Source of the DNA: Sipunculus nudus
Lineage: Eukaryota; Annelida; Sipuncula; Golfingiida; Sipunculidae
Length of the DNA stretch: 64,000 nt
NCBI GenBank assembly: GCA_026874595.1
Contig: CM049307.1
Span: 31,979,862 to 32,043,861, forward strand
Direction of reading: 5' to 3'
Shown here piece after piece: positions 1-64,000 of this stretch. A program made the position numbers and the translations under genes. How positions within the stretch are numbered: the first letter of the stretch is position 1; every line of letters begins with the position of its first letter. The notes under the pieces are model-generated. The model saw nothing but the letters and a program-made list of their open reading frames with translations, was not told the DNA's origin and ran no database searches.

Positions 1-736
1 CCACATTTTTAAAGGTCTCAAAAATAGAAAAAAAAATTCGTAAAAAATCGAAAAATATAGGTGGCACCACCAGTCTACAGAAACTGATGAAAAATCTCAT
101 GATTAATATGTATGTCAAAAATGATGACCATCAGTGATGTAGTTAATGAGATATTGAAGTTTTTGTATGAAATTTTTTACTATTCTGGGGGGTACTTTGG
201 GGCCCCATAGCTCAAAGTTTATGGGTAACAGAGACCTAATTTCTGGTTTCCATGGAGACTTTTCACAGGTCTCTCAGAATGTCAAGAATGAAGATTCTAG
301 GTCCAGTCTTTACGATTTGTTCCCTGTTAACAGATGTCCACATTTTTAAAGGTCTCAAAAATAGAGAAAAAAAATTTGTAAAAAATCGAAAAATACAGGT
401 GGCGCCACCAGTCTGCAGGAACTGATGGAACATCTCATGATCAATATGTATGCCAAAAATCATGACCATCAGTGATGTAGTTAATGAGATATTGAAGTTT
501 TTGTATGAAAATTTTTGACTATTCTGGGGGGTACTTTGGGGCCCCATAGCTCGAAGGACATGGGTAACAGAGACCTAATTCCAGGTTTCCAAGGAGATTT
601 TTCATGGACCTCTTTGGATGTAAAGTAAGAAGATTCCAGGTCCAGTGGTTACGATTTATGCCCTGTTAACAGCAGGACGGACGACGGACAAAGAGTGATC
701 GCTATAGCTCAGATGACTTACAGTCAGCTGAGCTAA
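1..736 (+). repeat. Family A1 repeat, right part: 337-bp tandem units and 3' hairpin
   Basis: The unit beginning CCACATTTTTAAAGGTCTC recurs at 1 and 338 (period 337), with GGTGGCACCACC-like palindromes in each. After a third, shorter part comes a GGACGGAC stretch and the 3' hairpin at 705-735: arms TAGCTCAGATGACT and AGTCAGCTGAGCTA, 13 of 14 pairs, 3-base loop. The left side continues outside the window. ORFs here are fortuitous. Confidence 0.85.
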
Positions 737-1318
737 CAATATGAAATCTAAGTGATATTGAATATCACCATAAAATAAAGAATATTTAAGTATTTTTTGG
801 AGACAAGATTACAATTACACAAAGAGCACATGACTGAAGCAATCAGACCTGCCTTCAGACTGGTTACAAAATGTACCATGGTACCATCCTTTGAATGAAC
901 AGTTAAAAGAGTTGAAGAAAAAACTATATCAATCAGAGAATTTAAGAGACTGATTTCAGTTGAGAGGAAATTTGTATCATGGGAGGAATCAATTGTATCA
1001 AACAGTAAATGCATTTCTTTTACATGCAAAAACTGATACAGAAACAGAGACTTTAGATACTGGGCTAAACAACAGCTATATATCCAAAGTGTGATTCATT
1101 TTTCAACAGGTGTATAAGGGGTTGAGATGATTACAGAAAACACGCAAGTTAAATTGAATCAAATTTAGGAATAATCAGCCAAAACAAGTTTTGGTCATGC
1201 TTACAAGGTGATTTATAGGTACATCTCAATACAACAGTGGACATTTGGGAAAGGAATACCAATTCATGACCACTGATGGATTTATAAATGATAGAATTGT
1301 GAATTATGTTCAACGTAC
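737..1318. other. SLC38A10 intron sequence, no feature seen
   Basis: AT-rich sequence left of exon 9. I looked here on the minus strand for the next SLC38A10 exon and found none with both homology and splice signals. An ORF at 748-1029 (minus) has no recognisable content. Confidence 0.5.
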
Positions 1319-1439
1319 TGTTTGGGAGGCAGATGCCTGCGATCAGGGTCAGTACCACAATAAGAACAGTGATGACCTTGAACTGAAGGTCAGGCATGTA
1401 GATACCACCTCCTCCAAAATTCTCATGTGGACTCTGTGC
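1319..1439 (-). CDS. SLC38A10: SLC38A10 coding exon 9
   Basis: Acceptor ACCTTCAG, donor GTACGT; 121 bp, residues 302-341 plus one base. It encodes GGGGIYMPDLQFKVI and a hydrophobic helix ending LIAGICLPN, matching GGYMPPLRFKALT...GGILIPN of SLC38A10. The preceding intron is 16.4 kb, but phases and homology are continuous, so I see no missing exon. The next exon was not found within 1-1318. Confidence 0.9.
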
Positions 1440-4400
1440 CTGAAGGTATAATAAATATGTATAAAAAATAATTGTATGAAACATTATAATGGCATATATG
1501 TGCTTGTCTGTTATACTTTTACCTAGATTTGGTAAAGTTTGGCTTAGCTCAAACAAGAAATGTACCAATTTTTAAATTTTTAAATAAATTTAAATAAAAT
1601 CTGCATTTATTAATCTCATTGTTTCAAGATTTACAGTTACTTTATATGAGCATATTTTTGTGCTGAAGAGATTAAACATATATAAATTAACATGACCAGA
1701 GGGCTAACTGATGACCCTAACCAAACCATAAACATGATTTTAATATTCACTCTGTGCAGAATATACACATTTCCATTCTTAAACATGTCTACCTTATTAA
1801 AGCATTCATCTCAACCGATTCTGTAAGCATTTTAGATAGACATACTGTATCTGTCTCAGAATTATTTACAAAGAAGAACTTTTGATAGACAATATACAGG
1901 TGTTCCAAAACACATTTGTACAAATATACTTTTTTACACACAATGTGAAAGTGCTAAAGTGTTAAATATAATCTTAATACACTGAAGAAGTTCAGTATTT
2001 GATTAAAGATATCAACCACATTTAGAGAACTACATTTTAAGAAGTATGAAGACTATTTAATACTTATATAAAGCAAAGAAATATATCCTTACATATTCGC
2101 AAAGGGACATAATATTTTTCATTAGAAAACACAAAGTAACTGTACTCAAGAATCAATAATAAAAAAACACCCCAGTAAATTAAAACATCTCATATATTAT
2201 CCACTGATATATCTAAAGCGGAAGCATTTTTTAATAAACCAGCATGTGACCTCAAATGATTCCCTCCTTACCCCGACTGAAAATATCCATAATATGCACT
2301 ACTCCTAATAATACCAATCATACAGTACCGTAAGCTTTTTTTCATTTGCAGGCAATTCAGAGCAACAGAGGCAACTGGCTTATAATTATAAGACCTAAAG
2401 AGTGCAGCTGGTGGGGTGGGGTAAAAGCTTGCAGGGAACCCCTGACAGTGATGCGTGATATCCAAAGATTCACCTATGTGGGGTAACATACACAGTGCTG
2501 ACACACTATCGTTTGAGGGAGTTGTTTTCTAGGTCCTATGATGGATCTGAATGCTCCATCACAGAAATGTTTATGATGTGGCCTTTTTTTCTATCATCTC
2601 TTTCACACAATATGACTTTGACACACACAATTTTGAAAGGTCGAAATAAATTGAAACAGCAGCAAAAAACTTGGTGATTTCAAAGCTTCCACTGATTTTC
2701 AAGTGGTACCTGACAGTAAACACTAGAGTTAAAACAAAACTGAAATGTACACAATTTTACATGTAGACCAACATGCAGACACTGACCAGCCATAATACCA
2801 GGACTAAGTTCTTCCAACAAAAGATGTTAAAGTATTTGTCACTTATTAAAACCAAACCACACCAACTTAGTATGGCTGATTTTTGTTATTTTACAAATGG
2901 TTCATACAGAATCCAAAAGCATGAGATGGCATTTCAGTTTAATGAAGCTCAAGATCAAAGGGATATTGATTTATCTGTCAATGAAACATTTAAAGGGACA
3001 TAATCAGGAGCAATAGTTGCCTATTCTTTCACTCTTTTATTTCAGTTTTGCTTTATACAAAAGTTTTCCAGTAAAACCATCCAAGCACACAGTCTCATTT
3101 TCTTCACATAAGACTGTAGAACACCTTGTTATAGCCCTGCTTGTTGGTAAACACAGTCTGTTTACCATAACAAGGCCGCGTGACCGGAGGTCCGATTAAG
3201 AGGGCCAACACGCGGCATTTCAGAAAGCTTGAACAAGTATTACATTTTTTGGACCAAGACAATCAGGGCATCTCTGGATTGGCACATGTTATGGCTCTGA
3301 ACAGCACTCTGCCCGACGTACTTTGTTTATGTTGACACCTGCTATCGCGCCTGGTTCGCAGACGGTTCAAGGCAATCATTTTGCTGGTACAGATTAATTT
3401 TAAAGGGAAGAAGCTATTTTTTGTGTTAACTCAACATGCTTTTTAGGTGATTGGGCCCTTTAAATATACATATTGATAAATACTATTATCAATAACAATC
3501 ATGGAAAGGGCTCCAGCCTCTGTTTTTTATCATATGTAGCACTATAGTTACAGTGAACTATGAAGCGGGCTGTTAGTATGTATGGATTCCCATCATTTCA
3601 TGAAAACAGAATTCCCCTTCCTCCCCGGAGGTTTTACTTCATAATCCATAGTACTTTTTTTCATTTATATTTCCATATAAGAACCAAACCAACCATCCAC
3701 AGGCTTTAAATGAATAACATATACCGATCATTTTCTTGTTGCCAATCACAGTCTGCATCTTTTTCTTTGAGGCATTTTTCTTTAATTCCCTAAACTTTCC
3801 TTAATTGGAAATGGGTAACACACTTTCCATGTTTTCCCTGATTTCGAGAATGACTGGGAATCCTGATGTGATACAATACATATCAATGTTCATTTGTGTT
3901 TTAAAATTGAACAAAGAGTGTGGTATTCTGTTAGTTATAAAACAATCCTGTTGAACTAATAATGTAAGTCCAATCATGATAAAAAAAAAATGTGCACACA
4001 GGACTGCAGATTTACATAACCAAATCATTCCCCACAGGAGCCATTGCTTCAAAGATCATGACCTTGCATGTCTCTGACCTTCATAACCTTGAACCAGCAT
4101 GACTCCAAACTTTATAACGACCTTATAAAGGTGATTAGAATCTTAACCCAGTGAATATTAAGAACTGTTCCACCTAATCTTAAAGTAAACTGATTTGAAA
4201 GACCAAAAAAAAGATCATTCAACAGTAAATTACATATAACTACAGATATAAGAAAAAATATTTATAAGACATGATGCAGGGCCCACTCCTTCAGGTGTGT
4301 ATCCCACTTATTAGACCATCAAACAATATTTATGTGGTTAACCTGGTAGGTTGCTGATAGAGAAAGGATAATATCTTAACACAAATAATATAGTTGAAGT

Positions 4401-7400
4401 TCTATAACTGAAATACATGTCTTTCAGAATGATGACGTAAGGTTAAAAATAAATACCAGTCTCTGAGAGAGAGAGAAAACGTGATACTAAAGATCTGTGT
4501 ACTGGTACATTTTCTTGTGATTCCAAAAAACACAGGAACTGTGAAGATAAACTCTGTGTAATATATCTGATAATAAAGTTAGATTTGTGTGAGAGCCTTT
4601 TTCCATGTGCTAGAAAACCAAGTGAATGAATGCTGAAAAAAATGTGCTGAATTTAGCTTTTCCATGTATGCTAAAACGTGCATGTTTCCACGGAATCCTC
4701 CCTTTGCGTGACTTGTTATCCCAAGTGTTCCTGGTGACATGTCGAGCATGTATCAGTTATATACAGTTCACTGTATTCATACATGCAGTTAAAATTTTTT
4801 ATTTATATGCAGAAATGTATAATTTCTATAACGGTAATGTGCTATTGACATACAGGTGGGGGTTGTAGTCAGTAATAAAATATTTAACCCCCCCACATAT
4901 ATTTATAATATCATTGAGGACAGGCAGAGCAGCAATAAATCTGTCACAATGGTTTAAGCTGGTAGGCTACAAGCAGACTGCAATCGCGTCCTAGAACTCC
5001 ACAAGAAGACTCACCCACACATGCATGGAAATGGGACACATGATTTTATCAGCCGAAAAAAAACGTGCATAGCACGATGTTCATTTTATGTGTTACCACC
5101 TGCATGTTAAAGGGATACATGATTTTTCTAGCGCAATTTTATCAGAGTTTTCACGCGCAAGGAAAAGGGCCCTGATATTTGTTAAAGTCAGATTATAATG
5201 ACACAGGAAACTCTTGAAAAACTGTGAGACATAGTGCTGAAAGGAATCGTTGAGGATACTTTTACAGCGGCACACAAGCTAACTACAGTTAGTCTTACCT
5301 CCGGGTTTATCTGTCATAACAGAGATTTCAAACTTATTAGAGACTGAAATTAATACACTGGAGACTCCACAGTGCCATAGTTACTCTGGTAAGCTTACAG
5401 ATAATGTGGTAAAGTCTAAATAAAATGTGACAATCAGCACCAGGTAGCTAAAAGTATAGTTTTTTAATCTGACATAAGTAACAGTGCACACTTTAAAAAA
5501 TGTATAAAAAGTATTTTGAAAACTACAAATCAATATCTAATATTCCTTTCTCACTGTAATGAACTTTTCAGGTTTTACACATTTAAACTCATATAACTGA
5601 AACTGGTTATGGGTGACAAATTTTAATAATTAAAGTTTCAAAAATATTATATGGAGTAGAGGTTTGTCTATCCAATCACTTTATCTGAAAAATTGTTGAT
5701 CAAAAATTGAAAACTGACATTTATCTGAAATAAAAAACAACTGAATATTGACAATTGTTTATTGAAAATCTGCATAATGGAAAAAAATATTTGGATCAGC
5801 AGTGCTATATAATGCCTAACAATAAAAGCACCCTACAACAAGTAGAAATTGTGAAAACACATTGCCCCACTGATCTGTGTCCTACTCGGTTCACCTTTAA
5901 TCAAGCAGTCAAGGCAGGGATGTTTAACAAGATTAAACAAAATGTCACCCATGACCCTGACTGTCAATCCAAAATTATATTTATACTGAACAGAGATGAT
6001 TACCAAATGATTCCTCACTTTTTTATTACATTCTTGCAGTTTTCCTAGTCCACTTTCTAGGTCATGGCCTGTAATTTGCTTTTTCAAAGCAGCTGTGCAT
6101 GACATGAGTTCAGTACGATGCTGATTGATTCTGTTTTTCCAGAGCTGTAAATTTGTCAGTATGTGATAATGTCTGCTCCCAGAAGCAGCTTGCCAATCAT
6201 GGCAAATCTTGGGGTTATCTTTAGCAAGATCACTTATCTTAACAAAAACCTTGCCCCTCAAGCTGTTCAGATTAAAGATACTCTACTTTATTAGAATAAA
6301 ACCAATAGAAGCAGCAATGTACCATGGTCTAACTGTATACCATAACCAACAACATGATGGGTGAATGGAGCAGTGACAATTTTGCCACCAGTCTGTGTGT
6401 GTTGGTGTGTGGGTATATCCTGGTTTACTAAGGGGTGGTGGGTATCATCTGTCTTAATTCCTGGATACATGGACCCCCATCATGCTCTAATAACAGTCAC
6501 ATAAATAAATAAACCAAAACAAACAAAAATGGGATGCATTATAACTTCAGCAAGCAATAAAAACAGGATAAAAACATGATGGACCCATAGAAATATGTCC
6601 TGGTGACAGACATTCACAACTGACAGTGGCAAGTTTAATGACACTCTGCAAACATTGAGTCATTTTCCAACTTAAACAGTGACAGCAGGAAACCATTGAT
6701 TGATTGACACTGCTATTAAGATAAAACTTTGGTTATCAGCATATGGTTTCTTCCTGAAAATGATCCTCTTTGAGGTTTGGTTAAAAAAAAATCCTTTATA
6801 TACTCTGTACTAAATCACCAAAAAATTAAGAATGAAATGTGAACAAAGTGGAACCAAACATAATGTACAACAAAAAAACCTTAAGTCACAATGTTGTAGA
6901 GATGAGGACATTTATTGAGAAAATAAAACTACAAGTGAACCTGACACTGAGCAAAACCTGTGAATTAGGATGAGGACTGTGCTGCTTGTTATGGTAAAAT
7001 ATAAACATTTAGAAATATATCTTATCTGTTCACAGGAAGGTGTTTCAAAATATAAATGGCCATGATGCTCAGGTGAAGACCAGCTACTTTGTACAAAGAC
7101 TAGATATCTACAACAACATGAAATGGTTGAGAAATTATTTGGACTTTTGTGTTTTTGAAAAATATACTCTTAACCCTAACTTGTCTAACAAATGACCCAT
7201 GGGTCATGACGCTCAGCTGACTGGGAAGAGATTTGCAAAAGGAAATTTTATCATCTGAATGGTAGTATATACCCATTCCACTGAAGCATCCAACAGATTA
7301 ACCAACAGGCCAAGACTGTGTCTGAATTTATGTCTAAAAATAGAGAAAATATGCGTAAACTTTAAAAAAAAATACAGATGGCTCCACCAGTCTGCAGAAA

Positions 7401-10400
7401 CTAATAAAACACTTAATGGTCAATATCCATGCAAAGAATCATGGTGATCACTGCATTAGTTGTTCAGATACTTCAGCTTTTGTATCAAATTTTCCATTAT
7501 TCTGAGGGATACTTCAGAGTCCTTTAGCTTGAAGGATACGGGTAACAAAGACCTTATTTCAGATTTCCACAGACACTTTTCATGGGCCTCCTTGCATGAC
7601 AAGAATGAATATTAAAGGTGCAGTTGTTACAATTTGTGCCGCGTTAACAGATGACAGCATCCTTAAAGGTCTCAAAAATAGAGAAAAAAATTTGAAAAAT
7701 TGAATAAAATATAGGTGGCACCACCAGTCTGCAGAAACTGATGAAACACTCCATAATCAATATCCATGCAAAGAATCATGGTGATCTCTGCCTTAGTTGT
7801 TCAGATACTTCAGCTTTTGTATCAAATTTTCCATTATTCTGAGGGATACTATGGAATCCTATAGCTTGAAGGATATTGGCAACAGAGACCAATTTTCAAG
7901 TTTCCACAGACACCTTTCATGGGCCTCTTTGCATGACAAGAATGAAGATTCTAGGTGCAGTTGTTACAATTTGTGCCATGTTAACAGATGACAGCATCCT
8001 TAAAGGTCTCAAAAATAGAGAAAACTAGATGTGTCGGAACGACACGAATGCCCCCGCCTGGGGCAAATTAGAAACATTTGTTAAATTTTGAAAATTTTTT
8101 TAAGTTCAGGAGGTGTTGTAAGGTCAAAAGTAGGTCAACAAGGGCAAAATGCTCGATCTGTAACGGGTCATTATCAAGCAACACACCAAAAATCAGGCCA
8201 GTATCTGCAGGCATTGTGAAAAAAAGTCCATACATGTGCATTTTCCATAAAAATTTCTGTCTTTGATGAAATTTTCTATGTTTAGGAGCCATAAAACAAT
8301 CAAAAGTAGGTCAACCGGGACTAAACGTGAACTCGATCTGTAACTGTCATTATCTGCCCATACATATAAAATCAGGGTGGTATCTGCAGGCATTGAGGAA
8401 AAAAAGTCAGTACATATGCATTTGTTATGAAAATTTCTATTTTTCATGAAACTTTCTATGTTCAGGAGCAGTCAAATGGTCAAAAGAAGGTCAACTGGGA
8501 CAAAACAAGAACTTGACCTGTAACTGGTCATTATCTACCTACACAACAAAAATCAGGCCCATATCTGCAGGCACTGCAAAAAAAAGTCAGTACATGTGCA
8601 CTTTTTCATGAAATTTTCTATGTAAGAGCATCGTCAAACAGTCAAAATTAGGTCAACAAGGACAAAACAAGAACTTGATCTGCAACTGGTCATTATCTGC
8701 CCACACACCAAAAATCAGACCAATATCTGCAAGCATTGTGAAAAAAAGTCTGTACATGTGTATTTGTCATGAAAATTTCTATTTTTCATGAAATTTTCTA
8801 TGTTCAGGAGCCGTAAAACGGTCAAAAGTAGGTCAACTGGGACGAAACGCGAACTCCACCTGTAACTGGTCATTATCTGCCAACACACAAAAAATCAGGC
8901 CAATATCTGCAGGCACTGCGAAAAAAAAGTCTGTACATGTGTATTTGTCATGAAAATTTATATTTTTCATGAAATTTTCTAAGTTTAGGAGCCGTAAAAC
9001 AGTCAAAAGTAGGTCAACCGGGATGAAACGCGAACTCTATCTGTTATTTGTCATTATCTACCTACACAACAAACATCAGGCCAATATCTGCAAGCATTGC
9101 GAAAAAAAGTCCATACATGTGTATTTGTCATGAAAATTTCTATTTTTCATGAAATTTTCTATGTTCAGGAGCCGTAAAACGGTCAAAAGTAGGTCAACTG
9201 GGACGAAACGCGAACTCCACCTGTAACTGGTCATTATCTGCCAACACACAAAAAATCAGGCCAATATCTGCAGGCACTGCGAAAAAAAAGTCTGTACATG
9301 TGTATTTGTCATGAAAATTTCTATTTTTCATGAAATTTTCTAAGTTTAGGAGCCGTAAAACAGTGAAAAGTAGGTCAACCGGGATGAAACGCGAACTCTA
9401 TCTGTTATTTGTCATTATCTACCTACACAACAAACATCAGGCCAATATCTGCAAGCATTGCGAAAAAAAGTCCATACATGTGTATTTGTCATGAAAATTT
9501 CTATTTTTCATGAAATTTTCTAAGTTTAGGAGCCGTAAAACAGTCAAAAGTAGGTCAACTGGGACGAAACATGAACTCGATCTGTTATTTGTCATTATCT
9601 ACCGACACACCAAAAATCAGGCCAATATCTGCAGGCATTGCGAAAAAAAGTCTGTACAACTGTTTGATTTCAGAATGACGGAAGGACGGAATGACGGACA
9701 TGGGTAAAACTATATGCCCCGGCCACTTTGTGGCGGGGGCATAAAAATGGGAAAAATTGAATAAAATATAGGTGGCACCGCCAGACTGAAGAAACTGATG
9801 AAACACTCCATAATCAATATCCATGCAAAGAATCATGGTGATCTCTGCATTAGTTGTTCAGATACTTCAGCTTTTGTATCAAATTGTCCATTATTCTGAG
9901 GGATACTTCGGAGTTCTATAGCTTGAAGGATATGGGAAACAAAGACCTTATTTCAGGTTTCCAAAGACACTTTTCATGGGCCTCCCTGCATGACAAGAAT
10001 GAATATACTGGGTCCAGTTGTTACAATTTGTACCCTGTTGAATGATAACCACATCTTTAAAGGTCTCAAAAAGAGAAAAAAAATTGTAAAAATTTGAGGT
10101 GGCACATCCAGTCTGCAGAAACTGATGGAACACCTCATGATCAATATGTATGCCAAAAATCATGACCATCAGTGTTGTAGTTATTGAGATACTGCAGTTT
10201 TTGTATCAAATTTTTCATTATTCTGGGGGGGGGGGTATTTTGGAGCTATACAGCTTAAAGGATATGGGTAACAGAGACCTAATTTCAGGTTTCCATGGAG
10301 ACTTTTCATGGGTCTCCCTGTGTATCAAGAATGAAGATTCTAGGTTAAGTTTTAATGATTTGTGCCCTGTTAACAGATGTTCATATCTTTAAAGGTCTCA

Positions 10401-13400
10401 AAATAGAGGAAAAAAAATCTTAAAAAAAACGGAACAAATACAGGTGGTGCCACCAGTCTGCAGGATTTGATGAAACACTCCATGATCAATATGTATGCCA
10501 AAAATCATGACCATCAGTGATGTAGTTAGTGATATTTAAGTTTTTGTATGAAATTTTTTAATGTTCTGGGGAGTACTTTTGGGCCCCGTAGCTCGAAGGA
10601 TATGGGTAACAGAGACCTAATTTCTGGTATCCAAGGAGATTTTTCATGGACCTCTCAGAATGTCAAGAATGAAGATTCTAGGTCCAGGGGTTACAATTTT
10701 TGCCTGGTTAATGGACGGACAGACGGACGACAGACAAAGAGTGATCACTATAGCTCAGATGACTTACAGTCAGCTGAGCTAACAAAATGTGGAAGCTCGT
10801 ACAAAAGTTGCACTGAACACTGTTCACTTGAAAAGGACCATTGTGTCTGAATTTCAGAAAACCTGAAACTGTACACTATGTAAGGAATACCTCTTAGTTC
10901 TGTGACTGAAATTCAAAGTGTTGAATGGTCAGCTAAGAAAAACTGCTTAATCTATATGCTTAAATTATGTCCACTTTTTCTTTAACAAATAGTTAGTAAA
11001 ATTAACACTCATATCAAATGTTAGTATGGAGACTAAAAAGGTCTTATTTCCACAAGCAGGCACAAAACATCACCAAAAATATGTAAAAGAAACTGTTATC
11101 TACTAATTAAGAGCATACAGAAGAAATTCTGAAATTCTCTAAAATGTAAAATTATTACAATTCCTATATGCAGTTATCAATAAAATCAAAGACTATGTTC
11201 AACTTCAAGCAACTTCTACCAACTAACAGTTAGAACAGCAAAATCTGAATAATAGAAGTAGATAATTTTATTTGTAAAGCAGTTTATATTGTCAATGAAT
11301 TAGAGAAAGTAACATTGATCAACTGAAGCAGAACACATGATATCAGTAGTTACATTGTGATACTGACTAGTCAACCCTATTATCACACATCAGTGAATGA
11401 ACTTTCAGAATACACACAGGAACAGTATATGATTCTATATCACTCTCAGTGACAACACTTGTTAAAAGCACAAATCAGAACAGGCACTTGTGCAGTGAAA
11501 AAATCGACAATGAGTGAAAACTGGGAGTAAACAAACTTAAACCAGAGAGGTGAACTGCCAACCGACTTGTACAGAGAGGTCCCAATTTTACCAGAGTGCA
11601 AAAGCAACAGAATAAAATCCCCTCACCTCCTCGGGCGGCTGTCAAACATTGTACAGACATGATATATCATTAGTAATCATAGATCCACACTGACACCTAT
11701 CAACCCGATGTCATGCTCCAAGCAAACAGAAACTTAACCACTGAAATTCTGAACACTTATGTATGTATCATGCAAAAGATACATCAAATCATCAAATTTA
11801 TCAAAAATCTGTTTTCACATGATGTTTAGTATTCTCAAAATATTAAGTTAAACCTAAATTCATTTGTCAAATGTAAAACAGCTTGCTGGTCTTCTCAATA
11901 TAAAACAAAATTTCACTCACACCATATTTGATTTATGTACAGTTTTAAAAGGAAGTTTTAATATAGAAGTTGCAGACTAAACCTACCATCCCTACCATCC
12001 AAGCAGCCAATGACAGATGGCAGCACTCAAAAAGGTAACAGCCATCTGGCTATTGGTGTTCACGATAACCTCCCCATACAAGTGGTTTAGCATTAAGTTT
12101 TATTTCTATTCAGATACATAATCTAGGCTTTATTGACAATCGGTATCAGAAAATACAATACAACTGTCCAATCAGACTTTTTTTCATATTTTTAATGAGG
12201 TTCACTTTTGATGACATCAAAACCCGGAACTATAAATTTTATTAAAGTTTACCTCTGGTATTTTCATAGTAATGAACAGTATTTCAAAATGAACCCCTAA
12301 AATTTATCCATCACACAGTTAATTACCTGTCTACAGTTAAAACATGAATCTATTAATAGAAGGTAAATGAGCTAATATCAGTTGATAGTACAGTGGATCA
12401 TCTTGCCCAGATACCCATTAATAAATACAAGTGCATAATTCATTATTAACTCACAACATAAGTGTCATATCTTCTTCCCTGTCAAATGCATGACATGTTT
12501 AACATGGACATATTTCATGTTTTATCCAATTCATAGAAACATGTTTTATCAAATTAATATGAAGATCTGCAATACTATACTATGTTCAACAGTGGGTGCC
12601 CATTGAAATTTGCTGATCTATTCTTAAACTCGTAGATCAGATCCTGAAAGTAAGCTGCAATAAAGGAATGAAGCACATGTCACTTGGTCAAAAGATTAAG
12701 AAGAAACAGGAAGTTGCAAAATATAAATATTGGTTTTTGTTACATAGTTGTTCATCTCATGCATATTAGACCTTTGCTCCTGTCAGCTTTAGCATCAAAT
12801 TGTGATAACAATTACGTTTATGAGATTATCACCAATTTTCAATGGCACCCACTGATGGAACAGACTATAACAGGAGGTCAGGGTTGTTTTATGTGATATA
12901 CTTCAATGGCTGTATCCATACTAGGAAATAATCTGGATTGTCAATAAGACTGTCTGGTACTCCAACCACACAAGGCCAGGAATCCACAAGAGTCCAGTTA
13001 ACTGTATTGAAGTCTATTTGAAAGGTGGTTTACAGTAGCTGGATTTACTTTAGGCTGGTTTACAGTAAACTGGTTCCTAGTGCCTACAAGCTAATTCTTC
13101 TCTAGTTTAGTAACTTTGAACAGTCAATCAGCTTTGTATGATGGAAGATGCTATGCCTTTTGCAAGATAGCATATGGTCTGATACACCCATGGTAGCAAC
13201 GAGGTTGAAATACTGCTCACCCTGTCATTGTGATATCAAACATGCTAGTCAACAAATGATTTAATTGTATGCATTTCTTAAAGGTACAACTATCATTCTA
13301 CTGGTCTATAATTTACTGCAAAATAGTTAATATGTGAAGAAAAAAAAAACAAGGGACCTATGGGTCACGGCGCTCAGCTGTTATATGATAAAAAAATATG

Positions 13401-16400
13401 ATTTAGAAATGAGGCACATGCTGGTTTTGGGTGGTAATAAGTATAAGCTATATTATGAGTTGTTGTTGTTTAGCTTATGTATGATTTTGATAGTACCTTT
13501 GGAGACAGGAAAGAGGATTAATTTCATTTATTTCATTAACAAATGGAGTTGGATTGTCACACAGATTTTGACTTGGCCATATGACTAATATAAGCAGAAC
13601 ATATAATATAAGAGTTTAACTATTTATTAGAAAAATTATAAATATTGTCCTAAATATAATTTTTATTAAAAATAATAAGAGAATCGTATGATTTTTTTTC
13701 AAATAAAATATGACTGAAATGATTATTAAAATAGTATTAAAGAATATATTCATGAATGCATTCATTAATACATTTTGAAAATATTTGCACTGGTATTCAT
13801 ATACTTTCATTTTTACCTGAATTCCCATTCTTTATGCAAGAAATTTTATAATGGAGTACATATTCATATTCGTGTTTAAATACAATTGCAAAGTATTTGC
13901 ACCATGTCTGGTATTTATTCAGTTTTCACCAAACAATGATGTTGAGAATCCAGAATATACAAAATTCACACATTTAAATAATGATCATAAGTACCTGGTT
14001 TTATGGCTTTTATTTATATTTAAAAAAAAATAAATGTGATATATTCATTTTGGACTAATTTCACATCAATGTACACACTAGACACAGTAGGAATCTAGAT
14101 TAATATTATCAACTGCATCTTTGTCTATCATTAATTTCCTTCATATGATCCCTAATGATTAGTAATGAATAATATGATTTACTTTTTTATTATTAAAATT
14201 GAACTGAAAAATGCCATAGGTGACTGCATGGTGTTATTTGGAATACGTGACATTCTATCCATCGATACAAGATTCTTATATCATCAGTAACTGCAAGTTA
14301 ATTCCCTATTATTATAAACTAACAAATTCCTTTTCTATTTTTCTTTAATTTGTTATTAAAAACCAATAAAAATTGATTAATTTATTGTTTATAATTATGT
14401 TGTTGGTTAAAACTACTAGATGAGTTGGGTTGGACACCTGGATCAACTGTGGCTGGCCATAAGCTGCCTGGCTGCCCAAGTATATGCCTCGCCTCAAGCA
14501 TGCATAATTTGCTGAAAGTTCAACAAGGTCAACATACAGGTGACTCAAGAGTGGCTGGAGATAGCCAAGGTCTGACATGGTCTCATAAAAACATTAATAA
14601 AAGCTACAATTTTTGGCCAATTTCTTTCAGCTTTCTAAACTAAAAAGCTGAAATCCTTATGTGTGCATGATATGAAAATTATATATAAACAGAGCTCACA
14701 TGAAACAAAAGTGAAATGGTCAAAGTTGGGCAAAATTTAAGGTACTAATTTTATATTTATACTAATAACTTATAAAATTTTAAAAATTCAGAACTAATTT
14801 TGGGTATTCAATTGAATATTGATTAAATAATGTTACATCTCTGACAAAAAATCTCTAGCTTCAGCAAGCCCCTTGTTAAGGGAGTAAATATATTTCTTGA
14901 TTTTTTACAAAGTGCATTATGTTTGGGCCCATAACTTAAAACAATTACGCAATACTGACATCATTTCTGGCATGTGCACAGAGAACGTATAGAAAAACAT
15001 GTATATTATATATGATTAAAGTCAGATCATTGATTTTGATATTAGGTAGTATTGAAGTGTAACAATGGGTTTTTAATTGAAAAATGAAGTTTTTCATTAA
15101 TATTTCAAAGGTATTAAGTCCTAGTGACCAAATTCTTGGCATGATAGGGGATTTTGGAGACATCTAATTGTATGCCAAATTTTACGAACTGAGAGCTTAA
15201 GCTGGGGAGCTGAGCTCTTGCAAACTGCATAACACTAGCCTGATGTAAACAATATGTTACATGGTGCTTGAAAACTATAAAATCTATAGTTTTTGATCAA
15301 CTGGTTTCAAATTTTTGGTGTTAACAGACAAAATGCTAACAAAAACATGCTGAGAAAATTAAATCCACAGTACTTACAGGAAAAAAACGTGCCATGGTTG
15401 AAGTAAGGCAAAATTTAAGGTACCAATTTTTTATTTTTGTTAATATTTTAAAAAATTTAAAAGATTTTGATCTAATTTTGGGTATACAATTTAATTTTGA
15501 TTAATTAAAGTTATATTACTTGGAAAAAAGTCCATAGCTTTAACAAGTTTTGTGTTAAGTGATCAAATATCTTTCCTGATTTTTTTACAAAATGCATTAT
15601 GTTCTGGCCCATATCTTTCTTAAATTATATAATACAGACATAATTTCAGGCATATACATAGGAACTATATAGAGGAATATTTATAGTAAATATGAGGAAA
15701 AACAGATGAGTGGTTTTGATATTAGGCAGCCCTGAAGTGTGAAAATAGGTTTTTAATAAAAAATTGAGGTTTTTCCTTAATTTCTCAAAGGAACAAAGTC
15801 GCAAAGACCCAGTTTTCAGCTTGGTAGGAGATCTTGGGGACATCTAACACTATGCCGAATTTTAGGTTCCTAGGTCTTACGGTTTCAAAACGTGCCACAT
15901 CTTTGGACGGACGGACGGACGGCACGACAGACAGACGGACGGACGACGGACAATGGACCACGACTATAGCTCAGATGACTTACAGTCAGCTGAGCTAAAA
16001 ATCATATATGAAAACTAGAATACGGTAGTCGACAAGCGACTACGTGTATCCGTGGAAACCAGAGTGGGACGGGTGAAGTGAGGCATGGATTGAGTGGCAA
16101 GGGGAAATAGAGAGAGGCGTGTTGCATATAAGTATGGACGTCTGCAGCCGAAATGTGTCTGTAGGTGGCACCACCTGCCAGAAAATCCAGAAAGATATTG
16201 AAGTTGTATACAACTGCAAAATTTTAGGCAGATAAGTCAAGCTACTGCCGGGATACGAGTGACTTTATCCAACAGCAGACAAACAGAAGGAAGCTGTGCA
16301 AAAATGGTTGCAGGTAGCCCATCCAGTTTTGCGTATGATAAAGAGCTATGTGAGATCTATACGAATTCAAAAGTTCAGGAGGATACATCAAACCAGTCCT

Positions 16401-18719
16401 GAGATATAAGCCTGGATGTCTGCAGCCTGAACTTGAAAGTAAGTGGTGCCACCTGTCACAAAACTGAGAAAGATAACTAAGGTGTACATAAATGCAAAAT
16501 TTTAGGCAGATAAGTCAAACCACCGTCAAGATATGAGTGATTTTGTCCCACGGAAGACAAACTGATGCACGCTGTGCAAAATGTTGCAGGTGGCGCCACC
16601 AGTCTTGCGTATGATAAAGGGCTATATGAGATCTATACACATGCACAATTTCAGTAGGATAAGTCAAACCAGTCCTGAGATATAAGCTTTGATGTCTGCA
16701 GCCTGAACGTGAATGTAGGTGGCGCCACCTGTCATAAAATCAAGAAAGCTCTCCAGGATGAATACACATGCAAAATCTCAGATGGATAAGTCCATTCACT
16801 GCAGAGATATGAGTGATTTTATCCCAAGGCTGATGAACAGATGGACGCTGTGCAAAAATTGGAGCATGTGGTGCCACCATTTTTTATGAATGTTATAAAG
16901 CTATCCCAGGGCTACATTTGTGCAATTTTTTTTTCCCGGTTTGGTCAAACAAGTCATAAGATATGTGGGTTTATGTTTAAAACAGACAAACAGATGGACA
17001 CACTGGAGAGAGGAAAGATCAGAGGTCAACCCAAAATATTTTGGGACCAGTTCACATGTGATTCAATAATCTTGTAAAGTTTAAAAAAAACTGTCCAGTG
17101 GTCTCAGAGTTCTATTCCCGAAACGAACACGGAGGCGGCGGCAGAACCCAGTCAAAAACATAGTATCCGCAAAACTTTGTTTTGGCGAATACAACAAGTT
17201 CTTTTGACTTTTTTTGATGTTCAATATAACATAAATTTAACATTCCTGTGTTAGGTATAAAAGGAAAAAAAGGTTCTTGGTAATATTCTTGCACAGTGAT
17301 TTTACATCATTCAAAGTAAGAAATACTACCAATTATGGCATTAAATGTAATATTAAAGTATGATCATTTGGTGTTTCAAATTAACTAGCATTGGAGTTTT
17401 AAAAAAATTCAAATTAAAAAAAAAATGTAAAACAAATAAATAGTCAAAGTAACAAAATACACGATTTGAATAAAAAAAGACTGAAATGCAGCATTAAACC
17501 CTTAAGAAAATAGTAAAAATTTTAAATTAAACCAAATTTTTCTTGGTCTATTTCTTCCATTTCGAAAGTCTAGAATGTAAATTTTGTGAATCAGTTTTAA
17601 TTTTGTGCGGTCAACTTATTGTGACATAGCAGTGTATTCCTATCACCATGAACTGAATAAACTATACAACATGCAAGCTACACTGTTTGACACTGTATAC
17701 AGCTCATACTTCATACAAACTAACTGTACATAACAATACTTCATACAAACCAACTGTACATAACAATACTTCATACAAACTAACTGCACATAACAATACA
17801 TCATACAAACTGAACCTAACAAGCTTTCTGTGTGGCAGTGTCTCACCTTGGCAAACAGGAGTGTATACAAGCTGGCCCTGCATGGGAAGATCACCAATGG
17901 GAAACTGATTGCTACAGACAATACGAAACCGAACTTGATGGCCTCGCTGAAGATAGTGGGTTTAAAGTTCTTAAGGACATCACCCTGGATTTCTGTATCA
18001 CAAAACGCCACATAACCAAAATACCCCACCTGAAACACAAAGGAAACTAAAAATCTGCAACTTGATGAAAGCTGGAATATTTAACAACCTGAATTCATGA
18101 TCATGTGGTAAATATCAACAGCTGAAATGAAAAAAAAAGGTATTTCGTGAATTTAAAGGATATGCTCAGTTAATATCCTAATACATATATACATATATTG
18201 TTTACCTAGAAAGCAATAACACAGTCTGACTACTTCACACCCATAGCTACTTGTATCAGTGTTGAAACATTTCCTGGAGAAAACTTTGCACTATTACTAG
18301 TATCAGAGTTAAAATTTGCTGAGCTTAAGATATTCTGGCACCAACCAACACTTTATATATATTATTTTGACAATTCCATAATTTTTGGCAAGGTTTTATT
18401 ATTTATTTAAAAACATTTTCAATTGCTGCACTAAGAATGTATGGATCATAACATTTTTTTCAAATATACACCTGGACCATTTATCAGCTTGACAAGCAGT
18501 ACTTACTGCGAGGTAGACAACCGTGCACAAACTGATGGCATCCTTAGTGATGGAGGTCATCTGTTTAAGGGACGGCTCAGGTAGGGCATCATACATCACA
18601 AACAGCTGGCTGTAGGTTAATGTATTAAATAACTTTATTAAACACACAAACAATGGAGGACCCCTGTTATAGGGATAGCTCTGGCCAGATGTCATACATA
18701 ACAAACAGCTGGACATCAT

Positions 18720-18803
<84 letters not shown>

Positions 18804-21800
18804 TATATAATTATAATAATGAGAACCTTTAAAATCAAATAAAGAGATAACCTATGAAGAAAATAGGCTTGGATCTGATTTGCTGTACTGAATATTAATG
18901 AACATAAATGAAGCTCTTTAAATATTAATGCCAAATAGCGTGAATAACCCATCTATGAATTGCCGTGAAATTTGATACATTTTAAATTTCTGATAAATTT
19001 AACCATATAACTTACTGAAGGTGTCCTCATCTTTTCCTACTCTGTGCATGATGCATATGAACTGTCAGGTTTAGCAAACACTCTCCTTTTGTGTGACCTT
19101 TAACATGTGTTTCCTATCTTAATTTGATTGAAATAAACTCACATCCTGCATTTTTCACAGGAAGTTCACCTATTAGGATCACACTGATAAATTATTAGTA
19201 TTGTCATGACACTCATGTATATACAAAAATTATTCTTTACTTTTTTCTGCATATTTATGCATATGAATGAGCAAAGGCATTCTGTTGAACAAACCATTTT
19301 CACAAAACTACAAATTACAATACAAATGATATCTTACGTTTGACAACCAAATGCTAAGGAAAAGATAGGAAGGCATTTGAAGACTCCCTCTGGATTCCAA
19401 AAAGAAACTTTAGTTACCCAAACCCCGGACCAAAGGTTTGGAAATGACGTAGAAAACACCTACAAACAAACATAAGTATATGGTTAGAAAATGGTTTAAA
19501 GTTATTACCATTACAATTATATTATCATTCTCAATCATTAACTGACAGATGACAATGAAAATGATACTTAAGCACTCCAATATACAAAACTAAGACTGAG
19601 AATGGCATTTGTGTATGGTGATTCTAGGATATGAGCAGGAAATGCCCCTCATGTTGTGACTTGAAGAAAGGAACTGAACACATTTATTATTGAGCATTGA
19701 ACCTTTGTTTAAAAGCAAAAAAGGGTATTTTGTGGTATGACTGCAATATAAGCAAAGAGAAACCTTTGTGTAGCAACTCTGAAATATGAATGAAAATATG
19801 TAGTGACTACGTAAGTAACAAGAGAACCACAAGAGCCTCTGAACTTGTTAAATTCTGATGAGAATCAAACTCTGGTAAGATACCTTTTTTAATAAACAAA
19901 CATACAGTTTCACAAATATCCAACAATTTCCTTGTATGTTATCAGGTGACACCAAATTCTGGTGACCCAAGACCTCATTTAATATTTGCTGATGTTCATG
20001 ACCTAAGACCTCATTAAATGTTAGAAGGGTTTGCAGAGAATCACACTTAGGCCATATACTTCATTAATACATATTCATAGTGGATATCTCCAGAATCCCT
20101 CTAATTGCGAGTTAGTTATTGTGGTGGCATGAAAGTGAACAGTCAGATGGATGGACATTTGGATAGCTGGGCCATAACATAATGCTACCCATCCATAAGA
20201 TGGACATATACAAAGAGACCTTCAGACTGCATGTTAACTCTCCTATTCACAAAATTAAATATAACACAACAGAAAGAGTAGAACAGTCATGCCACATTTT
20301 GCTACTTTAGGATTTCATCACACCTAAAGTCTGAGACTTTTTTCTGTAATTGCACATAGTGTGTTAATTAATGACAAAAACAGTCTGAAAACTGACTCAC
20401 CTCAGCTACAAACACAGCATAAAATCCTATAGATATGGCACTGACATTACTTAAACTGTCTATACTTTTAAGCAGACCCAGCGGCAGAGCCACAAAGAGT
20501 CCCAAAAACACCATGAGGAAGGTCCGCAGGTTATCTGTGTTCTGTAACAAAAATAAACCTAAATATGTATGTATTATCAAAGATATTTTACATTTAAGGA
20601 TTCTGATCTATAAATAATTTTTAACAAATTGAACAGAACACCCTTAATGGAAACAGTGGAGTATCCAACTAGATCATCATTTCTTCTGACAAATATTTTT
20701 ACAAGCATGAGCCAGATGCCACTGTATGTAGTGATTTTTTTACTTTATTCAATTTACACAATGATACAGGAAACAGTATGATTCTCGGTAGTTAATAGTC
20801 ATACTAGCACGCCACATCCAAAATGTATGGAAATATTCTTTGTATTATTTAAAATGATACATCTATGATATATCTTTTGATCTGAAAAGCCAGTACTCAG
20901 GGATCAATCTGAAGAAAGAATCTCCAGGAACATAACATCCCCCCCCCACCCCCCCCCCCCCCCACCCCTGTGTTGTTGCCTTGAAATTATATTGGCTCAA
21001 TAAACACCCATCATTGTGCTGCCTGCTGAATGAGTTATTAATTTACATTTAATTTAACCCATCTGCCAGTAATTGTCCTCAAAATTGCAGCATTACTGAG
21101 AAACATTTAAAAGAAGATTCAAGCAACATTTTCATAGCAGCTTCATGACACTTACCGACAAACCTGTGACTTTTGATAAAATTGCTGGTCCCACATCACC
21201 AATAATTACATGGAATGCTATACAAGTTCCTAACAGCATCCCAATAATACTGAAAACATGGAATAAATTAATCTTCAGTAAATACAACAAACACAAATAT
21301 CAACATCCTCTTCAAATTTCATATCACAAAAGTATGTATAATGCACTCATTTTTCCTGAATGTTTTTAATTAATGTTGTTTATAATAAACTAAAGATAAG
21401 ATAAGATTAGCCTTTCTTAGTCATGCAGGCATGAAATATTGATTGCAAGCACTTACAGCACAGGTAGTAAGCATGGCACAGGTTTTGTACATGTAACTAA
21501 GAATGACAAATGAAATAAATATTCTTCCCAGGAAAAATCAGAATTGTCATTTTTCCCGGGAGGATTCCGGATCTTCCCAGATTCTCATTCTTCCCTCGAC
21601 ATATACATAATCACACATAAGTAAAAGCAAATCACAGACTTTAGTCACTTTACATATACACAGGAACTATCCTACACCTAAAATAAAAACAGATAATAAT
21701 ATTCAAATATGAATGAACAACCAACCAACCTAATAATTATCATAGAATTCAAACAAGGTCCATTCAATGTGCAATTTCATGAATTGCTTTATGTATTTAG

Positions 21801-24800
21801 GATTCACCAATATAACAAGGGACCCATGGGTCACGGCGCTCAGCTGTTATATATGATAAAAAATATGATTTGGGAAAGAGGCACATGCTTGTTTTGTGTG
21901 GTAATAAATATAAGCTTTATTATGAGTTTTTGGTGTTTAGCTTATGTATGATTTTGATAGTATCTTTGGAGACAGGGAAGAGGATTGATTTCATTTATTT
22001 TATTAACAAATGGAGTGCTATTGTCACACAGATTTTGACTTGGCCATATAACTTATAAGCAGCACATATAATAAAGGAATTTAACTATTTATTAAAATTT
22101 AATAACAAATATTGTGCCAATACAATTTTTATTTTAAAAAATAATAAGAAAATCATGATTTTTAAAATAAAATATAACTGAAATGATTATTGAAATAATA
22201 TTATAGAATATATTCATGAATGCATTCATGAATACATTTTGAAAGTATCTGCACTGGTATTCAAATACTTTCATTTTTACCTGAATTCCCATTCTTATGC
22301 AATAAAATTTTTTAATGCAGTACATATTCATATTCGTATTCAAATACATTTGCAAAGCATTCACACCATGTCTAGTATTTATTCAGTTTTAGCCAAACAA
22401 AGATGTTGAGAATCCAGAATATACAAAATTCACAAATTTAAATAATGATCATAAGTACCTGGTTTTATGGCTTTTATTCATATTAAAACTAGATGTGTCG
22501 GAACGACACGAATGCCCCCGCCTGGGGCAAATTAGAAACATTTGTTAAATTTTGTAAATTTTTTTAAGTTCAGGAAGTGTTGTATGGTCAAAAGTAGGTC
22601 AACAAGGGCAAAATGCAAACTCGATCTGTAAAGGGTCATTATCAAGCAACACACCAAAAATCAGGCCAGTATCTGCAAGCATTGTGAAAAAAAGTCCATA
22701 TATGTGCATTTTTCATGAAAATTTCTGTCTTTCATGAAATTTTCTATGTTCAGGATCTGTCATATGGTGAAAAATAGGTTAACTGGGACGAAACGCAAAC
22801 TCGATATGTATGTGGTCATTATGCGCCCACAGACCAAACATTAGGCCAGTATCTGTAAGCATTGCATTGCGAAACTAGAATATTAGCAAAAGTTGATAAT
22901 CATTTATAAATTTAAATTGGAGAGGTATATACCATGTTTCATAACAATCCACCAAATGCTTCCTGAGAAATAAGCTCCTAAGTTTTTTTCTATACTAAGC
23001 TCTGTGACCTTGAAAAGTAGGTCAAGATCACTCATCTTTGAACTTGACCAAGATTTTGTACATATAATGCAATAGGACTGAAGAAATGAAGTTCCTGTGT
23101 TGAATACCTTTGGAGATATCCTGCACAAAAGGCCAAAATTGAAAAAATCCGATAAAATTTCATTAAAAAATCAGAAATTGCAGGTGGCGCCACCAAAATT
23201 GTGCAGCACATACAGACCATCAGTCCCAATGATCATAGTAAGTTTTGTGAAAATCCACACAATGGTTCCTGAGATATAAACTTCTGAGTGTTTTTCTATA
23301 ATCAGCTCTAAAATGTAGAAAAATAGGTCAAGATCACCCATCATCGAACTTGACCGAGATTTTATCGATATACATCTTCACTGCTGAAATAAAATTCCAA
23401 CGGTGAATCCTTTTAGAGATATCCCGCTCACAAGGTAAAAGTTAACAGACGCAGAACGGACGGATGGATGGACAGACACTGGACAGACAGATGGACAGAT
23501 GGACAGCTTGGGTGACGAAAATAGCCCATCAGCCTATGAGCTGAGGGCTAAGAACGGCTGTACATGTGTATTTGTCATGAAAATTTCTATTTTTCATGAA
23601 TTTTTCTAAGTTTAGGAGCCGTAAAACGGTCAAAAGTAGGTCAACCGGGACGAAACACGAACTGGATCTGTAACTGGTCATTATCTGCCCACACACCAAA
23701 AATTAGGCCAATATCTGCAGGCATTGCGGAAAAAAGTCTGTACATGTGTATTTGTCATGAAAATTTCTATTTTTCATGAAATTTTCTAAGTTTAGGAGCC
23801 GTAAAATGGTCAAAATAGGTCAACCAGGATGAAACGTGAACTCGATCTGTAACTGGTCTATATCTGCTCACCAGGGTTGGCAAATTTTAGGCAGGAAGGT
23901 TTTAACCACAGGTTTTAACCTGGTTAAAACTGCCCCGCCTAAAACAGGTTTTGGGCACCAAAAGTGCCTAAAACCTATATTTGTTTAAATTTTTGACTTA
24001 AAGATCTATAAAACTACCAAACTGGCTGGGATGATGCAGCCACAAGGCTTTGCTGGGCTTCTGGAAGGTTTCAGGTGTTACAAGTAATGCATGATTTCCT
24101 GTTGGCTGGCATTATGCAGTCTTCAAAGAGCCTGTATAGGTATCTTGAGCATATGAGACCATGTTTGTGTGGCACAGTTTCATTGGCCAATGTAAAGTTA
24201 TTATCAGGACCCTTTGTGTTTCCTAATGAGTGCCCTGCTACCTAGAATGATGTAATAGAACCTCCAGTATGCCTCCTGTTACTTTGTGTAAGGCAGGGTA
24301 TCAGAAGGGGGGGGGGGGGGGAGGCAATCCAAGGCATGCTTGATTAGACCAGTTAATTACTATTTATCAGGGTGATGTGGTAATAAGACACAATGGTCAT
24401 AAGTCCTACTACTGTGTACTTGTAGATGTTCATAACTAGGATGATGCAATCAAAGCCCTTGCCCTGAAAATTGTTCTTGAGTCAAACTTTTTATTGAGCA
24501 ATGTAGTCAGGGTCCCTGACCATGACATGTGGGTTTCTCAGGCTTTTAGGTTGAACATGACTCAGAAGTGATTATGAATATTCTGTGGTTTGCAACATAT
24601 TCACTGGAATATATTTTAGAATTTTTCAGTTTTATACTAATTATAGTGTTTCATGAGGGTTCATTTTCACAATCTAATCAAACAGTTAACAGAGCATTTC
24701 CATCATTATATAGACAATAAGTATGTGCACAAAATCAAAAATTTTGCCACTGGATGACCTAGCTAAGGGAATAAACAACCAGTGGAAATCTTGTTCATTA

Positions 24801-27800
24801 TCAGATAATGTAAAAGATATTATCATATTTTAGTTTATGGCTAGAATAAAAGATCTCTTATTATTTATAAAATCAATCTTTTGCTTTTTGCCAGTTGAAG
24901 CTACAGGCATACAAAACATACATGATATGTTTGTGAGACTACAGTATAAAGGATTATTCAGCAGTGTAAATGGAACAACTTTTTGAATTGGGGAAAAACT
25001 TCTTTCGCATATATCACAAAATTTATTCCCTTGTGATCAAAAAGCCAATCAAAGAATCTTGTTATAAGCTAACAGTATTAGCATTTATTTATAAATTGGC
25101 AGTAATGGTGGTGGGAGACCTCAGAACAGGATTTTTGGATTCAAGCTAAAACTGTCATTTGGAAAACCTGAAGTAGTGATGTATTCATTTGTTGCTTTTT
25201 TTTGTATCATGGTTGATTTGTTTAGCTTGAATAAAGTGTTCCTCACTCTTAATTTGTTAAGCATATTTCTGTAATGCATTTAGCTATGTAACAATAAAAC
25301 ATAGTTAAACTGTAAGTCATAGGTGAGGGTAAGTAAGGTTTTAGGCAGTTAAAGGCAGTTTTAGGCAGGTTATAACCTATTTTAGGCAGTTAAAGGCAAG
25401 TTTTAGGCTCTGCCCTGCCAAAAACAGGTTTTGGGCAGCCTAAAACCCAACCCTGCTGCTCACACACCAAAAATCAGGCCAATATCTGCAGGCATTGCGA
25501 AAAAAATTCCGTACATGTGTATCTGTCATGAATATTTCTATTTTTCATGAAATTTTCTAAGTTTAGGAGCCGTAAAACGGTCAAAAGTAGGTCAACCGGG
25601 ACGAAACGTGAACTCGATATGTAACTGGTCTATATCTGCCCACACACCAAAAATCAGGCCAATATCTGCAGGCATTGCGCAAAAAAGTCCGTACAACTGT
25701 TTTATTTCGGAATGACGGAAGGATGGAATGACGGACATGGGTAAAACTATATGCCCTGGCCACTTTGTGGCGGGGGCATAAAAATGTAATATATTCACTT
25801 TAGACTACATTCACATCAATCTACACACTAGACACAGTAGGAATCTAGATTAATATTATCATCTGCAAGGTTGTCTATCATTAATTCTTCTTCATATGAT
25901 CCCTAATGATTAGAAATGAATAATATGATTTATTTTTTTATCATTAAAATTTCACTGAAAAATACCATAGGTGACTGAATGGTGTTATTTGGAATAACAT
26001 TGACAATGACATTCTATCCATCCATACAAGATTCTTACATCATCAGTAACTGCAATTTAATTTTCTGTTACTCATCAACTAACAAATTCCTTTTCTATTA
26101 ATTTTTATTTAATTTGTTATATAAAACCGAAACAAAATTATTAATTTATTGTTTATTGTTATGTTGTTTTTCAAAACAACTGCTAGATGAGTTGGGTTGG
26201 ACACCTGGATCAACTGTGGCTGGGCATTAGTTGCCTTGCTGCCCCAGTGCATGCCTTGTCTCAAGCATGCATAATTTGATGAAAGGTCAACAAGGTCAAC
26301 ATACAAGTGACTGAAGAGGAGCTGGATTGAGCCTGGGTCTGACATGGTCTCATTAAAACATTAATAAAAGCTACAATATCTGGTCAATTTCTCTCAGCTT
26401 TCTAAACTACAAAGATGAAATCCTTGTGTGCATGATATGAAAATTATATCAACTGTGCTCTCAGGAAACAAACGGGCCATGGTCAAAGTTGGGCAAAATT
26501 TAAGGTACTAATTTTATATTTATACAAATAACTTATAAAATTTTAAAAATTCAGAACTTATTTTTGGTATTCAATTGAATCTTGATTAAATAATGTTACA
26601 TCCCTGACAAAAAATCTCTAGCTTCAGCAAGCCTCTTGTTAAGGGAGTAAATATATTTCTTGATTTTTTAAAAAGTGCATTATGTTTGGGCCCATAATTT
26701 AAAACAATTACGCAATACTGACATCATTTCTGGCATGTGCATAGCGAATGTATAGAAAAATATGTATATTATATATGATCAAAGTCAGATCAGTGGTTTT
26801 AATATTAGGCAGTCTTACAGTGTAACAATGGGTTTTTAATGGAAAAATGAAGTTTTTCATTAATATTTCGAAGGAATTAAGTCCTAGTGATCAAATTCTT
26901 GGCATGGTGAGGGATTTTGGAGACATTTAACTGTATGCTTAATTTAAGGAACTTAGAGCTGAAGCTGGGGAGCTGAGCTCTAGCAAACTGCATAACACTA
27001 GCTTGATGTAAACTTGTTGTGACATGGTGCTTGAAAACTTGAATAAAATCTACAGTTTTTGATCAACTGGTTTCAAACTTTTGGTGTTAACAGACGAAAT
27101 GCTAACAAAAACAGGCTGTGAAAATTAAATCCACAGTACTTACAGGAAAAAAACGTGCCATGGTCAAACTTGGGCAAAATTTAAGGTACCAATTTTATAT
27201 TTTTGCCAATATTTAAACAAATTAACAGATTTTGATCTAATTTTTGGTATACAATTAAATTTTGATCAATTAAAGTTGTATTACTGAAAAAAAGTCCCTA
27301 CCTTTAACACTTTTGGTCTTAAGTGACCAAATATCTTTCCTGATTTTTTTACAAAGTCCATTATGTTTAGGCCCATAACTTTTTTAAATTAAATAATACT
27401 GACTTAATTTCTGGCAAGTACATAGGAACTATATAGAGGAATATTTATGGTAAATATGAAGAAAACCAGATGAGTGGTTTTGATATTAGGCAGTCCTGAA
27501 GTGTGAAAATAGATTTCTAATAAAAAATTGAGGTTTTTCCTTAATATCTCGAAGGAACGAAGTCCTATTGACCAAATTTTCGGCATGGTAGGAGATTTTG
27601 GGGACATCTAACTGTATGTGGAATTTCAGATTCGTAGGTCCAATGGTGTCGAAACGTGCCAGTCTAACGGACGGACATCCGGACAGACGGACGGATGACG
27701 GACAATGGACCACGACTATAGCTCAGATGACTTATAGTCAGCTGAGCTAAAAATAGTATTTGTTAATCAGCTGTTGTTTTTGAGAGTTTACTATCAAACA

Positions 27801-29343
27801 GCAGTTTCACTGATAAGTGATACAAAAGCTGAATTTGACATACCTTATTTCTACAGCTAGCTTTCCCACTGGCCCAAATGTATGAAAAGCTGAAACATAA
27901 GTAAAAGGAAAATACATAAATTTTTATTCATTGATAGTAAATGAAACATGTATAATGGGCAATTTTAAATATTCTCAATAAAGAAATTTCATGAAATTCT
28001 GTCTATGGATGCACAAGTGCAGATGCATCTGCTAATGAATATTCATTTTTTTGTCTTTATAATACTGTGATGCTATATGAGTGAAGTGCACCATACAGAA
28101 TCATTTAAGTGGATGTTATTTTCTACAGAAAATGAATCTTGATGTAATAGGATAGTACGGCACCCACCAAGAAATTCAAATGAGCGTTTTTTGGATGTGA
28201 TTGCCGACTTCATCAGCAGGTTGCAGGAGATGTTGGTCAGGAAGGCAGCACCCAACAATAGTAGCATCCCAAGGATGACGCCACACTAAAATACAAGGAA
28301 GGAAAATCATGAAAATTAATACAGAGGACAACAATCAAATTACGACACCAACAACAGTAACATTGCCTAGATGACCCCACACTAAAAACTGAAATTTATT
28401 CAGTGAAGGAAAACCATGGAAATTAATACAGAGCCAAACAACAGTATTTATTTTAATATTAACAAATATATGCAGGTAAACTTGAAATTAAATGTATTAA
28501 AGAAATCTGTATTTGAAATATCCTGCATTTATAGGTTCAAACAAATATACATCTATTTAATTTTATTTCACCTCAGATATGCCATGAATCTGAGTAAATG
28601 ATGACTGTACATAGTAATACCTTTATTATTTCAATACATTGGATGAGGAGCTGTGAAGCAAGAAAAAAATCAGTTGATTAAAACCATTATAAGCCAATAA
28701 TATTTATCAACTGGAAGTAAGCAGACATGTAAAAGTGATGTCCCACATGTGACCCTGCACCGTTTGTGACAATCAATCAATATAAAACAGGTATGATCAA
28801 CAAGCTGTGCACTACAGAACATGAAGGATTATCCATGTAATATATAACATCATTGATTCTCCTGACAAGCACAGCTGCTAACAAAAGGTCACAGCTCAAA
28901 CTGTCAGCTTAGACCCACTATAATCTGTATCACTCTGTTGTTCCATGCTGATCTATTTTAGATCACTATTACAATAAGTACGGATACTGCAAAACAGCTT
29001 CAAATGATTACCCTTTTTATGTGACAAAACTAGGAAATCTTAGGATAATACAGTGAAAGCTCGCCCAACAACCATCTAAGTGAAACAACAACCATGTTTT
29101 GACATTTCCTAATTTTTTTACGCTCTTTCTATAAGACCTCACATGGACGACCACCTTGCAAATACAACCACTTTGTCAATGCCCAATGGTGTTTGTAAAT
29201 AGATGTTTTACTGTATATGAGAAGGTATATAATATAGTGTTACCTACCTGTTTCATACAGAAGGGCATCGCCAGCACACTGACGCCGATGATACTGTTGC
29301 CCAGGTTGATGACATAGGGCCAGTGTGCCTGTGTCACCCCCAT
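1319..29343 (-). CDS. SLC38A10: SLC38A10-like amino acid transporter, 5' nine coding exons (partial gene)
   Basis: Multi-pass transporter of the SLC38 (SNAT) branch of the amino acid/auxin permease superfamily; vertebrate SLC38A10 is a sodium-coupled neutral amino acid transporter 10 with a long C-terminal tail. The exons, read right to left, are 29343-29248, 28285-28168, 27889-27844, 21249-21156, 20541-20401, 19459-19338, 18609-18507, 18029-17847 and 1439-1319. They join in phase to give 341 codons plus one base. The N-terminal motif NSIIGVSVLAMPFCMKQCGV, the TM3 stretch GMLLGTC, and PCRASL before a cytoplasmic loop match the SLC38A10 pattern. About nine hydrophobic segments are visible. The remaining TM segments and tail would lie left of position 1319 and beyond the window. 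The first coding exon has a good splice acceptor six bases upstream of the ATG, so an untranslated first exon should exist further right. Family assignment is firm; transport activity is inferred from homology. Confidence 0.93.
1440..7186. other. Left third of the 16.4-kb SLC38A10 intron 8, mostly unique
   Basis: AT-rich and without a clear mobile element. It holds a compound palindrome at 3124-3216, a small GC-rich patch to about 3370, and a 142-codon minus-strand ORF at 5833-6261 that I cannot assign. No exon-like homology to SLC38A10 was seen. Confidence 0.5.
3124..3216. repeat. Compound inverted repeat (three nested or adjacent stems)
   Basis: Three perfect arms: CCTTGTTAT (3124-3132) with ATAACAAGG (3167-3175); inside it GGTAAACA (3146-3153) with TGTTTACC (3159-3166); and directly next to it GCCGCGTG (3175-3182) with CACGCGGC (3209-3216). 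The stretch is much more GC-rich than its surroundings. It could be a cruciform-forming element remnant or a structured RNA; nothing decides between them. Confidence 0.6.
7187..10782 (+). mobile_element. Family A1 element, interrupted by a family B insertion
   Basis: Starts AACAAATGACCCATGGGTCA, with a perfect palindrome, and ends with the TAGCTCAG...CTGAGCTA hairpin after a GGACGGAC stretch. The body is 337-bp-type tandem units carrying GGTGGCACCACC and CCATGGAGACTTTTCATGG-like text. Removing the family B copy (8024-9746) leaves ~1.87 kb that reads continuously across the junction inside an A-rich run. No coding capacity; non-autonomous. Confidence 0.8.
8024..9746 (+). mobile_element. Family B element with 180-bp tandem core
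   Basis: 5' end ACTAGATGTGTCGGAACGAC, with hairpin GTGTCG/CGACAC. The core has about nine ~180-bp units, each with a GTCATTATCT...CAGGCC...CATGAAATTTTCTA pattern. The 3' end is a GACGGA-rich stretch and a hairpin with arms TATGCCCCGGCCAC and GTGGCGGGGGCATA, 13 of 14 pairs, 3-base loop. Units at 8761-9121 and 9122-9482 repeat as a ~361-bp dimer. Terminal hairpins plus a tandem core are typical of bivalve pearl/HINE elements; that class is inferred. Confidence 0.85.
10783..13347. other. SLC38A10 intron 8, unique AT-rich stretch
   Basis: No exon, RNA gene or repeat boundary recognised between the A1 and A2 elements. Short poly-A/T runs only. Confidence 0.5.
13348..15998 (+). mobile_element. Family A2 element, uninterrupted copy (~2.65 kb)
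   Basis: Starts AACAAGGGACCTATGGGTC and ends with the shared hairpin TAGCTCAG...CTGAGCTAA after a GGACGGACGGAC stretch at about 15905-15950. The termini are those of family A1 but the body differs. The body also holds two diverged internal units of ~700 bp (compare 14700-15200 with 15370-15870). No transposition gene seen. A second copy lies at 21814-27750 and a short one at 57489-58578. Confidence 0.82.
16014..17195 (+). mobile_element. Family D element with ~280-bp units
   Basis: 5' end ACTAGAATACGGTAGTCGAC, hairpin GTAGTCG/CGACTAC with a 5-base loop. Three to four diverged ~280-bp units contain GGTGGCGCCACC and GATAAGTCAAACC. The 3' end at 17162-17194 is a hairpin of GTATCCGC against GCGAATAC. 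It abuts the A2 element (16 bp away). A reverse copy lies at 55156-56647. Confidence 0.8.
17196..17696. other. Intron 8 of SLC38A10, AT-rich, no feature seen
   Basis: Poly-A-rich sequence between the D element and the 33-bp tandem repeat. Confidence 0.5.
17697..17815. repeat. 33-bp tandem repeat beside SLC38A10 exon 8 donor
   Basis: About 3.6 copies of a 33-bp unit (ACTTCATACAAACTAACTGT then ACATAACAAT and a few bases), starting ~32 bp beyond the exon 8 donor in the intron. On the minus strand the unit is in frame with exon 8 and has no stop. Confidence 0.85.
17847..18029 (-). CDS. SLC38A10: SLC38A10 coding exon 8
   Basis: Acceptor GTTTCAG, donor GTGAGA; 183 bp, phase 0 at both ends, residues 241-301. 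It encodes VGYFGYVAF, a polar loop, then FGFVLSVAISFPLVIFPCRA, the helix ending in the family's PCR motif. The frame stays open far into the following intron, through a 33-bp tandem repeat. Confidence 0.93.
18507..18609 (-). CDS. SLC38A10: SLC38A10 coding exon 7
   Basis: Acceptor CCTACAG, donor GTAAGT; 103 bp, residues 206-240. It encodes TQLFVMYDALPEPSLKQM, matching the family's QVLPTYDSLDEPSVK loop, then a hydrophobic run (ISLCTVVYLA) that continues into exon 8. A short fragment resembling its first bases and acceptor recurs at about 18697-18715. Confidence 0.92.
18722..18800. repeat. (TA)n microsatellite
   Basis: About 39 TA dinucleotides, almost perfect, in the intron between SLC38A10 exons 7 and 6. 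Length is likely variable and hard to sequence exactly. Confidence 0.95.
19338..19459 (-). CDS. SLC38A10: SLC38A10 coding exon 6
   Basis: Acceptor TTTGTAG, donor GTAAGA; 122 bp, residues 166-205 plus two bases of a threonine. It carries a polar, probably extracellular, loop with tryptophans followed by GVFKCLPIFSLAFGCQ, the family's GVFRCIPIFGMSFACQ segment. Confidence 0.92.
20401..20541 (-). CDS. SLC38A10: SLC38A10 coding exon 5 (TM4-TM5)
   Basis: Acceptor TGTTACAG, donor GTGAGT; 141 bp, phase 0 at both ends, residues 119-165. It contains two hydrophobic stretches, FLMVFLGLFVALPLGLL and ISIGFYAVFVAEV, separated by a short polar turn with serines and asparagine. The ALPLGLL motif corresponds to the VLPLSLQ region of the family. 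Confidence 0.92.
20939..20968. repeat. Poly-C tract
   Basis: Near-uninterrupted C run with two A breaks, within SLC38A10 intron 4 (between exons 5 and 4). Confidence 0.9.
21156..21249 (-). CDS. SLC38A10: SLC38A10 coding exon 4 (TM3)
   Basis: Acceptor TTTTCAG, donor GTAAGT; 94 bp, residues 87-118. It encodes SIIGMLLGTCIAFHVIIGDV, the third membrane segment with the family's GTCIAF and IGD motifs. The intron before it (21250-27843) was enlarged by nested repeats. Confidence 0.92.
22874..23553 (+). mobile_element. Family C element nested in a family B unit
   Basis: Starts ACTAGAATATTAGCA and ends with a hairpin formed by TAGCCCATCAGCC and GCTGAGGGCTA (one bulged base), preceded by GGACGGATGGATGGACAGAC. 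The body has GGTGGCGCCACC and the phrases AGGTCAAGATCACC and TGAACTTGACC. A reverse copy at 51776-52516 has the same ends. Confidence 0.8.
23872..25455. mobile_element. hAT-like TIR element with 8-bp target duplication
   Basis: Begins CAGGGTTGGCAAATTTTAGG and ends GGGCAGCCTAAAACCCAACC CTG; the termini are imperfect inverted repeats (CAGGGTTGG...TTTTAGGC). It is flanked by CTGCTCAC at 23864-23871 and 25456-25463. Subterminal GGTTTTA/TAAAACC motifs are numerous. An 8-bp duplication with CAGGG termini is the hAT signature. 1584 bp with no long ORF, so non-autonomous or decayed. Confidence 0.85.
24306..24322. repeat. Poly-G tract
   Basis: About 16 G in a row inside the hAT-like element. Confidence 0.9.
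27844..27889 (-). CDS. SLC38A10: SLC38A10 coding exon 3 (micro-exon, 46 bp)
   Basis: A 46-bp exon too short to stand out as an ORF. Acceptor TGTTTCAG, donor GTATGT. With the carried base it encodes AFHTFGPVGKLAVEI plus part of a serine, matching the AFHAYGKAGKMLVE region of SLC38A10 ahead of TM3. Phases agree with both neighbours. It lies only ~94 bp from the end of a family A2 repeat at 27750. Confidence 0.9.
28168..28285 (-). CDS. SLC38A10: SLC38A10 coding exon 2 (TM2)
   Basis: Acceptor TTTTAG, donor GTGGGT; 118 bp, entering phase 0 and leaving one base over. It encodes residues 33-71: CGVILGMLLLLGAAFLTN, a hydrophobic second helix, followed by a basic stretch (KSAITSKKR) that fits the cytoplasmic loop after TM2. 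The opening CGV continues MKQ from exon 1, as in the family. Confidence 0.92.
28286..29247. other. SLC38A10 intron 1, with a possible MITE
   Basis: Unique AT-rich intron. At about 29049-29214, TACAGTGAAAGCTC and TGTTTTACTGTA form short inverted ends next to TA, resembling the MITE at 63774. No exon seen. Confidence 0.4.
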
Positions 29344-29349
29344 GTTTAC
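29248..29349 (-). CDS. SLC38A10: SLC38A10 first coding exon (start codon)
   Basis: The ATG is at 29343-29341, and residues 1-32 include the NSIIGVSVLAMPF stretch that forms the start of TM1, a substrate-site helix in this fold. The exon ends in MKQ followed by a GTAGGT donor, phase 0. Upstream, a pyrimidine-rich tract ending TTGACAG abuts 29349, leaving six untranslated bases before the ATG. This is why a separate 5' UTR exon is expected. The N-terminus is a few residues shorter than in vertebrates. Known family: SLC38A10. Confidence 0.93.
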
Positions 29350-31982
29350 CTGTCAAGGAAACAAACTGACTGTTAGTCACCCCTGATAAAGTGTCATGAT
29401 CTCTCATCACTCTGACATAGATCAGTTAGGCCCTTGGAGTTGTGATTTAAGATCTTATTTTTAACCTCCTTGTTTAAGCACTGGACTGTTCCCTTTAAAC
29501 ATCATAGCTAACTCTGACATGGATCCAATAGTGAATAAAATTTCATTGTTTTTAATTCATGTTACTCAAATTTAAGACAAATACCTTTATTTTTTAAATT
29601 TATCCTTATTAACTGTGGTGCCAGATACACTATAATGAAGGATTTACATCTGCATTGATACTTGCATGGAAACATTACACAAAAAGAAAATCAAAGGAGA
29701 AATTTAACCTCAGAAATGTTTTGTACTTGGCTTGTAATGAAAAGCCGACTCATAAGCTTTTCCCAAATAACTGATGGGAGCCCTTTGTCTCAAGATCAAC
29801 AGTATACATTGATGTACAGATTGGAGACTGCTGACAAACAATCTGAATCATATATGTTGCTTATTGAGGAAGTTCCAAAGTGGTAAATAAGTACTTAAAC
29901 TTATTGTGATGTTATGAAATACTGAACTTAAAAAGACATAGCATATACATTTATGTCAGGTTCCATTTGCCGTTAATTAAAAAAAAGATATAGGCTATTA
30001 AGACAGTCGGCTGTGCCAGCATACGTTGCCCTGGTACAAATACTGTCTGTTCAGGTCTGTAGCCTTAAGAAGTAATTGTTTGACAAGTATGAAATGAATA
30101 AACGCCCAAATTTATTTTCCCAATAAAATTAAAACAATCTGTTACTAGAACTAAATATAACATTTCTGCGTCATTTATGCTTAAGCATATAGCCGTGGAA
30201 CAATGTGACCTGTGGGACTTGAAAATTTGCAGCTAGAAATTCCTTATCATAATTGTTTAGCAGACATTAACATTCCATTAGAAAATTCAAACTGTTTATT
30301 AAAACAGAAAGTCTTTTTGGCTGTACACCTTATTCATGAAATTTTCGTGTTATGAGGCTGAGGAAATGAAGTCAGTTTGACCAGGAAAATCTAGCTGCTC
30401 ACGGTGACAGTTGCCACAACATACTTGTTTGACCAGTATCGAAAGATTAAACATCCAGATTCCCGTACTGAGAAAATATAAAATAATTGATAATTGAAAT
30501 TGTTCTGTTCATCTATGTTGTAACATTTTCGTATGAATAATAGTGTGATAGTGAGTCATTCAGTCACAAGAAACATCCCGCTTTTGTCAAAGTATATTCC
30601 CAGGCTGAGGCTTATTATAATACTGCAACTTGCAAGGTCATATGGCTGTGAGGCACGAATAGTATGAGGGGATTTTCCTATTCAAATTAAAACATATGAC
30701 ACGTTCAGTCCAGTGCAGAAATATGCAAATAAAAGAAATGGTCACCTTCAATTGGCTCGACTTGTTTGCTGTGAGAGGGTGCATCAATAGGCATATTTGT
30801 TTGAGTTTGGGGAGACCCGCAATAAGTTACTTCTAATCGTAATAGCATACTCTAACATAATATAATCTGATTACGCTAAAATATTTTTCTATGAACAGAA
30901 TAAAAACAGCTTCCTTTCCTGGCATTGCCGAAGGATATTCCCCTGATTAAATGTAATCACACGGCATAATATGAATAAAGGTTAACCTTTTGGCATTTTG
31001 GGTACACCCACTGAGCAGGTGACACCTGTAATAGGGTCACTGCGTGCAACCAAGCAAGCGCCCTGTACTGTTTGCAATGGAAGGCACCATTTTTTTTACA
31101 ATGAATGTGGGTACAAGTGCACCATCGCAAATTAAAATTAAAGGATTCTTGCTTTCTGAGTTCATTGCCAAATTAAAAAATGGTCATATCAAGCAACTTA
31201 GTAATAACAATGCTATAGTCATTTTTCAGTTTATGCAGGCTCAGTGTCAAGTAAAAAATTTACATTCCCGCTTGGGAATTCCAAGTCAAAACCTGGCATT
31301 CCTGACTGCAAAATTAGCTTTCTCGGGAATACGGTAATGTAATATTTCAATCCCTGATTTAATAAAAAATTAAATTACTTAATTACAATACAAATTAAAT
31401 TTTAAATGTTTTGTACATTATGTCAATAAAAATTAAATTAAATAATAATTCCCATAATGATAAGGCTATACACACAATAAAAACCATGTCATGATTCCCA
31501 GTTGAGATTTAAAATACCCAGCGATAATCATGCAAACTTATGTCACTGCAGTCTCGACCCCTGGAACTGGACATGAATGCAACAAACTTGAAATTACAGC
31601 CGTTTCTTATATTATCGCTCAGCGATCAGTATTTACGGGAACTGACAAAGAAAATACGGTTTTAGTTTGACACAAGTTTGTATATGGATATTCACTTACG
31701 TGCTGTCTTTAAAATCAGCTACTCCCGGATGTTATCAATAAGAACTACATGTTGTTTACATGTGCTACTGTCGATTTATATGTATGACGTCTCAATCTGT
31801 TGGATACAAACACTTCGGCATCAGACGTGGCCAACTCACTGCTGCCCCCTACTGACTAATTATGTAATAAGTGCAGGTTGTCGCTCCTTTTTGTCTGCAT
31901 GTCAAATCATAAATGTATTTATTGTTTACGACAAGCATACTGCTTACCTAGGCTTTGGAGCAGGGAGATGGTTACTGTTTAT

Positions 31983-32162
31983 CAGAAGCGGATCTGGGGA
32001 AGGGGGGATCCAGGGGGTCCGGACCCCCCTTTTTCATCAGAAACTTTTTTTTGCGGCCTGGACCCCCCCCCCCCCACCCCAGACCCGTGGACCTTATTTT
32101 TAGGGTTTTAGGGTTTCCTTAATTGGTTGGATCCCCCCTTTTCCAAAATCCTGGATCCGCCC
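31983..32162. mobile_element. Small TIR element (MITE), hAT-like
   Basis: Starts CAGAAGCGGATCTGGGG; its right end GGATCCGCCC mirrors it (GGGCGGATCC). Flanked by CTGTTTAT at 31975-31982 and 32163-32170, an 8-bp duplication. About 180 bp with G/C runs inside. The last three bases of the usual terminus overlap the duplication, so the exact right edge is uncertain. Confidence 0.6.
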
Positions 32163-33676
32163 CTGTTTATGCCTGTCAGTGGCTATAGGGGGTTCTTATT
32201 TAAGTTAAAACATGGTTTAAACCCCCTACCCTTGAAACAGTGACAGGGGTGGGTTCAGGATTTTGGGGAGGGGTGTGTTGCGGAATCCACATCTGTGATA
32301 CAATTAATATATATATTGAGAGATGCAGAGCAAATCGGAATGAAGCGTCTTGGGACGAGACAAGGGAGGGATAAATGTAAGCCTACGTTTGTAGCCTACT
32401 GAGGAACTTAAAATTTATAGGCCTAATCTTTGGACATAGGCCTATATAGACTATACCCTAAAATAAAGGTTTCACAACTCCGGGGGAGTTTCGAGAAAAA
32501 CACCAAAATAAGATAATAAGAGGGTTTCGACCCCTAGCCCAATGGATAAGAGTCAAGCTGTTCAGGCGCAAACCTTCCGAGTCAGTTTTTATATCATCAT
32601 TATATGCCTAAATATAAAACGTAAAATCTCAAGTGGACTTCGGATCCAGAGGGGTCTTGACCAACCCCCTTTGAGCCACCGTAGTCTTTTTTCCAGGGGT
32701 TTAACCCAATTTTACTGTCTGGACCCCTCCCTCAAAAGGATATTTTTTAATGTTTTCTGTTAGTCTTCATGGTTTGGATCGACCCTCCCCTAGCTCTCCA
32801 ATATGGCTCTACCTTAGCCTCTTAGTTAAGCCTACATGCTATATATATAAAGGTATTTATATGGTGTAGGCACGAGCGTAAATGAGTATACAGAAATATT
32901 TGCACTCGTCAATGGTGAATTTATTTGTACACCTAAGCGCCTAAAAAAACTGGGGTTTAATGTTATAAAAATTATAGGCCTACTATGTAAAAATTGCATT
33001 CGTTACATTTTATCACCTCCTAATTAGCCTAAGGCGTGAAAGATTGTAGAATCAGATTCTAAACAAGTCTTATTGGCTGTAACATCATCCACTTGTAAGC
33101 ATTGCCGCATATGTTCCAAGACACCAAAGCGCGGGAATGGTTATTGACCAGAGAGGCGCTATCTGGTGGAAGATCAGAGAACCACTAACAAAACATGTAG
33201 CCATTCATGTGCTCAGAGAGCGCTTACCGCCATATGGCACTGTCAAAATGTAGCATTTTTCCTTTAAAAAATTCTTATCAAGATGGTGATCTAACATGTG
33301 CTGCCATCTGCCTTTAGATCAGTAAACAAGGCAGCTCTTTATATGGGGGATTTGCCTTGATCTAAAAAAAAAACAAATATATTTTCTAGAGATGCAAATT
33401 AAAGTATCCAAAGACGCACGGATGGACTCCATGCAAAAACGATTGTAGGTGTCGCCATTTGTCATTTACATAAGATATACCAAAACTGAGGATCATGAAG
33501 CCCCTTTGTAGCACATTATACAAAGAATATTTATATAATGTTAAAAAGGTGCTATCTTGATAACAGCTTATCGATGTCTCACTTCTTGAGGTACATATTC
33601 CCCCTACTTTGTTTAACAGAAGAATAAACATAATGATCCCTCAGGTAAACATTGTAATCTATATAGTTGTAAATTA

Positions 33677-33722
33677 TGAGAGAAAGAGAGCGAGAGAGAG
33701 AGAGAGGGGGGGGGGGGGGGGT
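33677..33722. repeat. GA microsatellite running into poly-G
   Basis: A 46-base, nearly pure purine tract: GAGAGA-type repeats followed by ~17 G. It could adopt triplex or quadruplex structure (inference). Confidence 0.9.
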
Positions 33723-33839
33723 CGTAGCGAGAGTGGTAAGGGTTGGGTAAAGAACAAATGGTTCCTTTGTGTATGGTGCATGGGGCACAGCTTTTTATAT
33801 GATTATTGGAGAACTGGTATTACAGAAGAAATTTTTATA

Positions 33840-33915
33840 TTTTATTGATATTATTATCATTGTTATTAATAATATTTATTATTAATAATTATTTATAATT
33901 ATTAATATTTACTAG
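33840..33915. repeat. AT-only near-palindromes
   Basis: Overlapping near-perfect inverted repeats made of ATTAATAAT-type words. Confidence 0.6.
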
Positions 33916-34112
33916 CAATTACCAGATTTGGGGCGAGCAGGTAGTTCTGATGTCAAATAGTCTTTCATAGTTGAATGTCTTAGTTGTACAATGTACCGTC
34001 ATAAGATCTCTTCGAAGACAACATTTGGTGTAAGTGTTCTGTCTTGAGTTGACCTTATGTCTGAGCCTGGATGACTTGGACGAATATCTTCCGGTAAGAA
34101 CGGTGGAATGTT

Positions 34113-35091
34113 TTTGGACGAACCCGGGGCATATGTATGTCGAAAATCACGGCAATCCTTACGGTGGTATCAGAGGAGATACAGAAAATCACAAAAACCG
34201 CGTTTCGCTATTAATATATAGATCACTTATATATGTATGGTGCTATGCATAAAAAAAATCTTAGTGAAGCCATGAGATTGGCCTGAGAATATTTCGGAGA
34301 AGTTGATATAATAAATGAAAACATTTTTATATGAAAATATATTATGTTCAATGTCGCTATTTAAAGTTGCCCTCCCTGCCCGCCAATCCGCCAGTAAAAG
34401 AACCTGTTATCTTGCATGGTATAGTACAGTAGCGCTGAAACGTGTTCTCGATTATTGCATCCCCTTTTCACACACAAAAAACTGAGCAGTCACATGGTCT
34501 GGCAATCCCGTTGCGCAGATAATTGTAGTAGCTTTAAAGTGGTACATTTAATGGTTGTATATTTTCTTAAATATCGTCCACTCCCAAAGAACATTCCTTT
34601 TTGAAAGCAGGGCCAATGTTTTCCAGTGAGACAGTCACTGCATTCACTATCGTTTAGGTAATGATTATTTTAAAGATCCCCTTTTGAGCATACTCAAATC
34701 TCGCCTATGAAGGGATTCCTTGCGCACAATAGACCTTATCCCTGCGCGGAGGTTGCCTTTTGAGAAGGGATCACCAATGGGGATTATTACGGACTAGTGA
34801 CCGCGAAATGCACGAAAACCCCACATAGAGCCCCAAGAGAAAGTTCGGTCCCAGCATCAAATACGTCATGTTCGTTGTGTTACCAGGCCCGAACGCACAA
34901 AAAGGAGCACCCGTCGGGGTAAATATTTAAATTATTAAGTATATGCATGTAATACGCTAATATTGACAATAAAATTGGGTGAAATATCTACGGACAAACC
35001 CATAGCATATGTATGTCGAAAATCACTGCAATCCATACGGTGGTATCAGAGGAGATATGAAAAAATTACAAAAATCGCATTATGATATTAA
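34113..35091 (+). repeat. Pair of diverged direct repeats
   Basis: About 100 bp at 34113-34212 recur at 34990-35091: both read GCATATGTATGTCGAAAATC, then ACGGTGGTATCAGAGGAGAT, then AAAATCGC or AAAACCGC and ATTAATAT. The DNA between them is not repeated. Possibly ends or units of an old element. Confidence 0.7.
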
Positions 35092-38000
35092 TATTAGATT
35101 ATTTTTTATACCCTAGGTCCTTAATTATGATTATATGTTTGGATAAATTTATATCTGTTAAAACATAATTGAAAATTCCATTTTAGAAATAAACTTAAAG
35201 TAACAATATTTTTCATTTGAATGGTTCATGAAAATATTTCTACTTCGTATTCAATTTTATTATTTACAGTTTATATTGTTTCCATATAGTTCTCTGATCG
35301 CTAAAATATAAAGTAAATGTGCAAATAACCGGCAACATTCTTGCTGCCAGTAGCTGCTGATGTCCCGGTAATATCCTTACCCTCTTATTCCAGGTATGAA
35401 TTGTTCTGGAAAATTGGTATCGTAACTCAGGATTAATGGGATTTCAATCACATCCCCCCTCCACTCACCTTCTCCTAGAAATCCTGAACTGGATTTAACT
35501 ATAAGCTGCCAGTAATGATAAATATATATACATATAACCAGAGCGTAAAAATATATATTATTTGTAAGGAATCAAACGACTGTAAGCATCGTGTTTACTA
35601 ATTAGTTTCGCACCGTTGTACGGCACTCTTCAGAACGGTATGACGTGAGGGGTTGTACATTGAACATCTGGTTGTTCACTGAAGTTCACTGAACAACGTG
35701 CCTAATCTGGATAACTCCTTGTGTTGGGTTAACGTGAGAGCAATTGTAATAGGAGGAATACATTCCTGAAGATATGATCCGATTGACAATTATCTTTGCA
35801 TAGTGTAATACAAGTATATAAAGGTGTGGATGAGAAATGATATTTATGACTCAATCCCAAATATAGTTTTTTGCCTGGCACTAATTGTTATTTTAATGAG
35901 TGTTTGTTTCCAAAGCGTGAACTAAAATCCAGGTGAAGCCACAGACCGAATGCCAAAGCTGAATTGATCCAAGATAAAAGTTGATTAGATTTGATTATCA
36001 ACTCTTTATGATTTTATACTAAATATGATGATGCAATATTATTCTGAGTGCAAAGAAAGTTGCAAAATTCTTTATTACATTTCATGAGGGAATAATTGTT
36101 TAAATGCGGCCCATGCATTATTTCTTATATATATAGGAAGCAAGGCAAAGTATTTATTGAAAAACCTAGGACTCAAAGTAAGGCGTGACTTCCAACGTGT
36201 TTCATTGATGTTTTTACCTTGTACCCATCGAATATGAATTCCCGTGGCCTGAAGGATTTCAACATCTATTGCACCTTCTGCAACTAGTTCTTTATTGAAC
36301 TGGAGGTAATGTGCACACATTTTTTAACTTATACCATACATATTAGGGGGAAAATTGTGTGTCTCCACATGAAAGAGGGATAAACCCACATTTACTATAT
36401 GACATTTTATTTAATTTACATACACCTAGCTGCAGTAAAATATGATCTAGAACTTATCAATGGAATTGTATGTTGTCTTCGAGTTAAACGAAATCAAAAG
36501 ATTACTTATATGGATTTCTGAATCGGTCCTGATTGAAAAATAAGACGAGTAAAAAAAAAGCAAGAAAAAAAAAAACAGTTTTCGTTATTAACCATGCACG
36601 GTTGAGGGTATTCCAAGAATGTTTAAAGGTGGCGCCACCGGTTTTGTATATGAGACAATTCTATATTTGTAAATTTCAGGCCGATACGTCTAACCACTCC
36701 TGAGACAAGTGCATTTTCACCTTCACGCACGGATGGAGGCCACTCGAAAACATGTAATTGTAGGTGACGCAACTAGTCTTGCACAAGATATGAAGATATA
36801 TCCAAGACATCATAACAAAAAATAAAAGGCCGATACGTCAAACCACTCCTGAGATAAGTGCATGAATGTATTTTACGAATATACGTGAATGTACGTGGCG
36901 CTATACCTGACGCTACATGAAATGATTGCAGGCGACGCAACCTGTCTTTGCTAGGCACCAGTTCACATGTCACCCTGTAACGGTGCCGAGCTAAAGAAAA
37001 TTCTGTTCAGTAGTTTGAGAGGTTCGACGAAACCGTTAGCAGGTGCGGTACCCAGCTAAAACATAATAATCGTGAAACGTTTCAGTGGATATATATTAGT
37101 TTCAGCCAAAGAGCTTTATTTCTAGTCTCAGAACCGGACGTGGACCATCGAGTGAATTTGACAGTACACGTATTTGACAGGATCGGGTTCATGGCTTAAA
37201 TTGCCGACGAATGTCAGAGCTAGAATCGTGTCATTGTCGACGATTTCGTGAAGAAGGTGGATTGTGATGGCACTTTTGAAAGATTAATTTCAGATTATTT
37301 TGTATATTGATCAATGTAATGCTAGAACAGACGGCTGCATGCATTGCTGCAATATGCATGATACCTCAATAAACTATTCGGAGATGTTTGACCTCAGAGC
37401 CTGCGGCCAGTTCCCAGTAATCAAGATATAGTATCAGTCTATCACTAAACAGAAGTCTCGGCCCCTCATGTTATGACTGTTTTCATCTGTGGTAGAAAAA
37501 AAGGGACAGGGACGTTAATAAAGTTTGTTATTGAAAAAAATGTAAATGCGAACGGTTTTTTTTGTCACCAGCATGCACTTAATGACTCCCCCATAGCTAA
37601 ATGTTCTAACGCTTGCGGAATCATGCGCTCTCGGGTGCTCTAGACTCTTTTTCTCAAGTGGCTATTTTTTTTTAAATTGTGATTTTTTAAAAATTTATTA
37701 TCTCTTTTAATAAAGTTTCACCTGCTCGTTTAAAAATAAAACGTTAATCTCCTGTTAAATAACACCGATAATGGCTAATTTTCACAACAGAAACATATGC
37801 GCTGTCATACTACATAGGGACCGACTTCTTGAAAATCACTTGCATTTTCACGCTTGGTTCTATGTCAACTTTTAAAAATTTATATATTTTTAAAAGTTAG
37901 AATTCTTTTTACGCATGATATATATATTATTTAAATCTTTTAACCGTAAAAGTTAAGTAAAAACAAGATTGTATATATCTTATGATAATTAATTATATTA

Positions 38001-38458
38001 TCTAAGATCTATGGGGCATATCACATTTCAGAATAACCCATCATGTACATGTTATAATCAAGAAATCAGAGTTTTATTTAAAATTGTTCATAACACGGAC
38101 CACATTTATTTCAGCTTCACTCTCAGAAACAGGCCATGAGATCTTCGAAATAACATCAGCCATTTTATTTAATAGTTTCGGCTTCTTGGGCGTCAATATA
38201 AGGGGGGGGGGGGGATGGGGGTATATGATTTATGTAATAATCCCCCCACGAAATTCAGAAAATAATATTTATATATTGGAAATGAAATATTTCATAATTA
38301 GAAATATGCACTTAAGTTTAATTTCTGAGTTTAATATGAAATATTTTATATGCAAACCTGATTTAGAATTAACGGATACTGGAAACAGAATACTTTATTT
38401 TTTAAAACCTTATACTAAATTGTTATATATTTAAAGTTTCACAAATCCAATTAAAATG

Positions 38459-38462
<4 letters not shown>

Positions 38463-38553
<91 letters not shown>
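38463..38553. repeat. (TA)n microsatellite, two blocks
   Basis: Two near-perfect AT runs separated by GCC at about 38507-38509. Confidence 0.95.
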
Positions 38554-38556
<3 letters not shown>

Positions 38557-40376
38557 TGTGTGTATTTAAAAAAAGTTGCGAGTCATCCCCCACCCCCACC
38601 CTTGAAGACAATTTGACGCCATTCTCCATATTTATATATACGTATGGCTTAACTTCCGAGACGTCTGTTGCTGTATTTTAGTTATCCTGTCCACATGGTA
38701 TTTAAAGCTTTGAAATTTGTAGATGGCGCCACAAGTCTTGTGCAACAAACAATACCAACAATAAAGAATCAGTTTTCGGATAACCCAAAGTGGTCATTAT
38801 TGGGAATCTTTTTTTTATGAAATTTACAACACATAATGCAACATATGAACATAAGGCCAAGATTATTCTCCGTATAAAGGTCATGACCCCGATTTCAAGA
38901 GGTATTGTCCAGCTCTGGTTCATAACTATACTGGGTGCAGCATGCCCATACAAAATTTGAGTAAATAAAATGAAAGACGCGTCCACTAAGTGTAGGGAAA
39001 TTCATTTGACTAATTTGTCCGGGAAAAATCGCTTTCGGAAAACAAAACTTTCAGCAGTACAGTCTGGGAATTTGAGTATAGGTCATATGTATACTGGGCT
39101 TGTGCATGCATGGTGCTTAAACCTCTTGTTTTAAACGTATAGGCATTTAAGAATATTTTGTTATCGAGCCAGGTATAGCAAAAGCGTGCATTATCGTAAA
39201 AAATTGTTTAAATTATTTTATTTTATACAGGAACACTCTTGCACATTGTTTACAATTGTGAGATTTCAGAATCCATGGATTTATAAAAAAAAGTTGTCCC
39301 TACGCTTGATAAAACGCATAATTTAATTATACTTATCGTGAATGCACTGCCTCAGATAGATAGCATTGTCAAGGAGATTATACAAAAACATTAAATTTCC
39401 TTGGTATTGCTCATCCATCTATATAAGAAAATTTAAATATATGCCTTATGGATACATGGCTCAACTCCTGTATAGTTTTGTGTTAAAATACCTTTATTTT
39501 CCGTAATCTTAAAATCTTAAATTTGACAATGAAAGAGATGCTTTTTCCACAATTACCTTAAAGTTTACGTTTACAGTTGAATGAACCTCAAATTGAGTAA
39601 AATATCCTGTCTCCTGTCGCAGACTCTATGTGGTAGGAAAAAAAAACTCAATTTGTCCAAATAACACTACATCATGCAAACTTTGCAAAGTCCATATATC
39701 CCCATTATATGTAAATCTGGCTTGAACTCATCTTCAATCAAGTTTATCTTTCACGATCCGTAAAACGTAAAGATTTCTTTGAATTTATTGATTATATTGT
39801 GACTTGATGAATTTATACAATTTCACGTAACGGTAAGAATTTCTCAGTATTATTATAATTAATGAAAACTTTAATATTATTGCACATATTTTATATTTTT
39901 GCTTACAGCTTAACCGCAGTATACCAATATAGGCCTAAACTTTTTTAAAGTCATATGTAATCTACCTTTCAGCTTCCGTACGTGTTATTTTGAAAAAAAA
40001 TGTTCACGTCCGCATGTGACTGAGGTAATTATTTTTAATGTTTAATCCAGATATAGGTATCCCACTGCTAAGTGATGCCGTATTTTTCGGATTGTCATGT
40101 ATAATTCGAGCCAGACCGTTTGATTTGGACTATGATCAAAGTTTGCCCTGGTGCCCACAACATTCTTCCTTTTGCGTTTCGTAACGCCCCGTAGAGGCCG
40201 CATGCAGGGCCATGTGACCAGTCAATGTTCCCATATCAGCGTGACCGCGACACAGAGTGGCCCCATGTGAAGCCTAATACCTCAGATAACCTTAAATGCT
40301 GTCAGCGGTTAAGATGTAAACTCTCACAGATTTTATGGAAATGCTGGTAACAATCCAAGTCTGACTCCCGACACAG

Positions 40377-40394
40377 CACGTGAGTGGCCACGTG
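40377..40394. promoter_or_regulatory. Two CACGTG E-boxes near the ABCG2 5' end
   Basis: CACGTG occurs at 40377-40382 and 40389-40394, 12 bp apart start to start, just ahead of the candidate first exon. bHLH factors (USF, MITF/TFEB, HIF-like) bind this palindrome. Two copies about one helical turn apart are suggestive; function is inferred. Confidence 0.3.
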
Positions 40395-40399
40395 CCTGA

Positions 40400-40562
40400 T
40401 TAGGGATTAGGAGTCTGGTGAAGTGTTTGATCTGCCGGTCAGTTTCACCATTGAGTACGGGCACAGGTACGGCCGGGAACGCGGGGCAGCACAAACAGCA
40501 GAGCTTCATCGTAAACACACAAGGCAGGCTTGCACGGACAGCTGACGGCGGTTTGCTAGCTG
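40400..40562 (+). other. ABCG2: Candidate untranslated first exon of ABCG2 (left edge not known)
   Basis: A locally GC-rich stretch ends in a strong donor (CTG/GTATGT at 40562/40563) 0.9 kb before the acceptor of the first coding exon. In the frame that would join to the ATG at 41472 it has a TAG at 40557-40559, so it would be 5' UTR and would fix that ATG as the start. The ATG at 40418 in it would only open a short upstream frame. Inferred from splice signals; the transcription start is not visible. Confidence 0.35.
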
Positions 40563-40703
40563 GTATGTATATATTTGTGGTGTATATAAGTGAACGATAC
40601 ATTACAAGATCTGTGAATAGGTTAACAAAATTAAAGATCCGTTTAACATTAAACTCGGGAAACATTGTTGGCATTAATAATCTTGTTTGCTCGCGGTCTC
40701 GAT

Positions 40704-40707
<4 letters not shown>

Positions 40708-40744
<37 letters not shown>
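40708..40744. repeat. (CT)n microsatellite after the candidate ABCG2 first exon
   Basis: About 18 CT dinucleotides, 145 bp beyond the candidate donor. GAGA-type tracts near promoters can bind GAGA factors in some animals; no evidence here that it acts so. Confidence 0.9.
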
Positions 40745-40747
<3 letters not shown>

Positions 40748-41456
40748 AAGTCGGATTTAATAACAGCACGGCAGTAATGCTGCATATATGCATATGCGTA
40801 ACTGTTAAAAGTAAAATCAGTGAAGATAAAGTACACTGTTAAATTATTTATGTATATTAAAAAATATTGAAAAGGAAGGGGGGGGGGGGAAAGATAAAAA
40901 GGTCTGATAAAATTTACGTCTTTACAATCTTAAACATAAGATTTTTGCGTTAACATTTATACACTATATATTTCTTGCAAAAGGATATATGCCAACAGCT
41001 TTCTTTTAATTGATTTAAAAGGATTGAGTTTCTTCATTAGACAGCTCATTTGTGAAAACTTGACATTTAAATTGTGAAGGAAACAAAGAGCAAGAATCCT
41101 GTGCACCGTAGTAAAGCTCAGCTATTTTAAAATACACAAGGTACAACTTTTTAAGACTGAGTCTGGGCTGCCCTTTTTTCTATTTGATCAAAAGTAAAAA
41201 TCTCTGATAAAAACAAAGTTCCTAATGAGTTTGTCATGAAGGGGTTTTCCTTTTCAGGCTAGTGGTCAGCAAAGCAGGTTAACACAAACAATTTACATAA
41301 ATATCATATTAAAACATTTCTATGTTTTTATAATCCAGCATCAATGAACTGAAGGGCAAGGTCTGTATTTGAACATATGATTTTTGTTGATCACCTAATG
41401 TACATCCCACTCATACAGACACAAAAAGACTGAAAATAATTTTTTATGTACTGCAG

Positions 41457-41590
41457 ATATTTTGTGAAGTCATGGAGACTGTTGTTGGATCCACTGTCAG
41501 CTTCCATGACATCAACTACACTGTCCCAGTAAAAGACCCGGGAGCAAAATGTGGACAGACTCGAGAAAAACTGATATTACAAGGCATAAA
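41457..41590 (+). CDS. ABCG2: ABCG2 first coding exon (start codon)
   Basis: Acceptor GTACTGCAG at 41456; ATG at 41472; donor GTAAGT after 41590. Coding bases 41472-41590 give 39 codons plus two bases. It encodes [18 protein letters not shown] and then a polar stretch to LILQGI. The SFHDINYTV stretch matches the SFHNICYRV start of the nucleotide-binding domain, so only ~9 residues precede the domain, much less than in vertebrates. The 15 bases before the ATG are open in frame, but the likely upstream exon would bring an in-frame stop. The exon's last ~20 bases resemble a unit of the minisatellite that follows. Confidence 0.9.
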
Positions 41591-44500
41591 GTAAGTATAA
41601 ACTCAGGTTACAAGGAACAAAGGAGGAACACACTGGTATTATGATGCATAAAGTAAGTATAAACTCAGGTTACAAGGAACAAAGGAGGAACACACTGGTA
41701 TTATGATGCATACAGTAAGTTAAAACTCAGGTTACAAGGAACAAAGGAGGAACACACTGGTATTATGATGCATAAAGGTAAGTATAAACTCAGGTTACAA
41801 GGAACAAAGGAGGAACACACTGGTATTAGGATGCATGCAGTATGTTAAAACTCAGGTTACAAGGAACAAAGGAGGAACACACTGGTATTAAGATGCATAA
41901 AGTAAGTATAAACTCAGGTTACAAGGAACAAAGGAGGAACACACTGGTATTATGATGCATACAGTAAGTTAAAACTCAGGTTTACAAGGAACAAAGGAGG
42001 AACACACTGGTATTATGATGCATAAAGTAAGTATAAACTCAGGTTACAAGTAACAAAGGAGGAACACACTGGTATTATGATGCATACAGTAACTTAAAAC
42101 TCAGGTTACAAGGAACAAAGGAGGAACACACTGGTATTATGAGGCATACAGTAAATTAAAACTCAGGTTACAAGGAACAAAGGAGGAACACACTGGTATT
42201 ATGATGCATACAGTAAGTTAAAACTCAGGTTACAAGGAACAAAGGAGGAACACACTGGTATTATGAGGCATACTGGTATATTGGTTAATTAGTGTTGCAA
42301 GGTAGCATTTAAATGCGAGCATATACATTCAGAGCTGGTTATTTTAAAGAATTAGATAATTTCAGGTTCATGTTACATGGAATGAAGGGAGTCAAAACTT
42401 GTAAAACAAATAACAGTTTGTTTTTCTCCTGTGATACAAAACATATTTCTAATATTCTTTAGTTTTTGGTGGACTATAACACTGCACAGCACATGATTTT
42501 TACTATGTTTGTTTTTCAAAACTGCTCCCTGACACAACCAGTGAAGCAGCATTGCTCTAGTCAGACATACCTGACATATTACCTGTATGTGTACTTATGC
42601 CCAAAGCTTATGTTCATAATGATACCTTCTACACAGTGGGTGCTTTTTAGAAGATTAGCAGTCTCCTGCCTTTAAAAGCATCTACATTGATGATATTTAA
42701 AGACAGCTATTCAACTACCTTAGCTAGATAATGTTTGTGATTTTTGGCTCATTTTGTACATATCAATGAACTCTTAAGTAATTCTGAAAAATTCTTATAA
42801 TGCCTCTCTGATAGATGTATGAACTTGTTTATTCACAAGCTGTCCGTAAAGAATAATTTTGTTATATGGGAAAAAATGTAACCTATGATGGTTGGTTGCA
42901 TGTATTCTGCAGTGGAACGGTCACTAGTTGCAAAACACACTTTGTCTGACTTGCTGCAGGATGTCCTTGTTGAATATGTTTGGATTATTTTGGTGGGTAC
43001 CCCACATGTTATAAACATGTGGTTATAAACAAAATGAGCAGCTTGTGTGCAGTTGGATTGGCTTTTTTCTGGCTTATTTCTATAAAGGTTTGGAGGGATT
43101 ATTTTATAAACATATATCAGAATAGGTCTCTTTAGCAAAAGGTTTACATAAAAACACAGGATGAAGCATCCTTGTTGGTGGACAGATAGTCCTGACTTTT
43201 TCAAAGTTTTCTTTCTTGCTTTTCCAGGCCTGTCATTGCAGTATAACACCTGTCACTGTAGGCCTTGCCTGTCAGTCCTTCAAAGGCTAATCCCCTGTTT
43301 GAACTTGATAAATTGCTAAACGTCAGACCAGGCTTAACAAATTGCTGCCACTGCTGTTTCTGTCATGGTTTCTGTCCATCAACTCCCCAAGGTCTGTGTC
43401 CTTGTTTCAGCCAAAATACTCTGAAAACTACCAAAAATGGATATGATATAGGAGGTATCTGCAGGACCAACTGGTGAACCACCAAAATGTGTGGGTACAT
43501 CACATGATGTTTCAGCAGTCCCTGATAACTGTTATTGTTTTGTATCATATCCAGTTAATAAACAGGTGATTTTAATGCATGATTTTTCAGTCAGATTTTC
43601 ATCAGTCACTGACAGCCATTTTATACAATTTAGACAATAATAATAATGATTAATATCTGCAGTGATTCTAAAAATCTCTAACATAGAACAAGTTAAAAGG
43701 TCTTATTTAACCAGAGGTCAGAGTCATCAGTGTATGGTATTGACTTCAGTGTTGTAGTCAAGTCCACACCATCCAAGAGCAAGTGCAAGTCCAGGTCTAG
43801 GCTACTCATGTCCTAGTCAAACTTAGAGTCATTGAACTGCGAGTCCAAGTCCACCTTCTTTGAGTCCTAGTCATTTGAGTCTGAGTTAAATATAAATATC
43901 CTTAAAAAAATTATAATGGAACTTTCAGTTTACACATGATTTTTACCATAATGATTAATTACATTTAGCTCCTGATGCTGAGCTAAAGTTTGGTATCTAT
44001 ATGATGCTATTTTATTGTACTTTTCTATTGGTAGTTTGCGCTTGGATATGTTTTTATAATATTTGACAGAGAATTTTTATATTCTACTCAAGATGGACTT
44101 TTCTTGTTATTTCGAGTCCTTACCTCTGAGACCTAGTAGAAGTCCAAGTCCAGGACCTTCGAGTCCAAGTCCCTAAAAAATTGGACTTGAGTACGGACTC
44201 AATTCCATGTCCTACTCAAGTCCTAGAACTCATTCCTACATCACTCAGTGATTCATGATTCATTTTTGTCATGTTAATATTTAACACTCATTTGCTGAAG
44301 ATCTGCTTATTATAATTCAGTGCCAGTTTATCTTTAGTCATGATTAACTTAAGAATCTGTGATTCAGGTTAGTTTACAACAGCTTATTTCCTAAACAGTG
44401 TTTACTTAGACATTATATTGGTATTTTCTCTGTTTCAGTGGAATATTCAAACCAGGCATGAATGCAATCTTGGGACCCACTGGAAGTGGCAAAACATCGT

Positions 44501-47500
44501 AAGTACAAGTATAAAAGATCTTGTTTGCATAAAAAATTATGGTAAATTTATTGATGTTATAATTACTTCAGATTTATTAAGTTTGCATATTTGGAATATA
44601 TGAATGGCTTTTGGGAGAAATACATAATTTCAGATGGAGTTATGATGGTTGATTATATAAGATCTCCTTAAAGGCCTGGTATGATGACACAAGTAAACAA
44701 TCCAATCATATTACAGTACTGTCCAGTGCAACCTTACATACATATGGGAATCAATAAAAGTATATGGCACCACATGGAAATTACACAAAAGAAGGGCAAG
44801 GAACTCATTGGTTACTACAAACTTAGCAGATCCATATATATGGGAGTGTTCATACAATTTGCAAACAAATTGTTTTTACTAGTTAGGTAACAATGTGAAT
44901 TGCAGTTTGAATGAACAGAGATGATTGAACCATTTATAAAACTTTTCCAAAATCTTATTTAACATGTACAAATAATATAAACCAGGTGATTATTCATGTT
45001 ACATTATTGGTGTTGCACTTGTACTGATCAAATAAGGAAATCATATAGGAAGAAAATTAACCCAATTTACTCTGTATTGTAAATATTTCACAGTTGAATT
45101 CATACTTTATATTGGTCTTTGTTGCAGATTTTGCTATTACCTGATTTTTTCTTGCATTTTATTTTGGATATCAAGATGCAACAACAGGAAAGGTGCATTA
45201 GTATAATATTGTTCACACAGAAAGCCACTGTCCCTAATAGGCTCACCCTTGCTTACTCAAGCTCTCTTCCTTTTTGACAACTATCATTTTGTTGCCATGG
45301 GGAAATTAAAGTTACTGTAAATCAGTAAGAAGAAGCAAGAATTCAGCTTAGATGTTATAAAGGGTGACAGTTTTTAAGAATTCTGTAAAAAAGCAATATC
45401 ATCAGTTAGAGCTATACTTCAGGAGATGGCATGTAATAACCAGCATGTTTACAATCAACACAGGCATGTATTAGTGATATCTCACGGTGACCTTATCTAA
45501 TAAAGGTTTCGATGAGGTGAGGTGAGCAGGTGTTTTAACACGTGGCTGGTATGTAACAGCCCAGATAGCAGATACTACAATACAAACATCACTTAAGCAT
45601 AACAGAAGACCAGGCAGAAACACAGATACACACTTTCACTCATTCTTGCTCACCCTCCCCCCCCCCCCCCCCCCATCTTTTTTCTTCCTGGACGTCATAT
45701 TATTAATATAATTTGGATGACCAGAGGCAGCTGATTATAATTGTTGGTTAATTATTAATAAGTAGACAACCCAGGTTTCAGTGGTTCCATGTGTGTTCGC
45801 GGCAGTTAATAATTACAAAGATTGGTTCTTTGGGATGTTTTTTTATTTTTTTTATTGTAACCGGATCCATTTATGATTTATTCGTACTGTGTGCTGGTTA
45901 TTGACATTGTGAGTAATGAAGAGTCCCAGTTTAATCTCAGGCTCATGTTCAGCAAACACCAATTATACTTCATGGTACATCTGTATCATCTGAAAATTAC
46001 TCTTTTTGTCTCACTTCTATCTTATACTTAGAAAAGGAAATTGGTCCACTTTTGTCCTGAATGTTCTCTGAAAATGTGTTGCATATATGACACCATCCTA
46101 TACCTAAATTTAAAGGTTGTATTGTTCCCGCAGTGACTTTGCCGATATAAGAATAAACAATTTTTAAAGTACATGACATTTTGAGTGATTTTGCATGATT
46201 TTTAAATTGGGTGGAGGTTACAACTGACAACAGTTGAACTATATTCAGCAAAGACTGGAATGGCTATGACATCGGATCTGGTTATTCACAGTGCATAATT
46301 TAGGTCTATTGTGCATATGAATAACCCCTGCTATCTATGACAGAATTAATCATGTTCAGCCTGACATTTGACCCAATCACCGACACTCTTGCATTATCAG
46401 TAAATGTGAAAAACATGTGACTGGAGATCCCTTGGCACTCATTTCTTTTAGCCTGATTTAATCGGACTCAGTTTTATTAGGACTTGCCATATATGACAGG
46501 GCTCAATAATTTTGAGTCCAATTAAAATGGGTTATATCTTACATCAATCTATCCATTACATGTCGACAATAATACTATATGTAACCAGTCAAAGATCTTC
46601 TAAAATCTGAATGCCCCAACATCCCATTCTGGTTTACAAATGTAAACATAACTAACCAGGTCTTTATGGTAAACATACTGATGTATGAATTTCTTGCTAT
46701 GAACAGCATGCCACAAAATAAATGTAGAAATATTTGTACATACTTTATTGAGAGAGTATTTTACTGAAACTCTATATTTTATTTTAAATTTTAAAATAAA
46801 AAAGTTTAACCAAAATTCTTCATCTCAATTAGTACATCCCCCAACTCCAATATAAAAAGCCTTGTTACCAGGTTTATCAGCTAGTTTGTTGAATAAAACA
46901 AATATAGGCAGATGTAACAGCCAACTGGTTTTGTACCATTATAAGATTTTCAAAGTGATAACAGAGCAGCACAGAATCGTCTGTACTGTATTTTTGCAGT
47001 GTTTACTTTCACCTTAACTTGTTCTTATGAGATGTATGATTATAAAGGTGGTATGCTAAGTCTGACATATATTTCATATTGGTTCAGTATAATTCAAGTG
47101 TTGACCTACTAACTTAAATAAATGACCCAACATACTTAGCAGAGATTGAAAAATTTTCTGCTTGGAAATGCCTGTCAGACAGCAGATTTTACAAAGGAAT
47201 CTTTGAATTAATAGTATAATAATAATAATAATATAGGGGCTTCCTGTCCAAAAAATATAACTAAAGACTGTACAGCTTCTAAGGTTTTGAAATTATAGGT
47301 AAATGTTGATAATTAATAAAATATGAAATTTAATTTGTTGACAGTTTGGAAATTATTTCACCAATGTTCAGAGTTCATTTTGAAGTAAGATACTCAAACA
47401 GGGAAGACTGTAAGGCCAATACCTTTATTACCATTCATACTGTGGTTTAGTTCAAAATAGTATATATCATACATAATGTTATACATAGATTATATAACAG

Positions 47501-50500
47501 TTTCGACCAAAAATTATCAAATGAGGTCCCAAGTTTCATTGTTCCTTTAATTGTTTTGAAAAAGTTTTAAAAATTAATTTTTCTTTACCTTTTTAACCAG
47601 TGAGTACATCAGTCTTGGAAATGGTGACCATAATAATTTTATGTGAGAACTTCATTAGTTTAGAATAATTGGATTAATTTTGAATATTGCAGGACAAGGG
47701 TAGGAAGTTCTAGAGAGAAACAAAATAAGAGAAAAGTAATAGATTAAATAAACATTACAGAGGTGCTTATAAAAAAAATAGATTTGAAACAATACTACAA
47801 TTTAATTACTTTTTAATTGAATCTGTCCCTTCCCCCTGCACTATGTTTTAACATAAAATAATAGTGGAATATTCTTTTTCCTGTTGTATAACCATAGCAG
47901 TGTCAGCAGGATCAGTGTTATTACTTTATTGAATGAGCTGATGTGACTGTGCTCTACTTCACGCAGGGAAGGTATTAACAACCTTTGTATTATGGGTTCA
48001 AGTGTTATCTGGAGTGCTTTATTTGGGACTAACACACGTGACTCCAGTCGCGTGCATGTACATGTGCACTGTGTAACACAAACTGACCTATGTGTTCTCT
48101 GTTATATATTTAACCCAAACTGAGGATTAATAACTCTATAGACCAACCACTAATTATAAAAACAAATGGCCTTCATCTAAAATACTGTGGTTGGCTTTTT
48201 ATTTACTAGGGTTATAAGATTCACAATTCACAAACGAAAAATTATTGTGAAAATAAAACGTTTTTGAGGTCACCTATATACAGCCTCATGGTTTAATTAA
48301 GTTATCCATAACGATGTTGTCAACCTTGGACAGGCAAAAGATGGGTTCTTTAAATAATAACATATTTTATACTCTCTGTAAATTAAAGTTTAATATTATA
48401 AATAATATCTGATCTTTTATGTTATCAATAATGAACAAGTATTTCTAATTGTTCAGTCTATAAAAAAATGAAAATTGAGTAAATTTATTCATGTGAATTT
48501 GTAGTCATCCACAGTATATTTGAACTAACGATTATTTTTCATATTATATTCAATTGTTTTCATTTATGGTCATGCATTGCATGTGTATTCAAAGAAATAT
48601 TTATTTGAACTTATTAATAATCTGTTGAGTTATTTAGATAATCAAGAGTCTCATGCATCAGGTATTACTTTTATGTTATATCCTGTGTTGATTAGTTACC
48701 TGTGTTGTATGTAACATTTTATTTACTTGCACTGATATAGTCATATGCTTTATCAATATCACACCACCCTCTGGAATTTGCCCTAGTTGATATGAATGTT
48801 GTACTTATGCTTATGTATCTTTATTATTATTTTGGTTCAATGAGTTCAAAGACTGTATTCTCATTATCATTTGCTTTTCACATATTTTTAGACAACTTTA
48901 ATTGTTCTTTGACATACCTTTAATATTTTACCTTTACATATTCTTGTTCAAGTTTCATGAAAGATGTTAAAGTGGTTGTTATTTCTTAATCACAATATGA
49001 GGGGATATAATAGGGGCAGAAGAGAAGACAATTTTATATATATTTCACAGATAAAAATTCTTAGGACTCTGTCCACAGACAAAAACCCACAGGTCACTCC
49101 ACAGACAAAAATTCTTATTATCAAAGATCTTATACTTACTGATCAGACTTGTTGGTACATTTTGGTAAATTTCAAGTCTTAAGTATTCTGAGACGGGATG
49201 TGAATTTTACATTCCAAATATTGACCCTGCAAGCCAGCTGCAGGTCATAAAGTAGGCCAAGTAAACAGAGTTGTATTACACCATGACATGTCTTTGTAAT
49301 GTCTTATGTCATGTCTTACCTGAGGACATATAGTTTGTTGCATGAAAAAGGCACGAAAGCAGATTATAAAATGTGATGTAGTTGAAGTCTAATGCATGAA
49401 TGGAATCTTATGAAAACATTATTTATTATATTGCACCAGTTATAAGCCAGCATAATGGTGAGAACTGCTTCATGTTTTTTGTATGCCTCCACTAAACTAA
49501 AAAAGACTATATTCTACCAGCTCACTGCTTGTGAAAAAGGAAATCATAGCATACTGTATATGAATAATATACTCATAGACATCTTGCAGACTTGGTAGAC
49601 GGAATTGTTACATACATATTTCTCTCTGATACTTAGCTACATAGCTCCAAATCCAGGTGCATTTATCTTTGCTTGTATTCATTTACTCCTTATTAAGGCC
49701 ATTGTCGTGCATCAGACTAAAATACATACATAGCATTCACTGAAATGGCATTCATCATCTGAGCACACATTCCACTTTGAATGTTGGACAGTGTTTCATC
49801 ATTGGTTCATTCTACTGGTAGTTAATGGTTGGACAGACTCACCCAGGTGTGGTATCAGGAGTACATTACTCTGTTGAGCAAAAAAAAATGTGAAGGGAAA
49901 AGTGTAAAAATGTGATCAATATCATGCTGATGATGGACAGCTTTTAAACGACAGTAGACATTATGTGTTGGAATTCTTCCTCCTACCGTAAATAGTGTAG
50001 TCTCATACATTTTGATTTGGTTTCCTTTTTTCCTTTTTATATTTTGTCCTTTTATCTTTTCCACCTTACAATGATATGTTTGTGGATCAAGGTCTATTTG
50101 TGGCAACTATGTTAAGGTGATAACATTCCTTAAATATCTGTTCCAAATAGGCTTTAAACCATGAATTTATTTCCCCTGTAAGTAGCCCTTACCAATTTCA
50201 GGCACAGTTTAGGTACACTTTTGGGGCGCATTAAAGGCACATTATGTCGGAGATCTTTAATGGTAAAAAAATGTGTACACTTTAGGTGCATGGAAAAGAA
50301 GAGGGCCTAGTAGTGCCATAAGGTGATTTAGCAATGCATATGTTTTATTAATCAGCTGATTTACATCTATAAATATTGATTAAAGCAATTTAAGTTAATT
50401 ATATGTGGCAGCTGAAAAAGAAAAGCTAGTAAAATATCCATTTCTCAAATCTGCATTTTTAATCAACCTGGGTGACTTCTTCACATTCCCCACAGTGTGG

Positions 50501-53500
50501 TGATTTGGCTGTTCCTGGGCATTATAACTATTTAGCTGATTAATCTTAGTTATATACATTTGACCTGAGTGATGTAGTTGCATAGTTGGTCTGCTTTAAA
50601 TAATTACATATTGCGGTTTGTATCATGCATGGTACTCAATCTGATTACCAAGCAGACACTATCCATGTGGTACACAAAACAATGTTTAATAATTACATAT
50701 AAAAATAATTGTAATCAAATGAACTGTTACATCTGTAACACAAGTTAGTCTAAGCCTAAAACACGTCCCAAATAGAAAATAAACTAATTCATTAATAGTA
50801 AAGCCAATCAAAGATGAAAACCATAAATTACACAGCAAAACAAAAATTTCAACAAATATATAGAAATATAAAGTTCCAAGGATACAGTCTGAAATTCTAT
50901 GACAGAATTCTCATGTATTGCATCACTGAAAATCTAAATATGTTAATCGTCAGAATCCAAATCCCTAAATGAAAAGTATTTCTGTGTATCTTCTTCTTCA
51001 CTCTCTCCTGTGTTTCAGTAAATAATCTCATCAATTTATATCCAATTTTCTCAATAATTCATATAATCCCAAAGCTTATGATATGTTGATCTCTGAACCT
51101 CCATATCATAGGAGGATATTTCTGTGTATCACAGGTTGCCGATGTGTCAACAGATTAAAATCCTTAAGAATTAACAGTATACTGACATTAAAATAACAAT
51201 TGATATGTTGAATATATATTTTCTCTCTCTCTCTAAGTGTGTATTACTGCTGCAGGTTGCTGGATGTGCTGGCAGCCCGTAAGGACCCCAGTGGTCTGTC
51301 AGGCCAGGTCCTGATCGACGGATACAAGCAGCCCAAAAACTTCAAGTGTATGTCAGGATATGTCGTCCAGGTGAGCATGTTGAATGAAAATCTCAAAATT
51401 GAATATTTTTATGGAACAAAAAGGTTGTAGTATTGGTCAGGGAACAGACAGTATTTAAAAGTTTGTGTAATTTTAAAGGAACAACAACTTAATTATCAAT
51501 TAAGATGCTAGCTGGGGAAAAGTACTCTTGTTATTGTTGCTTGAGGTTCAAAATTCCCACATAATCCTGAAATTTTGAATTACTTGAATATGTCAATTTG
51601 TTGAAAGGACCATGCCAGTTTCCAAAATGGGTGAAAAATCTCACTTTTTCAGCATTAGCCATGCATGCATGTCATATTCTTTGATAGTTTGGTTCATGAA
51701 GCCAGTCATCAGATATGACAGCTTAATTATTATTCTAATTTTGCTAAGAAAATCTTAACATACTTTTGCTCTTTTTAGCCCTCAGCCCTTAGGCTGATGG
51801 GCTATTGTCGTCACCCAAGCTGTCCTCTGTCTGTCCGTCCGGCCGGCCGGCCGGCCGGCGTCTGTTAACTTTTACCTTGTGAGCGGGATATCTGGAAAAG
51901 GATTCACCGTCAAAATTTTATCTCCTCGGTAAAGATGTATATCGACAAAATCTCAGTCAAGTTCGAAGATGGGTGACCTTGACCTATTTTTCTACATTTT
52001 AGAGGTGATTATAGAAAAACACTTAGATGCTTATTACTCAGGAACCATTTGGTGGATTTTCACAAAACTTACTATGATCATAGGGACTGATGATCTGTAA
52101 CTGCTGCACAAGTTTGGGGGCACCACCTACAATTTCTGATTTTTAATGAATTTTTCTTGGATTTTTCAACTTTGGCCTTGTGAGCGAATATATCTCTAAA
52201 AGGATTCACAATAGGAATTTTATTTCTTTGGTGAAGATGTAAATCGACAAAATCTCGGTCAAGTTCGAAGATGGGTGACCTTGACCTACTTTTCAAGGTC
52301 ACAGAGCTTTATAATAGAATAAAACTTATTTTTCAGGAAGCATTTGGTGGATTGTTATGAATCATGGTACATACCACTCCATTTAAAATTTATAACTGAG
52401 ACATGTACAGATATACATCCATGTGAGAACAGATATTTAGTACTTGTTACTGTTACCACCTTTAAACACTGTTCTTTTGGCTGAGGGCTTTTGTCAGCTT
52501 CTGCTGATATTCTAGTTTTTATATATTGTTTTCGATACAATTTATACAGATTGAAAAATAAACTTAAAAATGTCCTGTGCCAGTTGTCTTTTTTATGCCC
52601 CCGCCACAAAGTGGCCGGGGCATATAGTTTTACCCATGTCCGTCATTCCGTCATTCCGTCATTCCGAAATCAAACAGTTGTACGGACTTTTTTTCGCAAT
52701 GCCTGCAGATATTGGCCTAATTTTTGGTGTGTGGGAAGATATAGACCAGTTACAGATCAAGTTCGCGTTTCGTCCCGGTTGACCTACTTTTGACCGTTTT
52801 ACGGCTCCTAAACTTAGAAAATTTCATGAAAAATAGAAATATTCATGACAGATACACATGTATGGACTTTTTTTCGCAATGCCTGCAGATATTGGCCTGA
52901 TTTTTGGTGTGTGAGCAGATATAGACCAGTTACAGATCGAGTTCGCGTTTCGTCCTGGTTGACCTACTTTTGACCGTTTTACGGCTCCTGAACATAGAAA
53001 ATTTCATGAAAAATATGAAATTTCATGACAAATACACATGTACAGACTTTTTTTCGCAGGGCCTGCAGATATTGGCCTGATTTTTGGTGTGTGGACAGAT
53101 ATAGACCAGTTAAAGATCGAGTTCGCGTTTCGTCCCAGTTGACCTCCTTTTGACTGTTTTACGGCTCCTAAACTTAGAAAATTTAATGAAAAATAGAAAT
53201 ATTCATGACAGATACACATGTACGGACTTTTTTTCGCAATGCCTGCAGATATTGGCCTGATTTTTGGTGTGTGGGCAAATATAGACCAGTTACAGATCAA
53301 GTTCGCGTTTCGTCCCGGTTGACCTACTTTTGACCGTTGTACAAACATAGAAAATTTCATGAAAAATAGAAATATTCATGAAAGATACACATGTACAGAC
53401 TTTTTTTCGCAATGCCTGCAGATATTGGCCTGATTTTTGGTGGGTGGGCAGATATAGACCTGTTACAGATCGAGTTCGCGTTTCGTCCTGGTTGACCTAC

Positions 53501-56500
53501 TTTTGACGGTTTTACGGCTCCTGAACATAGAAAATTTCATGAAAAATATGAAATATCATGACAAATACATATGTACGGACTTTTTTTAGCAATGCCTGCA
53601 GATATTGGCCTGATTTTTGGTGTGTGGCCAGATATTGACCAGTTACAGATTGAGTTCACATTTTGTCCTGGTTGACCTACTTTTGACTGTTTTACGGCTC
53701 CTGAACATAGAAAATTTCATGTTAAACATAAATTTTCATGACAAATACACTTGTACAGACTTTTCTTCACAATACCTGCAGATATTGGCCTGATTTTTGG
53801 TGTGTGGGCAGATAATGACCAGTTACAGATCAAGTTCACGTTTTGTCCCAGTTGACCTATTTTTGACCGTTTGACGGTGCTCTAACAAAGAAAATTTCAT
53901 AAAAAGGTGCATATGTATGGACTTTTTTTCGCAGTGCCTGCAGATACGGGCCTGATTTTTGGTGTGTAGGCAGATAATGACCAGTTACAGATCGAGTTCT
54001 TGTTTTGTCTCAGTTGACCTACTTTTGACCATTTGACTGCTCCTGAACATAGAAAGTTTCATGAAAAATATAAACTTTCATAACAAATGCGTATGTACTT
54101 ACTTTTTCTCCTCAATGCCTGCAGATACCACCCTGATTTTTTATGTGTGGGCAGATAATGACAGTTACAGATCGAGTTTGCGTTTCCTCCCGGTTGACCT
54201 ACTTTTGATTGTTTTACGGCTCCTAAACATAGAAAATTTCATGAAAGACAGAAATTTTTATGGAAAATGCACATGTATGGACTTTTTTTCATAATGCCTG
54301 CATATACTGGCATGATTTTTGGTGTGTTGCTTGATAATGACCCGTTACAGATCGAGTTTGCATTTTGCCCTTGTTGACCTACTTTTGACCATACGACACC
54401 TCTTGAACTTAAAAAAATTTTCAAAATTTTACAAATGTTTCTAATTTGCCCAAGGCGGGGGCATTCGTGTCGTTCCGACACATCTAGTTTTTCTGTGTTT
54501 TGCCTGCTGCCAGTTCTACATAAATTTCTAGATCAATATAGGAGTAACCTTGATGATATCATGATATTATGAGACTGAACAAACATGTGTCATGTACTTT
54601 TTGCCACTCACTCACACTGTATAGTGGTTGATTTTCCAGGATGATGTAGTGATGGGTACACTTACAGTCCGGGAGAACTTCATGTTCTCAGCATCTTTAC
54701 GACTTCCTAAAGATGTTTCACTGGAAGAGAAGAAGAAAAAAGTGGAAGAGACTATACAAGAGCTTGGTCTCAGCCATTGTGCTGATTCCAAGGTATGATT
54801 GACCACGTTGTCTCTGCTGGTTGTGCTCTGTAACAGTTAGGCCATACAAAAAATGGTTTTACGGATTGGCCACTCCCATTTTTATGGAAATTCCTTTCAT
54901 TTTATTTGGCAAATGAAGACCAGATCCTTGGTAATGTTGCTAATTTGTTCCACAAATTCCCTAAAAGAATTCTCCAAGAATTGACTAAATTTTGTGTTGG
55001 TCATGTAAACCTGTTCAAGAATTGAAACAAATTTTGTATTATCTATGCAAACTGGCTAAATTCCTTATATTGTCTTTTCTAATAAAGACAAAAAAGGAAA
55101 GGAAAAAAATTGCCTGCTTGCACCATATTTGTTGTTTCTAGAGTCTGTAATGCTATAATTGTATCCGCCAAAATGAAGTTTTGCGGATACTATGTTTTTG
55201 ACCGGGTTCCGCCGCCGCCGCGGCCGCCGCCGCCGCCGCCGCCGCGTTCGTTTCCGGAGAACTCCTCTGAGACTACTGGACAGATTTTTCCGAAACTTAC
55301 ACAAATTATCGGGTCACATGTGAACTGGTGCCTAACCAAGTGACCTTGACCTCTGACCTTTCGTCTCTGCCCAGTGTCCGTTTGAGCGTCTGTTTACACA
55401 CATAAACCCATATATCTCGGGAACGGTTTGACCGATCCGGAAAATTTTTTTACACAAATGTAGCCCTGGGATAGCTTTATAACATACACAACAAAAGGTG
55501 GCGCCACCTGCAACCATGTTTGCACAGTGTCCATCTGTTCATCTGCCTGGGGTTAAAATCACTCATATCTCTGCAGTGGTTTGACTAATTCACCTAAAAT
55601 TTGGCATGCATATACATCCTAGATAGCTTTCTCAATTTTATGACAGGTGGCGCCACCTACATTCACGTTAACGCTCCACACATAAACCCATATATCTCGG
55701 GAACCGTTTGACCGATCCGGAAAATTTTTTTACACAAATGTAGCCCTGGGATAGCTTTATAACATACACAACAAAAGGTGGCGCCACCTGCAACCATGTT
55801 TGCACGGTGTCCATTTGTTCATCTGCCTGGGGTTAAAATCACTCATATCTCTGCAGTGGTTTGACTAATTCACCTAAAAATCGGCATGCATATACATCCT
55901 AGATAGCTTTCTTGATTTTATGACAGGTGGCGCCACCTACATTCACGTTAACGCTCCACACATAAACCCATATATCTCGGGAACCGTTTGACCGATCCGG
56001 AAAAAATTTTACACAAATGTAGCCCTGGGATAGCTTTATAACATACACAACAAAAGATGGCGCCACCTGCAACCATGTTTGCACAGTGTCCATTTGTTCA
56101 TCTGCCTGGGGTTAAAATCACTCATATCTCTGCAATGGTTTGACTAATTCACCTAAAATTCGGCATGCGTATACATCCTAGATAGCTTCCTTGATTTTAT
56201 GACAGGTGGCGCCACCTACATTCATGTTAACGCTGCAGACATCCAAGCTCATATCTCGGGAACCGTTTGACCGATCCTGAAAAAATTTTTACACAAATGT
56301 AGCCCTTGGATAGCTTTATAACATACACAACAAAAGGTGGCGCCACCTGCAACCATGTTTGCACAGCGTCCATCTGTTTGTCTGCTGTGGGATAAAATCA
56401 CTCATATCTCTGCAGTGGTTTGACTTTTCCACTTGAAATTTTGCATGTGTATATATCTTGGATAGTTTCTCATTCAAATAACAGGTGGCACCACCTACAA

Positions 56501-59500
56501 TCATGTTTATGTGGCAGAGATCCAATACTTATAGTTTACATATGTAACTCTATATCCCCTTGCCACTCAATCCATGCCTCACTTCACCCGTCCTTCTCTG
56601 ATTTTGGCGGATACACGTAGTCGCTTGTCGACTACCCGTATTCTAGTTTTTTATGTGTGGCCTAACTTTGAAGTTTCTTAATATGGTGCCATGGTAGTAT
56701 GATGGTACCTCCCACCTGTGCATAACATTGTCACCTCACTTCCAGCACAGTATAGTAGAACATAATAACTTGCTAAGTGACATTTTTTGTCAGTATGTTT
56801 TGTTGATCAGAGACATTTGTTTCTTCTGTACTGTATCAGGTAACTTCATGCTTTTATTGTCATGCAGAGAACGTCTGTTATCTGAGTCGCATTCTTTATA
56901 TATACCATTCTCTGTGGGGCTCAATATTAATAGACATCCGCTTACCTATAGCTTAAGTAAAAGTTCCAGAAAATGGAAAGCTGCTTGTCCAAAAGGGCAG
57001 TTGGTCCGATCTAAACCTTCACCCAAAGGTCTGAATCCTAATTAATCTTCATTTAGCCATTGCCTCTCTTAGAGATATGAAATCATATTGTAAAACCTCT
57101 ATCTTAAATTACCAGTATGTTTATCTGTGCAAATACTAAAGAGAAGTATAATCAATAAACAAACCTTGGAATATGTTTATTGTTGCAAAATAATCATGTG
57201 GAGCACACTTTGTGTTTGTGGCTGTGATCACTGATTTTTTTGTAAGACAAGTAAAGATTAATGTAGGGCAAGTAAAACAAGATGTTACTTGCCATACTGG
57301 GAAAGTATAGTAGAGTGTTGTTTACAGGGTTTTATTTGGATGAACGATGGTTCAGATAAACAATTTTGAATGAGACTGCACCTGGAACCATCGTAATACT
57401 GCTGGGTTCCAGACCTTATCAGATACTGATCACCCACATTAATGAATCTAGCCTATAATAAATGTTTGACAATATTTTGTGACATTTTTTAGCCCAGCTG
57501 ACTATAAGTCATCTGAGCTATAGTCTTGGTCCATTGTCCATCGTCCGTCCGTCTGTATACATGTGGCATGTTTTAGAACCTAGGAATCCAAAATACAGCA
57601 AAATGATAGATGTCCCCAAGATCTCCTACCAAGCTGAAAACTGGGACTCTGCAATGTTGTTCTTTTGAGAAATTAAGGATAAACCTCAATTTTTTATTAA
57701 AAACCTATTTTCACACTTCAGGACTGCCTAATATCAAATCCATTCATCTGTTTTTCCTCATATTTACCACAAATATTCCTCTATATAGTTCCTATGTACA
57801 TGCCAGAAATTTGGTCTGCATTATATAAATATAAAAAAGTAATGGGCCAAAACCTATTGCACCTTGTAAAAAATCAGGAAAAATTTTTGGTCACTTAACA
57901 CAGAAAAATGTTAAAGCTAGGGACTTTTTTCAGTAATATAACTTTAATTAATCTAAATTTAATTTTATACCCAAAATTAGATAAAAAATCTTTTAAATTT
58001 TTCAAAATTTCAGCAAAAATATAAAATTGGTACCTTAAATTTTGCCCTAATTTGACCATGGCACATTTTTTTCTCGTAAGTATATTTAATTTATTTTTCA
58101 CAGCCAGGACACGTGGATTTAATCTGATGAATTCTGAAATTTGAAAGTAAAAGCTTAAAAATTATTCCAACTATTGAAGTTTGTCAGATGCTCTAATGTA
58201 TTTGCATTTTGTATATCCAAGACCCCACTCTTGCACACTACAGCCTTGCCTAGGTAACCTTATTAGTGATGCAGCACTGACAGAACACCCCTGCTGTAAT
58301 AAACATACACTTATTCTCATGGGCCCTACCCTATCACCCCCCCCCCCCTCAGTTCCCCCCCCCAACCACCATCACTAATTATATTGCAATACATGGTTTG
58401 TTATTGTCCACTGTATTTCTATAATTGAATTTAATTCTGTATTCTGTATTTATATTCAGCGGTGTTGTAATTCTCGGGCACTGAGAATAGTATTTTTATT
58501 GCATCTTCAAAAAATCTATGGTGATGCAGTTATAACTGTCACAATCAGCTGAGCACCATGACCCATGGGTCCCTTGTTTATAAATTTAATAAATTTATCA
58601 TTTTGAACACATCAAAATTATTATCAGCCCTGACCTGGAATCCATCAGTATCATATCTGATCATGTCATACGTGCCTGAATTATCATTGCTTTTCTTTGT
58701 TTAAACCAGCTGTGCAATTTAAGAAATGAAATATTTATGGCAACATTTTCTAAAGTCTTATTGCTAATGTTATGATTTAGATAATTCTCAGAACGAAGAT
58801 CAAAGCTATCCTTTAAATCCACCATGATCATTAAAGCTGAGCCAAGGACTACATGGATTGGTGGGACTTAGCTTTTCACACCACAACCTGTGGTCAGATG
58901 CTCAGATATGGTTTTTGTGTACCATTTGTTTGTACAGGCTAATAACCCTGACCACAGCATTTTGATTAAAGTGAGCTGGGATCAACAGAGAGATGGTGCA
59001 TTGTTTTTCACACCTGCTTCCTGCCCTCAGGTGCACAATATGTATCAATGCTGATCTCACTACATTTGTTTTGAGTTCGATGATCTTTTATACCACTTTT
59101 TCTAGAATTTTGTGACGGATAAGATTTCTGTTTAACGGTCAGATTGTTGGTTCTCAGTTTTTTTCTTCAGATAAACAATTTTTTGGATAAACAGGCTTCA
59201 GATATACGATACTGTACTGTACCTTCATAAGTTTAATGTTGAGCAAAGCTCTGGCACTTACCTGCATATGCACAGATCAACATAACATATTAATTTAGCA
59301 CAAGGTATTTACCACCGAGTTTCATGTACTTTGGAGTTTGGATGAGTATTTAATCTCCTCAAGATGAAAGTAGATAATATTTAAATATGTTATAATATAT
59401 AAACACATGTAATCTCCTGTTATATATTGTGGTATTGCTATATCAATGAAGTTTACAAATTAACATAGTTGTCTATAGATCTGCTTCTTTTGTTAATCAC

Positions 59501-62500
59501 AAAGTGCTCAGTGGTCGGGTTTGCTATCTGGAGAAATGTTCCTTTTATTGAATATTAGAATTAGTTATCAATCAATTGATTATCAGTAAAGTATATTGAT
59601 ATATTGGAAAGGTTGTTAGTCACTTATCACATGGAAACAGAGCCATTTAGCAGATACTGATTGGATGCTGCCTTGTAAAAACTAAGATTGACTTATATAA
59701 TATAATATAAATTGAAATACTTATTAAACTTCTGGACCTCCTGTAAAACAAGTTATAGTACTTGACTTATATAATATAACAAAATATATATCAGATTACA
59801 ACATAGAAAAATAATTTGGTATATGTGGACATCAGTAAGAGAGTTATACTTGATAAATTATCATAAGAATATAAAAGTAAAAATATAAGGTAAATCTATT
59901 AAATACCCTGTGTTTATGTTATGTAAGAAAAAACTATACAGTTTGCTGAAAGTGCTAAAGATGTGTCAGTAAGATAGTTAGGTGATGAATTTGCTTGAAT
60001 ACTTACCATCATTTATAATGACCCAGGTGGGGACAGAGTTCATCAGAGGAGTGTCAGGAGGAGAGAGAAAGAGGACCAACATCGGCATGGAGCTGATAAC
60101 CAGCCCCGACGTCCTGTTCCTTGATGAACCTACAACCGGTCTCGATGCCAGTACAGCCAACGCTGTCATGCTGCTACTTCACAGGTATGTCAAGCTGGTG
60201 ACAGGGGTTGTTAAATGTACCTGGTCACCTTGTCCAGTCAAAGGTATGTCAGGCTGGTGACAGGGGTAGTTTAATGTTCCTGGTCTTCTTGTCGAGTCAC
60301 AGGTATGTCAGGCTGGTGACAGGGGTTGTTAAATTTACCTGGTCACCTTGTCCAGTCACAGGTATGTCAGGCTGGTGACAGGGGTAGTTTAATGTTCCGG
60401 GTCACCTTGTCCTGTCACAGGTATGTCAAGCTGGTGACAGGTGTTGTTAAATGTACCTGGTAACCTTGTCCAGTCACAGGTATGTCAGGCTGGTGACAGG
60501 GGTAGTTTAATGTTCCTGGTCACCTTGTCCAGTCACAGGTATGTCAGGCTGGTGACAGGGGTTGTTAAATTTACCTGGTCACCTTGTCCAGTCACAGGTA
60601 TGTCAGGCTGGTGACAGGGGTAGTTTAATGTTCCTGGTCACCTTGTCCTGTCACAGGTATGTCAAGCTGGTGACAGGTGTTGTTAAATGTACCTGGTAAC
60701 CTTGTCCAGTCACAGGTATGTCAGGCTGGTGACAGGGGTAGTTTAATGTTCCTGGTCACCTTTTCCAGTCACGGGAATGTCAGGAAGGTGATATAGGTTG
60801 TTTAATGTACCTGGTCACCTTGTCCAGTCACAAGTATGTCAGACTAGTGATATGGGTTGTTAAATGTACCTGATTGCCTTGTCCAGTCACAGGTATGTCA
60901 GGCAAATGATGGGGGTAGTAAAATGTGCCTGATCATCTTGTCCAGTCACATATGTCAGGCTGGTGACAGGGCAGGGGTAGTAAAATTACCCACCTTACCC
61001 AGAATAGTAGATTTTAAGCATATCCAGCAATGACACAAATGACCATTCTGTATAGCTAACATAAACACCTTCTTTGCATGACTGAGCTCATCAATTCTGT
61101 AAATACTCTGTATTCAGGATATTGTCTGTAAAGTACTCTGTATTCAGGATGTAGTCTGTAGTACTCTGTTCTCAGGTATGTAGTACTTTATATTCAAGAT
61201 ATTGTCTGGAGTACTTTATATTCAGTATGCAGTCTGAAGCACTCTGTATTCAGGATATTGTCTGTAGTACTTTGTACTCAGGATATTTTCTGTAGTACTC
61301 TGTACTCAGGATGTTGTCTGTAATACTTTGTACTCAGGATCCAAATTTTCTGTAGTATGCTTTATTCAGGATATTGTCTGTAGAACTTTGTATTCAGAAT
61401 ATTGTCTGTGATACTCTGTATTCAGAATATTGTCTGTGATACTCTATATTCAGGATATTGTCTGTCATACTCTATATTCAGGATATTGTCTGTAATACTC
61501 AATGTTCAGGATGTAGTCTGTAGTACACTTTATTCAAGATATTTTCTGTAGTACTCTGTGTTGAGGATAATGTCTGTAGTTCTCTGTACTCAGGTTGTTG
61601 TCTGTAGTACTTTGTACCCAGGATCAAATCTGTAGTACTTAAATTCAGGATATTGTCTGTAGCACTTTGCACTTAGGATGTTCCCTGTAGTATATCATAT
61701 TCAGAATATTGTCTGTAGAACTCTGTACTCAGGGTATAAAAATTGTATGTAGTACTTTGTACTCAAGATATTGTCTGTAGTACTCAGTCTCCAGGATATC
61801 CCCTTTAGTACACTGTTCTGTTGCTTATTTCAGGCTTGCTAAGAAAGGCAGGACCATCATCTTTTCAATCCATCAGCCAAGGTACGCCATCTTCAGACTT
61901 TTTGATAGTTTGATGTTACTTGCTAGAGGGCGCACTGTATACCATGGTCCAGCAGGAGAAGCAATTGATTTCTTCAGTTCTATTGGTAAGTCCCAAGACA
62001 GCTCTAAATTCTATATATTCAGGTATCCTGTACCCTGAAAAATTAAACATACATTAATTTAAAAATGGAAAATTAAGCACATTTGTGATATTTAAGAGAA
62101 GGATAGAAAAGTCATGAAAAAATCACAGAACCTGATTGTCTGACTGTTAGAGCGTTGAACATCAACTTATTATGTAATCTCAGAATTTGAAATGAATTCA
62201 CCATGCAAGTGTTATTTTGGAAAATGAATCTCATACTTCCCAACCCACTGCGGAAGCTTTAAGACCTAGACTTCAGGACTGCCTTTAAACACTTGTGCGT
62301 GGCAGTGCACACTGATCTCAGCAATATATCATATATGAATTATTAGTTATACTAAAAGATCATATCATCATTTTTAGAACATTTAAGCACTATGCTAATA
62401 ATTATAAAGTTCACAATTTAAATATAAAAAGGGCCTTAAAAATCAGGGAAAATGGTAAATTCATGCAAATGACAACTCTTTTATCTTTTTCTTTATGTGC

Positions 62501-63623
62501 AAAGGATTTTATTACTGCCCCCCATGTTTGAAAGTTATTGGAATATTAAATTGTATTGTGCAGAATTTATCTGATTGAGTTCAATGACAAATAAAGGGTT
62601 TGGCACCAAATGTACCATTACATGATTTATTTTGGAAGTTTGACTTGTTTGAGATAGTGTTTGTCTTTATTAAAAAAATTTAATATTTTTGGACCAAACA
62701 TAAGCACTTTTGGGGCCTTTGGTGATGAAATTTCACATTTGTAGGGCACCAGATTGAAGCGTATAACAACCCACCAGATTTTTTCCTTGATGTCATCAAC
62801 GGTGATTCTACGGCTGTCACTTCAACGCTGGATGAAGCAGGTGTGATGAACTCCTCAAAACTCATTCATAAAATCATCTGTGTAATATTGGACTATATGT
62901 CAGTCTCATTTGACTTTATACTCTGCCTTTTGGTATGTTGATTCTAGTAGTTTCATCAGCTCCCTGGGCAACATACAGGCAAAGCAGCCATAATATGTAT
63001 TAGAAGGTTATTCATTCTGAATTTGCCTGATAATCATGAACAGTACCCATTCATTTTTGGATCGAGAGAGTGCAACCTCGTGGTAGAGACTTTAGGCTAT
63101 AAGTCAATGAATGGTAGAATGGGATAAATACCCTCAACCTTGCTATCAAAATTCTGGTGCCCCAGCTATTACTCCACACAATATTTATTCATATAATCTA
63201 ATATACATATAAGTATGATTTACTTTTCTAATGGAGACTGCAGTTTTCTGATTTTGCACCTTAATTTTAAAAATCAAATGCTTTTTGAGAGTGGTGGAAC
63301 TAAGTGTGTTCAGATCTGCTCTCAGTGACATGAAATCAGATTGTACACAGGCAGGTGCACACAAACAAGGATTTAGATTTAAAATATATTTAATTCTTTG
63401 CATTAAAATGAATTATTAGAACCTATTGTTTCCTTATGAAAAATGTTTGAAACTAACCTTTTTCCATTTACATTTCATACAGAAACTCTTGGACCTGATC
63501 ATTCAGTCATCGCTAATGGGAATGGACATCTTAGCAAACATGTAACAATGGTGGATACACAGACTGGAGTGATCCAGCAGAATGGATCAATTGAGATGAA
63601 GGGCATAATGCCGAATGGTACAT
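41472..63623 (+). CDS. ABCG2: ABCG2-like ABC half-transporter, 5' eight coding exons (partial gene)
   Basis: ABCG-family half-transporter. ABCG2 proteins dimerise in the plasma membrane and use ATP to export drugs, urate and porphyrins. Coding exons are 41472-41590, 44439-44498, 51256-51370, 54640-54792, 60027-60184, 61834-61985, 62745-62840 and 63483-63623, giving 331 codons plus one base. The ATP-binding domain is complete: Walker [10 protein letters not shown] (residues 52-60), Q-loop glutamine 98, signature VSGGE (158-162), Walker B VLFLDE (178-183), D-loop GLD (187-189) and switch histidine 215 in [22 protein letters not shown] and [11 protein letters not shown] are close to vertebrate ABCG2. 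The G-type order (NBD before membrane domain) holds; the six-helix membrane domain lies beyond the window. Substrates cannot be read from this half. Confidence 0.95.
41571..42275 (+). repeat. ~61-bp minisatellite spanning the ABCG2 exon 1 splice donor
   Basis: Eleven units of about 61 bp (AACTCAGGTTACAAGGAACA, AAGGAGGAACACACTGGTAT, TATGATGCATAAAGTAAGTA). The first unit overlaps the last ~20 bases of the coding exon (CTGATATTACAAGGCATAAA against CTGGTATTATGATGCATAAA) and contains the real donor. Seven later units keep GTAAGT exactly; others have GTATGT, GTAACT or GTAAAT. AAAGTAAGTATA and CAGTAAGTTA types partly alternate. Confidence 0.92.
42290..44438. other. Rest of ABCG2 intron 1
   Basis: Unique AT-rich sequence except for a probable TIR element at 43748-44245. 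No exon found. Confidence 0.45.
43748..44245. mobile_element. Probable TIR element rich in AAGTCC/GGACTT words
   Basis: Left part AGTGTTGTAGTCAAGTCC and right part CCTACATCACT are imperfect inverted ends. Many subterminal AAGTCC and GAGTCC words point inward from the left and recur on the right (GGACTTGAG, GGACTC). No clear target duplication found, so the class is open. Confidence 0.5.
44439..44498 (+). CDS. ABCG2: ABCG2 coding exon 2 (Walker A)
   Basis: A 60-bp exon with acceptor CTGTTTCAG and donor GTAAGT. With two carried bases it encodes [20 protein letters not shown], holding the Walker A loop that binds ATP phosphates. Phase fits both neighbours. Confidence 0.95.
44499..51255. other. 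ABCG2 intron 2, mostly unique
   Basis: 6.8 kb of AT-rich sequence with no recognised exon or element. It has a poly-C tract at 45655-45674, a short (TAA)n at about 47215-47235, and a TCTC run just before the exon 3 acceptor. Confidence 0.5.
51256..51370 (+). CDS. ABCG2: ABCG2 coding exon 3 (Q-loop)
   Basis: Acceptor GCTGCAG, preceded by a TCTCTCTCTCTC tract; donor GTGAGC; 115 bp, ending in phase 0. It encodes [16 protein letters not shown], a short beta region, and [10 protein letters not shown], whose final glutamine (residue 98) is the Q-loop residue. Near-identity to vertebrate ABCG2 here is the strongest evidence for ABCG2 rather than another ABCG. Confidence 0.95.
51776..52516 (-). mobile_element. 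Family C element, reverse copy in ABCG2 intron 3
   Basis: On the plus strand it begins with the hairpin TAGCCCTCAGCC / GGCTGATGGGCTA and ends GATATTCTAGT, the reverse complement of the copy at 22874-23553. GGCCGGCC repeats at 51841-51858 occupy the place of the GGAC-rich stretch. It contains paired GGTCAAGTTCGAAGATGGGTGACC text. Confidence 0.8.
52591..54488 (-). mobile_element. Family B element, reverse copy in ABCG2 intron 3
   Basis: Ends TATGCCCCCGCCAC/GTGGCCGGGGCATA and CGACACATCTAGT. About ten units; the word GGACTTTTTTTCGCAATGCC (with changes) recurs at 52684, 52864, 53044 and 53224, an exact 180-bp period, and later units drift. This copy and the neighbouring family C copy are only ~75 bp apart. 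Confidence 0.87.
54640..54792 (+). CDS. ABCG2: ABCG2 coding exon 4
   Basis: Acceptor GATTTTCCAG, donor GTATGA; 153 bp, phase 0 both ends, residues 99-149. It encodes [20 protein letters not shown], then a lysine/glutamate-rich helix and [13 protein letters not shown]. This is the helical subdomain of the ATPase, in the same place as [20 protein letters not shown] of ABCG2. Confidence 0.95.
55156..56647 (-). mobile_element. Family D element, reverse copy in ABCG2 intron 4
   Basis: Left end hairpin GTATCCGC/GCGGATAC (55161-55190); right end GTAGTCG/CGACTAC and TATTCTAGT. Units beginning CATAAACCCATATATCTCGG start at 55401, 55681 and 55961 (exact 280-bp period), with a fourth diverged unit from about 56241. 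Each has two GGTGGCGCCACC palindromes. Units 1-3 are almost identical, suggesting recent homogenisation. Confidence 0.87.
55210..55245. repeat. (CCG)n tract at the end of the family D element
   Basis: About eleven CCG-type triplets with one CGG break, beside the terminal hairpin. The other D copy has only a short GGCGGCGGC at the same place (about 17131-17141). Confidence 0.9.
57489..58578 (-). mobile_element. Short family A2 element, reverse copy in ABCG2 intron 4
   Basis: Left end TTAGCCCAGCTGAC...GTCATCTGAGCTATAG is the family A hairpin; right end GACCCATGGGTCCCTTGTT is its 5' terminus. The inner sequence matches 15400-15870 (for example GATGTCCCCAAGATCTCC). About 1.1 kb, so internally deleted relative to the 2.65-kb copies. 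A poly-C tract lies at 58337-58363. Confidence 0.82.
58579..60026. other. Right part of ABCG2 intron 4, unique
   Basis: AT-rich; no exon, repeat end or RNA gene recognised. Confidence 0.5.
60027..60184 (+). CDS. ABCG2: ABCG2 coding exon 5 (signature and Walker B)
   Basis: Acceptor TGACCCAG, donor GTATGT; 158 bp, residues 150-201 plus two bases. It encodes [19 protein letters not shown] (signature) and [19 protein letters not shown] (Walker B, catalytic glutamate 183, D-loop). Key residues are intact, so the ATPase looks functional. The donor lies in the first unit of a ~60-bp minisatellite. Confidence 0.96.
60174..60975 (+). repeat. ~59-60-bp minisatellite spanning the ABCG2 exon 5 splice donor
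   Basis: About 13 units with the core CACAGGTATGTCAGGCTGGT, GACAGGGG and CCTGGTCACCTTGTCCAGT. The first unit holds the true donor (CTTCACAG/GTATGTC), so exon-end bases and GTATGT are copied in nearly every unit. GTTGTTAAAT and GTAGTTTAAT types alternate, and a four-unit block (~237 bp) at 60301 repeats at about 60538. Confidence 0.92.
61097..61812 (+). repeat. ~30-bp minisatellite before the ABCG2 exon 6 acceptor
   Basis: About 24 diverged units of TACTCTGTATTCAGGATATT plus GTCTGTAG. Each has a TATTCAGG word like the acceptor that follows at 61826-61834 (TATTTCAGG). Unit length varies from about 28 to 33 bp. Confidence 0.88.
61834..61985 (+). CDS. ABCG2: ABCG2 coding exon 6 (H-switch)
   Basis: Acceptor TTATTTCAG, donor GTAAGT; 152 bp. 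It encodes [20 protein letters not shown] with switch histidine 215, then [20 protein letters not shown], all aligned with ABCG2. The acceptor follows directly on a ~30-bp minisatellite. Confidence 0.95.
61986..62744. other. ABCG2 intron 6, no feature seen
   Basis: Unique AT-rich intron between exons 6 and 7. Confidence 0.5.
62745..62840 (+). CDS. ABCG2: ABCG2 coding exon 7
   Basis: Acceptor CATTTGTAG, donor GTGTGA; 96 bp. It encodes [20 protein letters not shown] and DSTAV, matching [22 protein letters not shown] of ABCG2. This marks the end of the ATP-binding domain. Confidence 0.95.
62841..63482. other. ABCG2 intron 7, no feature seen
   Basis: Unique AT-rich intron between exons 7 and 8. 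Confidence 0.5.
63483..63623 (+). CDS. ABCG2: ABCG2 coding exon 8 (linker)
   Basis: Acceptor TTTCATACAG, donor GTGAGT after ACAT; 141 bp, 46 codons plus partials. It encodes a hydrophilic, glycine/asparagine-rich linker (for example [13 protein letters not shown] and [11 protein letters not shown]). Phase is right and the position corresponds to the linker between ATPase and membrane domain, but the sequence does not resemble the vertebrate linker. It could be lineage-specific or alternatively spliced. Confidence 0.8.
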
Positions 63624-63773
63624 GTGAGTGGTGTTTGTAGTCATTAACCACCCCTCCCCCTTTACTAATGTGGTACATACCCAGTACTGACTGATTAATA
63701 TATCAGTTAACCTAATTGAAATTTCATTCACATCTGCCTAACATTGGTAGTGATCTAATAAGTTGATTTCAAG

Positions 63774-63952
63774 TACAGTGGAACCCCACCTTGCAACCAC
63801 CCAACAATTATGACTACCCCAAAAGTACACCTCTTTCCTTGGTCCCAATTATATGATCCTGGTAATGTAGAATTTCACAAATGCAACCTTCCCTAAATTA
63901 TGACCACCTCAGACGGTCCCTAGAGTGGTCGTAATTGTGGGGTTCCATTGTA
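63774..63952. mobile_element. MITE with TA-flanked inverted ends
   Basis: Starts TACAGTGGAACCCCAC and ends GTGGGGTTCCATTGTA, inverted repeats of 16 bases with one mismatch, 179 bp apart, with TA at each edge. This fits a Tc1/mariner-type MITE with TA duplication (class inferred). No ORF. Confidence 0.75.
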
Positions 63953-64000
63953 TAAATAATGTCATATATGATATAAGAAACAATAATTTCTGACAAATGG

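Follow-up and report, generated by a model that had tools for sequence, protein, structure and literature searches.

The window analysed here, a 64-kb stretch of 64,000 nucleotides from the Sipunculus nudus genome, contains an ABCG2 orthologue on the plus strand and an SLC38A10-like gene on the minus strand. A tblastn search with human ABCG2 as the query located seven ABCG2 exons in the window, and six of the seven, when spliced at consensus sites, join into a single clean reading frame. Three tandem arrays lie within or beside the junctions of this gene, and the features concerned are as follows.

41457..41590, plus strand: first coding exon of ABCG2, whose last 21 nt are copied, with 4 mismatches, into the array at 41.6 kb
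41570..42273, plus strand: donor-seeded minisatellite, 62 bp × 11.3 (TRF), unrelated by sequence comparison to the 59-bp array
60027..60184, plus strand: coding exon 5 of the ABCG2 orthologue, matching residues 176-230 of human ABCG2 (E 1e-24)
60179..60971, plus strand: donor-seeded minisatellite, 59 bp × 13.5 (TRF), with 10 exact copies of CACAGGTATGTC
60185..60190, plus strand: GTATGT, the donor of unit 1 and the sole one to preserve the ABCG2 frame
61096..61816, plus strand: 28-bp array of ~25 units with an acceptor-like TATTCAG/G in the unit, in the second half of the exon-5 intron
61834..61985, plus strand: next ABCG2 exon after the array-bearing intron (tblastn, joined frame)

The initial annotation, made from the sequence alone, placed the exon 5 donor of ABCG2 in the first unit of a ~60-bp array. 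TRF bears this out with a call of period 59, 13.5 copies and 86% matches, and unit 1 holds the last six nucleotides of the fifth coding exon, TCACAG, followed by the donor GTATGT. The count of about 13 copies given for CACAGGTATGTC was too high, as ten are exact and the versions in units 2, 11, 12 and 14 are imperfect. The partial alternation of subtypes is real and runs over units 1–10, where two subtypes take turns. Units 3 and 7 are identical, as are units 5 and 9, and units 11–13 have diverged, a pattern that suggests recent expansions by two- and four-unit blocks. The donor columns are less variable than the remainder of the unit (3.7% vs 8.8%), and of the 12 full units downstream, 9 have a donor whose predicted U1 pairing equals that of unit 1. 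Neither an Rfam match nor a tRNA gene was found. We rejected a dispersed element as the source, as nothing else in the window matches the units of either ABCG2 array, and likewise a masking of decoy donors by RNA structure, as the first donor is predicted to be no more accessible (0.010) than most copies.

The array at 41.6 kb has the same geometry, as originally described: in both ABCG2 arrays the first unit lies over the exon end, and the periods are 59 and 62 bp. Between its units 1 and 2 there are differences at 4 of 21 exon positions and at none of 41 intron positions, the pattern expected if homogenisation extends to the junction and the coding part is kept constant. Half of the private changes in this array (5 of 10, by hand count on the alignment) fall within the 9-nt donor (P 0.009), and one unit carries a donor stronger than the first. 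Selection against decoy donors was considered and set aside, the two ABCG2 arrays pointing in opposite ways with no consistent sign. The exon 5 array includes only 6 exon nucleotides, so the argument that it was seeded by the junction draws on the array at 41.6 kb and on the other loci described below.

Together the 28-bp and 59-bp arrays make up ~91% of the 1649-nt exon-5 intron, which is shared with human ABCG2. The 28-bp array stops 17 nt before the ABCG2 acceptor AG; similarity to its unit runs to 61816 and is followed by the real TTTCAG/G with an 11-nt shift, and the start of the exon is unlike the unit. Seeding of the 28-bp array by an acceptor is possible. Elsewhere in the gene, a 35-bp × 13 array (G000:C2:32059622-32060074, in locus L015) stops ~43 nt short of a later ABCG2 exon, and its unit has GTAAGT on the opposite strand. 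In the SLC38A10-like gene, a 30-bp × 3.5 repeat (17706-17811, minus strand) starts ~36 nt past a donor that itself lies outside the repeat.

We mapped 14 donors and 15 acceptors in the two genes and asked how often repeats start at them. Two of the 14 donors have at least seven copies of their own 20-mer in the next kilobase. Array-start positions, defined by at least seven downstream copies and none upstream, account for 452 of 123,962 positions in the window, and 2 of 14 donors are such positions (P=0.0012). The check that the initial annotation had proposed, at least three downstream copies of the sequence around the donor, was run within the window without the array-start condition and was not significant (base rate 6.4%, P=0.23). 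No acceptor among the 15 in the window reaches three upstream copies of its 20-mer. Among arrays with a period of at least 20 and at least 5 copies, 3 of 5 have one of their two ends no more than 25 nt from a junction against 0.11 expected (P=5e-5), with the end of the 28-bp array set by us at 61816, the TRF end being 61799, and the end of the 62745 exon assumed; at 40 nt the same test gives P=2.5e-4. Over 264 kb around the window there are 17 non-overlapping arrays of period 20-100, and the hexamers of their units show no clear donor enrichment (GTATGT in 5, GTAAGT in 3, with ACAAAC highest at 6).

We searched the genome (1.43 Gb, 153 contigs, 35% GC) for three copies of AGGTAAGT or three copies of AGGTATGT spaced 28-58 bp apart. 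Among the first 100 matches listed for each, AGGTAAGT gave 11 loci, on contigs C1 and C2 up to 36.9 Mb, and AGGTATGT gave 11, on C1 and C2 up to 5.1 Mb. We read the donor-strand 5' edges of all 22 loci, and 18 were assessable after we dropped three whose array leaves the piece read (L037, L039 and L055) and one duplicate (L059, of L056). At 11 of the 18 the array clearly starts at a coding exon end (L012, L036, L038, L040, L041, L042, L043, L050, L051, L054 and L056), at two an exon start is probable (L035 and L053), and at five no exon is evident (L034, L052, L057, L058 and L060), in a classification made by eye and unblinded in which 7 of the 11 clear exons are without homology support. Clear exon starts were recorded for 7 of 9 AGGTAAGT loci and 4 of 9 AGGTATGT loci, and the copied exon tail at the 11 clear loci measures 7-45 nt.

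Exon homology was found at four clear loci, to PKA regulatory subunit I (PKA-RI, E 9e-25), ABCC2 (9e-9), the SKAP55 PH domain (8e-4) and HDAC6 (7e-4). A PDB search of the exons at L036 and L035 gave no match up to E 0.1, and the exons tried against Pfam had no match above curated cut-offs. The exon at L012 we take to resemble SFI1. Sequence ahead of the first donor was also compared with a background of 185 sites from the window (AG/GT followed by A or G): at least 44 open codons precede the donor at 10 of 18 loci vs 16% of the background (P 1.5e-4), and GC in the last 60 nt is at least 0.43 at 13 of 18 loci vs 17% of the background (P 3e-7), with both thresholds chosen after the values had been seen and a background that includes real SLC38A10-like donors. 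Scaled up in proportion from densities of 11 loci per 148 Mb and 11 per 116 Mb, the whole genome would hold roughly 100 array loci for each motif, an extrapolation that draws on the first contigs, on two donor words and on a single range of spacings.

As a control we used the reversed motif TGAATGGA, whose first 100 matches comprise three arrays on C1 up to 7.6 Mb. At the six edges of these arrays we recognised no exon; none of the six has 44 open codons, and three of the six have a GC of at least 0.43. Exon starts thus number 11 of 18 for donor-motif arrays vs 0 of 3 for reversed arrays (Fisher P 0.09), a comparison with a control of three arrays only. Counts of loci over the opening 7.6 Mb of C1 show no excess for the donor motifs, with three loci for TGAATGGA, one for AGGTAAGT and four for AGGTATGT. 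We set aside whole-genome match counts (AGGTAAGT 1032 vs 662 reversed; AGGTATGT 5900 vs 1217), which are dominated by long arrays. The result concerns the start points of donor-motif arrays and says nothing for their excess.

The initial annotation had confined seeding to donors, which proved too narrow, as acceptors have also seeded arrays at two of these loci. At both, an array upstream of the exon has units that contain the acceptor together with the opening bases of the exon, and a donor-seeded array lies downstream of the same exon. Locus L051 (G000:C1:2333850-2334650, minus strand) has 17 acceptor copies at ~23-bp multiples, and L054 (G000:C1:18865620-18866420, minus strand), with the HDAC6-like exon, has four at ~53 bp. 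The minus strand of a further contig (L013, G000:C3:93362000-93370000) has a probable exon, identified by eye and with no Pfam match, and a 34-bp × 31 array (4261-5317) that stops some tens of bases ahead of it. This array appears to begin with 29 nt copied from the exon. A 43-bp × 25 array in the same piece (2844-3912) begins ~20 nt past the probable donor of that exon.

Single cases of arrays that span splice junctions are already on record in lancelets (amphioxus) and in humans. The amphioxus 'mirages' of Adh3 and the globin genes BflGb6 and BflGb9 are, according to PMC3087553, minisatellite-like duplications over an exon-intron boundary of either kind, in which many units retain splice signals, the Adh3 units are 10-72 bp long, and the centre is homogenised and the edge is not. 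Mirages also leave regular splicing in place and are unstable in length and in somatic tissue. As in mirages, the exon end lies inside both ABCG2 arrays (6 nt at exon 5, 21 nt at 41.6 kb). The use of either boundary is likewise shared through the acceptor arrays at L051 and L054, the window itself offering no more than the suggestive 28-bp array. Mirages were reported gene by gene in cephalochordates, whereas the Sipunculus nudus arrays occur in many genes and are known from one assembly. What is notable here is this recurrence of junction-seeded arrays in one genome. The nearest genome-scale work that we found is a survey of human segmental duplications, which by its account contain variable internal tandem repeats at exon-intron boundaries (PMC2812944). 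Those are minisatellites at exon-intron boundaries, as at ABCG2, but they differ between paralogues and alter exons or form novel introns, whereas the frame and intron positions of ABCG2 are unchanged. Short keyword searches of the open-access literature found no survey of junction-seeded arrays over one whole genome.

We consider it very probable that the exon 5 array is a minisatellite seeded by a splice junction, of the same kind as the amphioxus mirages, and that it arose by ordinary tandem duplication across the junction with the copies being spliced out. A short segment over the exon end and donor would have been duplicated in tandem, presumably by slippage or unequal exchange. If the exon-proximal donor is still the one used in RNA, the extra copies, with their donors and exon tail, would land in the intron and be removed, and the duplication would be tolerated, and perhaps nearly neutral, because the exon-proximal splice site is kept. 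The copies would then be freed from coding constraint to expand and homogenise in two- and four-unit blocks, while the exon part of unit 1 would remain constrained. Arrays have been seeded likewise at other exons of the Sipunculus nudus genome and at some acceptors.

Several other explanations have to be weighed against junction seeding by ordinary duplication. With 17 arrays in 264 kb and a three-copy test that is not significant, minisatellite-rich introns might by chance include two arrays that start at donors. Such a coincidence is highly improbable given the array-start and junction-distance statistics and the copying of exon tails at 11 further loci. The initial annotation went further and saw a process that duplicates 5' splice sites in this genome. 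Its claim of recurrence stands, with 11 clear and 2 probable exon starts among 18 loci, but amounts to no proof of a special process over ordinary duplication with tolerance. A mutational mechanism that targets splice junctions as preferred duplication sites, coupled for example to transcription or splicing, would explain why arrays recur in genes that are unrelated and can flank a single exon on either side (L051 and L054). We hold it to be quite unlikely, as ordinary duplication with tolerance predicts the same picture and donor-motif loci show no excess over reversed-motif loci in the 7.6-Mb stretch of C1. A broader proposal holds that minisatellites arise preferentially at donor and acceptor junctions alike, by a mechanism linked to transcription or splicing, so that introns lengthen from their ends and 100 or more genes contain stacks of decoy sites; we regard it as speculative and unlikely.

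The downstream units could also serve as alternative donors that yield isoforms, as in human IFI6 (6-16), where minisatellite units supply multiple splice donors (Turri et al. 1995, via PMC4526556) and splicing from two downstream units is reported. The ABCG2 array shares with IFI6 units that contain donors, and the equal predicted U1 pairing of 9 of 12 downstream units fits such a device. At the level of sequence, however, the frame is intact with the first donor, and each downstream donor tested breaks it: neither period, 59 or 62, is divisible by three, and all 12 donors tested in the exon 5 array and all 10 at 41.6 kb lead to a premature stop. We therefore judge an IFI6-type device to be very unlikely. 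In the Rogers model of intron gain (PMC4974935), tandem duplication of an AGGT-containing segment makes the array itself into an intron. Every intact unit does contain AG/GT, and splice-site sequence is duplicated in both situations, but the ABCG2 intron was already present. In human ABCG2, introns lie at c.203, 263, 531/532 and 689/690, judging from how variants of the gene are named (PMC7600124, PMC6523779). The exon lengths match those in human (60 nt for 44439-44498, and 158 nt for 60027-60184, which corresponds to c.532-689), as do the phases. The exon-5 intron, which under intron gain should be absent from orthologues, has its human counterpart at c.689/690 in the same phase. These shared positions indicate that the introns predate the arrays, and the next exon does not open with unit sequence, leaving intron gain with almost no probability.

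Junction-seeded arrays provide a readable record of splice-junction duplication and are a source of intron growth and of decoy splice sites, and the repeats themselves offer a means of locating exon ends. The arrays also make a question testable, namely whether such duplications originate evenly and are merely tolerated at junctions or originate preferentially there.

The window also holds two 180-bp tandem arrays (8124-9658 and 52679-54390), which lie 44 kb apart in opposite orientation and share 21-mers, and extra single copies of the 180-bp repeat lie near 23.6 and 25.5 kb. These arrays are perhaps repeats within a mobile element.
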